A stretch of 61,394 nucleotides of DNA from a virus. Location: positions 1 through 61,394 of the IMG/VR virus record IMGVR_UViG_3300036823_000136; one strand, 5' to 3'. Position numbers and translations under genes: made by a program. A model generated the notes under the pieces. That model did not search any database, was not told the origin of the DNA, and saw only the letters and a list, made by a program, of their open reading frames with translations. This document shows positions 1 through 61,394 of the stretch, piece after piece; position 1 is the first letter of the stretch, and the number at the start of each line of letters is the position of its first letter.

Positions 1-59
1 CCGGGACCAAGGACGACGAGAACCACACCCGGGCCGTATACCTGATCGCTCTGTCGTAG
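1..59 (+). CDS. C-terminal fragment of a rightward protein
   Basis: The frame starting at base 3 is open to a TAG at 57-59 and encodes a short tail ending in VYLIALS. It begins outside the window. It may be the end of the same small gene that starts at 61243 and runs off the right edge, if the molecule is circular. A direct join of last base to first base does not keep that frame, so either some bases are missing or these are two genes. Function is not recognisable. Confidence 0.55.
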   Translation, partial: GTKDDENHTRAVYLIALS

Positions 60-86
60 ATCTGTCGCGTTTGTGTCGCACCCAAG

Positions 87-119
87 CAGAAGGCCCCCGG
101 GGAGACCGGGGGCCTTCTG
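87..119. terminator. Bidirectional intrinsic terminator
   Basis: A perfect 14-bp inverted repeat (CAGAAGGCCCCCGG and its complement) with a 5-nt loop lies between the end of the rightward fragment and the end of the leftward operon that stops at 155. The position between convergent units suggests it terminates both. Confidence 0.85.
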
Positions 120-154
120 TCGTACCGGTTACTTCAACCTCCGACGCGATCATC

Positions 155-997
155 CTAGCTCGTCGGTGGCGCCGCGGTCGGTCGCGACGCCGGGTCGCAC
201 GCCGCATCTCCGGCGGCGCTCGTCGAGTCCGGCCCCGTCGAGTAGTGGACGACGGACTGGCACGCGCTGCCGTCCGCGGTCCACACGAACTCCTGGCCGG
301 TCACGCTCCGCCCGTCCGCACCTGGCACGCCCTGGTCGCCCTTCGCACCCGTGGCGCCCTTGCACGTGCCGTCGGCCTGGTCTCCGCAGTACGAGGCCAC
401 CTGAGCGCGCACCTGCTCGTCGGTGGCGTTCGCGCCCGGCTCCCCCTGATCACCTTTTGGGCCCTGGCACCGCTCGCTCCCACACACCGCGGTGACGGCG
501 GCGAGCACCTGCTCCGCGGTCGGCGCCGGGGCATCCTTCCCCGCGGCCGGGGGATGGGCGGCGTAGACCTGGGCCACCAGGTCCATCACCTCGTTGACGG
601 TGACGGCCTTGCCCGCGATCTGCGAGTTCACCAGGGCCACCACCTGGTCACGGTCCAGGCCGGTACCGCCGCCCACCACCGGCGCGGGCTCGCCCTGCAC
701 GGCCTGCTTCGCCTTGTCGACGGTCGTCGAGCACGCGTTCGGGATGGCGCGCAGGTCCGCCCCGAGCTGATCCTGGCGCTTGCACAGCTGGTCCAGGGTC
801 AGCACTGCGGGCGCCGTGTCCTGCTTCACCGCGGCGGTTTCGTTCTGCGCGGACTGGCCGGTCAGGATGACCGCGATGAACACGCCGGCCATCGACAGCA
901 AGGCTACGATCGCGATGACCGCGAGCACCACCGTCGAGGGCGGCCGCTTCTTGGCCGGCTGGTGGTCGGTCCGGGGAAGATCGTCGAGCACGGTCAT
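155..997 (-). CDS. Membrane-anchored protein with collagen-like triplets
   Basis: The 280-residue protein has a charged N-terminus, one transmembrane segment at about residues 23-46 and a long extracytoplasmic part. Two short Gly-X-Y stretches (GPKGDQGEPGAN and GATGAKGDQGVPGADG) lie near residues 180-230, with paired cysteines around them. It ends the portal/protease operon, its ATG overlapping the TGA of the gene upstream. Collagen-like segments are common in phage surface and tail proteins, but the N-terminal anchor points to the host membrane. The exact role is unknown. Confidence 0.85.
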   Translation of the reverse strand: MTVLDDLPRTDHQPAKKRPPSTVVLAVIAIVALLSMAGVFIAVILTGQSAQNETAAVKQDTAPAVLTLDQLCKRQDQLGADLRAIPNACSTTVDKAKQAVQGEPAPVVGGGTGLDRDQVVALVNSQIAGKAVTVNEVMDLVAQVYAAHPPAAGKDAPAPTAEQVLAAVTAVCGSERCQGPKGDQGEPGANATDEQVRAQVASYCGDQADGTCKGATGAKGDQGVPGADGRSVTGQEFVWTADGSACQSVVHYSTGPDSTSAAGDAACDPASRPTAAPPTS

Positions 998-1326
998 TTC
1001 GCGTCACCCTGCTTTAGCTTCTGGGCGATCTCCAGCAGATGCTCCAGCTCACGGTTGTCCGAGGTCGAGACTTGCCCGCGGAGGTAGTCCACGGTGGCCT
1101 GGGTCGGCAGCGGCGGCCACGCGGGGTCCTGGTCCCAGCCGTTCGTGGCGGCCAGGCGGCGGACCCGATGACTCCACTGGAGCATGACGATACCCAGCTC
1201 GGCGGTCTCTCGGGCGTCGATGGCCTCCTTGTCCTTGCGCCGGGAGCGCAAGGCGAAGGCGCCGATCACATAAGTGACCACGGTGAGGGTGATCGAGCCC
1301 AGGCCACCCAGAAGCGCCAGGTTCAC
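994..1326 (-). CDS. Small membrane protein, one TM, helical tail
   Basis: The GTG at 1326 overlaps the preceding stop (GTGA) and gives a 110-residue protein starting MNLALLGGLG. There is one hydrophobic segment at residues 3-25, then a basic patch (RSRRKDKE) and a mostly helical cytoplasmic part. No family is recognised. Its place among two other membrane genes at the end of a late operon would suit a lysis accessory or envelope protein, but this is inference only. Confidence 0.8.
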   Translation of the reverse strand: MNLALLGGLGSITLTVVTYVIGAFALRSRRKDKEAIDARETAELGIVMLQWSHRVRRLAATNGWDQDPAWPPLPTQATVDYLRGQVSTSDNRELEHLLEIAQKLKQGDAK

Positions 1327-1733
1327 CGGTCCCCCTTCGGTTTCACGTCGCGCGAGTAGCTCGCGGCCAAGATCCAATGGACGGCGGCCAGCGAGCAGCA
1401 CACCACCGGGAGAATGTGCGTTCCCCCATTGGCCCAGGCCCCGACCTCCAGCACGAACGCGAAACCGAACCAGGCTGATCCAGTCGCGAGGTGAGCGAGG
1501 TGCAAGAGCTTGCGCGTCCACAGCGCGGAGACAAGGAACAGGCCGGTCAGCCCGAACCAGATGATCCAGATGGGCCCGACGGCCGCGAGCTGGAGCACCA
1601 CCTTCGTGGTGAGCGGGTTACGCGGGTAGGCCAGGCCGGGGAAGACGTTCATGACCGCCACGACCAGCTGGCCGACGGTCAGCGCCAGGGATTGCTGCCA
1701 GCGACCGGCGATGTACGGATGCGTGCCGACCAC
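1323..1733 (-). CDS. Four-TM membrane protein (holin-like topology)
   Basis: Read from GTG at 1733, this is about 136 residues with four hydrophobic segments (VGQLVVAVMNVF, VVLQLAAVGPIWIIWFGL, SAWFGFAFVLEVG, VVCCSLAAVHWILAA). The open frame extends further upstream into the previous gene, but GTG 1733 follows that gene's TAA at 1744. Size and topology would fit a holin or a phage envelope protein. It is not beside the endolysin, which lies at 28.5 kb, so a holin role is uncertain. Confidence 0.8.
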   Translation of the reverse strand: MVGTHPYIAGRWQQSLALTVGQLVVAVMNVFPGLAYPRNPLTTKVVLQLAAVGPIWIIWFGLTGLFLVSALWTRKLLHLAHLATGSAWFGFAFVLEVGAWANGGTHILPVVCCSLAAVHWILAASYSRDVKPKGDR

Positions 1734-1743
1734 GTCAGCCCCC

Positions 1744-2025
1744 TTATTTCGCGTGGGCTCTGGCCTTCTTCGCTTCCCAGTCGGCAACCGCGGCGCAAGC
1801 CTCCGCCCGCGATCCGGCGTTGACGTTCTGCTTGCCCGGGAAGTTCGTGTCCCCCGTCGCGCACATGCGCTTCACGACGTTGACCGCGGTGGCGATGGCG
1901 CGCGAGGTGGGCATGCCCTTCTCCTCCAAGTGGACCTTGATCCGCTTGATGAAGCTGGGCAACCCGCCCACGTCGTCGACCCAGTTGAACTCGGTCAGCC
2001 CGCCGTCCCACTCGAAGCCGGCGGG
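1744..2025 (-). CDS. Out-of-frame C-terminal extension of the capsid protease (-1 frame)
   Basis: From base 2025 the -1 frame of the protease gene stays open to TAA at 1744 and reads as protein (AGFEWDGGLTEFNWVDDVGG, then LPSFIKRIKVHLEEKG, then NAGSRAEACAAVADWEAKK). The only internal start is a GTG at 1971 with no ribosome-binding site. The 0-frame protease stops at 1995. The simplest reading is that this domain is translated by -1 frameshifting at the CCCTTTC heptamer. A separate GTG-started 75-residue protein or a sequencing error are the alternatives. Confidence 0.7.
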   Translation of the reverse strand, partial: PAGFEWDGGLTEFNWVDDVGGLPSFIKRIKVHLEEKGMPTSRAIATAVNVVKRMCATGDTNFPGKQNVNAGSRAEACAAVADWEAKKARAHAK

Positions 2026-4187
2026 AAAGGGCGCACCACCTCGTCGAGCAGGCCCCCCTGGATGATCTCCAGGCTCAGCCGCTCCTGCTCGGCAGCGAGC
2101 TTGTCCGGCTCGCCCTCCGGAGACCGCGCCCAGTCGCCCAGGAGGTTGCTCAGCTCCGCGGCGACCATCTTCGCGAAGGCCTTCAGGTCCATGCCGTCCG
2201 GCCCGAACTCCGCGGCGGGACGGGTGGCACCGGCCGCGACGAGTGCGACCTGGCCAACGCCGGACGCGACGCGAGCCCGCGGCACCGGGTAGCCGGGCAC
2301 GTTGACCGCGAGCACGCCCACCATCTCCAGGCGACCGCCCACTCCGCGCCAGTCGCCGGACGGCGGCGCGGCCATCAGCTTCGTCAGGTCGACCTCGGAC
2401 AGCTCGGGGCGCACGCGACCGGCCACCCAGATTCCGTGCCGATCCTCGCCCGCGGCCAGGTCGGCGGCCACGGTGCCGGTGTTGTCGTAGTGGCTGGTCG
2501 TCTCGTCCACGCTCGCGGAGAGGCTGGCGTGGCCGGTGTTCATGGTCAGGTGCCCCACGCCCACGGTGCGCACCTCATCGCCATCGGCCACGCGCATCGC
2601 GCCCGTGTTGAAGTAGGCGTAGTCGGATGCCGACTTCGGCGGCGGCGTGCAGCGCTTGGACACGCCGATGTGGCAGGTGTTCCAGGTGGCGATGTGGCCG
2701 AACACGCGGCCGTCGTCGGTGAAGGTCAGCGGCGTGGGCTCGCTCAGTTCGGGGTCGGTGAACCAGTCGAGCGGCGGCAGGTCGGCCAGGCCCTTCTTCT
2801 TCAGGAACGCCGGCTTGCCCTTCTTCTTCGTGCCGTCCGGGTTCTCGTCCGCCTCGTCGGCGCCACCGTCCGCGGCGTCCTCGGGATCGGCCTTCTTCTT
2901 CTTGGCGTTCTTCAGGAACGCGGGCGGCAGCGCCATCTCACCGGCCAGGCACGGAGAGCAGGTGTCGCCGTACTCGGGAATGGCGATGGACGCGGTGACC
3001 GCCTGGACGCCGTGCTGGAGCAGGTACGCCGCGAGGCCCTCGGGCGTGCGCTGGTCCTCCGGCACCTCGTCGTCGGCAGCGATGGTCGGCCGCTCACCGT
3101 CGATCTCCACGTAGCCATCGGGGAAGGCGGGGATGGCGCACAGCGTGGTGGCCGCGATCTTGGCGTTCGAGACGGTGACGCGGTGGGACTCGGTACCGTC
3201 CTCGGCGTAGGTCACGTCGTCGGTGAAATCGCCCTCGGACAGGTCCACCGAGTTGCCGGTGAGGTATCCGCGCCGGGCGTAGTCGCCGCCCTTGCTGTCG
3301 CCGTCGACCTCACCGCGGCCCTGCCACACGAAGGTGCCTTTCGGCAGCGGCTCACCGGTCTGCTTGGAGACGAACTCCTCGCCGGGGATCTTCCACAGCT
3401 CATTGATCTTGCCGACGACTTCGGCGCCGCTGTGGCCGCCGTTGCCCGTGTTGACCGTCTGGGCGAACACGCTCAGCGGCGGCTGGCGGAACTCGATGGT
3501 GCCGGGCTCCAGGTAGCGCCCGTCGGCGGTCTCCATGCCCTCCACGGCGAGGCACGGCCAGAACGCCGGCAGCCCCTGGGTAGCGGCCTCGCGGTCCTTC
3601 GTGGCTTCGGCCATCTCGGTCACTCCTTCGGTGGCGTAGACGCTGTCGTGATCGTCGTTCGCGATCAGCGGGTAATCGAAGTGCTGCCCGCCCAGCGCGA
3701 GCCGGATCGTGGAGAACGATGCTTCTCCGTCGGCCGTCGGCAGCACGCCCGGGTCCAGGTCGAACCCGGCGGTGATGTGCGGGAGATACGGCTCGTGCTG
3801 CTCGGGATAGAGCGCGCCCAGCGTGTCGGCCGCGAGCCCGGCGGCGCGGCCAGCCAGCATGTCGAGCTGGTCGTCCTCGTCACCGTCATGGTCACCGGGC
3901 TGGAGCGCGGTCACCGTGGCGGGCTTGAAGGCGCCGGTGGGCCCGCCGTCGCGATTCCAGATGGCGGTACCGAGGATGCGCACCGAGAGTGGCCCGCGGT
4001 TGAGCGCGAGCGCGGCCACCTGGCTCTTGAGTATGTCGACCATGACCGGCGGCAGGTCGGCCACGTCGTCACCGAGGAAGCACAGCGTGCAGTGGATCTC
4101 GCTGGCCGGGTCACCGCCGGGCACCGTGTAGCGGCCGGGGTTGTCTGGGATCAGGGCGATCATGCCGCCGGTCTGCACGTCATCCAC
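1995..4187 (-). CDS. Capsid maturation protease fused to an N-terminal 2H-phosphoesterase-like domain
   Basis: This 730-residue protein starts at GTG 4187. Residues about 10-165 carry two H-x-T motifs (EIHCTLCFLGD and LPHITAGFDL) spaced as in 2H phosphoesterase/RNA-ligase-like proteins. The middle part resembles phage prohead proteases, followed by a lysine/glutamate-rich linker (AKKKKADPEDAADGG). The C-terminal third has the actinophage capsid protease signature (FGHIATWNTCHIG, HYDNTGTVAADLAAGEDRHG, GDWRGVGGRLEMVGVLAVNV). It lies downstream of the portal, as expected. The protein is unusually long, and an extra domain may be added by the -1 frameshift near its end. Confidence 0.88.
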   Translation of the reverse strand: MDDVQTGGMIALIPDNPGRYTVPGGDPASEIHCTLCFLGDDVADLPPVMVDILKSQVAALALNRGPLSVRILGTAIWNRDGGPTGAFKPATVTALQPGDHDGDEDDQLDMLAGRAAGLAADTLGALYPEQHEPYLPHITAGFDLDPGVLPTADGEASFSTIRLALGGQHFDYPLIANDDHDSVYATEGVTEMAEATKDREAATQGLPAFWPCLAVEGMETADGRYLEPGTIEFRQPPLSVFAQTVNTGNGGHSGAEVVGKINELWKIPGEEFVSKQTGEPLPKGTFVWQGRGEVDGDSKGGDYARRGYLTGNSVDLSEGDFTDDVTYAEDGTESHRVTVSNAKIAATTLCAIPAFPDGYVEIDGERPTIAADDEVPEDQRTPEGLAAYLLQHGVQAVTASIAIPEYGDTCSPCLAGEMALPPAFLKNAKKKKADPEDAADGGADEADENPDGTKKKGKPAFLKKKGLADLPPLDWFTDPELSEPTPLTFTDDGRVFGHIATWNTCHIGVSKRCTPPPKSASDYAYFNTGAMRVADGDEVRTVGVGHLTMNTGHASLSASVDETTSHYDNTGTVAADLAAGEDRHGIWVAGRVRPELSEVDLTKLMAAPPSGDWRGVGGRLEMVGVLAVNVPGYPVPRARVASGVGQVALVAAGATRPAAEFGPDGMDLKAFAKMVAAELSNLLGDWARSPEGEPDKLAAEQERLSLEIIQGGLLDEVVRPFPPASSGTAG
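2025..2031 (-). promoter_or_regulatory. Candidate -1 ribosomal frameshift heptamer CCCTTTC
   Basis: On the minus strand the protease codons read CGC CCT TTC. The heptamer C-CCT-TTC has the canonical X-XXY-YYZ form and can re-pair as CCC TTT. A short inverted repeat (CCCGCC ... GGCGGG) begins at the last base of the heptamer, so its spacing is not the textbook 5-8 nt. The 0-frame stop is 11 codons downstream, and the -1 frame is open far beyond it. Confidence 0.6.
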
Positions 4188-4425
4188 GGCATGCCTCCAT
4201 CAGGTGCCAGGTGCCGCCGGTGCGCATGTCGTCCGACCGCGCCACGTTCTCGTTGAAGAAGAGGCCGGAGGGGTTGAGCACGCACAGCGAAGCGCGCATC
4301 GGCGTGATGCCGTCGAACCCGCCTTCGCTGGTGATCTCGGTGACGACGGCCGCGCGGCACTGGCTGGTGTACTCGCCGCCCGGTGTGCCGTAGCTGACGT
4401 AGTGGACCATGTCGCCGATCTTCAT
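4180..4425 (-). CDS. Small conserved-looking protein between portal and protease
   Basis: The 81-residue protein starts at ATG 4425 behind a GGGAGG ribosome-binding site and reads MKIGDMVHYVSYGTPGG. It is predicted soluble and beta-rich, with an opening like small SH3-like or KOW-like phage proteins (KIGDMVHYV). Its stop overlaps the start region of the protease, so the two are translationally coupled. No function can be named. Confidence 0.8.
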   Translation of the reverse strand: MKIGDMVHYVSYGTPGGEYTSQCRAAVVTEITSEGGFDGITPMRASLCVLNPSGLFFNENVARSDDMRTGGTWHLMEACRG

Positions 4426-4736
4426 GCTTCCTCCCAGCGTCCGTTGCGCACGAAGCCGTGACGGCCACAGGAGCACAGGATCGACGGCTCGACGTGAAGT
4501 GGATCAAGTGAGTGCAGCGTCCACCTTGCACCCGAACTACTGCCCGGTTCGCCGAAGGTCACCGTCCCCGCGCACGGCTCGCCGACGGGGGTGTGGTCTC
4601 CGCCCGCGGCGGGGTGGATGTGGAAGAAGCCGGCCTTCTCGACCTCGCCAGCCCGGAAGATCCGCGCGAAGTGGCCGTCACCCAAATCGATCGCACCTTC
4701 GCCCAGGAGATCGAGCAGGTAGTCCGTATCACTCAC
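4422..4736 (-). CDS. Small cysteine/histidine protein, DUF6527-like
   Basis: GTG 4736 overlaps the portal stop (GTGA). The 104-residue product begins MSDTDYLLDLLG and ends with LCSCGRHGFVRNGRW, a pattern I associate with small DUF6527-type phage proteins. It also has an acidic middle with FFHIHPAAGG. The C-x-C-x2-H cluster may bind a metal. The family name is from memory and is tentative. Confidence 0.75.
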   Translation of the reverse strand: MSDTDYLLDLLGEGAIDLGDGHFARIFRAGEVEKAGFFHIHPAAGGDHTPVGEPCAGTVTFGEPGSSSGARWTLHSLDPLHVEPSILCSCGRHGFVRNGRWEEA

Positions 4737-7351
4737 CGGGGTGCCCTTCGCTCGATCCAAGCTCGCTGGACCTCGACGATACGGTCCCGCTCCGCAGTGG
4801 CGCGCTGGCTCCACGTGCCCGTCCGGCCAGCCGCTTCGTCGAGCCCGGCGAGCACGCGCTCGTGGTGCGCCGCCGGTGAATCCGGCAGGTCGGCCATCAG
4901 CGCGATGTCGTCGGCATCGTCCAGCGCCCAGGCGTAGACGGTGTCGCACATGCAGCCCGCGTGGTCGCCGGGCTTGAGGTGCGTCCCTACCCATTCGGCC
5001 GCTGGCGGGGAGATCAGGGCCGGGTCCTCGAACCCCTCGAACTTGCGGCCGGCCAGGTTCAGGTGAGGCTCGAAGGCGTTGGACCTCGGCGTGATGCCGT
5101 AGCGCCAGGTGAACCCGATCCGCTCCGCGTGGGTGTCAACGGCGCGGAGCAGGTCGCCGCCCAGCGCGATCCCGCCCGGCCCGGCGTGCGGCCCGCCGAT
5201 TTCGGCCAGCGCTTCGCGGATGTCGCCCGGCAGGATCACCGAGTCCGGCACCTCGCCGCGGAGCTGGTCGCCGTGACGGCCGTACATGGCGTCCGTGGCG
5301 CGCGAGCGGAGCGTGCCTTCGAGCTTCTTCCAGGCCGCGGGGATGCGGTCGGTCATGGCCTGGGTGAGCGCGGCCACTGCGGTGAGCGGCAGGCCGACCA
5401 TGCCGGCGACGGTCTTCACCGAGGCCTTGATCGTGGCCGCCGACCACTGCGCGAACTTGCTGGCCAGGTAGGAGAACGCCAGCGTGAGCAGCACGTCCTC
5501 GGTGAGCCCCAGCTCGGTGACGCGCACCTGGCCCAGCGTCCGGCCGGCCAGCGCGGGCGGCACGTCCTTCAGCTCCGCGGCCAGGGCGGTGAACTTCCGG
5601 CCCTGGACCTGGGCCTTGATCTTGGCGCCCGCCTTCTCCAGGGCCCGCTGGAGGTCAGCTTCAGCGGTCGCCCGGATGCGCTCGATGAGGTCGTGATCGA
5701 GGTCGGCCAGCCGATCACCCGTGATGATCTTTACTGAATCGAGTACTCCCTGCGAACCTGCCGCACTTGCGACCCTGGCGCCGGGCGGTGCCGCCTGTGG
5801 AGTTCCCTGGGGCGGCGCGGCCTGACCTGGGCCGACCTGCTTGACCGGCGCGGAGGTGATGACCGGCGGCGTGCCGGGCACGGCGGGCGGCTGGATCGGG
5901 TTGCCGTTGGAGTCCAGGATGCGATCGTTGTTCGGGATGATCGCCTTCACCCCGAGGATCTCCGCGGCGATCTGGGTCAGTGTGTTCGGGTCCGGCCTCG
6001 TCGCCTTGATCATCATGATCTGCTGGAGGTCTTCTTCCTGCGGGGCGTCGTCCTCGCCGAAGCCCTTCGCCGTGCGGTAGGCCTTGAAGCTGATGGCGCC
6101 CCGGTCCATCGCCTGGTCAGCGTCCTGTGAACGGTTCGCGTTCTCCGTCAGGTTGCCCGCGGCGTACCACAGGCGGACGCTCTTGGCCTCCTCCTTGGTC
6201 AGCCCGTAGCCGCCGTCGTCCACCGACAGCATCAGCATGCGGCGGAACCAGGAGTTCGTCAGCGAGTCGACGATCAGCCGGCACGTGGGCTCAAGGTGGT
6301 TCTTGAAGGCCTGGGCATCGATCAGCCACGCCGTCCAGTGGTTCGCGTCCTGGATGCCCCGCATGGCCTGACTCGGCAGGTCGATGCTGTCGCCGACGCG
6401 GTCCAGGTTGCGCGACAGCCGGTTCATCAGCTCGTCGTCGGTCTCCCGGACGAACGGAATGTGCCTGATTTCCTTACCGTCCTCAGCCTCACCCTGGATC
6501 AGGATCGGCACCACGGCGGACGGGTGGCCCTCGTTGTTGATCGGCTGAGTCGCGGCCGTGGTGAAGCCGGACAGGAAGGAGTCGTTCTCCGGGGTCGCGG
6601 TGGGCTCGCCGTCGCGGACCATCGAGCAGCCCGACGGGATGAACAGAATGCCGTTCGAGGCAATGCGGCTCAGGCTCGCGGCCCGGATCTCCCGGCCGGC
6701 CAGCACGATCTCCTCGCACACGTCGAGCAGAGCCCGGAGCGCGGAGTCGGCCAGCTCGTCGTACTCGGGGTGCGGAACCCACAGCCGGATGAGGACTTCG
6801 CCGGAGTCCGGCTTCACCTCGCGGGCGCCGCGGCCCGGAACCTCGATGATCCCCAGTCCCCCGCCGACGGACGGCACGACCTCGCTCGTCGAGCGCACTG
6901 TCCATCGCTCGTCGCCGAAATGGTCCTTGCGCATGTGCAGCCAGCACTCGCCGGCCACGTCGAACCCCTGGACCATCCGGCCGATGAAGCCGTAGCCGTC
7001 CTCCCAGGGAAGCCGCTGGGCACAGTCCACAGCGGCGGCGGCGATGCGCTCATCGACGTAGGCGTGGCCGTCTTCGTCCTTGTCCTGGTCCGGCTCGCCA
7101 GTGAGCACCTTGGGCTCGTCGGCATCCGGCACGACGGCCGCCGCGGTGAACTGGACCTTGGCGATGAGCTGACCCTTCATCCGCAGGGCGCCGCCCAGCT
7201 CGCCGATCGAGTTCCGGTAGTTCCAGGCGAGTGCCTGCCAGGCCATGCGGGTGGCGGAAAGGGTGGCGATGGTCTCCCGGTCGTGCAGGTCGATGACCCG
7301 CCCGGACGCGGTGATGGGCGTCCGGTCCTTGCGTCGACTCCAGAGAGGCAT
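4733..7351 (-). CDS. Portal protein fused to a MuF-like minor head domain
   Basis: The 872-residue protein carries a portal-type core in the first 480 residues (WQALAWNYRNSIGELGG, FVRETDDELMNRLSRNLDRV, MRGIQDANHWTAWLIDAQAF). A proline/alanine-rich linker (PVKQVGPGQAAPPQGTPQ) leads to a C-terminal part resembling phage Mu gpF minor head proteins (EPHLNLAGRKFEGFEDP, GTHLKPGDHAGCMCDTVYAW). Portals are usually about 450-550 residues, so this is a true fusion with no internal stop. It sits about 45 kb from the capsid gene on this map, an unusual separation. Confidence 0.9.
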   Translation of the reverse strand: MPLWSRRKDRTPITASGRVIDLHDRETIATLSATRMAWQALAWNYRNSIGELGGALRMKGQLIAKVQFTAAAVVPDADEPKVLTGEPDQDKDEDGHAYVDERIAAAAVDCAQRLPWEDGYGFIGRMVQGFDVAGECWLHMRKDHFGDERWTVRSTSEVVPSVGGGLGIIEVPGRGAREVKPDSGEVLIRLWVPHPEYDELADSALRALLDVCEEIVLAGREIRAASLSRIASNGILFIPSGCSMVRDGEPTATPENDSFLSGFTTAATQPINNEGHPSAVVPILIQGEAEDGKEIRHIPFVRETDDELMNRLSRNLDRVGDSIDLPSQAMRGIQDANHWTAWLIDAQAFKNHLEPTCRLIVDSLTNSWFRRMLMLSVDDGGYGLTKEEAKSVRLWYAAGNLTENANRSQDADQAMDRGAISFKAYRTAKGFGEDDAPQEEDLQQIMMIKATRPDPNTLTQIAAEILGVKAIIPNNDRILDSNGNPIQPPAVPGTPPVITSAPVKQVGPGQAAPPQGTPQAAPPGARVASAAGSQGVLDSVKIITGDRLADLDHDLIERIRATAEADLQRALEKAGAKIKAQVQGRKFTALAAELKDVPPALAGRTLGQVRVTELGLTEDVLLTLAFSYLASKFAQWSAATIKASVKTVAGMVGLPLTAVAALTQAMTDRIPAAWKKLEGTLRSRATDAMYGRHGDQLRGEVPDSVILPGDIREALAEIGGPHAGPGGIALGGDLLRAVDTHAERIGFTWRYGITPRSNAFEPHLNLAGRKFEGFEDPALISPPAAEWVGTHLKPGDHAGCMCDTVYAWALDDADDIALMADLPDSPAAHHERVLAGLDEAAGRTGTWSQRATAERDRIVEVQRAWIERRAPR

Positions 7352-7358
7352 TTAACGA

Positions 7359-7655
7359 TCACTCCCTAGTGTCAGCGTGTTCCATCCGATCCACCAGGCC
7401 CGTGATCACCCCGGCTCCAGCTGAGGATGCCAGACCGGCGGCGGCGATGCCCCAGATGCGCGGGGCCACGGCGCGGGCAATCGCGACGCCCATCCCGACC
7501 CAGATGCTCAGGCACCAGGGGCACGTGATCAGCTCCGCGGCCTTGCGATCCCCGTACTTGATGATCAAGTCCTCGCGCTGCTTCTCGAAGATCGTGTCCG
7601 TCTGGAGCAGGCGCACGAGCCGGTACGTGGCGGCGAGGTCTACAGCCAGTTCCAC
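7359..7655 (-). CDS. DUF1360-like membrane protein
   Basis: Starting at GTG 7655, this 98-residue protein has an N-terminal amphipathic part (RLVRLLQTDTIFEKQR), the DUF1360 signature ELITCPWCLSIWVGMGV and two hydrophobic segments. DUF1360 proteins are small bacterial and phage membrane proteins of unknown function. Its start overlaps the end of the gene upstream. Confidence 0.82.
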   Translation of the reverse strand: MELAVDLAATYRLVRLLQTDTIFEKQREDLIIKYGDRKAAELITCPWCLSIWVGMGVAIARAVAPRIWGIAAAGLASSAGAGVITGLVDRMEHADTRE

Positions 7656-7768
7656 GCCTGCACCGCCCCGATGATCAGGAGCACGAAGGTCATGCCCAGG
7701 ATGAAGCCGGTCCAGCCGGCCCGCCGGATGGCGGTGTCCTCGTCCACCTCGCGTCTGTGGCCACCCAC
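7640..7768 (-). CDS. 42-residue single-TM protein
   Basis: GTG 7768 is preceded by GGGAG at suitable spacing. The product begins MGGHRREVDEDTAIRRAG and continues with one strong transmembrane segment (FILGMTFVLLIIGAVQAW). It lies in a run of three tiny membrane genes, overlapping the next gene by 16 bases. Likely a phage membrane effector or holin-like helper; no family recognised. Confidence 0.75.
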   Translation of the reverse strand: MGGHRREVDEDTAIRRAGWTGFILGMTFVLLIIGAVQAWNWL

Positions 7769-7774
7769 GCATGA

Positions 7775-7891
7775 TCATCTCCCGTCGTTCTTGCGCTTGC
7801 CGACGATCCCCATGACCCAGCCGGAGTACAGCCACAGGCCGATGGTGAGCACGGCAAAGGCGACGAACCCGACCCACGTCCCGGCGCTCAC
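7775..7891 (-). CDS. 38-residue single-TM protein
   Basis: GTG 7891 overlaps the stop of the SLOG-family gene (GTGA). The product starts MSAGTWVGFVAFAVLTIG, has one transmembrane helix and a short basic tail (GKRKNDGR). It is coupled to its neighbours by overlap and short spacing. Function unknown. Confidence 0.75.
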   Translation of the reverse strand: MSAGTWVGFVAFAVLTIGLWLYSGWVMGIVGKRKNDGR

Positions 7892-8283
7892 GGCCTGCCG
7901 CACAGTTCCGCGGGTGCCGGGCGCTCCTGCACGACCAGCCACAGTCCGGCCTCACGGGCACGGTTGAGCGCGTCGTTCGTACCGCGGGACACGCCCTCGC
8001 CGTAGAGCACGAAGCCCAGGACGATGTCCGGCATGTGGTCCACAAGCAGCTGATTGCGCGCCAGCATCTGGTAGGCCTTCAAGCCCTGCGAGCGGATCAC
8101 GTGCAGGTTGTTGTCCGTCATGTTCTCCCGCCACCACGAGGCCGCGATCTCGTCGGCGCCGGAGGGGCAGTCCCCGACGTACAGCCGCGCGCCCGGGAGG
8201 TCGGGGCCGATGGCCGCCTGGAGCGCGGACCAGACGGCCAGCTTGTCTCCCCAGTGGCGCGAGCCGGTCACCATGATCTTCAC
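7888..8283 (-). CDS. SLOG-family (YspA-like, DUF2493) nucleotide-binding protein
   Basis: The 131-residue protein has the N-terminal strand-loop MKIMVTGSRHWGDK, then LYVGDCPSGADEIAASWW and a C-terminal Rossmann-like half (DIVLGFVLYGEGVSRGTNDA). These fit the SLOG superfamily, whose members bind nucleotides or nucleotide-derived ligands such as signalling molecules. Phages often carry such genes, but the ligand is unknown. Start and stop overlap both neighbours. Confidence 0.85.
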   Translation of the reverse strand: MKIMVTGSRHWGDKLAVWSALQAAIGPDLPGARLYVGDCPSGADEIAASWWRENMTDNNLHVIRSQGLKAYQMLARNQLLVDHMPDIVLGFVLYGEGVSRGTNDALNRAREAGLWLVVQERPAPAELCGRP

Positions 8284-8618
8284 TGGTCGTCACGTTCGCG
8301 GTCGATGCGGTCGTAGGAGCGTTGCAGCCACTCGATGCGGTCCAGTTCCGCCTGCACGCCCTCCGGCATCGGCGGCGTCTCGCGGCCGTCGAACAGGTGC
8401 TCGAACTCGTGCTCGCGCTGGACCTTGCGCTTGAAGTCGGCGATCGCGCAGAGGATGCCCCAGGTGACGAGCAGGAGGAAGGCGCCGACCACGGTGCCCG
8501 CGGCCACCGCCGTTGGCTCGAACCAGTCAGCGCAGATCGCGTTCAGGGCGTTGATCACCAGGAGGTAGATCAGAATGTCCGGCTCGTGCAGGGACCACCA
8601 GGCCCAGAAGCCCTTCAC
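8280..8618 (-). CDS. Two-TM membrane protein with helical tail
   Basis: This 112-residue protein has hydrophobic segments at about residues 15-33 (ILIYLLVINALNAIC) and 38-60 (VAAGTVVGAFLLLVTWGIL), then a charged helical tail (FKRKVQREHEFEHLF) ending acidic. Overlapping ATGA junctions couple it to neighbours. No family is recognised. Confidence 0.82.
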   Translation of the reverse strand: MKGFWAWWSLHEPDILIYLLVINALNAICADWFEPTAVAAGTVVGAFLLLVTWGILCAIADFKRKVQREHEFEHLFDGRETPPMPEGVQAELDRIEWLQRSYDRIDRERDDQ

Positions 8619-9100
8619 GGTTTCGCCGGCCGGGCAGCGGCGGCCACGTCACCGGTGAGCCGTTCGAGCAGCTCCTCCAGGTCGGGAGCCGCGATCTCGA
8701 TGGCGGATCGCACGCTTTCGTCCAGCGCACACCAGGCGCCCACGATGCCTTCGCGCTCGCTGAGCTGTTGCCGGAGGTAGACCGCCATGTCCAGGCACTC
8801 CTCGTACGCGTCCTGGAGCGCGCGGCGGCCGTTGAATGGCTGGAGCCGGGTCCCGTAGCGACGCTCCCCGAGTCGGCCACGAGCAAGCACCTCGTTGGCG
8901 ACGGTGTCGTGGATGAACGGCTGGTCGTCGTGGACGATCGGGAGCGGCTGGTCCTCCGGCTCCGTTTTCGCCCGGCCGACCGGTGTCACGTTGCCGTCCT
9001 CGTCCAGGTCGGCGATCTTGACGAACTCGCCGTCAGCGTTCAGCGCGGCCACGAAGCCGCCGCGCGGCTCCAGGTCGTCTTCTTCCCAGTTCTGGGCCAT
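8615..9100 (-). CDS. Hypothetical soluble acidic protein
   Basis: ATG 9100 shares its A with the preceding TGA. The 161-residue product starts MAQNWEEDDLEPRGGF and contains LQDAYEECLDMAVYLRQQL, a segment like the helical core found in phage dATP/dGTP-related or MazG-like small proteins (ALQDAYEECLD..VYL). It has no clear full catalytic signature, so I leave it unassigned. Confidence 0.8.
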   Translation of the reverse strand: MAQNWEEDDLEPRGGFVAALNADGEFVKIADLDEDGNVTPVGRAKTEPEDQPLPIVHDDQPFIHDTVANEVLARGRLGERRYGTRLQPFNGRRALQDAYEECLDMAVYLRQQLSEREGIVGAWCALDESVRSAIEIAAPDLEELLERLTGDVAAAARPAKP

Positions 9101-9606
9101 CAGAGTTCCCCGTCCATCGTGATCTCTTCGAGGCGTAGGCCGACGCCGGGCCACACGACCGGCGCGCCCACGCCGTACACCTGCAACGACTGGAGCGTCC
9201 ACGTGCCGCCGATGGTGAACAGTCGCTCGGGCCGGTCGTGGCCGCCCTTGATCTCGCCGCCGACCACCGCGACGCCGCACCCGATAAGCGGGATCTCCGG
9301 AGGGTTCGGGCCCATCCTTTTCGGCAGCAACGAGTCCTCGTAATCCGGGAACATCCGGAACAGCTCGCTGAGATCGAGCTGACCGCGACCGTGCAGCTCC
9401 GCGCCGTAGACCTCCTGGAGCACGGTGACGCCCTCGACGCGCCCGACGATTTCGTTGGCGCCGTCGCTGCGCAGGTCGACGGCGATCACCGGAACCGGCA
9501 TGGCCGGGAAGTGCCGGGGGTCGTCGTCGAACTCCAGGACCCGGCCGTCCTGGGTGGCCACGTTCAGCCGGGCAATGACGCCGCTGAAGCTGGCTGTGCT
9601 GGTCAC
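9100..9606 (-). CDS. Hypothetical beta-rich protein
   Basis: GTG 9606 overlaps the previous stop (GTGA). The 168-residue product (MTSTASFSGVIARLNVATQD) is beta-strand rich, with MPVPVIAVDLRSDG and LFTIGGTWTLQSLQVYGV. No recognisable family. Its place upstream of the portal in one operon suggests a late or accessory virion-related role, but that is only context. Confidence 0.78.
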   Translation of the reverse strand: MTSTASFSGVIARLNVATQDGRVLEFDDDPRHFPAMPVPVIAVDLRSDGANEIVGRVEGVTVLQEVYGAELHGRGQLDLSELFRMFPDYEDSLLPKRMGPNPPEIPLIGCGVAVVGGEIKGGHDRPERLFTIGGTWTLQSLQVYGVGAPVVWPGVGLRLEEITMDGEL

Positions 9607-9926
9607 TGGCCGCCCTCCCGCCGGTTCAGGCGAACTCGGCGGAAGGCCTCGTTCACGGCGCTGACGGCCTGCTCCAGTGACAGCGGCAGCGAGGGCAATG
9701 GCGTGGCCTCCCACTCGGTGATCGGCATCCCGCCGTCGGTCAGGTGTTCGACATCCGCGGGCTCCGTCTTGGGCTTCACCTCGGGGTCGTTCAACGGCAA
9801 GATCTGCGCGTCCACGCGGTCCAAGGTGTCGATGAAGCGCTGAGCCGCGCCGGTGGTGAAGAACGGGCCGTACGCGCTCTGGCCGCCCTTGCCTCCGTAA
9901 CTCACGGCCACCACGTAGCGGATCAC
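9603..9926 (-). CDS. Hypothetical protein
   Basis: GTG 9926 overlaps the previous stop. The 107-residue product begins MIRYVVAVSYGGKGGQSAYG and has a helical C-terminus (LEQAVSAVNEAFRRVRLNRR). The N-terminal part with GPFFTTGAAQRFIDTLDRV resembles small DUF-type phage proteins that modify or bind small ligands, but no family is certain. Confidence 0.78.
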   Translation of the reverse strand: MIRYVVAVSYGGKGGQSAYGPFFTTGAAQRFIDTLDRVDAQILPLNDPEVKPKTEPADVEHLTDGGMPITEWEATPLPSLPLSLEQAVSAVNEAFRRVRLNRREGGQ

Positions 9927-10291
9927 CGGGATGGCCAGGGCGACGTGTCGCGGGCCCAGTTCGGCACCCAGCGCTTGAGCTGGACTCCGCACCCGCACCC
10001 GCCGGACGGAGTGATGATCATCAGCCCGTCCGCGGTGAAGATGTCCTGGCCGACGGCGCGCGCGTGCGGGTTCGGCGGCGTCGTCTGCTCGAAGTCGATG
10101 GCGCTGCTCCAGTGCGGCGCGTCTCCCGAACTGGGCTTCGTCCAGAAGACGTGCATGCCCGTGTCGGTCAGGTAGACCCGGCACAAGCCGCGGGACTTCC
10201 CGGCGGCCGGGTCGTAGACGGTGGCCGGCCAGTACTCGACGTAGACGGTGGACGGCGTGGTGAACGGCTCAGCGGCCGTAGTCTCCGGCAT
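9923..10291 (-). CDS. Hypothetical protein, first gene of the portal operon
   Basis: ATG 10291 begins a 122-residue protein (MPETTAAEPFTTPSTVYVEY) with an aromatic beta-rich core and a CGCG motif near the C-terminus. It is the promoter-proximal gene of the leftward operon that runs to 155, downstream of a degenerate palindrome promoter at 10304-10332. No function recognised. Confidence 0.8.
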   Translation of the reverse strand: MPETTAAEPFTTPSTVYVEYWPATVYDPAAGKSRGLCRVYLTDTGMHVFWTKPSSGDAPHWSSAIDFEQTTPPNPHARAVGQDIFTADGLMIITPSGGCGCGVQLKRWVPNWARDTSPWPSR

Positions 10292-10303
10292 GCCGCGAGT
10301 CTA

Positions 10304-10332
10304 ATCCTTCCCCCCAAGACGGGGTAGAGACG
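10304..10332 (-). promoter_or_regulatory. Degenerate spacer-palindrome promoter of the portal operon
   Basis: The G run ends at 10310 and the C run lies at 10321-10324 on the minus strand (CCCC GTCTT GGGGGG). It is followed by AAGGAT, a weak -10, 12 nt from the ATG at 10291. The -35 (CGTCTC) is poor. It is placed like the other family members but is the weakest clear one. Confidence 0.5.
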
Positions 10333-10341
10333 ACACCAAAA

Positions 10342-10376
10342 AGCCCCGCCCAATCTCGGAGAGATCGACCGGGGCT
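10342..10376 (-). terminator. Leftward intrinsic terminator
   Basis: On the minus strand an AGCCCC ... GGGGCT stem with an inner ATCTC/GAGAT helix is followed by CTTTTTGG. This is a conventional terminator just before the portal operon promoter. Confidence 0.75.
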
Positions 10377-10490
10377 GCTTGGGTCAGCGGTACTGGGGGC
10401 CGTGTTCGCCCGGTTCGGTGTCCAGGTATCCCTGGTCCTAAGCCTGGCTACTGGGGCCCTTGTTCCCGCCAGCCAAGCCAGGTTAGCACG

Positions 10491-10506
10491 CCCCCAGAAT
10501 GGGGGG
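10491..10506. promoter_or_regulatory. Orphan C5-N5-G6 palindrome
   Basis: CCCCC AGAAT GGGGGG lies in the 10292-10564 gap. Leftward, a TAACCT about 5 bases beyond the run could be a -10. Rightward CAACAT is possible. No clear gene starts on either side: leftward the next element is the terminator at 10342-10376, about 110 bases away. Confidence 0.5.
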
Positions 10507-10515
10507 CAACATGGA

Positions 10516-10553
10516 CGATCCCCCGTCGTGCTGTGGACACGGCCGGGGGATCG
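10516..10553 (-). terminator. Hairpin after the WhiB operon
   Basis: A perfect 9-bp stem (CGATCCCCC and its complement) with a 20-nt loop lies just past the stop at 10565. It lacks a T tract, as many actinomycete hairpin terminators do. The rest of the 10292-10564 gap holds the orphan palindrome, the second terminator and no supported ORF. Confidence 0.5.
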
Positions 10554-10564
10554 CGGCGAAGAGC

Positions 10565-10747
10565 TTACCGAAGGAGCTTGCGAAGGCGGTCGCGAGCCCT
10601 CGCCACCCTGTCCACCCACTGATCCAGCTCGACTTCACCGGCAACCATCCAGATCTGGCGGCCGTCGTCGTCCTCCAGCTCGTCGAGCAGATCGAGCAGC
10701 GCCAGCGTGGCGGGGGTGACCTCGTCGGGCTTCTCTTCGCTGGCCAC
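10565..10747 (-). CDS. Small acidic helical protein
   Basis: The 60-residue product (MASEEKPDEVTPATLALLDL) starts at GTG 10747, directly after the TGA of the previous gene. It is mostly alpha-helical with an acidic centre (ELEDDDGRQIW) and a basic C-terminal helix (RARDRLRKLLR). No family recognised. It closes the operon that includes the WhiB gene. Confidence 0.75.
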   Translation of the reverse strand: MASEEKPDEVTPATLALLDLLDELEDDDGRQIWMVAGEVELDQWVDRVARARDRLRKLLR

Positions 10748-11194
10748 TCAGACCACCGCCTTCTTGACGTAGGACCGCGGGTAGAGCACCTCGTGGCCGC
10801 CGACGTTCACGCGCACCGTGTTCGACGGCGCGACCACGGTGCCGCGTACGCCGCCGATGACGATCACCTCTTCGCCGACCTCGAAGTCCTCACCAGGCTG
10901 GTCGCCCCGGGGAAGCAGCTTCCGGGGAAGCGAGTGGTGGCGCACCAGCTCGATGAACGCCATGATGGCGTCCGCGCGCTCCCACGCCAGGTCGTTCTGC
11001 GCGGAGTCGCCAGCGGAGCCCACGTCTTTCACGGCCCCGCACGCTTCGACCAGCATCTCCTGGAATTCCGTGGACCTGATCCCCGCGTCGGGCAGTCGGG
11101 TTGACCGGACGGCGGCGGTCGCCTCGTTCAGCGACTTGGCCAGTGCGGCGGCGAGATCGGCGGCGGCGCGCTCGATCCCGCTGGGCGTGCTCAC
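10748..11194 (-). CDS. Hypothetical protein with C-terminal SH3-like domain
   Basis: GTG 11194 overlaps the preceding stop. The 148-residue product has an N-terminal helical half (GIERAAADLAAALAKSLNE) and a C-terminal beta-barrel-like half (FEVGEEVIVIGGVRGTVVAP, then GGHEVLYPRSYVKKAVV) resembling small KOW/SH3 folds. The role is unknown; the barrel may bind nucleic acid or protein. Confidence 0.78.
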   Translation of the reverse strand: MSTPSGIERAAADLAAALAKSLNEATAAVRSTRLPDAGIRSTEFQEMLVEACGAVKDVGSAGDSAQNDLAWERADAIMAFIELVRHHSLPRKLLPRGDQPGEDFEVGEEVIVIGGVRGTVVAPSNTVRVNVGGHEVLYPRSYVKKAVV

Positions 11195-11598
11195 GCGTCC
11201 TTCTCGACGTAGAAGGCTTCGACGAGGTACCGCGCGACGGAGACCCAGTTTGAGCCCGCGAGCGGCTCGCCGTTGAAGTGGTCCGACAGCCAGTAGTCCA
11301 GCTCCTCGACGGTGACGGCCCGGCGCACGCCGTCCGGCACCGGCACAAGCTCGCGCGGCGCCGGCCGGTCCTTGGACCACACCACCGGCTTCGCCTGGTC
11401 GTCGGCAACCCACTGCTTGTCGCCGTTCGGTCCGGTCGCGACTTGCCAGACCATCCCGCACGGGCGCTTGCCGCTGCCCAGCGGTGACCGGCACTCCCAG
11501 CGCGCCCCGACCTTCACGCCCCAGCTGAGCCACGGCAGCTTGCACATGTGCTCCTGGGCACCGGGCGGCAGCCACTTGCCCTTCATACGGTCGGCCAT
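11191..11598 (-). CDS. Hypothetical cysteine-containing protein
   Basis: The 135-residue product (MADRMKGKWLPPGAQEHMCK) has a tryptophan/cysteine-rich N-terminal half with C-x16-C-x10-C spacing suggestive of a small zinc or Fe-S fold, and a helical C-terminal half (VTVEELDYWLSDHFNG). Overlapping start and stop tie it into the WhiB operon. No family name can be given. Confidence 0.75.
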   Translation of the reverse strand: MADRMKGKWLPPGAQEHMCKLPWLSWGVKVGARWECRSPLGSGKRPCGMVWQVATGPNGDKQWVADDQAKPVVWSKDRPAPRELVPVPDGVRRAVTVEELDYWLSDHFNGEPLAGSNWVSVARYLVEAFYVEKDA

Positions 11599-11825
11599 CA
11601 GGCGCCCTTTCCGTGGTCCGCGGGGTTAGCCAGCGGGTTGCAGATGCAGTGGGGGTCCTTGCACAGGCAGTAGTCGTTCAGCTCCTCGTCGTCCAGGTTC
11701 ATCACCGGCGCGTCCTCTGCGGCGTGGCCGCACTTCTCGCACCGGCCCCAGTCGACCGTCTTCCGGTCGATCACGCGCATTGCGTCGTCGAACTTCTGCC
11801 GGGCGGCCTTGAAGGCTCCGAACAT
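11598..11825 (-). CDS. Small zinc-ribbon-like protein
   Basis: The second ATG (11825) is favoured because GAAAGG lies six bases upstream; ATG 11831 is the alternative. The protein (MFGAFKAARQKFDDAMRV) carries CEKCGH and a later C-x-C-x4-C-x-C group (YCLCKDPHCICNP), so two metal sites are possible. Unknown function; it lies just downstream of the WhiB gene. Confidence 0.75.
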   Translation of the reverse strand: MFGAFKAARQKFDDAMRVIDRKTVDWGRCEKCGHAAEDAPVMNLDDEELNDYCLCKDPHCICNPLANPADHGKGA

Positions 11826-11827
11826 GA

Positions 11828-12205
11828 TCATCCTTTCCGGGTTTTCGGGTCAGCCGGCGGGCGCTCCGGACCGTGGAGCGGCTCCTGCCTCAGCCAGCGG
11901 AGATTGCGCTCCATCAGGCCACCCCACACGCCGTAGTGCGAGGCGTCCGGGTGGTTGATGGCGTACTCCAGGCAGCGCACGCGCACTGGGCAGCGGAAAC
12001 ACAGGGCTCGCGCCTTCCGATCGGCGTTGCTGACCTTGGCGCCCTCGGCGACGAAGTAGAACTCCGGGCCGACCTCGGCGCACAGCGCGCCGGGAAATCC
12101 GAACCCGCGGTCCACGTCCAGCCTGCGGGCGAGGACGGCGACCGCCCGGGAGTTCAGCGCGGGGTACGACGAGCTGGCGCCGCCGTTGCGGCCTGGACGG
12201 ATCAT
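11828..12205 (-). CDS. WhiB-family Fe-S transcriptional regulator
   Basis: The 125-residue protein has the WhiB pattern: an isolated cysteine (GALCAEVGPEFYF), then C-x2-C-x5-C (LCFRCPVRVRCLEYA) and the G-V-W-G-G turn (HYGVWGGLMERNLR), plus a basic tail. WhiB proteins bind a [4Fe-4S] cluster and act with the primary sigma factor. Actinophages use them to alter host or phage transcription and some mediate superinfection immunity. It is a plausible but untested candidate regulator of the palindrome promoters. The ATG overlaps the previous stop. Confidence 0.92.
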   Translation of the reverse strand: MIRPGRNGGASSSYPALNSRAVAVLARRLDVDRGFGFPGALCAEVGPEFYFVAEGAKVSNADRKARALCFRCPVRVRCLEYAINHPDASHYGVWGGLMERNLRWLRQEPLHGPERPPADPKTRKG

Positions 12206-12606
12206 TGCAATCCACTCCTGGGGTAGGGCACGGGCAGGACTCGGCGGGCAGGGCCGTTCATGGCTTCGATGTCGGTGATGGGCTGGGAGTCGACGTACAC
12301 GCCGTACAGCTCGCGCGCGGCGGCGTACGCGGCGTCCAGGATCGAGCCGGGCTCTTCGGGCATCAGCTCGAACTCGAAGACGTGGCCGCCCAGGTGGGCT
12401 TCGTACAGCTCGATGTCCTGGGGCGCGGTGTAGCGCCGGGGTGCCGGGGTCTGCACTCGCGGCACCAGGTTGGTGCCGTCGGTGTCGTACGACTGGGCGG
12501 CGCTGGGCTTCTTGCCGGGCTTGGCCCAGGTGCCGGAGTAGGCGAGGGCAATCGTGGACACCCACGAGCGGACTCGGGTGCGCCAGGTCATGCGGTGCTT
12601 AGCCAC
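12202..12606 (-). CDS. Hypothetical protein
   Basis: GTG 12606 is preceded by AAGGAG at good spacing and overlaps the end of the gene upstream. The 134-residue product has a basic N-terminus (MAKHRMTWRTRVRSWVST) and an acidic C-terminal half (HLGGHVFEFELMPEEPGS, AAYAAARELYGVYVDSQP). No family recognised. It lies directly upstream of the WhiB gene. Confidence 0.72.
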   Translation of the reverse strand: MAKHRMTWRTRVRSWVSTIALAYSGTWAKPGKKPSAAQSYDTDGTNLVPRVQTPAPRRYTAPQDIELYEAHLGGHVFEFELMPEEPGSILDAAYAAARELYGVYVDSQPITDIEAMNGPARRVLPVPYPRSGLQ

Positions 12607-12886
12607 GACGGTGCTCCTTCGGGTCCGGGGTCGACTCGAACGGAGCGAAGAACGCTGCCGCGAGCCGGTGGCGCTCTTCCAGCTCGGCGCGAGCGCTGGC
12701 GTGAGCTGCCTCGACGAGGCGTTGCCGCGAGCGCTGGCGCATGTGCTCTTGGAGCGCGAGCGCGGTTTCGACCTGGAGGCGATCGCGGCGAGATGGCCGC
12801 CAGAGGGCCAGCCCCAGGGCCAGGCCGACGAGCGCGGAGAAGGCAACCATGACGATCAGGTCGGCCAGGCTCAGGTTGATGATCAT
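12599..12886 (-). CDS. Membrane protein with cytoplasmic coiled coil
   Basis: This 95-residue protein has an N-terminal transmembrane segment (DLIVMVAFSALVGLALGLAL), a basic patch (RPSRRDRLQ) and a long charged helix (QRSRQRLVEAAHASARAELE). It is the first gene of the WhiB operon, 26-30 nt downstream of the predicted start of transcription from the palindrome promoter at 12919-12947. Confidence 0.8.
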   Translation of the reverse strand: MIINLSLADLIVMVAFSALVGLALGLALWRPSRRDRLQVETALALQEHMRQRSRQRLVEAAHASARAELEERHRLAAAFFAPFESTPDPKEHRRG

Positions 12887-12918
12887 TTCGGTGTCCTCTG
12901 TCGGGAGTCTTGTCGAGG

Positions 12919-12947
12919 ATCTTACCCCCCGAAATGGGGGTACGAAA
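12919..12947 (-). promoter_or_regulatory. Spacer-palindrome promoter of the WhiB operon
   Basis: Minus strand: -35 TTTCGT, 17-bp spacer ACCCCCATTTCGGGGGG, -10 TAAGAT. It precedes the operon starting at 12886. Confidence 0.75.
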
Positions 12948-12954
12948 GGTGAAG

Positions 12955-12982
12955 CCCGGGGCGGAAGAGAAGACGCCCCGGG
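12955..12982 (-). terminator. Hairpin terminator after the Ltp operon
   Basis: A perfect 9-bp stem (CCCGGGGCG and its complement) with a 10-nt purine loop lies between the stop at 12990 and the next promoter at 12919-12947. No long T tract follows. Confidence 0.7.
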
Positions 12983-12989
12983 ATCCAGG

Positions 12990-13076
12990 TCAGCGGTGAG
13001 GACAGTTCGGGCCGTGGCCCTCGTTCGGGAACCGGCCGCAGGTCCCGCATTGCTGCGGGTGCTTCGCCCTGCTCAC
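12990..13076 (-). CDS. 28-residue zinc-finger-like mini-protein
   Basis: GTG 13076 overlaps the stop of the Ltp-like gene (GTGA). The product contains CGTCGRFPNEGHGPNCPH, a C-x2-C-x12-C-x-H cluster. This is a typical compact zinc site in phage mini-proteins. Function unknown; short length makes it less certain than its neighbours. Confidence 0.65.
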   Translation of the reverse strand: MSRAKHPQQCGTCGRFPNEGHGPNCPHR

Positions 13077-13687
13077 TTGCACGCCGCCGTCTGGTGCGCG
13101 CCGTACGTGGCCTGGACCTTGGTGAACTGGTCCCCGGCCTTGGACGACAGCTGGCCGATGAGCCCGGTGCACGAGAACGACGTGAAGTCGAGGTACTCCT
13201 GAGCCGACTTCGCCGCTTGCGCGTTCCAGTCCACGCCCAGGCTGTCCACGGCCTGGGTCGCCACGTCCTGCGGGTAGCCGTCGCCCGCCTTCGAGGACAG
13301 CTGTCCGACCAGGCCATCGTGAGAGAAGGCCTTGAACCCCAGGTAGGACTGCGCGGAGTCGCGCGCCTGCTGGACCTGGGGCGGGAACTCCGGCGCCTGG
13401 GTAACCGGCGCGGCGGTGGCGCTGTCGGCGGTCCCCGGGAGCTTGGCCCACTCGCATGTGTAGGGGTCCCAGGCCACCGAGCTGCCGTCGGCGGGCGGCG
13501 TCGGCGCGCCCTTGGGCTCCGGGCAGACGGAGGTGGGCGCGGTGGGCGCCGCCGGGCTCGCGGCCGGAGTGGCGCCGCCCGTCACGCTGATGACGATCCC
13601 GAGGACGACGAGGCCGCCGACAATCGCGCCGGTGATCTTCAGGCCACGGTGCTTCTTCTTGGGCTTCGGCTGGATGGGGTAGGACAT
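13073..13687 (-). CDS. Ltp-like superinfection-exclusion protein, TM-anchored
   Basis: The 204-residue protein has a basic N-terminus, one transmembrane segment (ITGAIVGGLVVLGIVISVTG), a Pro/Ala/Thr-rich extracytoplasmic stalk and two tandem helix-turn-helix-like repeats. These contain SAQSYLGFKAFSHDGLVGQL and SAQEYLDFTSFSCTGLIGQL. Such repeats define the host-surface Ltp family, named for the lipoprotein of Streptococcus phage TP-J34 that blocks DNA entry of other phages. Here no lipobox is seen; the anchor is a signal-anchor helix. Superinfection exclusion is inferred from the family. Confidence 0.85.
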   Translation of the reverse strand: MSYPIQPKPKKKHRGLKITGAIVGGLVVLGIVISVTGGATPAASPAAPTAPTSVCPEPKGAPTPPADGSSVAWDPYTCEWAKLPGTADSATAAPVTQAPEFPPQVQQARDSAQSYLGFKAFSHDGLVGQLSSKAGDGYPQDVATQAVDSLGVDWNAQAAKSAQEYLDFTSFSCTGLIGQLSSKAGDQFTKVQATYGAHQTAACK

Positions 13688-13718
13688 GGCGCCTGCTTTC
13701 GCGGTAGGAGTGCTTGCG

Positions 13719-13770
13719 TGGACCCGGGAGGAGTTGAACCTCCGCTGGCCGATCCGGTATCGGCGGGCCC
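13719..13770 (-). tRNA. D-armless tRNA-like element
   Basis: The 52-nt minus-strand segment folds as a tRNA without a D arm. GGGCCCG pairs with CGGGTCC (7 bp, one G-U) as acceptor. CCGAT ACCGG ATCGG forms a hairpin in the anticodon-arm position, followed by a 5-nt variable region CCAGC. GGAGG TTCAACT CCTCC is a perfect T arm, and a final A is the discriminator. If a 4-bp stem with a 7-nt loop forms, the anticodon would be CCG (Arg). It could be a minimal tRNA, a decayed tRNA, or the tRNA part of an attachment site. Confidence 0.55.
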
Positions 13771-13776
13771 CCTGAG

Positions 13777-14178
13777 TCAGTGGCGGGCGGGGCGCTTCTC
13801 GCCCTTGAACTCGCGGATGATCTTGACGAGGAAACCGGCCTCGTCCTCCGGAACCAGCGCAAGCACGTCGGCCACGGCCTGCTTGGTGGCCTTGGCCACG
13901 GTCATCCCGTCGAGCATCAGCTCGCGGCGGCGCTCAGCCAGCGCGGCGGCGGCGCGGTCCATGAAGTCGTTCGCGGTGAACTGGCGGGCAGGCCAGGGGC
14001 GCCCGCTCCGGCCACAGTCGAGGCAGTCGATCTGCTCGTGGTCGAGAGCCACGTCCGCTCGGAGCATCGCCTTGCTGCCGGTGAACGCCACGTTGGCGCT
14101 CTTGCACGTGAGGCACGTCCAGTTGCGGATGTCCATCGGGTCGACCATCGATTCGATGCGGATCGTGCTGGTGTTCAT
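13777..14178 (-). CDS. Double CxxC zinc-ribbon protein
   Basis: This 133-residue protein starts MNTSTIRIESMVDPMDIRNW and has two CxxC knuckles (CLTCKSANVAF and CLDCGRSGRPW) that probably bind one zinc, then a helical C-terminal part (RAAAALAERRRELMLDG). Such proteins are often DNA- or RNA-binding. It is the first gene after the strong palindrome promoter at 14218-14246 and is followed by the tRNA-like element. Confidence 0.8.
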   Translation of the reverse strand: MNTSTIRIESMVDPMDIRNWTCLTCKSANVAFTGSKAMLRADVALDHEQIDCLDCGRSGRPWPARQFTANDFMDRAAAALAERRRELMLDGMTVAKATKQAVADVLALVPEDEAGFLVKIIREFKGEKRPARH

Positions 14179-14217
14179 GGCGGGCCCTCCTGGGCTTCAG
14201 TGTTGGTGACTGGTTCA

Positions 14218-14246
14218 ATCTATCCCCCCATTATGGGGGGTGTCAA
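14218..14246 (-). promoter_or_regulatory. Spacer-palindrome promoter with consensus -35
   Basis: Minus strand: -35 TTGACA, 17-bp spacer CCCCCCATAATGGGGGG, -10 ATAGAT followed by TG. The palindrome is perfect. It precedes the gene starting at 14178 with a leader of about 33 nt. Confidence 0.85.
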
Positions 14247-14288
14247 GCGATTGGGGCGGGGAGCTTTTCGAGCCCCCCGCCCGGGTTG

Positions 14289-14510
14289 TCAGAAGTCGCT
14301 CTCCTCCAGCTCCGCGACGCTCCACGTGTCGCCGTTGGGCGTGACCCGCCACATCCCCTTTTCCTGCTCGACGTGCTCGACATCGACCGGGGTCGTCTCG
14401 GTGATCAGCTTGTAGATCAAGTCCTTGAAGTCCTCCACCGTCAGCTTGTCCTCGAAGAAGGTGAAGAAGTCGAAGAGCTGGGCGACGTTGAAGTTCTGAG
14501 CTGAGAGCAT
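14289..14510 (-). CDS. Small acidic protein
   Basis: ATG 14510 is preceded by GGAGG, so the 73-residue product starts MLSAQNFNVAQLFDFFTFFE. A GTG at 14540 in the same frame is an alternative leaderless start. The protein is acidic and helical with a C-terminal WSVAELEESDF. No family recognised. It is the only gene between two palindrome promoters and opposite the rightward transfer cassette, so a regulatory role is possible. Confidence 0.75.
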   Translation of the reverse strand: MLSAQNFNVAQLFDFFTFFEDKLTVEDFKDLIYKLITETTPVDVEHVEQEKGMWRVTPNGDTWSVAELEESDF

Positions 14511-14541
14511 CCGGGGCCTCCGTGGTCTGTGTGTGAACACA

Positions 14542-14570
14542 GTCTATCCCCCCATTATGGGGGGACACAA
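14542..14570 (-). promoter_or_regulatory. Spacer-palindrome promoter (leftward, divergent)
   Basis: Minus strand: -35 TTGTGT, spacer CCCCCCATAATGGGGGG, -10 ATAGAC. It lies about 60 bases from the rightward promoter of the transfer cassette, forming a divergent control region. Confidence 0.8.
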
Positions 14571-14621
14571 CCCCCTGGGGAGAGAAACTTGTCCGCCGGA
14601 AGGGGGCCAATCGTCGTTTCG

Positions 14622-14650
14622 GGCTGTACCCCCAAGATGGGGGGTGAGAT
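14622..14650 (+). promoter_or_regulatory. Spacer-palindrome promoter of the transfer cassette
   Basis: Plus strand: GGCTGT, 17-bp spacer ACCCCCAAGATGGGGGG, -10 TGAGAT. The -35 is weak. One of the three in-frame ATGs that follow (14649, 14652, 14661) is the start of the first gene; 14661 fits a nearly leaderless mRNA. Confidence 0.65.
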
Positions 14651-14660
14651 GATGAGACGC

Positions 14661-14837
14661 ATGAGACTTCGACTGCTCGTGGCCGGACTGGTCCTCGCGG
14701 GGATCGCCGGCACGCTGGCCGGCCAGTTGCCCCTCGTGGCCGCCGGCCTCATCGTCCTGTACGTCATCTCGATGTTCGTCCGGGACCACCTCCGCCGAAA
14801 GCGCGGCGGCTGGTCCGGCGGACGCGACCGGTACTGA
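14661..14837 (+). CDS. Small two-TM membrane protein of the transfer cassette
   Basis: About 58 residues starting MRLRLLVAGLVLAG, with two hydrophobic helices separated by a short loop and a basic tail (FVRDHLRRKRGGWSGGRDR). The topology recalls the small Spd/TraA-type spread proteins of actinomycete plasmids. This match rests on topology and position next to a DUF2637 and TraB/FtsK-like gene, not on sequence identity. Confidence 0.75.
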   Translation: MRLRLLVAGLVLAGIAGTLAGQLPLVAAGLIVLYVISMFVRDHLRRKRGGWSGGRDRY

Positions 14838-14847
14838 AGGGATCGAC

Positions 14848-15918
14848 ATGAACCGCCTGCCTGCCCTCTCCGTCGCCCGGCTCCGCATCTTCGCCGGGCT
14901 CACCATCGCCGCCGCCGCCGCGATCAGCTTCGAGTCGATCCGGCACCTCGCCGTCATCGGCGGCTTCGGGACGCTGGCCATCCTCTTCCCGCTCACCCTC
15001 GACGCGGTCGCCGCGTACGGCATGGACCTGTGGGTCCGCCGGTCCCCCGCCGCGCGCCAGGCGAAGTGGCTCGCGCTGTCGGCCATCTTCGGGTCGCTCG
15101 TCGCGAACGTCGTGGACCACTGGCTCACCCAGCGCGCGGTCCTGGGCGCGGTCCTGGGCGCGGTCCCGCCGGGCATGCTGGCCGCGCTGCTCGCCGTCGC
15201 GCACAAGCACGCGAGCGGTACCGAGGACCAAGCGGTCCCGTTCGACCCGGCGGTCCGGGACGCGGTCTGGTCCGCGCTGCCGCAAGCGGACCGTCGCGTG
15301 GTCCCGCCGCCGGACCGCTACGTGGTACCGAGCGAAGTTCTCGCGCTCGCGGTACCAACCGTTGGACCGCTGGACGCAATGGCGGACTTCCGGTCCCACG
15401 AAGACAAGTTCTGGTCCAAGGTAGAAATGGGCGGTCCGGAGGAGTGTTGGCCGTTCGTCGGGTCCCGGACCCCTGAGGGGTACGGGAAGTTCACGATCGG
15501 GGACCGCACGTACCGGGCCCACCGCATCGCCTGGTCCATCGCTACTAACCAGGTGGTCTCGGGGGATCTGATGGTTCGCCATCTCAAGTGCGACAACCCG
15601 CCGTGCTGCAACCCCGCACACCTGGCTGAAGGCACCGCGGCTGATAACGCGGCCGATCGCGTCCAACGTCTCGCGAAGCTGGAGGTCGTCCAGTCGCTCG
15701 ACGCCAAAATCATGGAGCGGAGCACCCGCCGGACCAGCGCCGCGCGGACCCCCAATCCCGCGGTCCGGCGGACCACCTCCGCCACGGTCCACAGCGACAG
15801 CGACATCGTCACCTGGATCAAGGACCAGCCCAGCCCCACGAAGCGCGCCGTCATGGCGAAGTACTCGGTCGGCTCCGGCCGCGCGCTCCGTCTCATCTCG
15901 CAGGCCAAGGAGGTCTGA
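14848..15918 (+). CDS. DUF2637 membrane protein with an internal HNH nuclease domain
   Basis: The 356-residue protein starts behind GAAGGGAT. Residues 1-115 form a DUF2637 module with about four transmembrane helices (FAGLTIAAAAAISFESIRHL, PLTLDAVAAYGMDLWVRRS, VLGAVPPGMLAALLAVAHK). Residues about 170-275 carry an HNH domain (FWSKVEMGGPEECWPFVG, AHRIAWSIATNQVVSGDL, HLKCDNPPCCNPAHLAEG). Residues about 310-356 resume with a small HTH-like tail (MAKYSVGSGRALRLISQAKE). DUF2637 proteins accompany transfer genes in actinomycete plasmids and AICEs. The HNH domain looks like an in-frame insertion. Confidence 0.88.
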   Translation: MNRLPALSVARLRIFAGLTIAAAAAISFESIRHLAVIGGFGTLAILFPLTLDAVAAYGMDLWVRRSPAARQAKWLALSAIFGSLVANVVDHWLTQRAVLGAVLGAVPPGMLAALLAVAHKHASGTEDQAVPFDPAVRDAVWSALPQADRRVVPPPDRYVVPSEVLALAVPTVGPLDAMADFRSHEDKFWSKVEMGGPEECWPFVGSRTPEGYGKFTIGDRTYRAHRIAWSIATNQVVSGDLMVRHLKCDNPPCCNPAHLAEGTAADNAADRVQRLAKLEVVQSLDAKIMERSTRRTSAARTPNPAVRRTTSATVHSDSDIVTWIKDQPSPTKRAVMAKYSVGSGRALRLISQAKEV

Positions 15919-16530
15919 TCATGGCCAAGCAGCCAGGCGGACTGAACATCGTCCGTGACGTTCTCTGGGTGAAGTTCGCCCTGTGGATCGGCGCCAAGCT
16001 CGGTCGAACCGGGCGGCGTCTCGTGTTCCGCTGGCGTCGCGTCCTCTCGCCGGTCATCTTCGCGACGCTCCTGTGGGCGGTCGCGGCCATCTGGAACTTG
16101 ACCTTCCCCGAGTGGTGCTGGCTCGCGCTCGTGATCCCGGCCGCCGGTGGGACCGTCGCGTGGTTCGGACCGGTGCTGTCGGAACGGTGGTCCCTCATCG
16201 TCACGAAGCTGGTCCCGACCGGACTGGACCGCGGACGGTCCGGGGTGCTGGACCGCCTGATCGAGCGGGCCTACTTCGCCGGTCTCAGTACCACCATCGG
16301 CGGGTACCTGTTCATCCGGTCCGGCTGGGGCGGATCGGACCTCACGCTGTGGTGGTGGCGCGTGGGACTGGTCCTGTTCGGCGGCGCGTGGTGGTACCAC
16401 CGCCGGGTCCGGATGGCTGGGCGCGGGGACCGCGTCGCGCGGCGCTGGGGCCGGATCAACGAGGGCCGGACCAACAGCCGGCTGGCGCCGCTGATCGGGT
16501 CCAAACCCGTCGAGGTTCACGGCCGCGGTC
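15001..16530. repeat. Dense GGACC/GGTCC motif cluster
   Basis: By eye there are about 40 occurrences of GGACC or GGTCC (reverse complements of each other) here. They are concentrated in three patches at about 15020-15540, 15730-15830 and 16150-16530. A random 65% GC sequence would give roughly six. They overlap coding sequence of the DUF2637-HNH and translocase genes. They may be recognition sites for the translocase or another DNA-binding protein, or reflect unusual codon use. Confidence 0.55.
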
Positions 16531-17840
16531 CGGTGACGGTCATGAAGATCAAGCTCGCGGAGGCTCTCACCCTCGCGGACATGTCTCGTCTCGTCGAGCC
16601 GCTCGCGAGCTACTACGGGATTCGGCCGCGGGCGATCAAGCCGCGCGAGGACCACGGCAACGCCCGGTACGTCTGGCTCACTTTCCTGCCGACCGACCCG
16701 TGGAAGCACGAGCTGCCGCACCCGGCGCCAGCTGTCGGCTCGATCTCGATCGCCAAGACGAAGGGGAAGATCCTCGTCGGGATCAAGGCCGACGGCGAAG
16801 AGCAGTCGTGGATCGTGCAGCACGCGGGCCTGTACGGCAAGACGCGGTCCGGAAAGTCGGGATTGATCCACTCCCTGCTGATGTGGATCTCCGCCTACAC
16901 GGACGCGATCGCCGTCGGCATCGACATGGCCGGCGGAGCCACGCTGGGCGCCTGGCAGCCGATGTTCGCGCGGCCGATCGCCACGAACCTCGACGAGGCG
17001 ATCGTGCTGCTGGAGCGCGTGCTCGCATTCATCCAGGTCAGGGAGCGTGCGATCGGCGCCGACGACTTCGAGGACGACATCTTCGAGCCGTCCGACGAGT
17101 TCCCGTGGTTGTTCCTGGTCATCGACGAGTTCCCGAACCTCTTCACCGCGGCGAAGGCGGCCGGGCAGATGGGCGATGGGCCGAACGCGAAGAGCTACTT
17201 CAAGTACGTCGTGGGCCTGCTCGACCAGATCGCCAAGCAGGCGGCCAAGACGGGGACGATCTTGGTTGAGGGTGCCCAGAACCCGACGAAGGACGACAAC
17301 GGCTCGAAGGAGTTCCAGGCCCAGCTCCGTTCGACCTTCGGCTTGGGGCTCGACGAATTGCAGTCGCGCAACCTGTGGGGCGTCAAAGAGCGCCTGGGCT
17401 GGACCGGCACTGACCTGGCCAAAGGCCAGTACCGGCTGCACGACGACGACCACACCGTCCCCGAGGTCGCCAAGGGGTACTGGGTCCCGAAGCACCAGCG
17501 CAAGAAGCAGGCCGCCGCCGCCGCGAAGCTGCGCAAGTGCGCGGAGCCGACGGCCTGGGCGGCGCTGATGGGCGTGGACGCGCCGGTCATCGACGCCATC
17601 AGCATCTCCAGCGCGCCGGCCGACCGCGTGCTGGCCGCCCTGCTCGACGGGCCGATGAAGGTCGTTCCCGAGCTGGTCGACGCCTCCGGGCTCAGCAAGG
17701 CCCAGGTGTACCGCCGGCTCAACGGCCACGGCGAGGCTGGCCTGGTCCACCGGCTGGAGGACTACCGCTACCAGCTCACGGACGCGGGCCGGGCGTTCCT
17801 GCGCGGCGAGGACCCGGGCACCTGGAAGCGAGTCTCATGA
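15921..17840 (+). CDS. TraB/FtsK-like DNA translocase with C-terminal winged helix
   Basis: The 639-residue protein has hydrophobic segments in the first 160 residues (VIFATLLWAVAAIWNL, TVAWFGPVL, VGLVLFGGAWWYH). A RecA-like motor follows, with Walker A GLYGKTRSGKSGLIHS and Walker B WLFLVIDEFPNLF. Residues about 560-639 form a winged helix (LVDASGLSKAQVYRRLNGHG). The layout matches FtsK and Streptomyces TraB, whose winged helix reads short repeated DNA motifs and which moves double-stranded plasmid DNA between mycelial cells. In a phage it could serve conjugal spread, partition or DNA handling. It follows the DUF2637 gene by 2 bases. Confidence 0.88.
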   Translation: MAKQPGGLNIVRDVLWVKFALWIGAKLGRTGRRLVFRWRRVLSPVIFATLLWAVAAIWNLTFPEWCWLALVIPAAGGTVAWFGPVLSERWSLIVTKLVPTGLDRGRSGVLDRLIERAYFAGLSTTIGGYLFIRSGWGGSDLTLWWWRVGLVLFGGAWWYHRRVRMAGRGDRVARRWGRINEGRTNSRLAPLIGSKPVEVHGRGPVTVMKIKLAEALTLADMSRLVEPLASYYGIRPRAIKPREDHGNARYVWLTFLPTDPWKHELPHPAPAVGSISIAKTKGKILVGIKADGEEQSWIVQHAGLYGKTRSGKSGLIHSLLMWISAYTDAIAVGIDMAGGATLGAWQPMFARPIATNLDEAIVLLERVLAFIQVRERAIGADDFEDDIFEPSDEFPWLFLVIDEFPNLFTAAKAAGQMGDGPNAKSYFKYVVGLLDQIAKQAAKTGTILVEGAQNPTKDDNGSKEFQAQLRSTFGLGLDELQSRNLWGVKERLGWTGTDLAKGQYRLHDDDHTVPEVAKGYWVPKHQRKKQAAAAAKLRKCAEPTAWAALMGVDAPVIDAISISSAPADRVLAALLDGPMKVVPELVDASGLSKAQVYRRLNGHGEAGLVHRLEDYRYQLTDAGRAFLRGEDPGTWKRVS

Positions 17841-17915
17841 TCTCGTCTCGTCCGGGACGCACGTAACGCGCAGACGGGCGAGAATCCCCTGAGAATATCG
17901 CAAAAGTGAGACGGT

Positions 17916-17939
17916 CTAACCCCCATTACGGGGGGTTAG
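17916..17939. promoter_or_regulatory. 24-bp perfect palindrome after the translocase gene
   Basis: CTAACCCCC ATTACG GGGGGTTAG is the longest member of the palindrome family. Rightward it offers TAGATT as -10, but only a terminator follows within about 20 bases. Leftward TTAGAC could start an RNA antisense to the translocase 3' end. It is not beside a gene start. Bases 17841-17915 hold nothing else recognisable. Confidence 0.65.
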
Positions 17940-17953
17940 ATTGGGACAAAACA

Positions 17954-17989
17954 AGGCCCCCGGAGCGGATATTCTCGCTCCGGGGGCCT
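17954..17989. terminator. Bidirectional intrinsic terminator
   Basis: A perfect 14-bp stem (AGGCCCCCGGAGCG and its complement) with an 8-nt loop, followed by T-rich sequence on both strands, separates the rightward transfer cassette from the leftward operon ending at 18013. Confidence 0.9.
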
Positions 17990-18012
17990 GTTCTCTACCC
18001 TCAACTTGGGGG

Positions 18013-18540
18013 TCAGGTGGTCCTGATCAGCTTTGGGCGGCCGTCGTAGGCGTTCGCCAGGGCGGCCACCGCGCGCTCCCGGCTCTCCGCCACGTCAGCC
18101 CGCGGCTTGACCTGGCCGGCCCACGCGTACCCGACGGACCACGCGCGGCCGACCGGCTCGACGTAGCCGATCGGCCGGTCGTCGAGCACGATCCACCAGC
18201 GGCCCGGCGTGCGCTCGCCCGCGGGTGACACCCGGGTTCGGCGGAGCCCGCGCTTGCGGAGCCCCTTCCAGCGCCGGGTCTCCGCGGACAGCGCGCCGGC
18301 CTGGAGACCGGAGCAGCTCGCGCAGTGGATGCGCAGGTTGTCCAGCGTGTACTTCCCGCCGCGGATACCCGGCACGATGCGGTCACAGATCATCGTGGTG
18401 TAGGTGACGATGGTCAGGCACTCCCAGCACGACGCGGTGGTGCCGTCGCCGTCGCGCTCCAGCAACGCCTGCTTGCGCTTGCGTCGTTGGCTCGCCGACC
18501 CCCGCGAGTTCGAGTTCGAGGTTCCGCGCGGTCCACTCAC
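18013..18540 (-). CDS. HNH endonuclease-like protein with extra C-terminal domain
   Basis: GTG 18540 overlaps the upstream stop. The 175-residue protein has a zinc-bound HNH-type fold with CWECLTIVTYTTMICDRIVP and TLDNLRIHCASCSGLQ, in which the first His position is replaced (M-I-C-D-R-I). The C-terminal 80 residues (WWIVLDDRPIGYVEPVGRAW) form an unrelated beta-rich domain. The nuclease may be active or degenerate. It lies last in a leftward operon and faces the transfer cassette. Confidence 0.72.
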   Translation of the reverse strand: MSGPRGTSNSNSRGSASQRRKRKQALLERDGDGTTASCWECLTIVTYTTMICDRIVPGIRGGKYTLDNLRIHCASCSGLQAGALSAETRRWKGLRKRGLRRTRVSPAGERTPGRWWIVLDDRPIGYVEPVGRAWSVGYAWAGQVKPRADVAESRERAVAALANAYDGRPKLIRTT

Positions 18541-18809
18541 CAGGCCGCCCTCCACACGCCGTTGGCCTCGGGGACGATAGTCGGCTGGATCACGCCCAGC
18601 TGGAAGAAGGTCTCATCGAGCCAGAACTCGGTGAGGAAGTCGCGGCCGTCGGGGCTCCACGCCTCCACAGCGCACTCCCCGACCTCGCGGACCTCCAGGC
18701 GCTCGACGTGGTTGCTCTCCGCGCCGGTGCCGGTCACGGCCGCGAACTCCTTGGTCGCCCGCCGGAACGACTGGGCGAACACCGTCTCCGTCACCTCAGA
18801 AGGCAGCAT
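18537..18809 (-). CDS. Hypothetical small protein
   Basis: The 90-residue product (MLPSEVTETVFAQSFRRATK) is mixed alpha/beta with an acidic middle (WLDETFFQLGVIQPTIVP). It overlaps the following gene's GTG. No family recognised. Confidence 0.75.
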   Translation of the reverse strand: MLPSEVTETVFAQSFRRATKEFAAVTGTGAESNHVERLEVREVGECAVEAWSPDGRDFLTEFWLDETFFQLGVIQPTIVPEANGVWRAAW

Positions 18810-19167
18810 TACCGTCTTCCTCTCCCACGATCGACGCGTAGTGGTAGTGCGGGTCCATCGCCTGGCGCACGCACTTGTAGACCTCGCTGGGGTGGTGGTC
18901 CGGGTTCAGAAACGTGATCTCGTCGAGCGCGGACTGAGCGGCCTCAGCGGTGTCGTAGACCGGCTTGCCGGAGTAGTGGCACAGGGCGATCCGCGCGTAC
19001 CCGGCGGACCAGTCCATCCGGCCGTAGCGCATGACCACGTCGCGGCGCTGGGTGCCGCCCTGGTTCTCCGCCCAGTACGCCTGGCCTTCAGGCTTGTAGT
19101 GCTGGCGGCGGCGGTCCGCTCGCTTCCTGTTCAGGCGGTTGGACTGGCTCGATCCGGACCTTCTCAT
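18796..19167 (-). CDS. Hypothetical basic N-terminal protein
   Basis: ATG 19167 overlaps the stop of the membrane hydrolase gene (ATGA). The 123-residue product starts with a strongly basic stretch (MRRSGSSQSNRLNRKRADRR), possibly nucleic-acid binding, then YARIALCHYSGKPVYDTAEA and a histidine-rich C-terminal part (DPHYHYASIVGEED). Unknown function. Confidence 0.72.
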   Translation of the reverse strand: MRRSGSSQSNRLNRKRADRRRQHYKPEGQAYWAENQGGTQRRDVVMRYGRMDWSAGYARIALCHYSGKPVYDTAEAAQSALDEITFLNPDHHPSEVYKCVRQAMDPHYHYASIVGEEDGNAAF

Positions 19168-19916
19168 CGTGAGGCCTCCAGGAGTGCGACGACCGGCGTC
19201 CACCAGGGCGCGCCGTAGGCGATCAGGGTCAGCGCGCCGATGGCTCCGGTGAGCACGGCGAAAGCGCTGGTGGCGATGCGCTCGCCGGTGAACATCGGCT
19301 TGCGCTTGAGCACGACGTGCTTGTCCGAGAACGGGATCTTGACCTTCTCGCCCTTGCGGACGCCACCGGCGCGGAACCGCATCCACCGCGGGAAGCCCAC
19401 GGTGGCCCAGCGTTTGCCATCCATGACGACGAGCGGGCATAGCGGGTGCGGCACGCCGGACAGCGTGCAGGCGTCCCCGATGAACCAGATGTGACAGAGG
19501 CACCCGACGGTGAAGGCGAGCGCCCACATCGGCGCCAGCGCGACGTGACCGGCGAGCAGCCCCGCGTACACGGCGCCGCCGGTGAGCAGCGTCCCGAAAT
19601 TCGTGTGCGTGAACGTGCGGTGGACGGCCTCCGGCTTGTCCTTCTCGGTGCGGGTGGCCTGGTAGACAACGTGGCTGATCCACATGAACAGCTTGTTGAG
19701 CAGCCAGCTGACCGGCCCCGCCACCTTCGATATGAAAGCGGGCGGGTGGTCGATGTCCGGCCACAGCGCACCGATGCCGACGATGGCTGAGTACGCCACC
19801 GTGCGCGCGACGGCGGTAGCCGGAGTGGCGGGCCCGCTCGTGGTCAGTTCGAGCGCCAGCGGCGCCGTGAGCAGCCCGGCGGCCACGCCGGAGAGGAAGT
19901 GGCCTTTCGCCATCAT
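19164..19916 (-). CDS. YdjM/DUF457-like membrane metal-dependent hydrolase
   Basis: The 250-residue protein has several transmembrane helices and the metal-binding pattern of DUF457/YdjM proteins: KGHFLSGVAAG, LWPDIDHPPAF, HRTFTHTNFGTLL and HIWFIGDACTLSGV. Family members are inner-membrane proteins, some LexA-controlled, with a predicted hydrolase role. In phages such proteins may act on host membrane lipids. The second ATG (19913) is an alternative start. Confidence 0.82.
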   Translation of the reverse strand: MMAKGHFLSGVAAGLLTAPLALELTTSGPATPATAVARTVAYSAIVGIGALWPDIDHPPAFISKVAGPVSWLLNKLFMWISHVVYQATRTEKDKPEAVHRTFTHTNFGTLLTGGAVYAGLLAGHVALAPMWALAFTVGCLCHIWFIGDACTLSGVPHPLCPLVVMDGKRWATVGFPRWMRFRAGGVRKGEKVKIPFSDKHVVLKRKPMFTGERIATSAFAVLTGAIGALTLIAYGAPWWTPVVALLEASR

Positions 19917-20050
19917 CGATCATCACCGGCCAGCTCGCGCAGCTCTCGAAGCACGCGCTCCGCGACGTACTGGCGGTCCTCGCCACCGTCGAGCGCGTCC
20001 TCCAGCGCATCCGTTATGCGCCGGAGTTCCTCCAGCTCCAGGCGGGTCAC
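19913..20050 (-). CDS. Small helical protein
   Basis: GTG 20050 overlaps the previous stop. The 45-residue product is one or two charged helices (LELEELRRITDALEDALDGG, RQYVAERVLRELRELAG). No family recognised; overlaps on both sides support it as a real gene. Confidence 0.7.
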   Translation of the reverse strand: MTRLELEELRRITDALEDALDGGEDRQYVAERVLRELRELAGDDR

Positions 20051-20262
20051 TGGTTCTCCAGGGCAGTCCGGAGGGCGTCCAGGTTGTCGGTCAAGTCCTT
20101 GACCAGAGTCAGTGCGGAGGCCAGGTACTCATCAGTGGGCGGCGCCGTGGAAACCCAAGCCGGGTGTTCCATGTAGGCCACATCCGCCGTCAGGTCGGAG
20201 ACCATCTTGCGGATCTGCTCGACGTACTCGCCGGCGGAAACGTGCGCTTCGGGTTTCGTCAT
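20047..20262 (-). CDS. Small acidic helical protein, leaderless start
   Basis: ATG 20262 lies 6-7 nt past the -10 of the palindrome promoter and has no ribosome-binding site, so the mRNA should be leaderless. The 71-residue product starts MTKPEAHVSAGEYVEQIRKM and is mostly helical. It heads the operon that runs to 18013. No function recognised. Confidence 0.78.
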   Translation of the reverse strand: MTKPEAHVSAGEYVEQIRKMVSDLTADVAYMEHPAWVSTAPPTDEYLASALTLVKDLTDNLDALRTALENQ

Positions 20263-20269
20263 GGGGTCA

Positions 20270-20298
20270 CTGTATCCCCCTATTCTGGGGGGACGCAA
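20270..20298 (-). promoter_or_regulatory. Spacer-palindrome promoter, leaderless type
   Basis: Minus strand: -35 TTGCGT, spacer CCCCCCAGAATAGGGGG, -10 ATACAG (or TACAGT one base on). ATG 20262 follows after 6-7 nt. Confidence 0.8.
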
Positions 20299-20302
20299 TG
20301 GT

Positions 20303-20770
20303 CTATTCGATACCGAGCAGGCGTCGGTTCTCGATCACGCGCTGAACCATCGGCGTGTCCTCGCGGAAGATCCTGCCCGCCGGCGAGCGCCACCGGCCGT
20401 CGGCGAGCCGAGCCCACTCGCTCGGGTGACGAATGTCCGACCGCACGGTGCGGTCGCGCCGCCGCGGTGGCTGGCGAAGCTCGGTGTCGGGATCGCCGGG
20501 CACCACGTCGGTGAGTGCGTCCAGGTCGTAGACCTCGCCCTTCCAGGCGGCGTAGCTGGCCAGCTGGACCTCGGTGAAGGCGCACTGGATGGCGGAGAGC
20601 AGCTCCCGCTGGTTCCGCGCCACGGCCGCCCAGCCGCGGGCCTGGGGCGAGGACACGCGCAGGCCTCCATCCACCTGCTCCACGACGAGGGCCACCCGGC
20701 GCGTCTGGTGCGCGATCGCGGGCGGCCCCATCACCTCTTCGGTGACCTGGCGGCGGAGGGGGCTCGTCAT
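20303..20770 (-). CDS. Hypothetical protein downstream of terminase
   Basis: ATG 20770 overlaps the large terminase stop (ATGA). The 155-residue product starts MTSPLRRQVTEEVMGPPAIA and has a helical middle (WAAVARNQRELLSAIQCAFT) and an arginine-rich region (LRQPPRRRDRTVRSDIR). The end (WRSPAGRIFREDTPMVQRVI) is beta-like. It is coupled to packaging genes but has no recognisable function. Confidence 0.78.
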   Translation of the reverse strand: MTSPLRRQVTEEVMGPPAIAHQTRRVALVVEQVDGGLRVSSPQARGWAAVARNQRELLSAIQCAFTEVQLASYAAWKGEVYDLDALTDVVPGDPDTELRQPPRRRDRTVRSDIRHPSEWARLADGRWRSPAGRIFREDTPMVQRVIENRRLLGIE

Positions 20771-22560
20771 CGGAACCGCCGGGACTCGCCTTGGCGGCGG
20801 ATCGTGTTGCCCAGGCCGACTGACGGGCGCGTCGGCAGCGGCTGGACCGGCCGCGCGGGCGCCGGGTTGGCGGTGGCCGCGTCCGTCTTGGACAGCTCGG
20901 TGAGCCCGTGCACGTAGGCGTCCATCCGGTCCGGGCTGTCGAGCCCCTCCTTCCAGCTGACCAGCTGGTGCTGAAGCTCGGGGAACAGGCCGACGTGGTG
21001 CACCTTGCCGTACTCGTGCAGCGGCGCCACCATCTGCGCGCGGAACGTCTTCGTGCCCTTCGGCGTGATCGGCCGGATCGGAATACCGGTCTCTGGCAGC
21101 GCGAGCACCTTCGGCACCAGCGGCCACAGGGCGGCCAGGGACTTCTCCATGGCCAGAACCTCCTCCGGCTCCGCGTCGTCGCGCACCAGCGCGCGTGCGG
21201 CGACGTGGATCAGCGCTTCGTCGGCCACGCGGGCGCGCTTGCCCGGCATCTTCTTGAACGGGTCCAGCTCGTGCAGCTTGACCGCGTCACGGCGGATGTC
21301 CTTCCAGGCTTGCCGGCCGCTCTTGCGGAGCTGGGACAGCGACCGCTCGTAGCGGATGGCGGTGGCGTCGTGGCGGAGCGCGGCGAGGAAGGCCCGGCGG
21401 AACCACTGGCCGACGGTCATGTGCCCGGACTCGTCAGCGAGCAGGTAGAAGTGCTCGTCCACGCCGCGGGCCAAGGTGACGATGCCAGCCTCGTCGCCGT
21501 CGCCCTCGTTGTCCGCAGGGTCCACGAAGACCTCCGTGCGGAGCAGCTCCGGCGCGACCGGCACGCGGTGGTAGGCGATCCAGGCCAGCTGGAACACGCC
21601 ACCGGCAGGTGGGTGCGGGTCGGCATCGTAGAGCGCGGCCCAGACCCACTCGCCAACCCGGCGCCGGATATCATCCCAATCCGAGGGCTTCCGACCGCGC
21701 GTGCTCACGAGGTACTCGCCGGCCTTACGCCCCAGCGGGTCGTTGCTCTTGGCGATCGCGGGGATAACGAGCTGGTGGAAGTCCGGGCGCTGGCTCTGCT
21801 CGTCCTGCGCAATGAGCCGGCCGATCAGGTCGTCCTCGTGCCAGCGGGTGCCGATGACCACCAGGAGCGCGCCGGGCGACAGCCGGGTGGACGCCACCGA
21901 GAGGTACCAATCCCACATCAGCTGCCGCTGTTGCGGGCTCCCGGCCTGCTGGGGTCCCTTCACCGCGTCGTCGATGATCAGCACGTCGGCAGATCGACCC
22001 GTGAGCGCGCCACCCACGCCGACCGCGACCATGCCGCCGTTCCGCCGGCCGGGCGTGTCGGTCAGGGACCAGTTCGTCTGCTGCGCGCGGTCCGGGTCCA
22101 GGATCAGTCCCAGCTGGTCTTCCTGGTGCGCGTAGTGCCGGTCGCCCTTGTAGCCGGCGCCGTAGGTCTCGATCGACTGGCGGACCGCGAGCGTGGAGCG
22201 TCCGGCCACGGACTGCTCATAGGAGGCGACGACGATCCGTCGCGTCGGGTCGCGCATCAGGAGCCACAGCGGGACCGCGGTGCCCATGCGCATCGTCTTG
22301 CCCTCCTGAGGAGGGGTGGAGATGATCCATCGGCGCTGGAAGCCGGAGTCCGCGGCGATCGCCACCTGATCGAGCGCGGTCATCATCTTCGTCTGGACGG
22401 TGTCGGGCTGGATGAACTTGGCGATGTGGCCGGGCGAGGGGAACCGCTCCAGGGCCTTCCGTCGACGGAGGATGCGATCGAGCCGGAGCTGAGCGAGGCG
22501 CCGCTCGCCGGGGTTCAGCTCGTCGAGCTTGCGGCGTACCTCCAACTCCAGGTCGATCAC
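20767..22560 (-). CDS. terL: Terminase large subunit
   Basis: GTG 22560 overlaps the small-subunit stop and gives 597 residues. The ATPase half shows a Walker A variant in WIISTPPQEGKTMRMGTAVP, Walker B SADVLIIDDAVKG and a coupling region VVIGTRWHEDDLIGRLI. The nuclease half has acidic residues in VFVDPADNEGDGDEAGIVTL and near the end in SPDRMDAYVHGLTEL. It cuts and packages phage DNA with the small subunit. Confidence 0.93.
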   Translation of the reverse strand: MIDLELEVRRKLDELNPGERRLAQLRLDRILRRRKALERFPSPGHIAKFIQPDTVQTKMMTALDQVAIAADSGFQRRWIISTPPQEGKTMRMGTAVPLWLLMRDPTRRIVVASYEQSVAGRSTLAVRQSIETYGAGYKGDRHYAHQEDQLGLILDPDRAQQTNWSLTDTPGRRNGGMVAVGVGGALTGRSADVLIIDDAVKGPQQAGSPQQRQLMWDWYLSVASTRLSPGALLVVIGTRWHEDDLIGRLIAQDEQSQRPDFHQLVIPAIAKSNDPLGRKAGEYLVSTRGRKPSDWDDIRRRVGEWVWAALYDADPHPPAGGVFQLAWIAYHRVPVAPELLRTEVFVDPADNEGDGDEAGIVTLARGVDEHFYLLADESGHMTVGQWFRRAFLAALRHDATAIRYERSLSQLRKSGRQAWKDIRRDAVKLHELDPFKKMPGKRARVADEALIHVAARALVRDDAEPEEVLAMEKSLAALWPLVPKVLALPETGIPIRPITPKGTKTFRAQMVAPLHEYGKVHHVGLFPELQHQLVSWKEGLDSPDRMDAYVHGLTELSKTDAATANPAPARPVQPLPTRPSVGLGNTIRRQGESRRFR

Positions 22561-23099
22561 CCGACCTCCCCGGACTCGACGAGTTCGCCGTCCACGATGG
22601 TCGGATCGAGCTGGAGAACACCCGCTTCGAGCAGCGCGGGGACCTGAGAACTCCGGTCCTCGATGAGACTCAGCACCTGAGAAACCGTCTCGTCGATGCG
22701 CTGGTTCGAGATCTGGATCTTCAGCTCCGCGTTGAGCCCGCACAGGTTGGCGATCCGGTCGACCACCCCGAGGATCACGCGCGCGGCCTTCTCGTCGCCG
22801 TTGAGCGCCTTCTCCATGAACACCTGCTTGAGCTGCCGCAACGTCTCCAGCTCGTTCGCCAGCTGGTTCTGCCGGAGCGAGAGATCGCCCTCCATCGTCC
22901 GGGCCAGCTCTTCGTTGTAGAGCTTCGAGGCCTGGGGCTCCGTCATCGCCAGCTCTTTACCGGCGTCGGTGACGGTGTAGCCCTGGGCGACCAGGCGGAA
23001 CAGCCGGGTTGCCTTGACCCTCGTCTCCGCGATCGTGGCGCGTGGCGCGCTGGCTTGCCGCGGGTTCACCGCTCGCAGGTTGGACTTCCTCGGTGGCAC
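22557..23099 (-). CDS. terS: Terminase small subunit
   Basis: GTG 23099 follows GGAGGGA. The 180-residue protein has a basic N-terminus, a helix-turn-helix-like segment (RLVAQGYTVTDAGKELAMTE), a coiled-coil oligomerisation region (RQNQLANELETLRQLKQVFM) and a C-terminal tail likely to contact TerL. Position directly before terL with a GTGA overlap supports the call. Confidence 0.88.
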   Translation of the reverse strand: MPPRKSNLRAVNPRQASAPRATIAETRVKATRLFRLVAQGYTVTDAGKELAMTEPQASKLYNEELARTMEGDLSLRQNQLANELETLRQLKQVFMEKALNGDEKAARVILGVVDRIANLCGLNAELKIQISNQRIDETVSQVLSLIEDRSSQVPALLEAGVLQLDPTIVDGELVESGEVG

Positions 23100-23135
23100 G
23101 TCGTCTCCCTCCAGGGTGAGATCAGGTCGGGAATC

Positions 23136-23177
23136 TCACGAGACGACGCGCGCTGGTAAGCACGCTGAGTCACGCAT
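23136..23177 (-). CDS. Possible 13-codon leaderless leader peptide
   Basis: An ATG lies 6 nt past the TATGAT -10 of the terminase promoter and opens a frame reading MRDSACLPARVVS before TGA at 23136. The spacing matches other leaderless starts in this genome. It could be a regulatory leader peptide or chance; there is no comparative support. Confidence 0.35.
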   Translation of the reverse strand: MRDSACLPARVVS

Positions 23178-23227
23178 GGCGTGATCATAACCCCCCAAAT
23201 TGGGGGTATGCCACTACGCCATGCGTG
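23171..23227 (-). promoter_or_regulatory. Terminase promoter inside a concentric 12-bp inverted repeat
   Basis: The core CCCCC AAATT GGGGG (23192-23206) is flanked by CACGCATGGCGT and its perfect complement, both centred on base 23199. Leftward, TATGAT (23184-23189) is a good -10, with a weak TGGCAT -35. The structure also follows the stop of the tail gene at 23228, so it may double as a terminator or be part of a packaging (cos/pac) site. Confidence 0.7.
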
Positions 23228-25360
23228 TCAGTACAGCTCTGCCCACTGGCGGAACGCATGCGGGGCGAAGGTCTTGGCACCCGCGGCAGCGTTGAACATC
23301 GAGACGACGCCCGTCAGCACCGCCGTGTCCGTCGACTTGCCCGCGGTGATGAAGCCTAGGCCTTGCTGGTTGAGCTTCGCGAACGGCGCAGTGTTGCCGA
23401 CGTACACGTTCGCCGTGGTGATCGGGACGGACATCACCAGGTAAACGACGTAGCCGGCCGGAATCCACACGGGTCCGCTGATCGCCACGTCGATGATCGC
23501 GCTCGCGGTCGGCGTGAGCGTGCCGGAGTTGACGACCTTGAGCTTCGCCGGGTCCGCGCCGGCGAACAGGGTCCAGGCGCGCGACGCCGCAGTGGCCGAC
23601 CCAGCGCCGGAGCGGAAGCCGTAGTAGTAGCGGCCGGGCGACACGCCAATGAAGGTCGCGAAGCTGCCCGCGGCGGCTTCCGACGGGCTGGAGCCGGTGA
23701 CGAGCGCGCGCTGGTAGCCCTGGATCGGCGGCTCGCCCTGGGGGTTGTAGCGAGGGAACGGCTGGTCTGCACCCTGGCGTCCGAGGATGACCGGCTCCAT
23801 CTGCGCGACGGTGTAGGCCGCCTGCACAAGCACGGCCGCCGGGACCGGGTGTGCCCCGTCGGCCGTGTAGCCCGGGTTCCACTTCCACGAGGTCTGCGGA
23901 TCGGCCATCAGCCCGCACCAGTCGATCAGCCCGTCCAGCGGGTGCTGGCGCTCGCCCGTTTTGACCGTTGTCCCGTCGGCGAGTGCCAGTGTCGCGCCGT
24001 CCTGGGACAGCCACATCGAGATGAGACCGTAGATGGAGGTGAGATAGCTGGCGTCGTCGGTCGGGTTCTGGGTGGTGTTGATGGCGCCGCCGTTGGTGAA
24101 CCGCGACTGGTTCGCCGTGGTCGCCCAGGCATCCGAGCTGGCGGAGATCGGCGTGGGGTACCCGGCGCGTACCGGCGGCCCGGCCGCATCGAGCATCTTC
24201 CACAGCGTGATCATGTTCGCCTGGACCTGGGCGAACGTCAGGTTCGCGTTGATGTCGTTCATGCACAGGTTCGTCACGGTCGCCGTGCAGCGCGCCACCA
24301 CGCTCATCTGCCACGGCGCGTTCCCCGGCACGTAGCAGCCCGCACGGTTGCCACCCTGGGCGATCCGCCACCAGCTCGATCCGTCGACCGACCGCGGGAA
24401 GACGCCGCACGGCTCGCCGTCTCGCACGTCACCGCCGGTTCCCTGCATGAGACTGTCGCCGAACAACGCGACGCACCGCTTGTTCGGGATGTTGCCGGTG
24501 ATGGCGGTCGCGTACGGAATCTGCATCCAGGCCGACGCCACCGTGCCGCCGGAGGTGGTGGTGTTCCCGTTCGTCTGGGTCGTGATGCCCGTCTCGGTGA
24601 GCGCCGTCCCCGCGGTCGCGGCCGGGAGCGCCGTGGTGTTCAGGATGACCCAGTCGACGAACGGCGCGGTGTTGCTGGCGCCCGCGGCTCCGGCGTACGG
24701 CACGCGGTTGGTGGTGCTGCCGGTATCGAACTCGCCGAGGACGGCGATGCAGTCGCCCTGCCGGGTGGTCTCCGAGAGCGGAATGGGCTGGGACCGCTTG
24801 TAGTCGCCCGCGGCGAAGAGGACGGTCCCCGCGGTATCGGTCTGGTCCTCCCAGTTCACGACGTAGGTGTTGACCAGGCGCCAGTACGCCGACCCGGCGG
24901 CGGGAAGCTGGTTCGTGCCGGCCTGGATGGCGACCCACTTCGAGCCGCCGGAGACGACCTGATCGAGCAGCGCGTAGGCGGTCGCGCTGCTCCACGCCGT
25001 GCTGCCGGAGGTCATCCGCGGGTTGCCGGCCGGGTACTCGATGGCCATCCGCGAGGTGACCGAGTTCGGGCCGGGCAGCTCGCACGTAGCGTTCCCGGCC
25101 TGTGGCGTGTTCGACGTGGCGATGTTCGCCCACTCCACCTGAAGGGTGTCGGCGCCGGAGGAGATCACCCGGAGCAGCTTCCGCGTGCCGAAGCGGCGGC
25201 CCTGGGGGAGCGTGCTGGTGGTGCCGCCGCCTAAACCATTAAAGTGACTCCCATTTGCTACTGGAAGAAAGGTCTTTGATACCGCGTCGGTGTACTTCCT
25301 TGTCGTCGGATCAGCGTTCTGACCTGGAGAAACAACGCCAGAAATGAACTTTTGAGCCAT
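23228..25360 (-). CDS. Tail protein with SGNH/GDSL-hydrolase domain
   Basis: ATG 25360 follows GGAGG and gives 710 residues. The first part is beta-rich fibre-like sequence. Residues about 315-530 hold an SGNH hydrolase: block I CVALFGDSLMQGTGG, an Asn block TNLCMNDINAN and the catalytic Asp-His pair in TADGAHPVPAAVL. The C-terminus is another beta-rich domain. Such proteins are tail fibre or spike esterases that deacetylate or cleave host surface glycans. It lies last in the fibre/lysis block. Confidence 0.85.
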   Translation of the reverse strand: MAQKFISGVVSPGQNADPTTRKYTDAVSKTFLPVANGSHFNGLGGGTTSTLPQGRRFGTRKLLRVISSGADTLQVEWANIATSNTPQAGNATCELPGPNSVTSRMAIEYPAGNPRMTSGSTAWSSATAYALLDQVVSGGSKWVAIQAGTNQLPAAGSAYWRLVNTYVVNWEDQTDTAGTVLFAAGDYKRSQPIPLSETTRQGDCIAVLGEFDTGSTTNRVPYAGAAGASNTAPFVDWVILNTTALPAATAGTALTETGITTQTNGNTTTSGGTVASAWMQIPYATAITGNIPNKRCVALFGDSLMQGTGGDVRDGEPCGVFPRSVDGSSWWRIAQGGNRAGCYVPGNAPWQMSVVARCTATVTNLCMNDINANLTFAQVQANMITLWKMLDAAGPPVRAGYPTPISASSDAWATTANQSRFTNGGAINTTQNPTDDASYLTSIYGLISMWLSQDGATLALADGTTVKTGERQHPLDGLIDWCGLMADPQTSWKWNPGYTADGAHPVPAAVLVQAAYTVAQMEPVILGRQGADQPFPRYNPQGEPPIQGYQRALVTGSSPSEAAAGSFATFIGVSPGRYYYGFRSGAGSATAASRAWTLFAGADPAKLKVVNSGTLTPTASAIIDVAISGPVWIPAGYVVYLVMSVPITTANVYVGNTAPFAKLNQQGLGFITAGKSTDTAVLTGVVSMFNAAAGAKTFAPHAFRQWAELY

Positions 25361-25361
25361 T

Positions 25362-25967
25362 TCACAGACCTCCGCAAAATGCGTACGCCGCTTCAAGCTC
25401 GCGGTACATTTCCCAATCAGCGCGGGTTGCGCCCTTCCGTAGGTTGCACGGCGAACAGCTGGCTACGACGTTCGCCCGCACGTGGCCAGGGCTGTACGGG
25501 TGCGACAGCGGTACCAGGTGGTCGATGTGCCAGCCGTGCCGATTCAGCCGGGCTCCGCAGTGCTGGCACCTACCCTTGTCGCGCCTGATGATCTCCTGTT
25601 TGGTGATCGTGTCGTCCACCGCGATCTCGGACCGGCGAGCTTGAGCACGAGCTAGCCGTTTTGGATCGGTGTAGGACCGGGCTCGATCCATCGAACGAGC
25701 GCGCTCCAAGTCGGCAGCACGGCGACGGCGGTTTTCGGCAGCAAAGTACCCCGGATGGCTCGCTGACCACTTAGCGGAACGACAAGCCGTAACGCCCGGG
25801 TTTCGCTCGCGCCATCGCCGCATGGATTCGCGAGCACTCACGCGCGCGCCCTCGGGATCGGAGGCGCGACGACCTCGCGCCCTGTGTACGGGGCAGCAGA
25901 AACGGGCGTCCGATCGGCGACCTTCCAAGCTCACTTCACAACCCGTTAGCTGGCACGTTCGCGTCAT
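25362..25967 (-). CDS. Free-standing HNH homing-type endonuclease
   Basis: About 201 residues from ATG 25967 (a GTG at 25991 is also possible). The N-terminus has a zinc cluster (CQLTGCEVSLEGRRSDARFC), the middle is arginine-rich and DNA-binding in character, and the C-terminus is an HNH motif (CQHCGARLNRHGWHIDHLVP, then NVVASCSPCNLRKG). It sits between two tail genes. Lower GC in places and position suggest a mobile insertion. Confidence 0.87.
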   Translation of the reverse strand: MTRTCQLTGCEVSLEGRRSDARFCCPVHRARGRRASDPEGARVSARESMRRWRERNPGVTACRSAKWSASHPGYFAAENRRRRAADLERARSMDRARSYTDPKRLARAQARRSEIAVDDTITKQEIIRRDKGRCQHCGARLNRHGWHIDHLVPLSHPYSPGHVRANVVASCSPCNLRKGATRADWEMYRELEAAYAFCGGL

Positions 25968-25994
25968 GATCGCCAGCGTACCCGTACACACTTG

Positions 25995-27131
25995 TCAGGC
26001 AACAATCGTGAACTGGTACTGGTTGGTGGCGTAGCCGGTCGGCAGGTAGACGGTCAGGTTGTTCGCGTCGGTCACCGTCGGCGGCTTGTTGTCGGCCCAC
26101 ACCGTGTTGCCCGGGTCGCTACCGGCGGAGCCGTAGCGGAGCCCGAAGATCGGACAGACGTTGCTCAGGCCGTGGTTGATGGTCACCGGGACGAACCCAC
26201 CGCTGGCCGACCCGACGGTGAAGATGCCGCTCGTTGCGGTCGGGATGGCGCCGGTGATCTTGCGCCCGACCACGCTCGTGTCGATAACCACCGAGCTGCC
26301 AGGGGTGGCCGCCACCAGGATGCCCAGGCCGGCGTTGACGTTGACCTGGTTGCCGGACGCGGTGGTGCCGAAGCCGTTCGCCAGCACGAAGGCCGGGAAC
26401 GGGTTCGTCCAGGTCTGCGCGTCGGTGTCGACGATGATCGCACCGTTCGTCCCGGTGCCGGTCGCGGTCTGCATGTAGAGCACGCGGTTCGTGGCGTTGA
26501 AGGCCTCGACGATGGTGCCCGCGATCACGGCTCCCGTGTTGCCGGTCGGCGCGTCGGCCGGCCGGGTCATGGCGCTCGACGCGGTGTTCCACACCCACAG
26601 GCCGTTCTGGCTGGCGGTGGTCTGGGCGGTGAGGAGGACGCGGTCGCCGGCGACCATCGTCCGGCCGTTGATCGTGGCACCCGGCGCAGTGATGGTGATG
26701 TTCGTCAGAGCCGCGATCGAGGCGTGCTCCTTGAAGTCCATGCCGACCTGGATGTTCGCCAGGGCCGTCTGGAACTGGGCGTACTCGACGGCCTGGCCGC
26801 CGACGGTGGCCGCCGCGAGGTTCGCGAACTGCTGCGAGTTCATGTCGACGGCGCCGTTCGGGGCGACCATCGAGGCCCAGCGGATCGCCTGCACGGCGGC
26901 CGTGAAGTCGCTGATGGTGCTCGCGGTCTGGGTGCCGTTCATGGTGCCGCGATTGCGCAGGTCGATGGTGACGCCGTTGATCTGGACCTTCACGGTGTTG
27001 GCCGTGCTGTCGTACCAGATCCGGCCGTCGTTCGGCGTGGTGCCGGGGTTGCCGGCGATCGTCTCCAGGAGCTGGCCCAGGATGTGGTACCGGCCGGCCA
27101 GGTCGATGTCAGTCTCGAACTTCTGGGACAT
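25995..27131 (-). CDS. Minor tail / tail fibre protein
   Basis: This 378-residue protein has an N-terminal domain with the pattern seen in phage fibre proteins (KFETDIDLAGRYHILGQL, NDGRIWYDSTANTVKVQING). Middle and C-terminal beta-rich repeats follow (TAPGATINGRTMVAGDRVLL, LANGFGTTASGNQVNVNAG). A GLWVWNTASSAMTRPADAPT segment is common in actinophage fibres. It lies between the RusA/holin genes and the SGNH tail gene. Confidence 0.8.
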   Translation of the reverse strand: MSQKFETDIDLAGRYHILGQLLETIAGNPGTTPNDGRIWYDSTANTVKVQINGVTIDLRNRGTMNGTQTASTISDFTAAVQAIRWASMVAPNGAVDMNSQQFANLAAATVGGQAVEYAQFQTALANIQVGMDFKEHASIAALTNITITAPGATINGRTMVAGDRVLLTAQTTASQNGLWVWNTASSAMTRPADAPTGNTGAVIAGTIVEAFNATNRVLYMQTATGTGTNGAIIVDTDAQTWTNPFPAFVLANGFGTTASGNQVNVNAGLGILVAATPGSSVVIDTSVVGRKITGAIPTATSGIFTVGSASGGFVPVTINHGLSNVCPIFGLRYGSAGSDPGNTVWADNKPPTVTDANNLTVYLPTGYATNQYQFTIVA

Positions 27132-27141
27132 GATCAGCTCC

Positions 27142-27717
27142 TTACGAGCAGTACGCGCGACCGCTCACCGGGGCGCCGAATTGCAGGACGGTCGAATTCA
27201 GATCCGGGTCGAGCCGGTAGCGCCACCACAGCCCGTCGGCCGGGTCCTCGCGCGCGCCCACGCCTTCGAGGCACTGGATGACCGGCGGGTAGCCGAGGCC
27301 GTGCGGGATAACCCACTCCGCGCTGGCGAAAGACTGCTCGAACTGGAAGACGCCGGACGGGACGGTGGGTCCGGTGCCGGAGTCGCCCGGCGGGATGTGC
27401 ACGAGCAGGTCGCGAAGCTCGTAGTCGCCGCCGTCCGGCATCCGGATGGCCCACTTCTGGCCGCCGGGCGCGCACGTCTCGTCCACCACGTAGTAGGTGT
27501 CGGCCTGCTCGAACTCGGTGTTCGCGAGGAGGCTAGCGACCCACGCGCCGCTGGTGCCCGTATCGACGGCGACCGCCTGGAGCACCTCGCCCAGCCCGTT
27601 GAGAAGAAACGGGTTTCGCGGGGCAATCAGCGAGATCTTCACCGTGACGTTCTGGAGGGCGCGGCCGGCCCCGTCCGTCAGCTCGTTCCTGACCGTTCCG
27701 ATCACCGGGTCCGGCAT
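27142..27717 (-). CDS. Tail fibre-associated protein
   Basis: The 191-residue protein starts at ATG 27717 behind GAGGAGG. It has an N-terminal Ig/carboxypeptidase-regulatory-like fold (IGTVRNELTDGAGRALQNVT) and a C-terminal part containing WVIPHGLGYPPVIQCLEG, a motif frequent in phage fibre or baseplate proteins. Its first 185 bases overlap the 3' end of the RusA reading frame. Confidence 0.78.
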   Translation of the reverse strand: MPDPVIGTVRNELTDGAGRALQNVTVKISLIAPRNPFLLNGLGEVLQAVAVDTGTSGAWVASLLANTEFEQADTYYVVDETCAPGGQKWAIRMPDGGDYELRDLLVHIPPGDSGTGPTVPSGVFQFEQSFASAEWVIPHGLGYPPVIQCLEGVGAREDPADGLWWRYRLDPDLNSTVLQFGAPVSGRAYCS

Positions 27718-28111
27718 CGTCCACCTCCTCGACTTCGAGGATCACTGTAGGGCTGGTGCGTCCTTGCGGGTCGGCTGATCGCGGAACGACCTCGGTCGCG
27801 GTCCGCTTGACGTACCGGTGGTTGTCGTCCGGCCAGATGCCCGCAGCGGTGAGCCCGTCGAGCACGGGCTTCAGGGTGTCGGAGGGGTTGTCCGAGTCGG
27901 CCCGGCGGTCGCTACCCGGGTACCAGAGCAGCGTCACGTTCACGCGGCCGACGGGGAAGAAATCCTCAGTCTGCTGCCAGTACTTCCCGAGGTAGAAGAG
28001 GTCCTGGGCGACCTCGCGGTACTCCTTGTGCGCCGACGCCCAGTGCTTACGCCGGTTCGCGGACAGCGGCGGGCGCTGATACGGAAGCTCGAACACCCAC
28101 CGCCGTCCCAC
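27533..28111 (-). CDS. rusA: RusA-like Holliday junction resolvase
   Basis: GTG 28111 starts a protein with the RusA core: PPLSANRRKHWASAHKEYR, acidic catalytic residues in DSDNPSDTLKPVLDGLTAAG and IWPDDNHRYVKRTA. RusA cleaves Holliday junctions during phage recombination. The fold should end near residue 130 (ILEVEEVDD). The frame runs on about 60 more residues of Arg/Gly/Pro-rich sequence inside the next gene, so the tail is probably a by-product of overlap. It lies in the tail/lysis block, away from the other recombination genes. Confidence 0.82.
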   Translation of the reverse strand: MGRRWVFELPYQRPPLSANRRKHWASAHKEYREVAQDLFYLGKYWQQTEDFFPVGRVNVTLLWYPGSDRRADSDNPSDTLKPVLDGLTAAGIWPDDNHRYVKRTATEVVPRSADPQGRTSPTVILEVEEVDDAGPGDRNGQERADGRGRPRPPERHGEDLADCPAKPVSSQRAGRGAPGGRRRYGHQRRVGR

Positions 28112-28112
28112 G

Positions 28113-28481
28113 TCACACCGTCACAGCGGGCTTGGCTACCACGCCGCCGGAGCTGTTCACCGGCGCCGTGACCTGGGTCCGCACGAGCAGGCTCAGCACC
28201 GCCTGGACCATGAGCATGATCTCGACCTGCTGTTCCGGGGCGAGCTTCAGTCCGAACGCCAGGCTCAGCGCGATGCCGGCCTTGAACAGGCCGGTGATTG
28301 CCGGGACCGCAGTGCCGTCGCGCACCACCACCGCCTGGATCACGCCGACGATCGCCACGGCGAACGCGGAGATCACGCCCTGGGTGTCGACGCTGATCGG
28401 GAAGAAGAACGCGCTCACGAACTGGACGACGGCCGCAACGAGCGCGAGCCACAGCACAGGGTCTCTGCCGAAGATCTTCAA
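28113..28481 (-). CDS. Holin-like membrane protein
   Basis: A TTG at 28481 with AGGAAGG upstream fits best and gives 122 residues. There are three to four hydrophobic segments (LWLALVAAVVQFVSAFFF, VISAFAVAIVGVIQAVVV, LFKAGIALSLAFGL, MLMVQAVLSLLV) and a charged N-terminus. Placement directly after the GH25 endolysin supports a holin. The TTG start is uncertain. Confidence 0.75.
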   Translation of the reverse strand: MKIFGRDPVLWLALVAAVVQFVSAFFFPISVDTQGVISAFAVAIVGVIQAVVVRDGTAVPAITGLFKAGIALSLAFGLKLAPEQQVEIMLMVQAVLSLLVRTQVTAPVNSSGGVVAKPAVTV

Positions 28482-28494
28482 CTTCTTAGCCTTC

Positions 28495-29388
28495 CTACTT
28501 CGTCGTGTAGACCAAGTTCGAGGCCGTCGGCCCCGCACAGACGTAATCCCAGCTGATCGACTCGCAACCGTCGGGAACCTGCCACCAGGCGCGCGTGTTC
28601 GCGGCCAGCGTGTCGAGATGGATCGGCGCGTGGACGCCGTTGAGGTAGACGTTAAGGTCGGCGATGTCGTTGTAACCGCTCGACAGCGAGAACCACACCT
28701 CGTCGACGACCTGGCTCTTCTTGGCCGTCTCGATGGTGCGGTGCCGGTACTGCCGCGCCGCGCCGCCGGGCGCGTAGCTCTCCGGTGCCATTCCGGGCAT
28801 GTCGTTACCTCCGATGATCGGCGCGGCGTGCACCGCGAGCGGCGCCTCCCCGCTGTTCAGGTCCACGCCGGAGGCCGTGATGCCTGCGACGGTGCCCGTG
28901 GAGCTGTGCTGCCACGTGCGGTAGGGGTTCTTCGGCTGGGCGCCGTAGCGGGCGATCCAGGGCCACGTGTCCGGCACCGCGGCGCGCACGGCCGCGAGGA
29001 TGTAGCCCATCATCGAGTCGTTCGCGTAGAAGACGGGCACCTGTCCGTTCGCCACGGCCTCGGTGAGCCATTCGATCGCGAAGGCCGTGGCCGCCGCGCC
29101 CGGCACGAACGGGCTTTCCAGGTCCAACGCCGGCGAGAGGTCGATGGCGCCGCGCCCGGCCGCCGTACGGAGCAGGAGCTGGTACTGGTCCCGCGCGGAG
29201 CCAGGCTGGGCGTAGCCGTAGCCGCCGATGGAGAGCCCAGCCGCGTGCGCCCGCGTCGGCCAATCCAGGGTGTCGCGCAGGGCGAGCCCGTCGGTCATCT
29301 TGAAGTAGGCGAAGGAGTAGCCGGCGCGCACGACGGCGCCGAAGTCGTTGATCGTCTGGTACTTCGGGTACGCGTCAAATCCTTGCAA
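28495..29388 (-). CDS. GH25 lysozyme (endolysin)
   Basis: A TTG at 29388 after GGAGGG gives 297 residues. The N-terminal 190 residues match glycoside hydrolase 25 muramidases: LQGFDAYPKYQTINDF, FAYFKMTDG, GYGYAQPG, the acidic pair LSPALDLES, PVFYANDSMMG and TWQHSSTGTVAGI with DLN. The remaining 100 residues are a separate, probably cell-wall-binding domain. It cleaves peptidoglycan for lysis. Confidence 0.88.
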   Translation of the reverse strand: MQGFDAYPKYQTINDFGAVVRAGYSFAYFKMTDGLALRDTLDWPTRAHAAGLSIGGYGYAQPGSARDQYQLLLRTAAGRGAIDLSPALDLESPFVPGAAATAFAIEWLTEAVANGQVPVFYANDSMMGYILAAVRAAVPDTWPWIARYGAQPKNPYRTWQHSSTGTVAGITASGVDLNSGEAPLAVHAAPIIGGNDMPGMAPESYAPGGAARQYRHRTIETAKKSQVVDEVWFSLSSGYNDIADLNVYLNGVHAPIHLDTLAANTRAWWQVPDGCESISWDYVCAGPTASNLVYTTK

Positions 29389-29920
29389 TTTCCAGCCCTC
29401 CTTCCACGTAGCTCGCCGCACGACGCATCAGCTCCGGGTCATCCTGGAACATCCCCAGCGCCGTATTGCAAGATCGGCACAGAAGTCCTCGCCGACGAAG
29501 GTCGTCATGGTCATGATCAGCGTGCAATCCCTCACCCGACGGCGGTCGCCCGCACAACGCGCATCGGTTGCCCTGCTCGATCAGTGCCAGGTCGTATTCC
29601 AGCTGGCTCCAGCCCGTCACTTTGGCTCGATCGCTAGTACGCATCCGTTCGCGGCAGGTGGCCGCAACGCCGCGCGCGTCTTTCGACTTCATGGAGTACA
29701 CCTTCACGAAGTAGCCACACCGGACGCACCAACGGCGCCCGTCGGGCCTCGTTTCCGCCAAGCCGTGATGGCCTTTTCGATGGATCTTGAACTTCGGCGG
29801 AAGGGTCCCGTAGCTCCATGCTTTCTGATGGTGCGGCTTGCACAGTGCTCGCGAGTACACCACTCGATCACAGCCGGATTCATCTGCGCACAGCTCGGTA
29901 TCGTCGAAACCCTGGGCCAC
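29375..29920 (-). CDS. Endonuclease VII-like HNH nuclease
   Basis: The 181-residue protein has zinc knuckles (CDRVVYSRALCKPHHQ, WCVRCGYFVKVYS) and a C-terminal recombination-endonuclease-VII core: QGNRCALCGRPPSGEG, HADHDHDDLRRRGLLCRSCN and ALGMFQDDPELMRRA. Phage genes of this type resolve branched DNA or act as homing nucleases. It is wedged between the cysteine peptidase and endolysin, overlapping the latter by 14 bases, which suggests insertion. Confidence 0.88.
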   Translation of the reverse strand: MAQGFDDTELCADESGCDRVVYSRALCKPHHQKAWSYGTLPPKFKIHRKGHHGLAETRPDGRRWCVRCGYFVKVYSMKSKDARGVAATCRERMRTSDRAKVTGWSQLEYDLALIEQGNRCALCGRPPSGEGLHADHDHDDLRRRGLLCRSCNTALGMFQDDPELMRRAASYVEGGLEIARI

Positions 29921-29921
29921 G

Positions 29922-30716
29922 TCAGCTCACCACCGGAACCGAGCAGTCACCGTGTTGGGCCAGGAGCGCCTGCATGTCGGCGAAGGAGATCCGGCAGCGG
30001 CCCGACAGCGCCCACGACGGGCCCCACGAGTTCGTCAGCTCGACTTCCTGGTTCTCGAAGTCGATGCCGGTTCCGTCGATCTGGTGGCCGCCGGCGAGTC
30101 CCGAGGACTGGTCGACGTGGATACGGCCGTACTTGTCGGGGGTGAACATCGAGTTGTACCAGGGCACGCCGAACGAAACCGGGTCGACCTGGAGCAGCTT
30201 TTTCACCGTGGCGAAGGAGAACGCGTGCTTGTAGCCGGAGATCAAGCCCATCTTGCGGAGCAGCTTCATCGACCACAGGCCGGTGCTGCCCGTGTCGTCC
30301 GGCGGGTAGACGCCGGGGATCTGGGAGTTGTCGAGCGCGGTCTCCTGCTCGTAGAACTTGATCGCGTCGGCCGGGCCGTACTTGAAGCTGGTCCGGTAGA
30401 ACGGCTCCGTCATCATCAGGCCCAAGCCTGCGAACGCCGTGCACGCGCCCAGCTGACCCTGATCCCAGACCGGCGCAACCCGCTTGTGGAAGGTCGTCAC
30501 CTCCTTGGTGACGTGCTCGACGAGGTCGGCGGCGTTGTAGTTCAGCGAGCGTGTGTCGTGCAGGACGTGCCGCCCGAGGCCGGGCTTCTGCTCCAGCAGG
30601 TGGAAGTACTGGCCGCGGACGTGCGGTACGCCCAGGTCGGCATCTCCGTCGGCCGGCCGGACCTGGTCGGCGTAGTCGGCCACGCCGTCGCCGTCCGTGT
30701 CAGTGTGCTTTGCCAT
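29922..30716 (-). CDS. Papain-like (C1-type) cysteine peptidase with calcium-loop motif
   Basis: ATG 30716 follows GGAGGT; 264 residues. The N-terminus has a DTDGDGVADYAD loop of the type that binds calcium. Catalytic signatures of C1 peptidases follow: DQGQLGACTAF (Gln86, Cys92), GGHQIDGTG (His) and LTNSWGPSW (Asn). No signal peptide or inhibitory prodomain is clear. It opens the lysis/fibre block. It may cut a host envelope protein or process a virion protein; both are inference. Confidence 0.83.
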   Translation of the reverse strand: MAKHTDTDGDGVADYADQVRPADGDADLGVPHVRGQYFHLLEQKPGLGRHVLHDTRSLNYNAADLVEHVTKEVTTFHKRVAPVWDQGQLGACTAFAGLGLMMTEPFYRTSFKYGPADAIKFYEQETALDNSQIPGVYPPDDTGSTGLWSMKLLRKMGLISGYKHAFSFATVKKLLQVDPVSFGVPWYNSMFTPDKYGRIHVDQSSGLAGGHQIDGTGIDFENQEVELTNSWGPSWALSGRCRISFADMQALLAQHGDCSVPVVS

Positions 30717-30743
30717 GGTGGTTACCTCCGAGGGAAAGCGTAC

Positions 30744-30775
30744 GTGCTCTCCCCCTCGTTCTGGGGGGAGGGCAC
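30744..30775. promoter_or_regulatory. Extended palindrome between helicase and peptidase genes
   Basis: CCCCC TCGTTCT GGGGGG (30751-30768) is extended outward by GTGC and GCAC with one mismatch per arm. No good -10 or -35 flanks it. It lies 5 bases past the helicase stop and 28 before the peptidase start. It may be a terminator-like hairpin or a diverged operator. Confidence 0.55.
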
Positions 30776-30780
30776 GGTGG

Positions 30781-32064
30781 TCAGCGCGGGGTTTCGGGAC
30801 GGTCCCAGTACTCGCCGTTCGGACGCCACGGCAGCATGCCCGGATGACCGCGCACGAGTCCCGTCGGCCAGTCCCGCTCTTCACGCTGGCCGCGCCAGGA
30901 GACGAACTCCGCGGCGGCCTGGTCGTGCTCACCACGGCGCAGGCCGAACCCGAACTCCGGCCACCCGAGGTACAGCGACGAGCCGCGTGGGCGCATGACC
31001 CGACGGCCGGAGCCGTCCTTGCCGTTGCCCGCGTGCGCCTCGGTGATGATCGCGCACCCGTGGCGGGCCCGGATGTTGTCGAGCACCTGGACGATCGCCC
31101 GCGCGGCCTGTGAGCTGTTCTCGTCCTCGTGATGCAGCTTGTAGAGCGGCCCGACGGCGAGGATGTCCGGCGACGTTTTGGCCACGAAGCGCTCCAGGCG
31201 CGCCACGTCGCCACCCTTGAGCAGGTCGATGCCCTCGGTGGCGAAATCCATGTAGAGCTGCTTCTCCCAGCTCAGCGACGGCAATCCGATGGCGCCGCGG
31301 CACGAGTCGACGAGCTGGATCATCCGGCGGTACCGGCGCTTGGATTGGCTCTTCGTGTTCTCGCAGTCGATCACCGTCACGCGGAGCGCGCTCTCGCCGT
31401 CGTAGATCGGCTCACCGCGGAACGGATGCAAGCCTGCCGCGAGGCAGCACAGGATCTGGGCCACCAGCTCCGTCTTCCCGAAGCCCTCTTCGCCGGTGAT
31501 GACCATCCGGTCCATGCGCTCGATGAGCCCTGGTACCAGCCAGTCGTATTCGATCTTCTCCGAGAGCAGGTCGGCCAGCGTGAACGGCTCATCTTGATCG
31601 GCGGGGACGGACAGCTCCTCGATCTCGTCGACCGCGAGCCGGAGCTGTGCCGCCGCGGCCGTGACCGGCAGCGAGTCGCCGTTCTCCCACTCGGCATCGA
31701 GCCGCTGCATCAGGCGGTCGCACTCCTCCGCGAGCCGACGGCGGCCGTACAGCTCGCACACCCGGGAGGCGTAGCTGGCAGCGTTCCCGGGGTAGCTGTC
31801 GTGCTGGAGGATCGTGACCAGGTCGCCCGCGGGGATGCGAGAGACGAGGCCCTGATCAAGGATGATCGCGAGGACGGTGTTCACGTCCACCTCATCACCA
31901 CGGATGATCATGTCGCGGATGATGGCGGCCAACACCTGGTGCTGGATGCCGTAGAAGGCCTCTGGTGGGACGGCCAGGAAGTGCGGCTGGGTGACCTCGG
32001 GATTCCGGAACAGCGCGCTGAGCAAGGCCCGCTCGTTCATCACGTCGTGCGCATTTCGTGCCAC
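30781..32064 (-). CDS. DnaB/RepA-like replicative helicase
   Basis: The 427-residue protein has a DnaB N-terminal-like helical domain (ALLSALFRNPEVTQPHFL, DEVDVNTVLAIILDQGLV) and a RecA-type motor. Walker A is MVITGEEGFGKTELVAQI and Walker B lies in SPDILAVGPLYKLHH. The RSF1010 RepA/AAA_25 style follows (IITEAHAGNGKDGSGRRVMR). It lies one base after the initiator stop, a lambda O-P or initiator-helicase pair. Confidence 0.87.
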   Translation of the reverse strand: MARNAHDVMNERALLSALFRNPEVTQPHFLAVPPEAFYGIQHQVLAAIIRDMIIRGDEVDVNTVLAIILDQGLVSRIPAGDLVTILQHDSYPGNAASYASRVCELYGRRRLAEECDRLMQRLDAEWENGDSLPVTAAAAQLRLAVDEIEELSVPADQDEPFTLADLLSEKIEYDWLVPGLIERMDRMVITGEEGFGKTELVAQILCCLAAGLHPFRGEPIYDGESALRVTVIDCENTKSQSKRRYRRMIQLVDSCRGAIGLPSLSWEKQLYMDFATEGIDLLKGGDVARLERFVAKTSPDILAVGPLYKLHHEDENSSQAARAIVQVLDNIRARHGCAIITEAHAGNGKDGSGRRVMRPRGSSLYLGWPEFGFGLRRGEHDQAAAEFVSWRGQREERDWPTGLVRGHPGMLPWRPNGEYWDRPETPR

Positions 32065-32065
32065 G

Positions 32066-32995
32066 TCAGACTCCCTCGACTTCGGTGCCGTTACGGAACG
32101 GATGGCCCATCAGCACGCACACCAGGCCACGCCGGTAGTACTTGATCCACTGCTTGCGGTCGGCCAGCTGGAACTCCGCCGGGTCCATGCCCGGCGGCGC
32201 GCTCTTCGGGTGCGGCGCTTCGTACTTGCGACCGGTGCGCGCGGCCACCTCTTCGGCGGCGGCGGCGTGATACCGATCCAGGAGCCACGCCTCTGCCTCG
32301 TCGGCCGTCATCGCCGGAGCACCGTCGAACCCGGCCGTCCGGCACTCCGCGGACTCCCACACGTCTCCCTTGAGCCAGCGCTCGAAGTCCTTCCGGAACT
32401 TCGCATCCGGATGAGCAGCGAGGTACGGCGGGATGGCGGCGAGGATCGTCTCGACGGTGGTGCGTTGGATCGCGCGAGCCCACTCGGCCCAGGCCGTCCT
32501 CTTGGCGCCCTTCAGCCCGTAGGCCTTCCAAGCCGCTTCGAAGTCGTCGGAATAGTCGACGACCGTCCGAGTCTTCTTCGGCTTGGACGCGACAGCGTCG
32601 TGATCTTTAGGTTCTTCTTTGGGTTCTAAGACACGGTTATGGGTCTCAATTTGAGACCCCTTCACCTCAATTTGAGACCCCTGGAGGTCTCGATTTGAGA
32701 CCCCCCCGACGGCTGGGGTCTCAATCTGAGACCCCTCGATGGCGTCCACATCGAGGTAGAAGATCGTCGACCGGTTACGTCGGAACTCGCGCTTCAGAAG
32801 CCCCTCGTCCTCCAGCTCCTTCAGCACGCGCTGGACGGAGCTTTCACCGGCGCCGGACTTCCGGGCCAGGGTGGAGATCAGGAGGAAGCACGAGCCCTCG
32901 TCGTTGGCACTATCGGCGAGCGCGAGCAGCACGAGGCGCTTCGTCGCGGGGCCGATGCTGGACCGCCAAACGGTGGTCATCAAGGAGATGCTCAC
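32066..32995 (-). CDS. Winged-helix replication initiator containing iterons
   Basis: The 309-residue protein has an N-terminal winged helix (SIGPATKRLVLLALADSAND, STLARKSGAGESSVQRVLKE, EGLLKREFRRNRSTIFYL). A repeat-rich middle contains GSQIE three times, a charged linker follows, and a C-terminal helical domain has WKAYGLKGAKRTAWAEWARA. The architecture is that of phage O-like or DnaD-like initiators. The GSQIE repeats are encoded by DNA palindromes inside the gene. Alternative starts within the first few codons (MSISLMTT) are possible. Confidence 0.85.
   Translation of the reverse strand: MSISLMTTVWRSSIGPATKRLVLLALADSANDEGSCFLLISTLARKSGAGESSVQRVLKELEDEGLLKREFRRNRSTIFYLDVDAIEGSQIETPAVGGVSNRDLQGSQIEVKGSQIETHNRVLEPKEEPKDHDAVASKPKKTRTVVDYSDDFEAAWKAYGLKGAKRTAWAEWARAIQRTTVETILAAIPPYLAAHPDAKFRKDFERWLKGDVWESAECRTAGFDGAPAMTADEAEAWLLDRYHAAAAEEVAARTGRKYEAPHPKSAPPGMDPAEFQLADRKQWIKYYRRGLVCVLMGHPFRNGTEVEGV
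32601..32733. other. Candidate replication origin (iterons plus AT-rich tract)
   Basis: Four copies of a 17-bp near-palindrome, consensus GGTCTCAATTTGAGACC, are centred at 32650, 32671, 32694 and 32725, about 2, 2 and 3 helical turns apart. They adjoin an AT-rich tract at 32601-32640 (15 of 40 bases G or C). The arrangement inside the initiator gene mirrors the lambda origin inside gene O. Confidence 0.72.
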
Positions 32996-33118
32996 GCCGA
33001 CTCGCCACCCTGAGGTGCGAAAATGTCGGCGGGGATGGTTACAATCAAGGCACGTGCCCTTCGCTTAGCTAATTGTCGGTGGTACGGGTCCTTGGCCGGA
33101 CGAAGTTCGAAGCGTGAA

Positions 33119-33151
33119 AGAGCCGGGTCCTTGTCGGAGGGACCCGGCTCT
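33119..33151 (-). terminator. Hairpin terminator upstream of the initiator gene
   Basis: A perfect 12-bp stem (AGAGCCGGGTCC and its complement) with a 9-nt loop follows the stop at 33177. Bases 32996-33118 hold AT-richer sequence with possible promoter boxes (rightward TACAAT at about 33042) but no palindrome of the common family. Confidence 0.75.
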
Positions 33152-33176
33152 TCGCGTTGCTAGGGGGGTAACGTCT

Positions 33177-33293
33177 TCACGGCTTGGCCTTCCGTACGAG
33201 TCGGAGGGCCAAGCCCTCCACGGGGGTCATCCGAGCATAGGCCGGGAACGGTCGTTCTCCGCCGGACTCCACGGCGCGTCGGCGATCACCCAT
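33177..33293 (-). CDS. Small basic protein
   Basis: The ATG at 33293 shares a base with the previous TGA. The 38-residue product (MGDRRRAVESGGERPFPAYA) ends in a basic stretch (LRLVRKAKP). Coupling and lack of alternative frames support translation; function unknown. Confidence 0.6.
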   Translation of the reverse strand: MGDRRRAVESGGERPFPAYARMTPVEGLALRLVRKAKP

Positions 33294-33853
33294 CAGAACA
33301 GGCTCTGCACCGGCTGCACGCCGCCGTCGGGCTTCCTCTCCTCGCCGGCCAAGTCCCGCGCCGCGCTCGCTCCGGCCGCGGTCAGCGTCCACAGCTGCCA
33401 GTCCGATCCCTTGTGCCGCCGGGTGTTCCCGAGACCGTCGGCGGTGAGCACCGGCGCCACGAGCCCACCGTCCACCAGCTCACCGCGGCGCGGTCGCTCC
33501 GAGTTCTGGTCGATCTCCAGCCGCTCCTGGATCTCGAAGTCAGTCAGGTCGCCCCAGCGGTAGAGCGCGAGCAGCACGGCGGCGCGCTGGGTTCCGCTCC
33601 GCGGCCGGATCGCGGCGGCCGTGGCCCGGCTCGTCGGCAGCGCATCGGCGCGTACCTTGCCCTCGCGGTTGCCCGCGGCGGTGGTGCGGATCTGGTCCTG
33701 GCCGTCGGCGAGCCGCTGGATGATGCAATCGACCTCCAGGCGGAGACCAGCAGCCACTTGGCGGAGGTCGCCCGGCGTGCGGACCTGATCGAGGTCTCGC
33801 GCGAGGTCGCGCGCCCGTTCGGCGCACTTCATCGCCTCATCGAAGTGGGTCAC
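33293..33853 (-). CDS. Winged-helix DNA-binding protein
   Basis: GTG 33853 overlaps the previous stop (GTGA); 186 residues. The N-terminal half is helical (HFDEAMKCAERARDLARDLD). The C-terminal half shows a winged-helix arrangement (TQRAAVLLALYRWGDLTDFE, IQERLEIDQNSERPRRGELV, GSDWQLWTLTAAGASAARDL). It may be a transcription regulator; it is a second candidate, after WhiB, for control of phage promoters. Confidence 0.75.
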   Translation of the reverse strand: MTHFDEAMKCAERARDLARDLDQVRTPGDLRQVAAGLRLEVDCIIQRLADGQDQIRTTAAGNREGKVRADALPTSRATAAAIRPRSGTQRAAVLLALYRWGDLTDFEIQERLEIDQNSERPRRGELVDGGLVAPVLTADGLGNTRRHKGSDWQLWTLTAAGASAARDLAGEERKPDGGVQPVQSLF

Positions 33854-34044
33854 GATGTCAGCTCGATTCGGATCTTGACGCGGTTGCCGTCCGGCGTGAT
33901 CGCGTCGAAGTCCGACCAGTCCGGAGCGTTGAACAGGCTGCCGGACTGGATCGCCGGCTCCGCGCCGGACTTGAGCTGGTTCCACACCCAGGTCGCGGCG
34001 TCTTCCTGGAGTTCGGCCTTCGTGGCGTGGGAGTTTTCGGCCAT
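33850..34044 (-). CDS. Small protein
   Basis: The 64-residue product (MAENSHATKAELQEDAATWV) has an amphipathic helical start and a beta-rich end (DFDAITPDGNRVKIRIEL). It overlaps the winged-helix gene by GTGA. No family recognised. Confidence 0.72.
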   Translation of the reverse strand: MAENSHATKAELQEDAATWVWNQLKSGAEPAIQSGSLFNAPDWSDFDAITPDGNRVKIRIELTS

Positions 34045-34047
34045 GAT

Positions 34048-34335
34048 CTATTTCTCCTTGGGGTCGTGACGGATGATCCTGACGTGCTCGCGGGGGCTGA
34101 GCCCCCATTCCTCGGCCAGCGCGAAGCCGTGCTGGGTGACGTTCTCGCCGACGACGTATCCGGCAGCGACCAGTTCGAAGTACGCGAGCAGGAGCGGCAC
34201 CTCGAACAGCTCGTCCGCGGGCGGCGCGTACTTCCGTATGGGGTGCCCGGCCCAGGCGTAGATCCGGCCGTTGACGATCTCCTTCAGCATGGCCAAGCGC
34301 TGCTTGGTCTGCTCGAACGGCGGCGCCTCGGTCAC
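34048..34335 (-). CDS. Winged-helix-like small protein
   Basis: GTG 34335 overlaps the preceding stop; 95 residues. The sequence FELVAAGYVVGENVTQHGFA and the preceding helix resemble the recognition half of winged helices. It appears related to the next gene (TYRELVEAGLIIAHYYTPKG), suggesting duplication. Probably a small DNA-binding protein. Confidence 0.72.
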   Translation of the reverse strand: MTEAPPFEQTKQRLAMLKEIVNGRIYAWAGHPIRKYAPPADELFEVPLLLAYFELVAAGYVVGENVTQHGFALAEEWGLSPREHVRIIRHDPKEK

Positions 34336-34565
34336 TTCACCAGCCCCCATTGCCGCGCGACGACGAACCCCTTCGGCGTGTAGTAGTGGGCGATGATCAG
34401 CCCGGCCTCGACCAGCTCGCGGTACGTCTCCTGACCGCGGAGGTCGAGCTTCCCGAAGTCGACGTGTGCGGACTGGTCGTCGGCGATGAGGAGGTCGCCG
34501 CGGATGGCGAGCATGAGCACGGCGGCGCGCTGGGGCGTCCGTTCGAAGGGCTTCGACTTAGCCAT
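34332..34565 (-). CDS. Winged-helix-like small protein, paralogue of neighbour
   Basis: ATG 34565 overlaps the end of the gene upstream; 77 residues (MAKSKPFERTPQRAAVLMLA). The end (ELVEAGLIIAHYYTPKGFVV) and final WGLVK match the layout of the neighbouring 34048-34335 product (ELVAAGYVVGENVTQHGFAL, EEWGL). Likely an old tandem duplication of a small DNA-binding fold. Confidence 0.72.
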   Translation of the reverse strand: MAKSKPFERTPQRAAVLMLAIRGDLLIADDQSAHVDFGKLDLRGQETYRELVEAGLIIAHYYTPKGFVVARQWGLVK

Positions 34566-34953
34566 GGAATGTCCACCACCCGTCGAACCCCTCAGGGATG
34601 GCCGGGAACGCGTCGAGCATCGGCCGGAGGAGGTCCAGGTCATCCTGGATCGCCGAGGGCGCCTGCTCGCCCCAGTACCCCTCACCGTCCCAGCGGCCCG
34701 TGGTGGTGCCGCCGTAGCGGCCGTCGCCGTGGGCCTGAAGGAACTGCTCGGTGGTAACCGGCTCCACGTCCTGGTAGTCCCACAGCGTGCCGATGCACGC
34801 CACGGTGACGCCCTTGCGGCGCCGGAACCAGACGGCGGTGGCTCGGCAGTTCCAGAAGCCGCCGTACTTGGTGGGATTGAACCGCTTGTACAGGCTCCCC
34901 AGGTCGACCGCGTACGGCCGGTGGCTCATGAGGAACCGCTCCTCGCGCTTCAC
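34558..34953 (-). CDS. Hypothetical aromatic-rich protein
   Basis: GTG 34953 overlaps the previous stop. The 131-residue product (MKREERFLMSHRPYAVDLGS) is rich in Trp, Tyr and Gly (GRWDGEGYWGEQAPSAIQDD). No family recognised. An internal ATG at residue 9 is an alternative start. Confidence 0.72.
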   Translation of the reverse strand: MKREERFLMSHRPYAVDLGSLYKRFNPTKYGGFWNCRATAVWFRRRKGVTVACIGTLWDYQDVEPVTTEQFLQAHGDGRYGGTTTGRWDGEGYWGEQAPSAIQDDLDLLRPMLDAFPAIPEGFDGWWTFHG

Positions 34954-35357
34954 TGGTCGCCCCCGAGAATGTCCCGGATGCGAGCGATTGCGTAATCCTG
35001 ATCGCCCATTCCGATCAACCTCTGGCTGTTCAGAACCGAGCGGATCTCGTTGAGCCGGACCGCCTGCTTGCGCTCCCTATGCCTCAGCTCGTCGTACGCC
35101 TTCCGCCACTCCACGTCCGTCTCGACGAGTTCCGCGCGCAAGGCATCGACGCTTCCGAGCTTCACGGCGTCGGCGGGCATCTCGCCCTGGTGGTATTCGG
35201 GAGCAGGAAGCGGCCGCGTTTTGTTGTCGAGCAGGTTCCAGTAACCACCGGCGCCGCTGTTGATGAGCGCTCCCAGTATCGGGCTCCACCACAGCTCGGG
35301 CGTCGCGGGCACGGGGTCCTTCCCGGGGTCCATGCACTGGCCGGTGAACTCGGTCAT
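34950..35357 (-). CDS. Hypothetical protein with helical C-terminus
   Basis: ATG 35357 overlaps the preceding TGA; SD-like GGAGGGG precedes it. The 135-residue product has an aromatic N-terminal half (ATPELWWSPILGALINSGAG) and a charged helical C-terminal half (VEWRKAYDELRHRERKQAVR). Function unknown. Confidence 0.74.
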   Translation of the reverse strand: MTEFTGQCMDPGKDPVPATPELWWSPILGALINSGAGGYWNLLDNKTRPLPAPEYHQGEMPADAVKLGSVDALRAELVETDVEWRKAYDELRHRERKQAVRLNEIRSVLNSQRLIGMGDQDYAIARIRDILGGDQ

Positions 35358-35527
35358 TTCCCCTCCAAGATGGCGCGGATGGCGTCGAACGCGTCCAGCT
35401 TGTCGAGGAACGCTCCGTTGTCGTAGTCGGCGACTGCTGCACGAGCGTCGGCAATCACGGTCTCGGCGGCGATCAGCTGGTTCTGGGCGGCATTGAAGGC
35501 CTTCTCCAGCCATTCCAACCTGTTCAC
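35354..35527 (-). CDS. Small helical protein
   Basis: GTG 35527 overlaps the previous stop (GTGA). The 57-residue product (MNRLEWLEKAFNAAQNQLIA) is a helical hairpin with an acidic end (AFLDKLDAFDAIRAILEGK). Supported by overlaps at both ends; function unknown. Confidence 0.7.
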   Translation of the reverse strand: MNRLEWLEKAFNAAQNQLIAAETVIADARAAVADYDNGAFLDKLDAFDAIRAILEGK

Positions 35528-36222
35528 TTTTCCCCCTTCGGGAACGTGCGCGTGACGGAAGTCCCGCGCTCCTTGATGATCTTCGTGTGGGCGTCGGTGA
35601 CGGTGGCGCTGACCTGGTCCAGCTCCGCCTGAGCCAGCTCCGCCTGGAGCTTCTTGACCTTGGTCACCTGGGGCTCGAACTTGCCCAGGCCGACGAGCGT
35701 CTTCATCACGTCGGCGAGCAGCCCGGCGAGTAGCTCGCGCGAGCGGTCGCCCTGGCCGGAGAACTCCGCCTGGAACAGCTCGAACAGCCGGGCCTTCGCG
35801 TCCGGAGTCTCGATGTGCGCCGCCGCGACGGCGGAGATCAGCGCGTCGAGATCGAACTTGTGCTCGTTGATCAGGTCGGGCCGGACGGTGATGGTGCTGC
35901 CGTCGGTGTCGACGATGGCCAGCAAGCCGTTCGGCACACCGTCGGAGTCCCCGTTCACCGTGAGGAGCGCGTGCTCGCGGAGCACGTCCTTCACGGTGCG
36001 GGCGGTGTCGGTGAAGGCGCGGCCGTAGTCGGTCAGCGTCTCGTTCATCGCACCGAAGCGGCGCACCAGCGCGGCGGCGTCCTCCGGCGTCTTGATCTCC
36101 CCGGCCTTGGCCAGCTCGTCGGCGAGCACCGAATCCACGCCGTCGCGGAGAGCGCGGCGGAGGTCAGGCGTCGCGGGAAGCTGGCGGCCGTCGTGCAGGA
36201 CCAGTTCGTTCTCGTCGGTCAC
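35524..36222 (-). CDS. Hypothetical acidic protein
   Basis: GTG 36222 overlaps the previous stop. The 232-residue product starts MTDENELVLHDGRQLPATPD, is acidic and mostly helical, and ends with a coiled-coil-like stretch (KVKKLQAELAQAELDQVSAT) and a short basic tail. Its place in the replication block suggests a DNA-metabolism partner, but no family is recognised. Confidence 0.76.
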   Translation of the reverse strand: MTDENELVLHDGRQLPATPDLRRALRDGVDSVLADELAKAGEIKTPEDAAALVRRFGAMNETLTDYGRAFTDTARTVKDVLREHALLTVNGDSDGVPNGLLAIVDTDGSTITVRPDLINEHKFDLDALISAVAAAHIETPDAKARLFELFQAEFSGQGDRSRELLAGLLADVMKTLVGLGKFEPQVTKVKKLQAELAQAELDQVSATVTDAHTKIIKERGTSVTRTFPKGEK

Positions 36223-36494
36223 TTGCGGCTCATTCCCTTCGAGTACTCCACGAGCACGTCGCGCGTGGGGTCGTAGCCCGGCGTGTCCAAGACGGCGGCG
36301 ACGACACAGCACAGGCAGGACTCGTTGATCTGTCGGCCATCCCGAGTCGGGACGTAGATGGTGGCCTCGACGACGTTCCCGATCGTCGAGCAGACGGGGC
36401 AGGCCGCGCCGAAGTCGTCGACCTGGTCGGTCCAGACTTCGCGGTATTCCACAGTGACGGACGGGCTGCCGGTAAGGCTGATCGTGGTGGACAT
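36219..36494 (-). CDS. Double CxxC protein, leaderless start
   Basis: ATG 36494 is exactly 6 nt past the TACGAT -10 box and has no ribosome-binding site. The 91-residue product (MSTTISLTGSPSVTVEYREV) has CPVCSTIGNV and a second cysteine pair in ESCLCCVVAAV, so a metal site is likely. First gene of the initiator/regulator operon. Confidence 0.8.
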   Translation of the reverse strand: MSTTISLTGSPSVTVEYREVWTDQVDDFGAACPVCSTIGNVVEATIYVPTRDGRQINESCLCCVVAAVLDTPGYDPTRDVLVEYSKGMSRK

Positions 36495-36500
36495 GGGTTG

Positions 36501-36529
36501 ATCGTACCCCCCATTTTAGGGGGACACAA
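36501..36529 (-). promoter_or_regulatory. Spacer-palindrome promoter, leaderless type
   Basis: Minus strand: -35 TTGTGT, spacer CCCCCTAAAATGGGGGG, -10 TACGAT, six bases, then ATG. One of the clearest members. The -35 abuts the preceding terminator stem. Confidence 0.85.
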
Positions 36530-36564
36530 GTAACCCCCCGGCATCCGCGACCGGGGGGCTACTT
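36528..36564 (-). terminator. Terminator after the SSB operon
   Basis: AAGTAACCCCCCGG pairs with CCGGGGGGCTACTT (one mismatch) around a 9-nt loop, 50 bases past the ssb stop and touching the next promoter. Confidence 0.75.
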
Positions 36565-36614
36565 CTCAAGCTGGAGCGCGAGGTGTGCAGTCACCTCGTG
36601 GCCGCTCCGTCAGA

Positions 36615-37151
36615 TCAGAAAGGCGGCTCGTCGGGGAAGCCGGCGCCACCACCGCCGCCGCGGGAGAAGCCGCCGCCCTGGGGCGCGCTGCCCCACGGGT
36701 CGTCGGCGGGCGGGCGACCGCCGTACTGACCGCCGCCGCCCTGCTGGTTCCCGCGGTTCTGCTGGCGCTCGTAGCTGTCCCCGCCGCCGCGCTGCACGCG
36801 CTTCACGGCAACCTGGGCCCAGCGAAGCTCGGGGCCGATGCCGTCCACCTGGACCTCCAGGGTGTACCGCTTGCCGCCCTCCTTGTCCTCCCAGGGGCGG
36901 TTCTCCAGGCGTCCGGTCACGATGACGCGGTCGCCCTTACCGAGGCTCTCCGCGACGTTCTCAGCCTCTTCACGCCAGATGTTGCAGCGATACCAGGTCG
37001 TGTCGCCGTCGAGCCATTCGCCGGCCTGGTTCTTCTTCCGCGCGCCGACGGCGACACTGACCGTGCAGACGGCCACGCCGCCCGACGTGAACCGCAGCTC
37101 GGGGTCGCCGCCAAGGCTCCCGATGAAGGTGATGGTGGCCTCTCCAGCCAT
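36615..37151 (-). CDS. ssb: Single-stranded DNA-binding protein
   Basis: The 178-residue protein has a full OB fold (ATITFIGSLGGDPELRFTSG, TVSVAVGARKKNQAGEWLDG, WREEAENVAESLGKGDRVIV), a Gly/Gln-rich linker and an acidic tip ending DEPPF. That tip is the usual docking site for partner proteins. It coats ssDNA during replication and works with the ERF annealing protein just upstream. Confidence 0.95.
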   Translation of the reverse strand: MAGEATITFIGSLGGDPELRFTSGGVAVCTVSVAVGARKKNQAGEWLDGDTTWYRCNIWREEAENVAESLGKGDRVIVTGRLENRPWEDKEGGKRYTLEVQVDGIGPELRWAQVAVKRVQRGGGDSYERQQNRGNQQGGGGQYGGRPPADDPWGSAPQGGGFSRGGGGGAGFPDEPPF

Positions 37152-37190
37152 GACGTTCTTCCTCTCGATGGTGCTGCTTGGGCAGGACGG

Positions 37191-38243
37191 TCAGTGCTCC
37201 CAGGGGCGCGCCGGGGGCGGCTCCTGGTTCCGGGGCGACGTGCCCAGGGTGTTCCCCATGCTGACGCCCAGCGAACGGGCGACGGACTGGAAGCCGGACA
37301 GCTGGGAGCGGAGGTTGTGCTGGTTCCCCTGGAGTGCCTTGACCAGCATTTTCGCCTCACCGGCCTCGTACTGCTCGTCCGCCGACGCGAGCCAGGCCTC
37401 AGCCTCCTGCTGCTTCTGGTTCTTCGCGTCCGACTTGGCCAGCGCCAGGTTGTACTTCAGGTTGAGATCGTGCTCTGCGGCGTGCAGGCGCCCCATCTGC
37501 TGGCGGAGGAACACCTCGCTGTTCTCCAGCTGCTCCAGAATGGAGACGATCTTCAGCTCCACGTCCTGGGGCGTGTAGAGCACGGTCGGGTCCAGCGCGG
37601 GCAACTTCTTCGTCAGCGGGTCCAGGGTGTGCTCACCCTCGCGTGGGACGATGGGCACGCCGGTACCGGGCCTCGGTGCCTCGCGCCGGGCGAGATCCGT
37701 GCTCACGGTGTCCGGCTCGCCCGGCTCCGGTCCGTCGTGCAGCCCGGCGCGGAACTCGTGGCCGTAGTCGAGCGGCGCCGCCTGAGCTTCGTCCGGCTCG
37801 TCCTCGACGCGGTCGATCTCGGCAGGAACCGCGGCCACGGCAGCGATGACCTCCTCGACGACCTCGGCATCCACCGTCTCGGGCTCGACAGAGTCCTGAG
37901 TGGACTGTCCGTAGACTCCGAAGGCGCCCTGCACCACGGCCTCCTTGCTCGCGTAGTCGTCCTGCACCGGCTCGCCCGCGACGCTCCGGACCTCAGCCTC
38001 AGCCTCGACCTTGCGCCGGGCGGCGTCCACCTTCTCCTGGGCGTCGCGCTTCATCCGAACTGACAGCGGCTCTTCCTCGAACTCCGGCAGCTCGTACTCG
38101 ACAGCGTCGGGCGGCTCGTCCTCCATCGGGAAGCCCAGCGTCTCGCCGCACGCGCAGACGAAGCCGTCGGTGGCGCTGAAGCTCGTGGAGCCCTCGTGGT
38201 CGGCGTGCTCCGGCCAGTACTCAGCGATCTTGTTGCTCGTCAC
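37191..38243 (-). CDS. Large acidic protein of the recombination operon
   Basis: GTG 38243 overlaps the ERF stop. The 350-residue protein has an N-terminal zinc-like motif (HADHEGSTSFSATDGFVCAC), a long acidic low-complexity centre (ETVDAEVVEEVIAAVAAVPA) and a C-terminal coiled coil (IVSILEQLENSEVFLRQQMG, KSDAKNQKQQEAEAWLASAD). Possibly a scaffold for the SSB/ERF machinery; not recognised as a known family. Confidence 0.76.
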   Translation of the reverse strand: MTSNKIAEYWPEHADHEGSTSFSATDGFVCACGETLGFPMEDEPPDAVEYELPEFEEEPLSVRMKRDAQEKVDAARRKVEAEAEVRSVAGEPVQDDYASKEAVVQGAFGVYGQSTQDSVEPETVDAEVVEEVIAAVAAVPAEIDRVEDEPDEAQAAPLDYGHEFRAGLHDGPEPGEPDTVSTDLARREAPRPGTGVPIVPREGEHTLDPLTKKLPALDPTVLYTPQDVELKIVSILEQLENSEVFLRQQMGRLHAAEHDLNLKYNLALAKSDAKNQKQQEAEAWLASADEQYEAGEAKMLVKALQGNQHNLRSQLSGFQSVARSLGVSMGNTLGTSPRNQEPPPARPWEH

Positions 38244-39058
38244 TGGGCACCACCGGCGGGCATCGCGGTGTTCGGGTCGATGCCGAAGTTCCCCAGGCGC
38301 GCGCGGATGTGCTTCTCCAGCGGCAGGCCGCCGACCTCGAACCCGAGCATGCCGCGCTGGGCGGAGTAGGCGTGCACCTGGTTGATCCGCGCCACGGTCA
38401 GCTCCGGGTCGTTCAGCTGGCGACCGACCCAGTCGGAGAACTCGATGCGCTTCTCCGGCGTCATGCTGCCGTCGGGCGCGCCGGTGGTGTCACCGCGCTG
38501 CTCCGCCTGGCGCCGCTCGCGGGCCTCGGACTGGGCACGCTGGTAACCCTGACCACCACCGGTCGGCTGGGCGAAATCGCCGGGGCGCTCGCTGTCCGGG
38601 TCCGGGTCGTCGGTGGCGATCATGAACGCCTGGGTGAGCGCCGACTTCATGGCCATGGTCATCGCCTTGGCTGACGATTTGTCGCTGGAGTCCTTGCCCT
38701 CGCCGATCGAGCCGACCGTCAGCATGGTGCCGTCGACCAAGCTCGTGAAGGTGTACTCCATCGTCACCCACACCGAGGTCCACATGGTGTAGCCGGAGCC
38801 CTCCTTGTACGGCTTCTTGTCCTCGGACCGCTCGCGCGAGACCACGCGGGACTGGACGAACACGCCGTGGTCGCGGAAGGCCTGCCCCAGCGCGGCGGCG
38901 GTGTCCTCGAACCGGCGGAAGGCGTACTTCGTGCCACCACTCCGCTTGCCGTCGTCGTACTGCCCGGCCTTGGGAACGTAGGTGACTTGCTGCATGACGG
39001 CCGCGACGGCGGCGAGGATCTTGGGCGCGCCGTCGGGCGCGGAGTCCTGGGCAGGCAC
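38240..39058 (-). CDS. erf: ERF-family single-strand annealing protein
   Basis: The 272-residue protein shows the ERF core: GGTKYAFRRFEDTAAALGQA, MEYTFTSLVDGTMLTVGSIG, EGKDSSDKSSAKAMTMAMKS and ALTQAFMIATDDPDPD. It anneals complementary ssDNA in phage recombination. The C-terminal 70 residues are variable and may contact SSB. It lies upstream of ssb in one operon. Confidence 0.88.
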   Translation of the reverse strand: MPAQDSAPDGAPKILAAVAAVMQQVTYVPKAGQYDDGKRSGGTKYAFRRFEDTAAALGQAFRDHGVFVQSRVVSRERSEDKKPYKEGSGYTMWTSVWVTMEYTFTSLVDGTMLTVGSIGEGKDSSDKSSAKAMTMAMKSALTQAFMIATDDPDPDSERPGDFAQPTGGGQGYQRAQSEARERRQAEQRGDTTGAPDGSMTPEKRIEFSDWVGRQLNDPELTVARINQVHAYSAQRGMLGFEVGGLPLEKHIRARLGNFGIDPNTAMPAGGAQ

Positions 39059-39064
39059 GGTGTG

Positions 39065-39580
39065 TTACTCGCTCTCGTTCGGGTTGATGATGACGCCCTT
39101 GTCGACGTAGATCTTGAGCAGGTCTTCGACGGTCGCCGGGACGGACTTCCCGGCGGCCTCGATGCTCTTGAACGCGGCCGTCTTCTGGTCCTTCGGCACC
39201 CGGAAACGGATGCGCTCCCGGTCCTCGCCGTACTCGCGCGGCTTGATCTTGCCCACGCCCAGTTCGCGCGCCTCGTCGCTGTCGGTGCTGAGAACCTCGG
39301 TCGGGTACTCGATACCGGCGGCGGCGTCGCGCGCGGCCTGCTCGGTGGCGAAGATGGTGCCTTCCCACCGGGGCTTCTTGTGCTGGGTCACGGCGATGAC
39401 CCAGCCCACGATGGGCACCGCTTCGGCGGCAGCCTGGAACAGCGCGGCACGAGCCACACTGGCCAAGGTCTGACCCTGAAGAAGTGCCCGCTTCATGGCG
39501 GCCTCGTACACGTCCAGCTGAATCCACAGCTCGACGGACACGCGGCCGGCCTCCTCCGGGGCTGTCGTTGCGTTGTCCAT
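39065..39580 (-). CDS. Hypothetical protein, leaderless start of the ERF operon
   Basis: ATG 39580 is six bases past the TAAGAT -10. The 171-residue product (MDNATTAPEEAGRVSVELWI) has an amphipathic helix with small residues (GQTLASVARAALFQAAAEAV) and a charged C-terminal half (FRVPKDQKTAAFKSIEAAGK). Unknown function. It heads the ERF-SSB operon. Confidence 0.78.
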   Translation of the reverse strand: MDNATTAPEEAGRVSVELWIQLDVYEAAMKRALLQGQTLASVARAALFQAAAEAVPIVGWVIAVTQHKKPRWEGTIFATEQAARDAAAGIEYPTEVLSTDSDEARELGVGKIKPREYGEDRERIRFRVPKDQKTAAFKSIEAAGKSVPATVEDLLKIYVDKGVIINPNESE

Positions 39581-39586
39581 ACGAGC

Positions 39587-39615
39587 ATCTTACCCCCTAT
39601 GATGGGGGGTAACAC
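39587..39615 (-). promoter_or_regulatory. Spacer-palindrome promoter of the ERF operon
   Basis: Minus strand: spacer CCCCCCATCATAGGGGG, -10 TAAGAT, six bases, ATG. The -35 position reads GTGTTA, with TTGTGT two bases further out. The site also lies 29 bases before the rightward HNH gene. Confidence 0.75.
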
Positions 39616-39637
39616 AAGCCCGACACCTGGAGCGATC

Positions 39638-40033
39638 ATGGCGAAACGTCCTGCCCCGAACTGGCGCGAACTGCGCGAACGGCTCTGGATGCGCAGCAAC
39701 GGGTATTGCGAGGTCAGCGGCGTACCGCTCGACTTCGACACCTTCGACGCGCACCACCGGCGGAACAAGCAGATGGGCGGCACGTACCGCCTGGACACCG
39801 ACACCCTGGCCAACCTGATCGCGGTGGACCCGATCGTGCACAACGGCCACCGGAACTCGATCCACCAGGCTCCGCTCTGGTCGCGCCCGCGCGGCTACCT
39901 GCTCCACGGGAACTCGGTACCCGGCGACGAGCCGATCCTCTACCGCGGCCAGACTTGGCTCCTGCTTAACGCCGGGGGCACGCACGAAGTCCTCACGCCG
40001 GACGATCCGCGCGTCGCCGACCGCCTGGCTTGA
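39638..40033 (+). CDS. HNH endonuclease (rightward, stand-alone)
   Basis: The 131-residue protein begins MAKRPAPNWRELRERLWMRS behind a weak GGAG. It has YCEVSGVPLDFDTFDAHHRR and LIAVDPIVHNGHRNSIH, an HNH core without the usual paired CxxC knuckles. A beta-rich tail follows. It is the only rightward gene between 18 and 60 kb and is closed by a strong terminator, so it looks like an independently inserted homing-type unit. Confidence 0.85.
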   Translation: MAKRPAPNWRELRERLWMRSNGYCEVSGVPLDFDTFDAHHRRNKQMGGTYRLDTDTLANLIAVDPIVHNGHRNSIHQAPLWSRPRGYLLHGNSVPGDEPILYRGQTWLLLNAGGTHEVLTPDDPRVADRLA

Positions 40034-40040
40034 TCAGCGA

Positions 40041-40076
40041 GAAGCCCCCACTCCTCGCCGTAGGAGTGGGGGCTTC
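40041..40076. terminator. Bidirectional intrinsic terminator
   Basis: A perfect 15-bp stem (GAAGCCCCCACTCCT and its complement) with a 6-nt loop sits between the convergent HNH gene and the end of the tail operon at 40146. Confidence 0.9.
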
Positions 40077-40145
40077 ATCGTCACCATGCCTGCCCAGGCA
40101 CGAGCCACCTTGTCCAGGGGGGCCGGACCCAAGTGTAAGGCTCGA

Positions 40146-42599
40146 TCAGCTGAAAGTGCGCAAGGTGAGCGTCTGCTTCACGCCGTTTTGCGCATCCGCT
40201 GTTTCGTTGATCCCGACCACCGACGCGTAGATCGGACCGCCCATCCCGCCCGCGTCGTCGATCGTCACCACGTCCTGGAGCTGGAGCCGCGGGTCGCCGA
40301 CGATGCTCGCGCTCTGGAAGTAGGGCTGAGCCTGCTTCACGTCGGCGAGCAGCGACGGCGCGAGCAGGCCGCCGATGGTCAGCGCGTCCTGGTGCCAATC
40401 GTCCTGGGGCAGCGAGAGGTTCCGATCGCCGAACTGGGCCTGGCTGGCGGAGTCCATGATCGAAGCAGAGCCCGAGGAGTCGGCCACCAGGATGATGCCC
40501 TTCACGTGGAGAAACGGCGTCGTGTCCTCCACCGACTCCTGCATGGTCGTCGCGGCGTCGTTGGTGATGAACACGCGCATGTGCCGCTGGTTCTGGTCGC
40601 CGGTGGTCCAGCCGGCCCAGGCGTAGACGTTCACGCCGGTGCCGACCGGCGGGCATCCGCTCGGATCGCCGTTGTTGCCAGGCTGGTGGCCGGCGTAGCC
40701 GTCGAGCCAGAAGTCCGGCTTGTAGAAGTTCATCACGTCCTTGCAGGCGAAGCCGCCGCCGGAGATGCTGCCCTGGGTCTGGGGGTGCCAGCTCACCTGA
40801 CCCACGCGGATGGACTGCACGCCCGACAGCGTGATGACGCCGGTGCGGTTGGAGTGCGCGCCGGTGAGCCACTGCCCCGGGTCGGTGGTGGCGTAGGCGA
40901 CGCCGTCCTGAGCCACCTTCGTCTGGACGAAGTACGTGATCCGGTTGATGATCGAATCGAAGGTGGTCTGCGGGTTGATCTCGTCCATGTCGTCGATGCT
41001 CAGCGTCCGCACCGACAGGCCGCCGGAGTGCTTGGCCTGGATGTTCAGCCGGTTGGCGAAGTGCATCACCCCGAACTCGTCGGCGGCCAACGAGCCCATG
41101 TCCGCGGAAGCGGCCGCCTTGAGCACCTCCCAGGACTCCACGCTCTGGAGGTCCGGCAGCCAGTTCAGGCGCATGACCGAGGTATCGATCTGGGCCCGCG
41201 GGTTCGCCTGGTCCTTCGGCCAGGTGACGCTGCCGGATGCGGTGTCCGGCATCCACCAGAGCTGCCAGTACTGGCACGGGCCGTTGATGGCCAGCGTGAC
41301 GTAGTTGGTGTTCGTGGTGTCGAACCCGCGGGTGACCGACGTGATGCCGCCCGACGTGCCGCCGGTGCCGCGGTTGGTGATCGTGCCGTCCACGTTCGAG
41401 AAGAGCGTGATCGAGGTCGACACGAACGAATAGTCCACGGCGATGTAGTGCCAGCCGGTGGTGAGGCCCGACGGCGTGAAGGACCAGTTCCACATCTTGA
41501 CCTGGCCGGAGTTCTGCACGTAGCCGGTGACGAGGCCGGTCTGGTGCGAGACGGACAGCGACATTAGCGCCGGCTGAGCCTCGGTGGGTGACCGCCGCTG
41601 CTCCAGGAGCACCGTCATTGAGCTGGTCTGGGCGATCGCCGAATCGATGTACACCCAGCCGCCCAGCGCGAGCTGGTTCGCTCCGTTGGTCGGCGCCGGG
41701 GCGGCCACGAGCACCGCGGCGGACGTGTGGGCGGCGCACGTGTTGAACAGCCGGAGCCCGGTCGGATCGAGCCCACGCGGCTTCAGCGCCTGACCGTACC
41801 GGCCAGCGACGTAGTTGTCGGTCGGGTAGCCCGTCGACGAGTCGGGCGCCGGCGGGGTGATGTACGACGAGACGTTGAAGGCGGACCCGTTGTTGATCAG
41901 GTCGGCATCCTCGATACCGATAGTGCCGATTTCCGGCAGGAAGCCGTGGCACAGCGGCCAGCTCAGCACCGCGTTCGCGTGCGGCGCCGGGCCCTCGTAG
42001 ACACCGGAGCTACGGAGCGTGTACTCCAGCACCCACGACAGCGGCAGCGTGCCGCGGTCGACGCTGATGCCGTACTTCGGCCCGGCGCCCTGGGCCCACA
42101 CGGGCAGCGTGACCGGGTTGGTCAGGATGCCGGAGAGGTCGGTGCACGTCACGACCACGTTGCCGTCCTTGCGGCTGGGCAGCGCGCCCTGGATGAACCC
42201 GGTGAAGCGCCGGACCGCTGTGGTTCCGGTGGACGTTTTGACGAGCAGGTTCAGGTACATCGGAGTGCCGACGGCGCCGATCGTGCCCGGCCAGAAGCCG
42301 GAGTAGGGCGAGAACATCCGCCATACCGGCGTGCCGTCGGCCACGGCGCCCTCCAGCGTGATCTGGAGCTGGGCCCCGGAGTAGCCCTCGGTCACTTCGA
42401 GCTTGTCGGGGAACGCGCCGGTCAGCTGCCGGTCGACGGTGTACGACGAGTAGTTGTCGGACAGGTCGTTGTTGGTGTAGCTGTAGCTGCCGTCGCGCTG
42501 CCAGTCGAACCTCAGCTCCACGCCGAAGTACCGCTTCTGGCCGGGCGCGAGCGCGTCGGCCAGCGCAAGCGAGGTGGGCGACCCGTCGTTGAATTGCAT
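40146..42599 (-). CDS. Minor tail protein with LamG-like insert
   Basis: The 817-residue protein begins like actinophage tail baseplate-hub proteins (RYFGVELRFDWQRDGSYSYT, FTGFIQGALPSRKDGNVVVT). Residues about 250-440 form a concanavalin/LamG-like carbohydrate-binding insert (LALGGWVYIDSAIAQTSSMT, GLTTGWHYIAVDYSFVSTSI). The C-terminal part includes VVTIDDAGGMGGPIYASVVG. Likely part of the tail tip. Last gene of the tail operon. Confidence 0.82.
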   Translation of the reverse strand: MQFNDGSPTSLALADALAPGQKRYFGVELRFDWQRDGSYSYTNNDLSDNYSSYTVDRQLTGAFPDKLEVTEGYSGAQLQITLEGAVADGTPVWRMFSPYSGFWPGTIGAVGTPMYLNLLVKTSTGTTAVRRFTGFIQGALPSRKDGNVVVTCTDLSGILTNPVTLPVWAQGAGPKYGISVDRGTLPLSWVLEYTLRSSGVYEGPAPHANAVLSWPLCHGFLPEIGTIGIEDADLINNGSAFNVSSYITPPAPDSSTGYPTDNYVAGRYGQALKPRGLDPTGLRLFNTCAAHTSAAVLVAAPAPTNGANQLALGGWVYIDSAIAQTSSMTVLLEQRRSPTEAQPALMSLSVSHQTGLVTGYVQNSGQVKMWNWSFTPSGLTTGWHYIAVDYSFVSTSITLFSNVDGTITNRGTGGTSGGITSVTRGFDTTNTNYVTLAINGPCQYWQLWWMPDTASGSVTWPKDQANPRAQIDTSVMRLNWLPDLQSVESWEVLKAAASADMGSLAADEFGVMHFANRLNIQAKHSGGLSVRTLSIDDMDEINPQTTFDSIINRITYFVQTKVAQDGVAYATTDPGQWLTGAHSNRTGVITLSGVQSIRVGQVSWHPQTQGSISGGGFACKDVMNFYKPDFWLDGYAGHQPGNNGDPSGCPPVGTGVNVYAWAGWTTGDQNQRHMRVFITNDAATTMQESVEDTTPFLHVKGIILVADSSGSASIMDSASQAQFGDRNLSLPQDDWHQDALTIGGLLAPSLLADVKQAQPYFQSASIVGDPRLQLQDVVTIDDAGGMGGPIYASVVGINETADAQNGVKQTLTLRTFS

Positions 42600-42612
42600 G
42601 GTGCCTCCGGCG

Positions 42613-43491
42613 TCAGGCTTCGAGCAGGGCGAGCGAGCCGGACGTGCGGGTGCCCAGGTACTCGCTGTGCTGGGGGAAGTCGTTCACGATGACCTTCGGA
42701 ACGCCCGTCCCGAGAACCCAGGCCCGCGGCGTGTCCGTAGTGGCGCGCTGCCCCTCCAGCTGGCAGGCCAGCACCACCGTGGTCCCGGCGGCCGTGAGGT
42801 TGAACGTCGGCATGACGGCCTGGACGGTGCCGTTGGTGGGCACGGTGTAGCGGATGTACTTCCGGGTGGCGTCCGTCGGGTCGGTGAGCACGGTGACCGT
42901 GACCGTGGTGGGACTGGCGCCCGGTGTGGCGTAGGTCAGGATGCCAGGCGTGGCGGAGCCGGAGATCAGGTAGAAGCTGAAGATCACCGTCTCGCCGGGG
43001 ATCACCGGGATCACCGTCTTGCCGCATGCCACCGCGCCGGCCGCGGTCGCTACCCACTTCGCCGCGAAGGACGGGCCCGGCGTCGTCTCGGTGGTGGTGG
43101 TCACGTCAACCCGCTGGCTCGTGAGCATCAGCTTCGTGTTCGCCTGGGCGGAGACGACGCCGTTCGGCGCCACGAACGGCACGGTGCGCGAATAGCTCGA
43201 CATCGTGTCGGCGACCGCCGCGTGCAACACGTTCATCCGCCGCGGGTCGCGCAGGAAGTACGGCCCCGCGATCGAGCCGCGGTACAGCATCTCGAACCAG
43301 CTCAGCGCCCGCCGGTCCATGCCGTCCAACGGGATGTTGAACGAGCGCTTCCAGCCGAACACGTCCTTCGTGTGCATCCCGGACAGCGGCTCCTGGAGCG
43401 CGCCGAACTCCACCATGCCGGAGTCGAAACCGTCCGCGCCCACGTCCATCGCCATCAGCCGTCCGTACGGTCCGACGTAGATCAGGCCCAT
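42613..43491 (-). CDS. Distal-tail-like minor tail protein
   Basis: The 292-residue protein starts MGLIYVGPYGRLMAMDVGAD and has an N-terminal Dit-like pattern (VFGWKRSFNIPLDGMDRRAL, GPYFLRDPRRMNVLHAAVAD), then a jelly-roll-like domain (TVPTNGTVQAVMPTFNLTAA). Position between tape measure and hub genes supports the call. Confidence 0.8.
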   Translation of the reverse strand: MGLIYVGPYGRLMAMDVGADGFDSGMVEFGALQEPLSGMHTKDVFGWKRSFNIPLDGMDRRALSWFEMLYRGSIAGPYFLRDPRRMNVLHAAVADTMSSYSRTVPFVAPNGVVSAQANTKLMLTSQRVDVTTTTETTPGPSFAAKWVATAAGAVACGKTVIPVIPGETVIFSFYLISGSATPGILTYATPGASPTTVTVTVLTDPTDATRKYIRYTVPTNGTVQAVMPTFNLTAAGTTVVLACQLEGQRATTDTPRAWVLGTGVPKVIVNDFPQHSEYLGTRTSGSLALLEA

Positions 43492-43495
43492 GGCT

Positions 43496-46400
43496 TCACC
43501 TCCTGGAGTTGCTCTTGTTGACCCTATTCACCGCGCTGGCGGTTTCCTGGGCCGACACGACCACCTGGACGCCGGTGAGCGCGTCGGCGAGCGCGGCCGG
43601 GAGATCGCCCTGTCCGGCCATCACGCCGGCGAGCCGGTTCGTGGCGTCGGCCTGAGCCTGTCCGGCGACTGCGGCCTTCTGGGTGAAGTCGGGCACCGAC
43701 GGGATGATCGGCGCCGACACGCCCGGCGTGGTGATGTTCATGGCGTCGCTGACGGCGGCGGCCATCCGCGCGGCCTCGCCGACCGCCGCGCCGGTCTTGA
43801 TCTTGATACCGTCGGCCAGGGCCTGGACGATCGACATACCGGAGTAGAGCGTCCAGCCGCGCCCGGAGAACGGGCCCTCCTTCGCCGGCGAGAAGGGGAG
43901 CAGTGATCGGACCTTCCCGAGGATGTCCTTCACGACGCCGCCCAGCGCACCCGCGGCGGCCTTGATGCCGTCGATGAGTCCCTGAATGATCGCCTTGCCC
44001 GCACGGAAGAGCACGCCGCCCAGGTCGCCCAGGGCACCGAGGATCTTTCCGGGGATGCCCTTCACCCAGTTGATCAAGTCGACGATGCCCTGAGAGGTCG
44101 CCTGCACGGCGGAGTTCCATGTCCGGTTGAAGAAGTCGCGAATGTTGGAGATCAAGTTTCCGATGGCGGTGATGGCGCGGCCGGGGAGGTTGCGGAAGAA
44201 GTCGACGACGGCCACGACGCCTTCGGCCACAGCCGTTTTGGCGCTGTTCCAGGTGTTGACGAAGAAGTCGCGCAGGCCGGTCGCGAGCGACTGGATGCCG
44301 GCCCAGATTTTGCCGGGGAGCGAGGCGAAGAAGCTGCCGACCGCGTCGACGCCGTTGATCACCGCCGTCTTCGCGGCCTCCCAGGCGTTCACGAAGAAGT
44401 CGCGGAGCCCGGTTGCGAGGGTCTGGAGGGCGTCCCAGATTCGGCCCGGCAGGGCGTGGAAGAAGTTCACCACGGCCTCGATGCCCTGGGTGGTGACCTG
44501 CACACCCCACTTGAACGCGGCCACGAGGGCATCACCGATGATCTGGACGAGCTTCCCCAGCGCGAAGAAGATCTGAATCGGCAGCGCGATCATCTCGGCG
44601 ATGACCCACTCGACGCCCTGCACGGTGGCCTGAAGCATGAACTTCGCGGCCTTCAGGAAAGCATCCCACACGATGCCAGGCAACTTGGCCAGGAAGTTTC
44701 CGATCTTGCCGGGCAGGCTCTCGACGAAGCTCAGGGCGGCATTAAACCCGTCCTTGATCTTGTTTCCCAGGTTGACGAAGAAGTCGCCGACGGAGCCTGC
44801 GGCAGACGCGATGCCCGATCCGATGCCCTTGAAGAAGTCGACGATCTTCGTGATGACGCCCTGGAAGAAGCTCGCGATGTTGTTCCAGATCGCCGTCACG
44901 TTCGTCTTGAAGTCGGTGAAGAAGTTGACCACGCCGGTGACGACCTTCTGGACGACGCCCAGGAATCCGACGAGGACAGGTACGACCTTTCCGAGGATCA
45001 CGGCGGCCGTCTGGATCATCGGCGTTTCGGTGGCGGCCCAGAGCTTGATCAACGGCGGCAGGATCGTGGTGATCAGCTGCACGAGCGGCGGCACGAGCGG
45101 CAAGATCGCGGGCAGCAAGCTGACGAAGGCGCCCGCCACCTGGACGATGCTGTCGACCAAGGTCGGGATCTGGGGGATGATCAACCCCAGGGCCTGGACC
45201 AGCGTGCCCGACAGCGAGTCGAGCACCGGCGACAGCGCGGTGAACAGCTTGCCGAAGGCGTCGGCCAGCTTCGGCAGCACCGGCGCGAGCTGGGCGCCCA
45301 GGCCCTCGACGAGCTTCGTCACCGGCGGCGCCAGCGTCTCGATGGCCTTCCCCAGCACCCCGCCGATCAGGCCGGCCAGCTTGCCGACGATCGGCAAAAG
45401 CGCGGTGATCACAGGCGCCAACGCGGTCAGCGCGCGGCCGAAGCCGTCGGCGAAGGCCTTGATGCCCGGCATGGCCGCGGTGAGCCCGTCCCCGACCGCC
45501 TTGACGATCGTCGCCAGCGGGCCCTGGAGGCTGGCTCCGAGCTGAGCGAGAATGCCGATGATCGGCTGGATCACGGACCCGAGAGCCTTGATCACCTGAG
45601 ACAGGCCGGTGATGATCGTCTGCACCTGGCCGGATGCCGCGATCTGGGCGAAGGCGTCGCCAACCGACTTGAGCAGCGAGCCGAACGCGCCGCCCAGCTC
45701 CCTCAGCTGAGGCGCGACCGCCGCGCCCAGGTTGAGGAACCCCTGGACGAAGGCGTTGATGCCCGGCTGCATCTGCTGGATAAACGCGCCGGTCTGCTTG
45801 AACAGGTCGCGGATCTTCGCCAGGTTGTCGCTCTGGGTGAGCAGGTCGGTCATCTTGCCGACGGTCGCCCCGAGGGCGGTTGCCATGGCCTGGAGTCCCA
45901 CGGTGCTCGCGTTGAGCAGCGCCGGCATCTTCGCCACCGCGGGCGCGAGGCTGTGCTCGAAGCTCGCGGAGACCTTCGCCTTCAGATCGTCGACCTGGGC
46001 CCCCAGCGGCTGGAACGCCTTCTTGATCCCGTCGAGCCCCAGTACGATCGCCCCGAGGGCGACGCCGCCGACCGCGGCCAGCGCGGGAAGCGCGGTGATC
46101 AGGCCGCCGATGGGCGCGGCGATCGCGGCGATGCCGCCGCCCATCAACGTCGCCTTGCTCGTGAGCGTGCCGAACACGCCGGAGCCAATCGAGCCCATCG
46201 CGCTGAACTGGCTGGAGAGCAGCGATAGCGGCGACTTGGCGACGCCGTCGATCAGCTTGCCGAAGGCGGACGTGTCGGTGCCCAGCTTGCGCAGCTTCGA
46301 GGAGAACGACGTGCCCTCGTCGCCGGAGTCCTTCGTCTTCTTGCGGAAGATGTCCAGCGAGCCGCTGACCGCGGAGAGCACTTTCGAGCCGTCGACGAGC

Positions 46401-46819
46401 GACTTCAGCCAGCTTTTGTTCTGGGTTTCGCCGTCCTTCTGGACCTTCGTCAGCTGGCCGTGCGCGACCGCGAGCTTCTGTGTCGAGATGGTGACCTTGT
46501 CGCCGGCCACGGCGGCTTCGGCCTTGGCCTTGGTGAGGGAGCGCTCCGCGGCGTCGATCTCCTTGGTGGTGGCGCCTTCCTTCTGCCGCACCGTCTGGAG
46601 ACTCTTCTCGGCGGCCGTCACCTTGTCGGTCGCCGCGCGGAGCCCGTCCTCAGCGTTGATCAGGTCCAGGTCCGCCTTGCGGAGGTCCTGGGTGACCTTG
46701 ACCAACGGGTCACTGTCGATCTTCACGCCCTTGAGCGCGTCGTTCAGATCCCGGTTGATCGTCTTCTTCAGGTCGTCGGCCATGGCGTCGATCCGGATGG
46801 ACGCTTCACCAATCAGCAC
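43496..46819 (-). CDS. Tape measure protein
   Basis: The 1107-residue protein has an N-terminal coiled coil (ITLRADA-type helices such as VTAAEKSLQTVRQKEGATTK), a hydrophobic centre with many Gly/Ala/Leu/Ile segments, and at least three tandem repeats of 44 residues containing LPGKIWAGIQSLATGLRDFF or LPGRIWDALQTLATGLRDFF. Its length sets the tail length and indicates a long non-contractile tail. It follows the tail chaperone pair. Confidence 0.92.
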   Translation of the reverse strand: MLIGEASIRIDAMADDLKKTINRDLNDALKGVKIDSDPLVKVTQDLRKADLDLINAEDGLRAATDKVTAAEKSLQTVRQKEGATTKEIDAAERSLTKAKAEAAVAGDKVTISTQKLAVAHGQLTKVQKDGETQNKSWLKSLVDGSKVLSAVSGSLDIFRKKTKDSGDEGTSFSSKLRKLGTDTSAFGKLIDGVAKSPLSLLSSQFSAMGSIGSGVFGTLTSKATLMGGGIAAIAAPIGGLITALPALAAVGGVALGAIVLGLDGIKKAFQPLGAQVDDLKAKVSASFEHSLAPAVAKMPALLNASTVGLQAMATALGATVGKMTDLLTQSDNLAKIRDLFKQTGAFIQQMQPGINAFVQGFLNLGAAVAPQLRELGGAFGSLLKSVGDAFAQIAASGQVQTIITGLSQVIKALGSVIQPIIGILAQLGASLQGPLATIVKAVGDGLTAAMPGIKAFADGFGRALTALAPVITALLPIVGKLAGLIGGVLGKAIETLAPPVTKLVEGLGAQLAPVLPKLADAFGKLFTALSPVLDSLSGTLVQALGLIIPQIPTLVDSIVQVAGAFVSLLPAILPLVPPLVQLITTILPPLIKLWAATETPMIQTAAVILGKVVPVLVGFLGVVQKVVTGVVNFFTDFKTNVTAIWNNIASFFQGVITKIVDFFKGIGSGIASAAGSVGDFFVNLGNKIKDGFNAALSFVESLPGKIGNFLAKLPGIVWDAFLKAAKFMLQATVQGVEWVIAEMIALPIQIFFALGKLVQIIGDALVAAFKWGVQVTTQGIEAVVNFFHALPGRIWDALQTLATGLRDFFVNAWEAAKTAVINGVDAVGSFFASLPGKIWAGIQSLATGLRDFFVNTWNSAKTAVAEGVVAVVDFFRNLPGRAITAIGNLISNIRDFFNRTWNSAVQATSQGIVDLINWVKGIPGKILGALGDLGGVLFRAGKAIIQGLIDGIKAAAGALGGVVKDILGKVRSLLPFSPAKEGPFSGRGWTLYSGMSIVQALADGIKIKTGAAVGEAARMAAAVSDAMNITTPGVSAPIIPSVPDFTQKAAVAGQAQADATNRLAGVMAGQGDLPAALADALTGVQVVVSAQETASAVNRVNKSNSRR

Positions 46820-46830
46820 CGGCCGGCCTC

Positions 46831-47130
46831 CTACCCGTTCAGCAACCCGCCCCCCAGCGCTTGCTGCTCAGGCGTGATGCCCCAGGTCTCCCTGGCCGCC
46901 TTCGGGTCGATCTGGGCATCAACGGCAGTCAGGGCGTCCTCGACCTTCTTGATGTCCTCGACCGGAGTCTCCAGCATGATGACGAACAGCGCGTCCAACC
47001 AGCCGGAAAGCGGTGTCCGTGGACCGCGGCCGTCGAGCCCAGCCAAGCCGGCCATGGCCAGGCGTCCGTTGGTGTACCGGTCGTGGAAAGTGGACTGGGC
47101 GATGGTCAGCAGACCTACCGCCCGGTGGTA
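46831..47130 (-). CDS. Tail assembly chaperone, frameshifted second part
   Basis: The reading frame overlapping the end of the first chaperone gene continues as AVGLLTIAQSTFHDRYTNGR and ends with TWGITPEQQALGGGLLNG, just before the tape measure. It has no good start of its own. The frame is -1 relative to the upstream gene, as in lambda G-GT. No textbook slippery heptamer is obvious in the overlap. Confidence 0.78.
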   Translation of the reverse strand, partial: YHRAVGLLTIAQSTFHDRYTNGRLAMAGLAGLDGRGPRTPLSGWLDALFVIMLETPVEDIKKVEDALTAVDAQIDPKAARETWGITPEQQALGGGLLNG

Positions 47131-47675
47131 GGGCGCCCGCTGCTCGCGGTGAACAGATCCTGCATGACCTGGACGACAGTGTTGATCTGGATCTTCGCCG
47201 TCTCGTCCTCGAACATCAGCTGGTGCAGCCGCCGCCGCGATGACCCGGCCTCGAAGGCCTCGAACTTCTCCCGCTCGACGATCGGACGGATCGAGCCGTC
47301 CGGCGCCCGGAAGTTCGCCGGTTCGAGCAGCTGCTCCTCGTCGTCGTCCACGGTGCCGATCACCAGCGTGGCTCCGGGCTCGACGCGCTTGGGCACCCGC
47401 GGCAGCTCCTGAAACTCCCACGACAGCGGCACGCCGTCGTTGTTCTTGATCATTCGCGGGAGGATGTCCCGGAGCACCAGCAGGAGCTTCGAACCGTCGT
47501 CGGAGTTCGCGGCCACGGCGAACCGCGTGAAGTCCGACGAGGACGGGTCGGGCCGGCCGACGAAGTCGTGCTCCCGGATCTCGCGCTCACCGTTGTCATC
47601 CTCGTGCACCACGCGCAGGGAGAAGGGGACTTCGGGGATCTCGGGAACCGTGTCGGGACCGTACGTCTTGGGCAT
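47115..47675 (-). CDS. Tail assembly chaperone, first part
   Basis: ATG 47675 starts a 186-residue acidic protein (MPKTYGPDTVPEIPEVPFSL) with helical C-terminus (TAKIQINTVVQVMQDLFTAS). Its place directly before the tape measure and its overlap with a -1 reading frame identify it as the G-type tail chaperone, expected to wrap the tape measure during tail assembly. Confidence 0.83.
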   Translation of the reverse strand: MPKTYGPDTVPEIPEVPFSLRVVHEDDNGEREIREHDFVGRPDPSSSDFTRFAVAANSDDGSKLLLVLRDILPRMIKNNDGVPLSWEFQELPRVPKRVEPGATLVIGTVDDDEEQLLEPANFRAPDGSIRPIVEREKFEAFEAGSSRRRLHQLMFEDETAKIQINTVVQVMQDLFTASSGRPTTGR

Positions 47676-47685
47676 GGCGTTCCTC

Positions 47686-48114
47686 TCAGCGAGCGGCTTG
47701 AGTGATGGAGTCGCGGACGAAGTTGTTCGCGCGCGTGCCCGGGTGGCGGACCTCGCGGGCGAACCGGACGGCGCCGCCGGACATGAAGCGCAGGGCGGCA
47801 TTCGGACGGTCCGGCCGCGCGCGGATGACGTGCGCCGGCGTGCCGTACAGGATGTACCCGAGATAGTCGGTCTGCCCCTGCTTGCCCATCAGCACCTCGA
47901 CGAACGGTCGGAGCCCGTTGCTGCCCTCGTTCTTGCGCGAGGTGGCCGCGAGCCGGCCGGTGCGCCGCGGGACCCGGCGGAGCTGGTACTGCTGGACGTT
48001 GTTCGCCCGGCGGCGGATATCCCGGCGGATCGGCCCGTTCGAGTCGTTGACGAAGACGGCGAACTCACCGTCGTCGACGCCGCCGTGGGCCGACTTGATC
48101 ACGATGCGCGCCAT
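47686..48114 (-). CDS. Head-tail connector / minor tail (gp10-like) protein
   Basis: The 142-residue product (MARIVIKSAHGGVDDGEFAV) has a central basic segment (NVQQYQLRRVPRRTGRLAAT) typical of HK97 gp10-like tail completion proteins, which have RTGRL-type motifs. ATG 48114 shares a base with the TAA upstream. Confidence 0.76.
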   Translation of the reverse strand: MARIVIKSAHGGVDDGEFAVFVNDSNGPIRRDIRRRANNVQQYQLRRVPRRTGRLAATSRKNEGSNGLRPFVEVLMGKQGQTDYLGYILYGTPAHVIRARPDRPNAALRFMSGGAVRFAREVRHPGTRANNFVRDSITQAAR

Positions 48115-48677
48115 TACAGCACCACGGGATCGGGCAGCGCGAGCAGCGCCTCCACTGAGTAGGCGATGGAGGCCTCGATGGCGTAGAAGGCGCCCGTCGG
48201 GCCCAGCGGCGCAACCGGGCCCACGTCGACCGGGACGTTCTTCGGCGCCCAGTCCGGCGGCGCGCTGCCGACGTTCACGAGCGCCTGGGAGAGCAGCGCC
48301 ATGTCCACGAGCATCTGGCGACCGGCCGCGTCCGTCTCCTCGTTGCTCGGGTAGCCCGCGGCGGTGCACGAGCCCGCGCATCGCACGATCTGGATCATGT
48401 AGCTGACCGCGCGGTACGTCATCACCGACGCCGGGGTGCCGACCCGCGGCCGGAGCGCCGTCGTTCCGGTGCCACCCGCGGCGTCGATGATGCCGCCGGT
48501 GCCGACGCTGAACTGTTCGCAGTCCCAGGCGTCCAGGGACAGCTGGCCGGGCGCGATGCGGCGCGCGGTCGGCAGCGCGACGTTGTTCGCCGTGAAGTGG
48601 TCGGTGACGTAGGCCGCGATGTTCTCCGCGTACGAGACGAGGTCCGGCCCCGTCTTCGGCAGCACATCGGGGTTCAC
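48114..48677 (-). CDS. Head-tail connector / tail terminator-like protein
   Basis: The 187-residue protein (MNPDVLPKTGPDLVSYAENI) has the size, position and alternating beta/alpha character of tail terminator or head completion proteins. GTG 48677 overlaps the previous stop. Sequence signatures are not specific, so position carries most of the weight. Confidence 0.74.
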   Translation of the reverse strand: MNPDVLPKTGPDLVSYAENIAAYVTDHFTANNVALPTARRIAPGQLSLDAWDCEQFSVGTGGIIDAAGGTGTTALRPRVGTPASVMTYRAVSYMIQIVRCAGSCTAAGYPSNEETDAAGRQMLVDMALLSQALVNVGSAPPDWAPKNVPVDVGPVAPLGPTGAFYAIEASIAYSVEALLALPDPVVL

Positions 48678-48889
48678 CGCCGCGCCACCTTCGCCCGCGC
48701 GGCCTCCATCTCCGCCGCGGTGGGCGTGCGGCGCGGCCGACGACCCTTGCGCGCCGGGCGCTTCTCCTCCACGGCGACGGGCTCAGGCGGAGTGGGCTCC
48801 ACGACGGGCGCGGGCGGCGGGGTGGTGTCTTCGTCCGGTGGCGGCTCCGCGTGGCCGGAGAAGGGATCGTGCGGCCTGATCAGCGTCAT
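48674..48889 (-). CDS. Pro/Glu-rich small protein
   Basis: ATG 48889 gives 71 residues: MTLIRPHDPFSGHAEPPPDE, then a proline-rich acidic stretch, then a basic helix (KGRRPRRTPTAAEMEAARAK). No family recognised. It has its own nearby promoter-like element. Confidence 0.68.
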   Translation of the reverse strand: MTLIRPHDPFSGHAEPPPDEDTTPPPAPVVEPTPPEPVAVEEKRPARKGRRPRRTPTAAEMEAARAKVARR

Positions 48890-48907
48890 GCCGGATATCG
48901 TAGCCGG

Positions 48908-48936
48908 ATCTTGCCCCCTTAAGCAGGGGGACCGAT
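48908..48936 (-). promoter_or_regulatory. Diverged spacer-palindrome element
   Basis: CCCCC TTAAGCA GGGGG (plus strand) with leftward -10 CAAGAT and a poor -35 (ATCGGT). A second -10-like TACGAT at 48897-48902 lies 7 nt before ATG 48889, matching the leaderless spacing. The element overlaps the end of the upstream coding region. Confidence 0.6.
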
Positions 48937-49761
48937 CCGTGTACCGGTCGGCATGTCCGGCGTCCACACGGCGGCGCGCATGGTCCGCCGACCACCGCCC
49001 TTGAGCGTGGGGTTCACCGACTCGATCCAGGTGTCCACTGCGGGGACGCCGGTACGGCGCTCCTTCAGATACACCGACGGGTCCAGGGTGATTGAGATCC
49101 CCTGGCGCACGACCTGGGTCGCGTTCTGCGGGATCGCGCACTGCTCACCGCACCAGGACTTCACCAGCTCGATCGCCAGCGTCACGCACGCGACAATCCC
49201 GCCCATCGGCGGGTTGTCGCCCTTGGCGTAGGTGATGGTCGTCGGTCCGGTCGGGCCGCACACCGACCACGTCTTGCCGTCGACCCGCTCCAGCCAGCCG
49301 GACTTGCTCAGCCGGTACGCGGTCGGATCGAGCACCGTGGCGTCGCCCAGCACCACGGACGTGATGGCCGTGGTGTCCACCTCCAGCTGGATGGCGGTCG
49401 GGGATGGGTGGCCGCCACGCCACGCCGAGCTGTAGGCCCACGAGTCGTAGATCGAGCCGCCCCACGAACCCCCGAGCCGGTACCAGCACCCGCACGTCCA
49501 CGCGGCCGGCCACAGCGCGGAGCCGATCCGCGGCGGCCGGGAGCGCAGGACCATCCGGTCAGTGCAGCCCTCGCCGCGCCACTGCCGCCCGGTCAGCTCG
49601 TAGAGCTGCTCCGCGGCCATGCGCAGGATCGTCACCCACTGGTCGTCGCTGGCCTTCGGCCGGAACGTCTCCGGGATGTTGCTCGGAGACGCCCACGGCC
49701 CGCACAGGATGGCGCTGGCCTGTGCGGGCGGGACATCGGGAATCGGGAGCGGCTGGCTCAC
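48919..49761 (-). CDS. Head-to-tail adaptor
   Basis: GTG 49761 overlaps the previous stop; 280 residues. It starts MSQPLPIPDVPPAQASAILC and contains MAAEQLYELTGRQWRGEGCT, ITSVVLGDATVLDPTAYRLS and IVACVTLAIELVKSWCGEQC. These match the pattern of actinophage head-to-tail adaptor proteins that sit beneath the portal. Confidence 0.8.
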   Translation of the reverse strand: MSQPLPIPDVPPAQASAILCGPWASPSNIPETFRPKASDDQWVTILRMAAEQLYELTGRQWRGEGCTDRMVLRSRPPRIGSALWPAAWTCGCWYRLGGSWGGSIYDSWAYSSAWRGGHPSPTAIQLEVDTTAITSVVLGDATVLDPTAYRLSKSGWLERVDGKTWSVCGPTGPTTITYAKGDNPPMGGIVACVTLAIELVKSWCGEQCAIPQNATQVVRQGISITLDPSVYLKERRTGVPAVDTWIESVNPTLKGGGRRTMRAAVWTPDMPTGTRIGPPA

Positions 49762-50423
49762 GTCTGAGCGATCACCGGGACGAAGCCCGCGTCCATGTCC
49801 GGAAGCGCGGCTTCGCGGACGTACTGCCAGACGCGGTCCGACGGGTAGGTGAAGTCGTTGTTCGGGCCAGTGCCCCAGCCGGGGTTCTGGACCGAGTAGC
49901 CGTCGAACTCCGGCAGCATCGCGGAGTCGCCGCCCAGGACCCACGAGCCCGACGGGATCAGGAACGTCTTCGGCAGCACCCAGTGGAAGAACGGCAGCGT
50001 GCCGGCCATCGAGCTGCCGATGATGGCGCGCGTCCAGAACTCCAGGCTGACGCCGTTGGGGGTCTCCTCCACGCCGGTCTGCGGAGCCCGGTACCCGATC
50101 TGGTTCGGGATGGTGGCGGAATCCGAGATGGTGTCGCCGCCGATCAGGAACTGGAGCAGGTTCGGATCCGGCGTGCAGATCTGGAGACCGGCGATGGAGC
50201 CGCGCTTCAGGGTGTAGGGCGCCTGGTAGTTGACGCACGCCACGCCGGTGCCGTTGAGCTGGGTGACCTGCTTGGCGTCCTCGTACTCCAGGCCGACCTC
50301 GACCTTCACCAGGGCGTCGCTGACGTAGCTGTTCTGGGCGCCCACGACAGGCAGCCCAGCCGCGTCGAGCTTCGTAGCGCGAAGGCCAAGCGCGAACAGC
50401 GTGCCCGCACCGTCATAAGACAT
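49758..50423 (-). CDS. Structural protein, probable tail tube
   Basis: The 221-residue protein (MSYDGAGTLFALGLRATKLD) has ALVKVEVGLEYEDAKQVTQL and a beta-rich core, resembling phage major tail proteins in size and pattern. It follows the 381-residue structural gene. In many phages the tail tube gene lies after the connectors, so the order here is slightly unusual and a capsid-accessory role is possible. Confidence 0.68.
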   Translation of the reverse strand: MSYDGAGTLFALGLRATKLDAAGLPVVGAQNSYVSDALVKVEVGLEYEDAKQVTQLNGTGVACVNYQAPYTLKRGSIAGLQICTPDPNLLQFLIGGDTISDSATIPNQIGYRAPQTGVEETPNGVSLEFWTRAIIGSSMAGTLPFFHWVLPKTFLIPSGSWVLGGDSAMLPEFDGYSVQNPGWGTGPNNDFTYPSDRVWQYVREAALPDMDAGFVPVIAQT

Positions 50424-50435
50424 GATCGTTTCTCC

Positions 50436-51581
50436 TCACGGTTCCGGGAACTGGATCGCGTAGTGGCAGCAGGGGTCGAACGCCACGCCGAACATGCGGT
50501 CCGCCCACAAGGTCCGGAGATTGGTACGGCGGTCGACCGTGACCGCGTCGTCATCCGGGGTGGACACCACCTCGGACAGCCGCGCGAGCACGGGCCCGGT
50601 CGCGTACGCCCAGTTACCCGCACGGGGAGCAGGCGCGACGCCGGGAGTAGTGGTGGCCACCGTGACGCCCGGCGTGGTGCCGCCCGTCAGTGAGCTGGTG
50701 GCCGTCATCTGCGGAACGTTGCCCAGCGTGGATGGGAAGGTCACCGTGTACGGGCCGCTCCCGGTGACGGTGACGCCGCCTAGGCCCGGCAGCGCGCGCA
50801 AGGCCGTCTGGACCGCGCTCGCCGTCGCGTTGAAGGCGATGGCCGCCGTTGTGCCCGCTCCCGCGATAGGCACGGTCAGGGTGAAGGTTCCGCCTGTCGG
50901 CGAGCCGCCGATGGTGACCGTCTGGACTTCGGCGGTGCCGCCGTCGAGCGGACCCTCGCCGGAGTAGCCCGCGTCGGCCACCACGATCGCGTCGGTGAAG
51001 GTGCGGATCTCGTTGCCCGCGCGGAGCAGCTGGGCGGCCACCTGGGTTGCGTACCGGATCGGGACGTGCAGGATGACCTGCTGCCCCTTGGTCTGCTCGC
51101 GCGCCGCCTGCTCCAGGTAGCCCAGCGCGTCGAGCGCGGACGTGGCGCCGGTGAGCACGGCGGCGTTGCCGTCGGCCAGGTACGGGTTCTGGGTGCTTCC
51201 GTCGAGCGCCGGCGCCGGGAACGGGTCGGCCAGCGTGCCGGCGCCGGTCCACAATTCGCGGGCCACGGCGTACGAGGCGACTGCCTGGGCCTGCCGGAGC
51301 AGCCGAGCCAGGTGCTGATCCCGTCCGAGCTGGCCGGTGGAGCACACGTCCTTCAGCCGGTAGGCCGACGGCTGCACGTAGACCGGCGCGTTCAGCGTGC
51401 CGTCGGTGTCACCCGGATCGGCGCAAGCTGCGAACACCTGGAGCTGAGGGCACGTCTCGCCAGCGAAGGCGAACCCGTTGGCCCATCGGGTGTCGGGACT
51501 CGCGGGTGGGACCGCGGTCGCGAGGAGGTTCGCGGAGTTCTGCGCCGCGGCGCGAGGCGCGTCTACCGGCTGGTAGTACAC
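50436..51581 (-). CDS. Structural protein with Ig-like insert
   Basis: The 381-residue protein (MYYQPVDAPRAAAQNSANLL) has a conserved-looking N- and C-terminal frame (LHVPIRYATQVAAQLL, DAVTVDRRTNLRTLWADRMF) interrupted by a domain with TVTIGGSPTGGTFTLTVPIA and AVQTALRALPGLGGVTVTGS. The latter is a repeat type common in phage virion surface proteins. It follows the major capsid after an intervening hairpin. Confidence 0.76.
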   Translation of the reverse strand: MYYQPVDAPRAAAQNSANLLATAVPPASPDTRWANGFAFAGETCPQLQVFAACADPGDTDGTLNAPVYVQPSAYRLKDVCSTGQLGRDQHLARLLRQAQAVASYAVARELWTGAGTLADPFPAPALDGSTQNPYLADGNAAVLTGATSALDALGYLEQAAREQTKGQQVILHVPIRYATQVAAQLLRAGNEIRTFTDAIVVADAGYSGEGPLDGGTAEVQTVTIGGSPTGGTFTLTVPIAGAGTTAAIAFNATASAVQTALRALPGLGGVTVTGSGPYTVTFPSTLGNVPQMTATSSLTGGTTPGVTVATTTPGVAPAPRAGNWAYATGPVLARLSEVVSTPDDDAVTVDRRTNLRTLWADRMFGVAFDPCCHYAIQFPEP

Positions 51582-51619
51582 GTGGCGCTCCTTTCAGCGG
51601 ATGTCCGGTCAGGATGAAA

Positions 51620-51654
51620 CCCGGCGATCCCCGTCGGGGTAGGGGATCGCCGGG
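51620..51654 (-). terminator. Hairpin after the capsid gene
   Basis: A perfect 13-bp stem (CCCGGCGATCCCC and its complement) with a 9-nt loop sits between the capsid stop at 51661 and the next start at 51581. It may partly terminate transcription or protect capsid mRNA. Confidence 0.78.
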
Positions 51655-51660
51655 GGATCA

Positions 51661-53397
51661 TCAGCTGGCCGCATCCGTCCAGCCGCCGGCGGGAACGGCC
51701 TTGGTACCGGCCGCGGACCCGTCCGGTCGGAGCGGCAGCACGATGCGCAGCGACTCCTTGCCCTCGAAGGCCACGCCCTCGAAGGTCTCGATGAACGTCT
51801 GGTAGCGGTTCCGCTTGTTCAGCTCGGAGTCCCGGACCAGGCCCAGGTCCAGGGTGCCGCCGTCGAGGAACAGCCAGTCGCCCTCGACGAACAGCAAGCT
51901 GTCGACGTTGGCGGGGTAGGCCGGGACCACGGCGCCCGCGGTGCTGTCGGCGTACCACTGCTGGGCGATGGAAACGCCGTTCACGGTGGCGGCGTTCAGG
52001 CCGTCCAGGTGCCAGGTGACGTTCACGTTCCGGGTGGAGAACCAGGCCTCGATCTGGGCCTGGGCGATGGCGAACAGCTCCGCCGGCGAGCCCATCGTCA
52101 TGCGGCGCGCGAGGTCGGTACGGAGCAGGTTCACCACCCACTGGGGCATGATCGTCCGCAGAGCCACCGAGTCGTTGAGACGGTGCCGCGAGCGGTAGTA
52201 GGCGATCACCCGGTCGTAAGTGGTGAGCAGGTCGGCCACCGCGGAAATGACGCCGCCCAGGCCCTTGAGCACCTTCGAGCCGGCGTTGAGCTGGGTGAGC
52301 AGCTGGTTCTCCGCGAAGCGGGACCACGCGATCTGTGCGGCCTGGGTGGTCGCGCTGACCCACTCGGTGTCGAACCGCGCGGTCATGTTCGGGAACTCCA
52401 GGCACATGTACGTGGAGTAGATCGACGCTTCGAGCACGCCGGGGCAGTCCACCACGTAGCAGCTCTTGTACACGTTGGTGTCCGGATCGGCCGGCGGGAT
52501 CACGATCGCCTGGTCGTCCGACTGGGTCCAGATGCCCAGCCCGGCCGACATGCTCAGCGCGTCGAAAGGCGCCCGGTACTGGATGACACCGCGATCGGTC
52601 CGGAACGCGTTGAGCGCACCCTTCACCGGGCGGTCGGTGACGCCCAGCACGCGGATGTCGTACTTGACCTCCGGCGGCAGGCAGAGCCCGCCCGCGGCCA
52701 CGATGGCTTCCGGGTCGGTGGCCGCCGCGATGCGCTTGGTGTTCAGCGACGGGTCGGACCCGAGGACGCGCTCCGCCGGGTAGGCGAACTCGACGCGGGC
52801 AACTTCCTGGCGCCCGCTGCCACCGGCCGCGTTGATCTTGGTGGCGAAGGCCTCCAGGAAGGTCTCGTCCGTCAGCGGGGTGCCCGCTTCCATGCCCGGC
52901 ACGCCGCCGCGAACCACCGTCTTGGTGTTCACGAACTGGGCCGCCGCCGCGGTCGCCTCGGGGGACTTGTCGCCGTTCAGCTTGCCCAGTCCGGCCGACG
53001 CGGTGCGCGACTTCGCCGGGGCCTTCTTGGTGGCGGGCTTCGCGTCGTCGTCGGCGGGCTCGCCTTCCTTGGCCAGGTCGTCGCCGGTCGGCACGGCGCC
53101 CTCGTTCTCCGGGGCGTCCGGGTGCGGAACGTTGTCGCGGGACGGGTCGTGCACACCGTCCAACTCCGCGAGCGCGGCCTGCTGATCCGCGGCCAGCTGG
53201 CGGTTCGCCACGATCTGGGCGGACAGTGCCTTCGCGTTGTCGCGAGCCGCAGTCAGTGCGGCCACGTTCTCCGCGCTGGGAGCGTTGGTGGCCAGCTCCA
53301 CGCCGTTCGCACGGACAGCCTCCAGGGCGGCCGACAGGTCCGTTTCGCTGGCGTTCGCAAGATCCGCGAGGATCTCCGCAATGCGCTTCGGGTCCAC
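51661..53397 (-). CDS. Major capsid protein with N-terminal scaffold-like domain
   Basis: GTG 53397 gives 578 residues. Residues 1-130 are helical, charged and low complexity (EILADLANASETDLSAALEA, AKPATKKAPAKSRTASAGLG), as in the HK97 delta/scaffold domain removed by the protease. The rest has HK97-type capsid features (RVLGVTDRPVKGALNAFRTD, FAENQLLTQLNAGSKVLKGL, VNVTWHLDGLNAATVNGVSI, GTLDLGLVRDSELNKRNRYQ). It forms the head shell. Its protease and portal are encoded on the far side of the map. Confidence 0.9.
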   Translation of the reverse strand: MDPKRIAEILADLANASETDLSAALEAVRANGVELATNAPSAENVAALTAARDNAKALSAQIVANRQLAADQQAALAELDGVHDPSRDNVPHPDAPENEGAVPTGDDLAKEGEPADDDAKPATKKAPAKSRTASAGLGKLNGDKSPEATAAAAQFVNTKTVVRGGVPGMEAGTPLTDETFLEAFATKINAAGGSGRQEVARVEFAYPAERVLGSDPSLNTKRIAAATDPEAIVAAGGLCLPPEVKYDIRVLGVTDRPVKGALNAFRTDRGVIQYRAPFDALSMSAGLGIWTQSDDQAIVIPPADPDTNVYKSCYVVDCPGVLEASIYSTYMCLEFPNMTARFDTEWVSATTQAAQIAWSRFAENQLLTQLNAGSKVLKGLGGVISAVADLLTTYDRVIAYYRSRHRLNDSVALRTIMPQWVVNLLRTDLARRMTMGSPAELFAIAQAQIEAWFSTRNVNVTWHLDGLNAATVNGVSIAQQWYADSTAGAVVPAYPANVDSLLFVEGDWLFLDGGTLDLGLVRDSELNKRNRYQTFIETFEGVAFEGKESLRIVLPLRPDGSAAGTKAVPAGGWTDAAS

Positions 53398-53482
53398 GTT
53401 CGGCCCCTTCCATCTCGTCTCGGTGACGGGGGCCGTCCGGTGCTTAGAGCGCCAGCGCGAGGGGCTTGGAGCCGAAACGCGC

Positions 53483-53520
53483 AAGTGCCCCGTCTTCGCC
53501 GGAGCGTAGACGGGGCACTT
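53483..53520 (-). terminator. Hairpin terminator upstream of the capsid gene
   Basis: A perfect 13-bp stem (AAGTGCCCCGTCT and its complement) with a 12-nt loop lies between the stop at 53534 and the capsid start at 53397. If it terminates, capsid needs its own promoter in the 85 bases that follow; none of the palindrome type is seen there. Confidence 0.75.
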
Positions 53521-53533
53521 GATCGAACGCGCG

Positions 53534-53782
53534 CTATCTGCGGACGGTGATCCGTGGATTGCGGATGTACTCCGGCGGCCGGAGCGCGTGCATGGCCGCG
53601 CGGATTGTCTGGCGCCGCTGGGGCAGCGCGAGAGCGAGGAACGCCCAGGGGAGCACGAAGGCCAGGGCGCCAAAGGCGAGGCAACCCCAGATCATCACGG
53701 CCATCAGCCAGAAGGAGGCCTTCAGAATCACGGCCATCAGGCGGTAGAAGGCGTACCCGAAGGCGAAGGCAACGAGGGTCAT
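53534..53782 (-). CDS. Two-TM small membrane protein
   Basis: ATG 53782 overlaps the previous TGA. The 82-residue product (MTLVAFAFGYAFYRLMAVIL) has two strong transmembrane helices (WLMAVMIWGCLAFGALAFVL, PWAFLALALPQ) and a basic C-terminus. No family recognised. Confidence 0.76.
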   Translation of the reverse strand: MTLVAFAFGYAFYRLMAVILKASFWLMAVMIWGCLAFGALAFVLPWAFLALALPQRRQTIRAAMHALRPPEYIRNPRITVRR

Positions 53783-54198
53783 CGGGGGTATTCCGAGTTG
53801 ATCCACTCGAAGGCCGCGCCGCCGGGGAAGACGGAGTTGAAGTCCTCGCGGAACAGCTCCATGAGCGACCCCGGGAGGTCGTACCGGTTCACCTCGATGG
53901 TGGCACCCAGGGAGCCATCCTTTTTGAGGTTGTTCGCGGTGACGAACGCGGGACGGCCCTCGCTCCAGGGGGAGCCGTTCAAGGAGTAGTACTCCACGGT
54001 CAGCGTGCGGGCCTGGACCTCGTTGGGTGACTTGGTCGTCTTCCTGAACGGTTCGGCATCCGTGACCTCGAACAGCGCGATGACGGTCTCCCGGGTGCTC
54101 TCCTTGTGGTCCTTGACCTGGAAGCTCTCCGATCCGTACGCGGTCTCCGCAGTGTTGACCGTGGTGTAGCGGTGTCCGGCGATCTTGATGGTGGCCAC
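53779..54198 (-). CDS. Hypothetical protein
   Basis: GTG 54198 gives 139 residues starting MATIKIAGHRYTTVNTAETA. The sequence is mixed alpha/beta with basic and acidic patches (FEVTDAEPFRKTTKSPNEVQ). It is the first gene after the palindrome promoter at 54301-54329, with a roughly 95-nt leader that contains a small hairpin. No function recognised. Confidence 0.77.
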   Translation of the reverse strand: MATIKIAGHRYTTVNTAETAYGSESFQVKDHKESTRETVIALFEVTDAEPFRKTTKSPNEVQARTLTVEYYSLNGSPWSEGRPAFVTANNLKKDGSLGATIEVNRYDLPGSLMELFREDFNSVFPGGAAFEWINSEYPR

Positions 54199-54300
54199 GG
54201 CGAGCCGCCTTCCTTGTTTGGTGCGGGCCCCGCCGTCCGGCCTAACGGCATCCTGGCGGCGGGGCGCCCGCTGTGGGTAGTTCAAGTCCTTGTAAAACCA

Positions 54301-54329
54301 ATGTATCCCCCCATAATGGGGGGATACAA
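54301..54329 (-). promoter_or_regulatory. Spacer-palindrome promoter
   Basis: Minus strand: -35 TTGTAT, spacer CCCCCCATTATGGGGGG, -10 ATACAT then TGG. Perfect palindrome. It starts 7 bases past the stop of the upstream gene and drives 54198. Confidence 0.83.
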
Positions 54330-54335
54330 GGAGTC

Positions 54336-54578
54336 TCACCCGGTTGGGTGAGTCGGCGGGTCGGATCGGCCCTGGCCGGCCAGCGGGATGACCTCCCACT
54401 GGCCGTGCTCCTTCCAGTCGCGCGACCGCCGGAGGGCCTGCATCCTCGCGGTCTGCTCGTCCTTGTAGACGTTCCACCAGTGCCAAAAGCCGACCGTGAC
54501 CTTGCGGTGCTCGTCGGGGCACCAGGCGTGCGCCACCCACACCATCCCGCGGCCGTCCCCCTCGGAGCCCGCCACCAT
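54336..54578 (-). CDS. Hypothetical small protein
   Basis: ATG 54578 shares a base with the MazG-like stop (TGATG). The 80-residue product (MVAGSEGDGRGMVWVAHAWC) is rich in Trp and His (VGFWHWWNVYKDEQTARMQA). No family recognised. Confidence 0.74.
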   Translation of the reverse strand: MVAGSEGDGRGMVWVAHAWCPDEHRKVTVGFWHWWNVYKDEQTARMQALRRSRDWKEHGQWEVIPLAGQGRSDPPTHPTG

Positions 54579-55006
54579 CAGAATTTCTTCCCGCCGTCGG
54601 CGAGCCGGGCCTCGTCGGTGTGGTCGCGCCGGTAGGCGTTGTAGACCATCTTCTCCTCGAAGGCGCCCTGGAGATCGAGACCGAACCCGCCGGCGTAGTC
54701 GAACACGCGGATGAGCAGGTCGACCAGCTCGACCTCCTCGCCCGACCGGTGCGGCAGATGGTCGTCTGGCAGGCCCTTGCGGATGCCCTCCAGGGCCTCC
54801 GACAGCTCGCTGTGCATGAGCGCGATCAGCTCGCCCTTGTTCCGCTCGATCGGCTCGCCGGTGGCCGGGTCCTTCCACCACTGGCGGTTGGCACCGTGTG
54901 CGGCGGCAGCGTAGGCGTTGAGCCCGAAGAAGCTGGGCTCCGCGACGATCTCGACGCCGTCCAGCCCAGACCCGTCGGCGGGGTTGACCCGCGGGTAGTG
55001 CGTCAC
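54578..55006 (-). CDS. MazG-like nucleotide pyrophosphohydrolase
   Basis: The 142-residue protein has the MazG helical core: KGELIALMHSELSEALEGIR and RSGEEVELVDLLIRVFDYAG, with the acidic metal ligands E-x2-E and E-x2-D in place. Such enzymes hydrolyse (d)NTPs or alarmones; phage versions may adjust nucleotide pools or blunt host stress signals. Confidence 0.85.
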   Translation of the reverse strand: MTHYPRVNPADGSGLDGVEIVAEPSFFGLNAYAAAAHGANRQWWKDPATGEPIERNKGELIALMHSELSEALEGIRKGLPDDHLPHRSGEEVELVDLLIRVFDYAGGFGLDLQGAFEEKMVYNAYRRDHTDEARLADGGKKF

Positions 55007-55221
55007 TCATTCACCTCCGCCTTGCGCTCCTCGATCCGCTTGGCGGCGATCTCTTCGAGCCGACGGGCCCAGGTGATGACCCGCTCCAGCTCGCCGATAT
55101 CCAGGCTCACCATCGCGGCCTGCTCCAGCACCTCGTCGCCCTCGCTCGCCGCCTGAAGCCCGCTCAGCGCGTTCGCCGTGACCCAATCCTGGCCCACGTA
55201 CGGGTATCCGTAGAGCTGCAT
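55003..55221 (-). CDS. Small helical protein
   Basis: The 72-residue product (MQLYGYPYVGQDWVTANALS) is mainly helical with a charged C-terminal helix (ERVITWARRLEEIAAKRIEE). Overlaps on both sides support it. Function unknown. Confidence 0.74.
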   Translation of the reverse strand: MQLYGYPYVGQDWVTANALSGLQAASEGDEVLEQAAMVSLDIGELERVITWARRLEEIAAKRIEERKAEVNE

Positions 55222-55445
55222 CAGCTCCCACCGCCCATCGGAACCCAGTCGCTGGGCCGGGTTCGCACGCCGATGTCGCAGGTTTCGGCCAGGAACTGGG
55301 CGGCCTCCGAAAGCTCTTCCAGCTCGGGGACGCTCAGCTTGTGCAGAACGTCGGAAAAGGCCAAGCCGTTTCCCTCGACGACCGCGGTCAGGGCTTCGCC
55401 CGCGGCCTCGATCACGGGCCCGGAAGCCGGGTTCGGGTATCCCAC
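55221..55445 (-). CDS. Small hypothetical protein
   Basis: GTG 55445 gives 74 residues (MGYPNPASGPVIEAAGEALT) with a helical middle (LHKLSVPELEELSEAAQFLA). It adjoins the gene on each side. No family recognised. Confidence 0.72.
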   Translation of the reverse strand: MGYPNPASGPVIEAAGEALTAVVEGNGLAFSDVLHKLSVPELEELSEAAQFLAETCDIGVRTRPSDWVPMGGGS

Positions 55446-55446
55446 G

Positions 55447-55689
55447 TCATCCCTCCTTCACGATCATGACGGTTTCGTGCGGGGCGAGGGTCCAGGCGAA
55501 TTCCGGCGCGGACTCGCCGACGATGTAGATCAAGCCCCCATCGGAATCCACCTCGATCACCTGCTCGTTCGCGCGCGCGTTGGCCATCGAGAACGTCTGG
55601 AAGGCGCCCGCAGCGGGCCGCTCGCCAACCAGGACCGCGTCAGCGCGGACCTCTTCAACCTGAGGGTTGATCTTTCCGAGCAACTTCAC
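55447..55689 (-). CDS. Small hypothetical protein
   Basis: GTG 55689 overlaps the preceding stop. The 80-residue product (MKLLGKINPQVEEVRADAVL) is beta-rich at the end (GLIYIVGESAPEFAWTLAPH). Function unknown. Confidence 0.72.
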   Translation of the reverse strand: MKLLGKINPQVEEVRADAVLVGERPAAGAFQTFSMANARANEQVIEVDSDGGLIYIVGESAPEFAWTLAPHETVMIVKEG

Positions 55690-55856
55690 GATCGGCTCTC
55701 CTTTGCGAGCGCGCGGACGTTCAGGCGGTCGGCCATCTCCTGGGCCATGCTGCGGTGCTCCGGACGGAACATCGCAGCGACAAACGTCATTGGCTGGTTG
55801 ACCACCATGAACCAGCCGTCCCCGCCCTGCACGGGGATCACCTCGAATCGATCCAC
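55686..55856 (-). CDS. Small hypothetical protein
   Basis: GTG 55856 has GAGAGGAGTGAC upstream; 56 residues (MDRFEVIPVQGGDGWFMVVN). The start is beta-like and the end is a basic-acidic helix (RSMAQEMADRLNVRALAKES). It overlaps the next gene by 4 bases. Unknown function. Confidence 0.7.
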   Translation of the reverse strand: MDRFEVIPVQGGDGWFMVVNQPMTFVAAMFRPEHRSMAQEMADRLNVRALAKESRS

Positions 55857-55877
55857 GTCACTCCTCTCGGTTGTGGC

Positions 55878-56636
55878 TCACGCGACCGCGCGGGCCAGGT
55901 TCAGGTGGGCGATCAGCTGCCGCCCGACGTACGCGGCGTACCGCGGCGGGATGGACTCGTTCATGCCCTTCTGGGTCATCCAGTCGATCCCGAGCAGCGC
56001 CTTGGCCTCCTCGTTGCTGGCCTTGTTCCCGTGGCCGTCACGCGAGCCGTCCGGACGACGCTTCTCGCGATAGGCGCCCCCCCCGTGGACGTTGATCGTG
56101 GCGCGCCACTCGACGCCGGTGCGCTTGCGGCACGAGTCGTCGGCGAGTGGCTCCAGCTCGAAGCCGCCGCCGGACTCGAACAGCCGGTGCCGCTTGAGCA
56201 GGAGCCCGTCCACGGTCGGCGCCGGGTTGAACATCGAGCCGCACAGCATGATCGGGTCGATCAGCTCAGCCTCGGGGTTGTCCGGGCGCGCCTCGACGTT
56301 CTCGATCACGTACGGCAGGCCGGACGCGAGCAGCTTCCGGCGGAACGGCGGCACCAGCTCGGGGTAGTCACGGCCGGTGCGCTTCTGGAGCGGGGAGCGG
56401 GATTGGCACGGCGGCGAGCCGACGGCCGCCCAGGGGTTGTAGGCCTCGATCAGCGCCTCGAAGTCGTTGAGCGCGTCGGCCTGGACGAACTCGAACGGGA
56501 AGAGCGGCTGAGGGTCCTTGTCCACGCCGACGACACAGAACCCGGCCTGGTCGTAGCCGTAGCTGGAGCCGCCCTGGCAGCTGAAGAAGTCGATCAGCAC
56601 GGGGCGTCCGCATCGGACACAGAATGATCCGGGCAC
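55878..56636 (-). CDS. C5-cytosine DNA methyltransferase (orphan)
   Basis: The 252-residue protein contains motif I variants (LIDFFSCQGGSSYGYDQAGF), the catalytic motif IV PPC (AVGSPPCQSRS), motif VI (YVIENVE) and a C-terminal motif X-like helix (IPPRYAAYVGRQLIAHL). It is shorter than typical enzymes, so the target-recognition domain is small. No restriction partner is nearby. It may protect phage DNA from host nucleases. An N-terminal C-x2-C (CVRCG) is extra. Confidence 0.85.
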   Translation of the reverse strand: MPGSFCVRCGRPVLIDFFSCQGGSSYGYDQAGFCVVGVDKDPQPLFPFEFVQADALNDFEALIEAYNPWAAVGSPPCQSRSPLQKRTGRDYPELVPPFRRKLLASGLPYVIENVEARPDNPEAELIDPIMLCGSMFNPAPTVDGLLLKRHRLFESGGGFELEPLADDSCRKRTGVEWRATINVHGGGAYREKRRPDGSRDGHGNKASNEEAKALLGIDWMTQKGMNESIPPRYAAYVGRQLIAHLNLARAVA

Positions 56637-56663
56637 GCGATCACCTTCGGGTAGGAGTGCGGC

Positions 56664-56691
56664 GGGGCGCGGCCGGTGATGGCCGCGCCCC
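56664..56691 (-). terminator. Hairpin between two leftward genes
   Basis: A perfect 11-bp stem (GGGGCGCGGCC and its complement) with a 6-nt loop lies between the stop at 56698 and the methyltransferase start at 56636. Confidence 0.7.
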
Positions 56692-56697
56692 GGTGGG

Positions 56698-57102
56698 TCA
56701 GAGGATCACGGAGGCGATCAGGGAGCTGGTCGCGGCCTCGACCCGGCGGAGCGACATCTCCGCGCGCAGGGCCCACACGGCGGCGGAAACCTTGTCGCTC
56801 GCGCTGCCGGACTTCGGCCAGCTGTCTTCCATCCGCTGAAGGCGCTCGAAGGGCTCGTCCGCGAACAGCTTGGCGGCCTCGATACCCGGCGTCGGCAGGC
56901 CGTAGGCCAGCGCGTGCTGCCACTCGCCCCGGCGGCCCAGCTCGCACGTCACCTGAGCGGCGCTGGCCAGGTCCATGTCCTCGTGGGCGACGTACTGGGC
57001 GGCGGCCTTGCGCAGTTCGATCAGCGTCGAGTTCTGGAGGTTCTCCGCCATGTCGGTCCGGTGCTGGACCTCTTCGCGGGTGAGGGGCTGGATCATCTGC
57101 AT
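56698..57102 (-). CDS. Hypothetical helical protein
   Basis: ATG 57102 follows AAAGAGG; 134 residues (MQMIQPLTREEVQHRTDMAE), almost wholly helical (IELRKAAAQYVAHEDMDLAS, AAVWALRAEMSLRRVEAATS). It is the first gene behind the strong promoter at 57133-57161. No function recognised. Confidence 0.77.
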   Translation of the reverse strand: MQMIQPLTREEVQHRTDMAENLQNSTLIELRKAAAQYVAHEDMDLASAAQVTCELGRRGEWQHALAYGLPTPGIEAAKLFADEPFERLQRMEDSWPKSGSASDKVSAAVWALRAEMSLRRVEAATSSLIASVIL

Positions 57103-57132
57103 GGTGAGCCTCTTTCGATCGGTGTCATGCCA

Positions 57133-57161
57133 ATCTATCCCCCCAAGATAGGGGGAGTCAA
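57133..57161 (-). promoter_or_regulatory. Spacer-palindrome promoter with near-consensus -35
   Basis: Minus strand: -35 TTGACT, spacer CCCCCTATCTTGGGGGG, -10 ATAGAT then TGG. The -35 begins two bases past the stop of the gene ending at 57164. Confidence 0.85.
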
Positions 57162-57163
57162 GC

Positions 57164-57523
57164 TCACACTCCGGCGGACTCGTTCAGGGCGTCGCGGGCG
57201 ATGACCGACACGCCGCGGTGCAGCCGCTTCAGAGCGAAGGTCAGAGCGGTGATCAACCCGGAGACGTAGTCCTCGGAGATCTCGCTGCCGCCGACGGCGC
57301 CGTGGTCGTTGATCCGGTACTCCATGCCGCTTCGGCGGACCCCCGCGTACCAGAGCGCCACGCCGTCCGTGCGGCTCGCGGAGAGGCTGAATCCCCAGCC
57401 GGTGCGCTGGACCTCCAGGAAGGTGTTGCCCTCCCAGCCGTAGTGATGCCAGGTGCCGACCGCCATCCGGCTGATGATGATGGGGAGGTCGCGTTCCGCC
57501 GGCCGATCGAAGTCGAAGTTCAT
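57164..57523 (-). CDS. Hypothetical protein, leaderless start
   Basis: ATG 57523 is seven bases past the TAAGAT -10 and lacks a ribosome-binding site. The 119-residue product starts MNFDFDRPAERDLPIIISRM and is beta-rich (TWHHYGWEGNTFLEVQRTGW) with a helical end. It forms a one-gene unit between two palindrome promoters. Function unknown. Confidence 0.78.
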   Translation of the reverse strand: MNFDFDRPAERDLPIIISRMAVGTWHHYGWEGNTFLEVQRTGWGFSLSASRTDGVALWYAGVRRSGMEYRINDHGAVGGSEISEDYVSGLITALTFALKRLHRGVSVIARDALNESAGV

Positions 57524-57530
57524 GGGGCCA

Positions 57531-57559
57531 ATCTTACCCCCCAAGATGGGGGGATACAA
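57531..57559 (-). promoter_or_regulatory. Spacer-palindrome promoter, leaderless type
   Basis: Minus strand: -35 TTGTAT, spacer CCCCCCATCTTGGGGGG, -10 TAAGAT, seven bases, ATG 57523. It directly follows a terminator. Confidence 0.84.
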
Positions 57560-57560
57560 G

Positions 57561-57597
57561 AGAAAACCCGCCGTGTGCTCGCACGACGGGCTTTTCT
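57561..57597 (-). terminator. Intrinsic terminator with T tract
   Basis: Minus strand: GCCCGTCGTG pairs with CACGGCGGG (one mismatch) around CGAGCA, followed by TTTTCTCTT. It ends the operon whose last gene stops at 57614. Confidence 0.82.
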
Positions 57598-57613
57598 TGC
57601 GCTTCTGCGGAAG

Positions 57614-57742
57614 CTACCGCTGGTGCGGTCCACTCAGGATAGCCGCTCCGCCCTCGTTCTCCCACGCCGACACGGCGTCGAGTTGCTGCTCCAGCGCGAG
57701 GAACACGCGGTCTGCGAGGTCGACGGGCGGATCGTCGATCAC
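57614..57742 (-). CDS. 42-residue acidic protein
   Basis: GTG 57742 overlaps the metalloprotease stop (GTGA). The product begins MIDDPPVDLADRVFLALEQQ and continues to ILSGPHQR. Short helical protein, no family recognised. Confidence 0.68.
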   Translation of the reverse strand: MIDDPPVDLADRVFLALEQQLDAVSAWENEGGAAILSGPHQR

Positions 57743-58224
57743 AGCGCCGAACCACTCATCCGGCCCTGCATCGCCAGCTCCATCGCCAGTTCCTTCAGCT
57801 CCCGCCAATGCACCTCGTTGGCGAGGATGGCGACCGCCGCCGACCGGGCCTCGTTCTGGTCGTACACAAGCTCGGACTCGTCGCACAACTTCTCGTAGGA
57901 AGCCAGGTCGTACGCGTCGGTACCGACTACGGCAGGCAGGCCCATCTCCGTCGTCCAGAGGTGCTGGGCTTCGATGCCGGCCATGTACACCTGGCACACC
58001 CCCCGAACTCCCTCGTCGCCGTACACCTGGCCTTCCTTGATCTCGCAGTACCCGTCACCACTCCAGAACTGGCGGATGACGAGCTTCGTCGGCGTAAGCC
58101 CGACCTCGCGCGCGACGATCGCGTGACCTACCTCGTGCACGGCCATCGACATCGTGTCAGTGGAGATGCCGTTGTTCTCCAGCTTCCTCAGCTCGTCGAA
58201 GCCCTCAAGCGTCGAATCGATCAT
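57739..58224 (-). CDS. HExxH metalloprotease-like protein (M41/FtsH-like fragment)
   Basis: The 161-residue protein has the zinc motif MAVHEVGHAIVAREVG near residue 27, similar to the peptidase domain of FtsH (H-E-x-G-H-A). Further on is DAYDLASYEKLCDESELV, where a third ligand could lie. There is no AAA ATPase part or membrane anchor, so it is a stand-alone domain. It may process a host or phage protein. Confidence 0.75.
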   Translation of the reverse strand: MIDSTLEGFDELRKLENNGISTDTMSMAVHEVGHAIVAREVGLTPTKLVIRQFWSGDGYCEIKEGQVYGDEGVRGVCQVYMAGIEAQHLWTTEMGLPAVVGTDAYDLASYEKLCDESELVYDQNEARSAAVAILANEVHWRELKELAMELAMQGRMSGSAL

Positions 58225-58703
58225 GACTTCCCCTTCTCTCGCAGAGCTACCAGGTATTCACCCTTCGGCCACTTCGAGACCTGGGGGCACGTCTTCACGT
58301 GGCGCTGGAACGTCGGCCTGCCGGCGGCGCGCCAGCCCGCGGCCATGCCGTAAGCCATCTCTCCGCACGTCGGCCGGTCGCCCGCCGCGGACGGCGTCAG
58401 CGCCCACTTGCCGTGGCTGTCCGGCTCCGAGTCGAACGGCACGAGCTTGACCTCCGCGCGCTTCGCCGCCGTGCGAGCCCGCGGGTTCGGCTGGGTCTGG
58501 GCCCAGATGATCGGCTCGTGGCAGAAGCTGCACGGCGCGACCTTCATCCCGTCGGCCCGCGGTGGCGACGTGGCCACGGTGGGCCCGCACACGCCGCACA
58601 ACCTCGGACCACCGCACCGCGCCCGCGGCGGACGGCCCTGGGTTGGCTCGTCCTCAGCCGGCCCGACCCAGTACCCGTGCTGGTTCCATCCAACGGCGGC
58701 CAT
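58221..58703 (-). CDS. Zinc-ribbon hypothetical protein
   Basis: ATG 58703 shares a base with the exonuclease stop. The 160-residue product (MAAVGWNQHGYWVGPAEDEP) carries CGGPRLCGVCG and CSFCHEPIIW cysteine clusters and a C-terminal CGEMAYGMAAG ... HVKTCPQ group, so two zinc sites are likely. Function unknown. Confidence 0.76.
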   Translation of the reverse strand: MAAVGWNQHGYWVGPAEDEPTQGRPPRARCGGPRLCGVCGPTVATSPPRADGMKVAPCSFCHEPIIWAQTQPNPRARTAAKRAEVKLVPFDSEPDSHGKWALTPSAAGDRPTCGEMAYGMAAGWRAAGRPTFQRHVKTCPQVSKWPKGEYLVALREKGKS

Positions 58704-59443
58704 CAGAACAGCACCCCTTCCGACCCCTCGTCGGACGGCACGTACGCGGGGGTGAGCGGCCACATGCGGCGGCGGCAGTCCGCGGCGGCGTCAGCATTTC
58801 CCTGACGCTCGAAGTAGGTGGCGAGCCCCGAGGCCTGCGACTTGGCCCAGGCGATCTGGAGCGTGTGCAGCTCCTGCAAGCTCAGGTCGCCGACGACCGG
58901 GTAGGCCCGGGAGAGCTTCCAGGCCAGCCGGGCGGCGGCCATCGCGTCGGCGGCAGCGCCGTGCGCATCCTCTTCGGACAGCGTGATCCCGTAGTGGGAG
59001 CACGTGTCGATCAGCTTGCGCGAGCCCTTGCGGTACCGGTCGTGCTTCTTGTCGATCACGAACGGGTCGACGACGGGACCAACGTCCAGCGGCAAACCGC
59101 CCATCCGCGCGATCTCGCGATCCAGCACCGTCAGGTCGTACACGGCGTTGTAGGCGATCAGCGGGTGGCCCTCCCGCCAGGAGATCCTGATCGTGGCCGC
59201 GATCTCCTCGACGACCTCGTGCAGTGGTGCACCCTTGGCGCGCGCCTGCTCCGTCGAGATCCCGTGAACGGCGGTCGCATCCGCCGGAATCTCCACGCCG
59301 GGGTCGGCCAGGAGCACGCGCTCGATGACCTTCTTCCCCGGGACGATGTAGCAGAGCGCGGCCTGCACGATATGCGCCGACTCGGGGTCGGCCCCCGTGG
59401 TCTCCAGGTCGAATGCGAGAAGCGGTCCGTCTGCCCAGGTCAT
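58703..59443 (-). CDS. DnaQ-like 3'-5' exonuclease
   Basis: The 246-residue protein shows all DEDDh motifs: Exo I LLAFDLETTGADP, Exo II LIAYNAVYDLTVLDREI and Exo III HGAAADAMAAARLAWKL. It degrades or proofreads DNA/RNA 3' ends. No phage polymerase is present, so it probably acts alone in nucleotide recycling or repair. Confidence 0.9.
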   Translation of the reverse strand: MTWADGPLLAFDLETTGADPESAHIVQAALCYIVPGKKVIERVLLADPGVEIPADATAVHGISTEQARAKGAPLHEVVEEIAATIRISWREGHPLIAYNAVYDLTVLDREIARMGGLPLDVGPVVDPFVIDKKHDRYRKGSRKLIDTCSHYGITLSEEDAHGAAADAMAAARLAWKLSRAYPVVGDLSLQELHTLQIAWAKSQASGLATYFERQGNADAAADCRRRMWPLTPAYVPSDEGSEGVLF

Positions 59444-59658
59444 GCCTTCTCCCGTGCCATCGTGCGCATCTTGCGCGCCAAGTCGTCGAACTCGACGGCG
59501 AGGTGAGCCAGCTGGACCTCACTGAGTTCGGAAAGATCGCTCGTGACCAGGTCGCCGCCGCCCTCGACTACGCCCGGGAACGCCACGTGACCGATCCGGA
59601 GCTGAACGCCGGTCCGATAGTCGTACTCGCCGACGAGGTGGACCTCCAGCTTCCTCAC
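59440..59658 (-). CDS. Small hypothetical protein
   Basis: GTG 59658 overlaps the previous stop; 72 residues (MRKLEVHLVGEYDYRTGVQL). Beta-rich start, helical end (EVQLAHLAVEFDDLARKMRT). No family recognised. Confidence 0.73.
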   Translation of the reverse strand: MRKLEVHLVGEYDYRTGVQLRIGHVAFPGVVEGGGDLVTSDLSELSEVQLAHLAVEFDDLARKMRTMAREKA

Positions 59659-59855
59659 GCCTTCACCCCGTACTGCTCGCGGAACAGGGCGACGATCTCG
59701 CGCGCGGCGTTCTCCTCGTCGAGCACCACGCTGTTGCCGTCGCCGAGAACCTCGCTCGCCTCGTAGTTGCCCTGGAGGATGCGCACGATATCCGCTTCCG
59801 GGCCGACCGGCGGGACGAAGGAGCCGCCGTGCGTCGAGGCCCTGACGCCGCTCAC
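59655..59855 (-). CDS. Small hypothetical protein
   Basis: GTG 59855 overlaps the previous stop; 66 residues (MSGVRASTHGGSFVPPVGPE) ending in a helix (ENAAREIVALFREQYGVKA). Function unknown. Confidence 0.72.
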   Translation of the reverse strand: MSGVRASTHGGSFVPPVGPEADIVRILQGNYEASEVLGDGNSVVLDEENAAREIVALFREQYGVKA

Positions 59856-60484
59856 CGGCCGCCACGCCGCGCGCGGTCCTGGTCCTCGAAGAAGCCGGGG
59901 CGCGCCTCCCCGCGGTCCACCAGGGTGCCGAGACGAGCCATCTCGCGCGCGGCGTCGGCACCGGCAGCCGGGTCGATCGGCGGCAGCTCGTTGAGCACGC
60001 GCTCCTCCGCGCTCTCCAGCATGCGCACGGCGGCAGCCTCCCAGCCGCGCGAGGTGGGCAGCTGATCGACAACGAGCAGCATCTGGGGATGCAGCAGGGA
60101 CATCGCCTGGGCGGCCAAGGTCTGGACCTGACGGCTCTCGGGGGTGCCGCCGACGACGCGCCGCGAGCCGTAGAGGTTGTCGCCCATCGAGTCGGTGATC
60201 AGGGCGACCATGCCGGAGACAGGAATCTGGGTGACGGCGGTGCTGCCGAGAGTCGCGGTCACGACGGGGCCGTAGCTGTCGTCGCCGTAGACGATGTGCG
60301 CGCGGTAATCGACGCCGTTGGGCTCCAGCGGAATGAATGGGGTCGGGAGGCTGTCCTGGTCGGTGAACAGGTACTGGGCAGCGTCATCCGCGGACTCGTA
60401 GTTCGTCACCTCGCGACCGCCGGCGATACGCTCGACCACGTCGCGGCCGGCCTGCGACAGGCCGATGGTGATGATTGGGAGCAT
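59852..60484 (-). CDS. Hypothetical protein, first gene of the leftward accessory operon
   Basis: The 210-residue protein (MLPIITIGLSQAGRDVVERI) is mixed alpha/beta, with TLAAQAMSLLHPQMLLVVDQ and an arginine-rich end. It lies downstream of the divergent promoter region near 60.5 kb, with a leader of about 30 nt. No family recognised. Confidence 0.78.
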   Translation of the reverse strand: MLPIITIGLSQAGRDVVERIAGGREVTNYESADDAAQYLFTDQDSLPTPFIPLEPNGVDYRAHIVYGDDSYGPVVTATLGSTAVTQIPVSGMVALITDSMGDNLYGSRRVVGGTPESRQVQTLAAQAMSLLHPQMLLVVDQLPTSRGWEAAAVRMLESAEERVLNELPPIDPAAGADAAREMARLGTLVDRGEARPGFFEDQDRARRGGR

Positions 60485-60520
60485 GAGGCCCCTTCCAGGG
60501 GGTGCGGTACAGGTTGGTCA

Positions 60521-60550
60521 ATCGTACCCCCAGATTAGGGGGACAGACAA
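60521..60550 (-). promoter_or_regulatory. Spacer-palindrome promoter (leftward)
   Basis: Minus strand: -35 TTGTCT with an 18-bp spacer, core CCCCC TAATCT GGGGG, -10 TACGAT followed by TGA. It drives 60484 and lies 18 bases before the rightward gene at 60561. Confidence 0.8.
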
Positions 60551-60560
60551 GGAGCATGCC

Positions 60561-60863
60561 ATGGCTGACACGGCCAAGCGATTCGCCGCCACGCGCGGCC
60601 AGAACGGCACTGCCATGGGGAAGCTGTCCAACGCGATGATCGGCGTAGCCGCGGTCATCGACAAGTGGTGGGACTCGTCGGAGCCTGGCGTCCAGGGTGC
60701 CATTCAGCACTTCGAGCAGGGCCTCGCGCGGTTGAAGATGACGGCGCCAGAGGGCTTCGTCTCCGACGACGAGGACGACGAGCCGAAGAAGGCAGCGCGC
60801 AAGCCGGCTTCGAAGAAGGACGACAGCGAGTCGACCGAGGAAACTCCGGCCGCAACGAGCTAA
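60561..60863 (+). CDS. Small rightward protein with charged tail
   Basis: ATG 60561 follows AAGGAG; the 100-residue product (MADTAKRFAATRGQNGTAMG) has a helical N-terminal half and a highly charged Asp/Glu then Lys/Ala-rich tail (SDDEDDEPKKAARKPASKKD). It might bind nucleic acid or another protein. It is first in the rightward group at the right end; its own promoter is not obvious. Confidence 0.76.
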   Translation: MADTAKRFAATRGQNGTAMGKLSNAMIGVAAVIDKWWDSSEPGVQGAIQHFEQGLARLKMTAPEGFVSDDEDDEPKKAARKPASKKDDSESTEETPAATS

Positions 60864-60888
60864 TCTGCCCGCGGTGGGAGTCACCAGC

Positions 60889-60924
60889 GAAGGCCCGGGG
60901 TTCAGGAGTGCACCCCGGGCCTTC
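60889..60924 (+). terminator. Intrinsic terminator
   Basis: A perfect 12-bp stem (GAAGGCCCGGGG and its complement) with a 12-nt loop and TTC-rich sequence after it closes the gene ending at 60863, just before the next promoter. Confidence 0.85.
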
Positions 60925-60939
60925 TTCATGTTTACGTGC

Positions 60940-60968
60940 TTGACACCCCCCATAATGGGGGGATACAT
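60940..60968 (+). promoter_or_regulatory. Spacer-palindrome promoter, rightward, consensus -35
   Basis: Plus strand: -35 TTGACA, spacer CCCCCCATAATGGGGGG, -10 ATACAT then TGG (or TACATT at 18 bp). It is the clearest rightward member and drives 61010 onward. Confidence 0.88.
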
Positions 60969-61009
60969 TGGCGTGGTCACCAAGTAAGCGAGCAGCCGCG
61001 GAGGGCACC

Positions 61010-61189
61010 ATGTACGCAAACGAGCAGGGAATCCGGATCTTCGAGATCGATGACGTGGTCACCGTGGACGACGAGACGGTTCAGTGGTCCGTCGACCAGG
61101 TCGGCCAGGTTTGGGTCCGGCTCGTGAGCGGTCTGGCAGCTCGGAATGTGCTCCCCACCGCCCTGACCTTGGTCGACTCGAACGCCTGA
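61010..61189 (+). CDS. Small rightward protein
   Basis: ATG 61010 follows GGAGGG; the 59-residue product starts MYANEQGIRIFEIDDVVTVD and is beta-rich and acidic. No family recognised. It is the first gene of a rightward unit that crosses the right window edge. Confidence 0.75.
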   Translation: MYANEQGIRIFEIDDVVTVDDETVQWSVDQVGQVWVRLVSGLAARNVLPTALTLVDSNA

Positions 61190-61242
61190 TCTTCGGGGGC
61201 GGCCACCCGGCCGCCCCCTCTCTCTATCGAAAGGGGCCCGCC

Positions 61243-61394
61243 GTGGCTCTCACCGTTGGACAGCTGACCAAGAAGCTCGACGAGGTCCGGGCGCTGGTCG
61301 GCAGCGATTACCCCGTCGTCTTCCTGTCCGGCCCGCTTGACCCGAACATGGACATCAACGACCCGAAGCCGGACGCCAAGGACATCGAAGCCGT
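61243..61394 (+). CDS. N-terminal part of a rightward protein (cut by window end)
   Basis: A GTG after GAAAGGGG starts MALTVGQLTKKLDEVRALVG, followed by DYPVVFLSGPLDPNMD. The frame is open to the edge. The next residues may continue into bases 1-59 if the molecule is circular. Unknown function. Confidence 0.72.
   Translation, partial: MALTVGQLTKKLDEVRALVGSDYPVVFLSGPLDPNMDINDPKPDAKDIEA

Follow-up and report, generated by a model that had tools for sequence, protein, structure and literature searches.

At positions 14622-17989 of the window, as we call the whole 61,394-nucleotide viral stretch analyzed here, a rightward block of three genes lies amid leftward phage genes, and the predicted genes on either side are on the minus strand. 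Its open reading frames, all on the plus strand, span 14649/14661-14837, 14848-15918, and 15921-17840, which confirms the orientation opposed to the genome described in an earlier sequence-only reading. The phage genome has head, tail, and packaging genes, and its host is a soil actinobacterium, probably a filamentous one. The window appears to be complete, judging from the complete 61.3-kb relative G009, which is syntenic with it and whose ends are spanned by terL. A gene for an Ltp-type superinfection-exclusion lipoprotein (family match) stands beside the cassette, and a YdjM-family membrane hydrolase gene (19164-19916, minus strand) adjoins the cassette in the relatives carrying this region, the most distant ones (L036/L037) included.

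Palindromes stand on either side of the cassette, together with a strong terminator. On the left, the palindrome CCCCCCATTATGGGGGG (14548-14564, minus strand) occupies the -35/-10 spacer of a divergent leftward promoter (TTGTGT-palindrome-TAGACT) that serves the gene at 14289-14540, and a second palindrome, CCCCCAAGATGGGGGG (14629-14644, plus strand), directly followed by a -10-like TGAGAT, lies in what we presume to be the cassette promoter. On the right, as the sequence-only reading had it, a palindrome 3' of the cassette, TCTAACCCCCATTACGGGGGGTTAGA (17916-17940, core 17920-17935), is joined by a bidirectional terminator-like hairpin (17954-17989), which stands between the cassette and the leftward genes that run toward it; its folding energy is -36/-38 kcal/mol, with z near -7 for either strand. 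The palindrome promoter proposed for the left boundary stands as a promoter and falls as a mark of the cassette: The pattern CCCCC-N5-GGGGG (at most one mismatch) yields 41 overlapping matches versus 10.6 expected, and the palindromes form about 16 sites genome-wide, 13 of which precede genes, between TTG- and TAnnnT-like hexamers. Being spread across the genome before genes, the palindromes are therefore not specific to the cassette; by this placement, the palindrome is the phage's general promoter/operator.

The Three Cassette Proteins

The first gene encodes a two-TM mini-protein of 58 aa (14661-14837, plus strand), or 62 aa from an upstream ATG at 14649; its homologues have 58 aa in relative L029 and 56-89 aa in other relatives, and family scans gave no significant match for it. 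The identification of this protein, a DUF2637 protein, and a TraB/FtsK-like translocase with a winged helix is upheld by families, fold, and relatives, and a search of relatives for the cassette, which had been suggested as a check, recovered the DUF2637 and translocase families (10 members each).

The translocase (639 aa; 15921-17840, plus strand) combines four N-terminal TM helices with a motor at about residues 170-539. The helices are placed at residues 29-61, 63-85, 113-136, and 140-164 in a model of modest pLDDT there, with which hydrophobicity, read from the sequence, agrees. The protein has a PHROG FtsK/SpoIIIE-like match (1.8e-11), and its top structural match is the FtsK motor (Foldseek 4.6e-10; VIA Z 17.9, rmsd 5.7 across 334 residues). 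Pfam FtsK_SpoIIIE lies below threshold in the window (E 0.007) and above the cut-off in relatives. All 10 family members match NCBIfam plasmid_TraB (window 1.1e-7, best 1.8e-14); this model, NF041214, is the top NCBIfam match of the window protein, yet at 30.7 bits against a cut-off of 800 it does not make the protein an equivalog. The Walker A motif, GKTRSGKS (residues 306-313; 16836-16859, plus strand), is intact, and its G306, G311, K312, and S313 are invariant across the family. A C-terminal winged helix (residues about 566-620; 17616-17780, plus strand) is supported by the model and by a profile match to HVO_A0261_N (3.5e-6, residues 563-628). The TraB-type features of motor fold with Walker A, C-terminal winged helix, and N-terminal membrane segments are thus all present.

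Between these two genes lies that of a DUF2637-type membrane protein (356 aa; 14848-15918, plus strand), with an N-terminal TM domain, a linker, and a C-terminal helix-turn-helix. The window protein has no Pfam match to PF10935; 7 of the 10 family members match it (best 7e-9), scores in relatives reach 36.2 and 34.9 bits against a gathering cut-off of 22.8, and with the matching members the window protein shares 48-58% identity. All plasmid matches of the phage protein are annotated DUF2637 proteins of Streptomyces. The helix-turn-helix (SDSDIVTWIKDQPSPTKRAVMAKYSVGSGRALRLISQAKEV; 15793-15915, plus strand) is homologous to the N terminus of ORF62 of Thermobifida phage P1312 (hhalign E 1.4e-5). 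In the model of the protein from relative L038, whose overall pLDDT is 48.7 and whose linker is disordered, this element forms three helices at a pLDDT of about 79-88. Family scans and relatives further reveal an in-frame insertion in the linker, an HNH endonuclease domain (approximately 15380-15690, plus strand) that is missing in the 90%-identical relative L006/L029. The sequence-only reading had overlooked both this insert and the GGWCC array.

A GGWCC Array within the Cassette Genes

Sites of the form GGWCC (GGACC/GGTCC, also GGTACC) are densely clustered from 15024 to 16850, over the DUF2637 linker and the 5' part of the translocase gene; we propose this array as a cis-acting loading site. 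The best 2 kb hold 47 copies versus 7.3 expected, and the cassette 52 versus 11.6 expected from the remaining genome. When genes are recoded synonymously according to the codon usage of each phage, those for the DUF2637 protein and the translocase come first and second among all genes in three phages, with codon-controlled z values (DUF2637/translocase) of 7.1/3.8 in the window and 6.7/3.7 and 7.5/4.6 in the other two. Summed across seven phages, 323 sites are observed versus 113 expected. The sites fall in all three codon frames, and the array extends into the region encoding the conserved TM part of the translocase. The array is found again in close and intermediate relatives; at 45-50% amino acid identity, only 5-7 of 16-25 sites share their position and density is unchanged. 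The two HNH inserts each carry 7 sites within ~300 bp. Synonymous recoding and the use of all frames rule out protein composition or codon usage as the source of the array in the window family, and the data indicate that the array is kept by DNA-level selection within the DUF2637 and translocase genes.

A comparable array (48 in 2 kb versus 4.2-4.9 expected) lies beside the translocase gene of P1312, and likewise in P1312 relatives. There, the array (39-40 kb) is far removed from terL (1.5-2.8 kb), a distance that argues against a pac site near terL, which is unsupported. A methylation target is likewise disfavored: Of the phages compared, just L031 and L035 have a putative methyltransferase gene close to the cassette. 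The distant relatives L036/L037, whose helix-turn-helix has diverged (GVGAPRWTKI), have a DUF2637 gene without the array and a weaker variant downstream. The plasmid tra regions examined contain no GGWCC array; the clusters seen there (GGAACA, CCGGAA, CGCGAG, and GCCGC) are mostly near scan noise (up to 6.2 in control segments). The DUF2637 gene of L043 holds a CCGCGCG cluster (score 22) weakly above the codon control (z 3.0), and the window cassette has no copy of the pSVH1 TRS, GACCCGGA.

Proposed Mechanism and Alternatives

Finding the array strengthens the link of the cassette to a cis-acting loading site, and we propose that it is a clt- or centromere-like site recognized by the DUF2637 protein. 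This protein would bind the array through its helix-turn-helix, perhaps aided by the translocase winged helix, tie phage DNA to the membrane, and load the translocase hexamer; the motor would then drive dsDNA of the phage through a septum or a contact between cells, in the manner of TraB with clt plasmids, so that the genome would reach other hyphal compartments or other cells with no virion involved. Because the helix-turn-helix is common to the window family and P1312, whereas the winged helices of their translocases show no similarity, the former fits better as the candidate reader; the association of array and helix-turn-helix spans two array-bearing lineages and one without the array. Since the array is packed into the pump genes, also in relatives and in a distant phage, the pump probably brings its own built-in loading site on phage DNA.

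On the present evidence, a plasmid-type dsDNA translocation module with the array as its cis site is a reasonably probable description of the cassette, and we hold the DNA-loading part of the model with somewhat firmer confidence. Transfer as the final destination of the DNA falls rather short of probable, and conjugation-like transfer of phage DNA would be plausible. In the full reading, a lineage of actinophages would transfer or segregate its dsDNA independently of virions, by a system whose ~50-copy GGWCC cis site lies inside its anchor and motor genes and is read by the DUF2637 helix-turn-helix, and P1312 would be built the same way. This reading is tentative, and we doubt it more than we believe it.

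Whether the phage is a phage-plasmid, as had been suggested, bears on this. The absence of an integrase noted earlier is corroborated: Tyrosine (PF00589) and serine (PF00239) recombinases are absent from the window and 10 relatives, and the complete relative G009 has no integrase. This absence favors the suggestion; against it, a ParA-type ATPase (PF13614) is absent from the 11 records. A pattern-based scan of limited sensitivity across ~85,000 assemblies of bacterial genomes (GTDB contigs) turned up no relative. Plasmid-borne relatives are distant ones only. The assignment to a plasmid-type (TraB/DUF2637) set for DNA translocation is supported by families, fold, and plasmid neighbors, and the site-specific integrase expected of an AICE was not found.

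The lack of an integrase would equally suit a segregation module, which we consider rather unlikely, in which the phage persists as an extrachromosomal prophage whose array is bound, as a centromere-like site, by the DUF2637 protein and the translocase. These would carry its copies past a septum as it closes, or into spores, as FtsK/SpoIIIE does, serving inheritance rather than cell-to-cell transfer. Short-repeat arrays are typical of centromeres, the parS of RedRock being an 8-bp motif in eight copies (PMC7157519), the promoter-embedded palindromes resemble a global operator, and the adjoining exclusion lipoprotein points the same way. The missing ParA-type ATPase and the empty genome scan speak against it, however, lysogeny of the window phage is only putative, and the cassette genes match plasmid transfer genes, not known partition genes. 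That scan, in which prophage copies of the window family were not seen in any genome, agrees with a lytic role, in which a membrane complex tethers or moves DNA for entry, replication at the membrane, clearing of septa so that infection can travel down a hypha, or packaging feed. Many actinophages, among them large Streptomyces phages and Omega-like mycobacteriophages, have FtsK-like genes, for which another group has guessed a replication role (PMC11536984), and P1312 behaved lytically in culture (PMC4569894). Nevertheless, the cassette opposes the structural genes under its own promoter and terminator, and the array is not linked to terL; we judge a lytic role unlikely.

The cluster might also be independent of the translocase: It could be a by-product of a low-complexity protein linker, serve methylation or restriction, or mark an origin. 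Part of the array does fall where the modeled linker is disordered, the linker of P1312 consists of an RSG-rich protein repeat of low complexity, and L031 and L035 carry a putative C5-methyltransferase gene near the cassette; L032, L033, L038, and the window have none beside it, and the excess over codon and protein controls, the use of three frames, the extension into the translocase TM region, and turnover at constant density make such independence improbable. A host-takeover or exclusion device, whose translocase expels or blocks incoming DNA, would explain the exclusion lipoprotein next door and a weak HerA-type defense similarity of the translocase. But PADLOC finds no defense system, on which ground we rejected the cassette as one, its best matches cover only the winged helix or P-loop, and such a device would not be expected to come with an array on the genome of the phage itself; we regard it as highly improbable.

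Comparison with Known Systems

FtsK genes in actinophages, and a plasmid-prophage with a tra locus (pZL12), are already known. Well over a hundred actinophage records, mostly of phages not known as plasmids, carry annotated FtsK-like genes, and their role there is only putative; the array would supply a specific DNA target for experiments, and its likely reader is the DUF2637 protein, a common, little-characterized partner of plasmid transfer genes. If the pump does move phage DNA between hyphal compartments or cells, the phage would be able to spread as plasmids do, in addition to spreading by virions.

The TraB/clt systems of Streptomyces (pSVH1, pIJ101, pWTY27) likewise use an FtsK-type motor that carries TM helices and, at its C terminus, a winged helix, and they have short repeated sites near or within tra: TraB of pSVH1 recognizes repeated GACCCGGA (PMC5133688), clt of pWTY27 overlaps a tra gene (PMC3583192), and SpdA2 binds a site within its own gene (PMC4170104). 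Some Streptomyces and Kitasatospora plasmids carry a DUF2637 gene just upstream of an FtsK-type translocase gene, the same order as in the phage. The phage translocase, however, is only about 25-30% identical to Streptomyces TraB, far below the TraB equivalog cut-off, and published clt loci have about 3-9 repeats versus ~50 GGWCC inside coding sequence here. The plasmid-prophage pZL12 (Streptomyces phage ZL12, NC_013420) is also a tailed phage genome with an FtsK/SpoIIIE-like gene, and its conjugal transfer is said to need the major tra gene and adjacent genes (PMC3583192). Unlike the window phage, it has annotated ParAB and an integrase/recombinase; its translocase is very distant (24.7% over 32%), and a comparable motif array was not found. 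The FtsK/SpoIIIE-family ATPases of large Streptomyces phages (Tomas, Yaboi) and Omega-like mycobacteriophages (Baka) resemble the window translocase in the motor only, no DUF2637 protein is annotated beside them, and the stretches examined in Tomas and Baka lack a GGWCC array.

P1312, with a ~60-kb genome, has in ORF62-ORF63 a motor homologous to the window translocase (8e-12) and an adjoining TM and helix-turn-helix protein whose linker is coded by the GGWCC array, which the passages searched of its report do not mention (PMC4569894). It differs in that a serine recombinase is present and the array gene lies downstream of the translocase, its helix-turn-helix N-terminal and its TM domain C-terminal; assignment of that domain to PF10935 was rejected, as it gave no match. 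As a cultured phage, P1312 makes the idea of a pump and its array testable.

A Conserved Cassette with Plasmid-Type Genes

The cassette comprises three genes on the + strand, encoding a mini-protein (gene 1, 14661-14837), a DUF2637-family protein (gene 2, 14848-15918) and a translocase (gene 3, 15921-17840), and its neighbors on either side run leftward, in agreement with the sequence-only reading, which had described a rightward block against a leftward genome. In the translocase, four TM helices at the N-terminus precede an FtsK-type motor, whose Walker A reads GKTRSGKS, and the C-terminus forms a winged helix; the NCBIfam plasmid TraB model matches 10/10 members of its family, and the best structural matches of its model are FtsK motor domains, next TcpA of pCW3 and EccC. 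Confidence in this model is moderate (pLDDT 63); the motor match nonetheless stands well apart from the remaining matches. For gene 2, 7/10 family members match PF10935, the gathering score being exceeded by two individually shown members. Several plasmids of Streptomyces and Kitasatospora carry a DUF2637 gene that is preceded by small ORFs and is either directly upstream of an FtsK gene or separated from it by one gene. Because family matches, motor fold and plasmid gene order agree, the original naming of a DUF2637 protein and a TraB/FtsK-like translocase with winged helix was right.

A search of relatives, which that reading had called for, recovered the three-gene block, opposed to its surroundings, in the close relative L006/L029 (90%), in L031-L035, L038 and L071 (45-51%), and in the most distant loci, L036/L037 (44%), followed by HNH or small genes plus a YdjM-family gene. 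L036/L037 are phage-like contigs (49 and 155 kb) elsewhere nearly unrelated to the window. With this distribution, the block is a conserved module and was not picked up by chance in a single genome. The YdjM-family (PF04307) membrane hydrolase, at 19164-19916 in the window, stays near the cassette even in the distant L036/L037 (~41%). By eye, a DNA cytosine-methyltransferase-like gene (DLFSGGGGASEGLKQAG) lies close to the cassette in just two relatives (L031, 5185-6177; L035, 5001-5993).

A GGWCC Array Inside the Cassette Genes

GGACC/GGTCC (GGWCC) occurs 52 times in the cassette, where its frequency elsewhere in the genome predicts 11.6, and the peak 2-kb window, with 47 sites versus 7.3 expected, is the genome's top k-mer cluster. 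Within the DUF2637 gene the array occupies the linker half, and within the translocase gene the first 900 bp, as it does in relatives G001, G005, G007, G008, G009, G011 and L071. When every codon was redrawn synonymously according to the codon usage of the phage itself, the DUF2637 and translocase genes ranked first and second among all genes in three phages (z = 7.1 and 3.8; 6.7 and 3.7; 7.5 and 4.6). Seven phages pooled contain 323 sites versus 113 expected, with CGGTCC, CGGACC and CGGTACC as favored forms, and all three codon frames are used. Between proteins that are 45-50% identical, just 5-7 of 16-25 sites are at the same position; since positions turn over yet the number is maintained, selection acts on site density, as a binding array needs.

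In the window, the DUF2637 linker is interrupted in frame by an HNH domain (~15380-15690) that the 90% relative lacks; a related HNH sits in the same linker in L035 (gene at 6965-7993), and the near-identical sister L034 lacks it. Each insert carries 7 GGWCC sites in ~300 bp and has the appearance of a homing endonuclease that has settled within the array. The two cases resemble in-frame domain homing without an obvious intein or intron, the closest relatives of both proteins having no HNH.

A distant case is the cultured 60-kb Thermobifida phage P1312 (described in PMC4569894), whose ORF63 motor is homologous to the window translocase motor (hhalign 8e-12). The adjoining ORF62 begins with an HTH and ends in a TM domain, and the DNA encoding the linker between them has 41 GGWCC sites in 1 kb; the ORF62-ORF63 pair also occurs in two other viral contigs. 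Since this P1312 linker is a low-complexity repeat at the protein level, the cluster there may in part reflect protein sequence. The ORF62 HTH is related (E 1.4e-5) to the C-terminal HTH of the window DUF2637 protein, for which the model of relative L038 shows three confidently placed helices following a disordered linker, whereas comparison of the window and P1312 winged helices gave no similarity. In L036/L037, the HTH is changed and the DUF2637 gene has no array, a weaker, variant cluster lying downstream of the translocase. With two lineages that bear the array and one that lacks it, parsimony favors the membrane protein's HTH, and not the winged helix of the motor, as the putative reader of GGWCC. 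On a plasmid of Streptomyces sp. HF10 (L043, 2342-3787), a DUF2637 gene adjoining an FtsK gene contains a CCGCGCG cluster (21 in 2 kb versus 0.5, exceeding its codon control only weakly), which may be a further array built on another motif.

Flanking Elements

The palindromes that had been taken to bound the cassette are present, but they are not specific to it: they belong to ~16 sites genome-wide (10491, 12926, 14225, 14549, 14629, 17920, 20277, 23192, 36508, 39594, 48915, 54308, 57140, 57538, 60527 and 60947) and recur throughout G001, G002, G005, G007-G009 and G011. Since 13 sites precede genes and are framed by TTG- and TAnnnT-like hexamers, the palindrome in the -35/-10 spacer is operator-like by sequence, a putative general operator. 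The family form is TTGNNN-CCCCC-N5-GGGGG-TANNAT, with promoter-like sites before most operons. The terminator proposed on the right is borne out by a hairpin (17954-17989) separating the cassette from the opposing unit. Elsewhere, an extended inverted repeat (GTGCTCTCCCCCTCGTTCTGGGGGGAGGGCAC, ~30740-30775) lies between genes; G001 and G002 conserve it at the corresponding position, and G008 and G011 conserve its form. It is a candidate terminator or variant operator. A small protein at 11828-12205, with homologues in relatives such as G003 and G004, has a Cys-x2-Cys pattern that by eye is reminiscent of WhiB regulators (ALCFRCPVRVRCLEY).

Genome, Host and Lifestyle

The window spans the whole of a 61,394-bp virus record, which encodes terminase, portal, major head, tape-measure, endolysin, DnaB-like helicase, SSB, Erf and DNA-polymerase-exonuclease proteins, nearly all leftward. 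A nucleotide-level search with 1-25000 matched no phage records. The terminase is ~31-36% identical to those of Rhodococcus, Gordonia and Mycobacterium phages, and the DUF2637/TraB matches are mainly to Streptomyces and allies, which makes an actinobacterium the most likely host. The syntenic relative G009 (61,315 bp) has terL split across both ends and thus represents a complete genome, circularly permuted and of the window's size; joining the window's own ends gave no demonstrated closure.

The absence of an integrase noted earlier extends to all eleven records, in which neither a tyrosine/serine recombinase nor ParA was detected, and a pattern-based scan of limited sensitivity found no relatives in bacterial genome contigs. 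Near the cassette, at 13073-13687, lies an Ltp-type superinfection-exclusion lipoprotein (PF07553, 2.9e-25; PHROG superinfection exclusion), which suggests a lysogen-type or early function. Together these results are compatible with either an integrase-free temperate phage or a lytic phage.

Comparison with Known Systems

The observation made from sequence alone is confirmed, and its interpretation is supported in part: of the proposed phage-plasmid spreading by conjugation-like transfer, the plasmid-type dsDNA translocation set is supported, and the conjugative spread is plausible. Leaving the destination of the DNA aside, we consider it rather probable that the cassette is a module for plasmid-type dsDNA translocation that carries its own loading array. 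TraB-like genes in phages and conjugative plasmid-prophages both have precedents: similar FtsK-like proteins have matches in >140 records of Streptomyces and Mycobacterium phages, and, according to what the pWTY27 paper says of the plasmid-prophage pZL12, its conjugal transfer needs a major tra gene and adjacent genes (PMC3583192). Among the open-licence papers that we found, none mentions the dense coding-sequence array, its recurrence in P1312 or its link to a DUF2637-type HTH protein. Among known systems, Streptomyces TraB pumps dsDNA from clt, where it recognizes short repeats (pSVH1 repeat, GACCCGGA; PMC5133688); clt loci are variable, with ~3-9 repeats, and can overlap with tra (PMC3583192), and an Spd protein is able to bind a site inside its own gene (PMC4170104).
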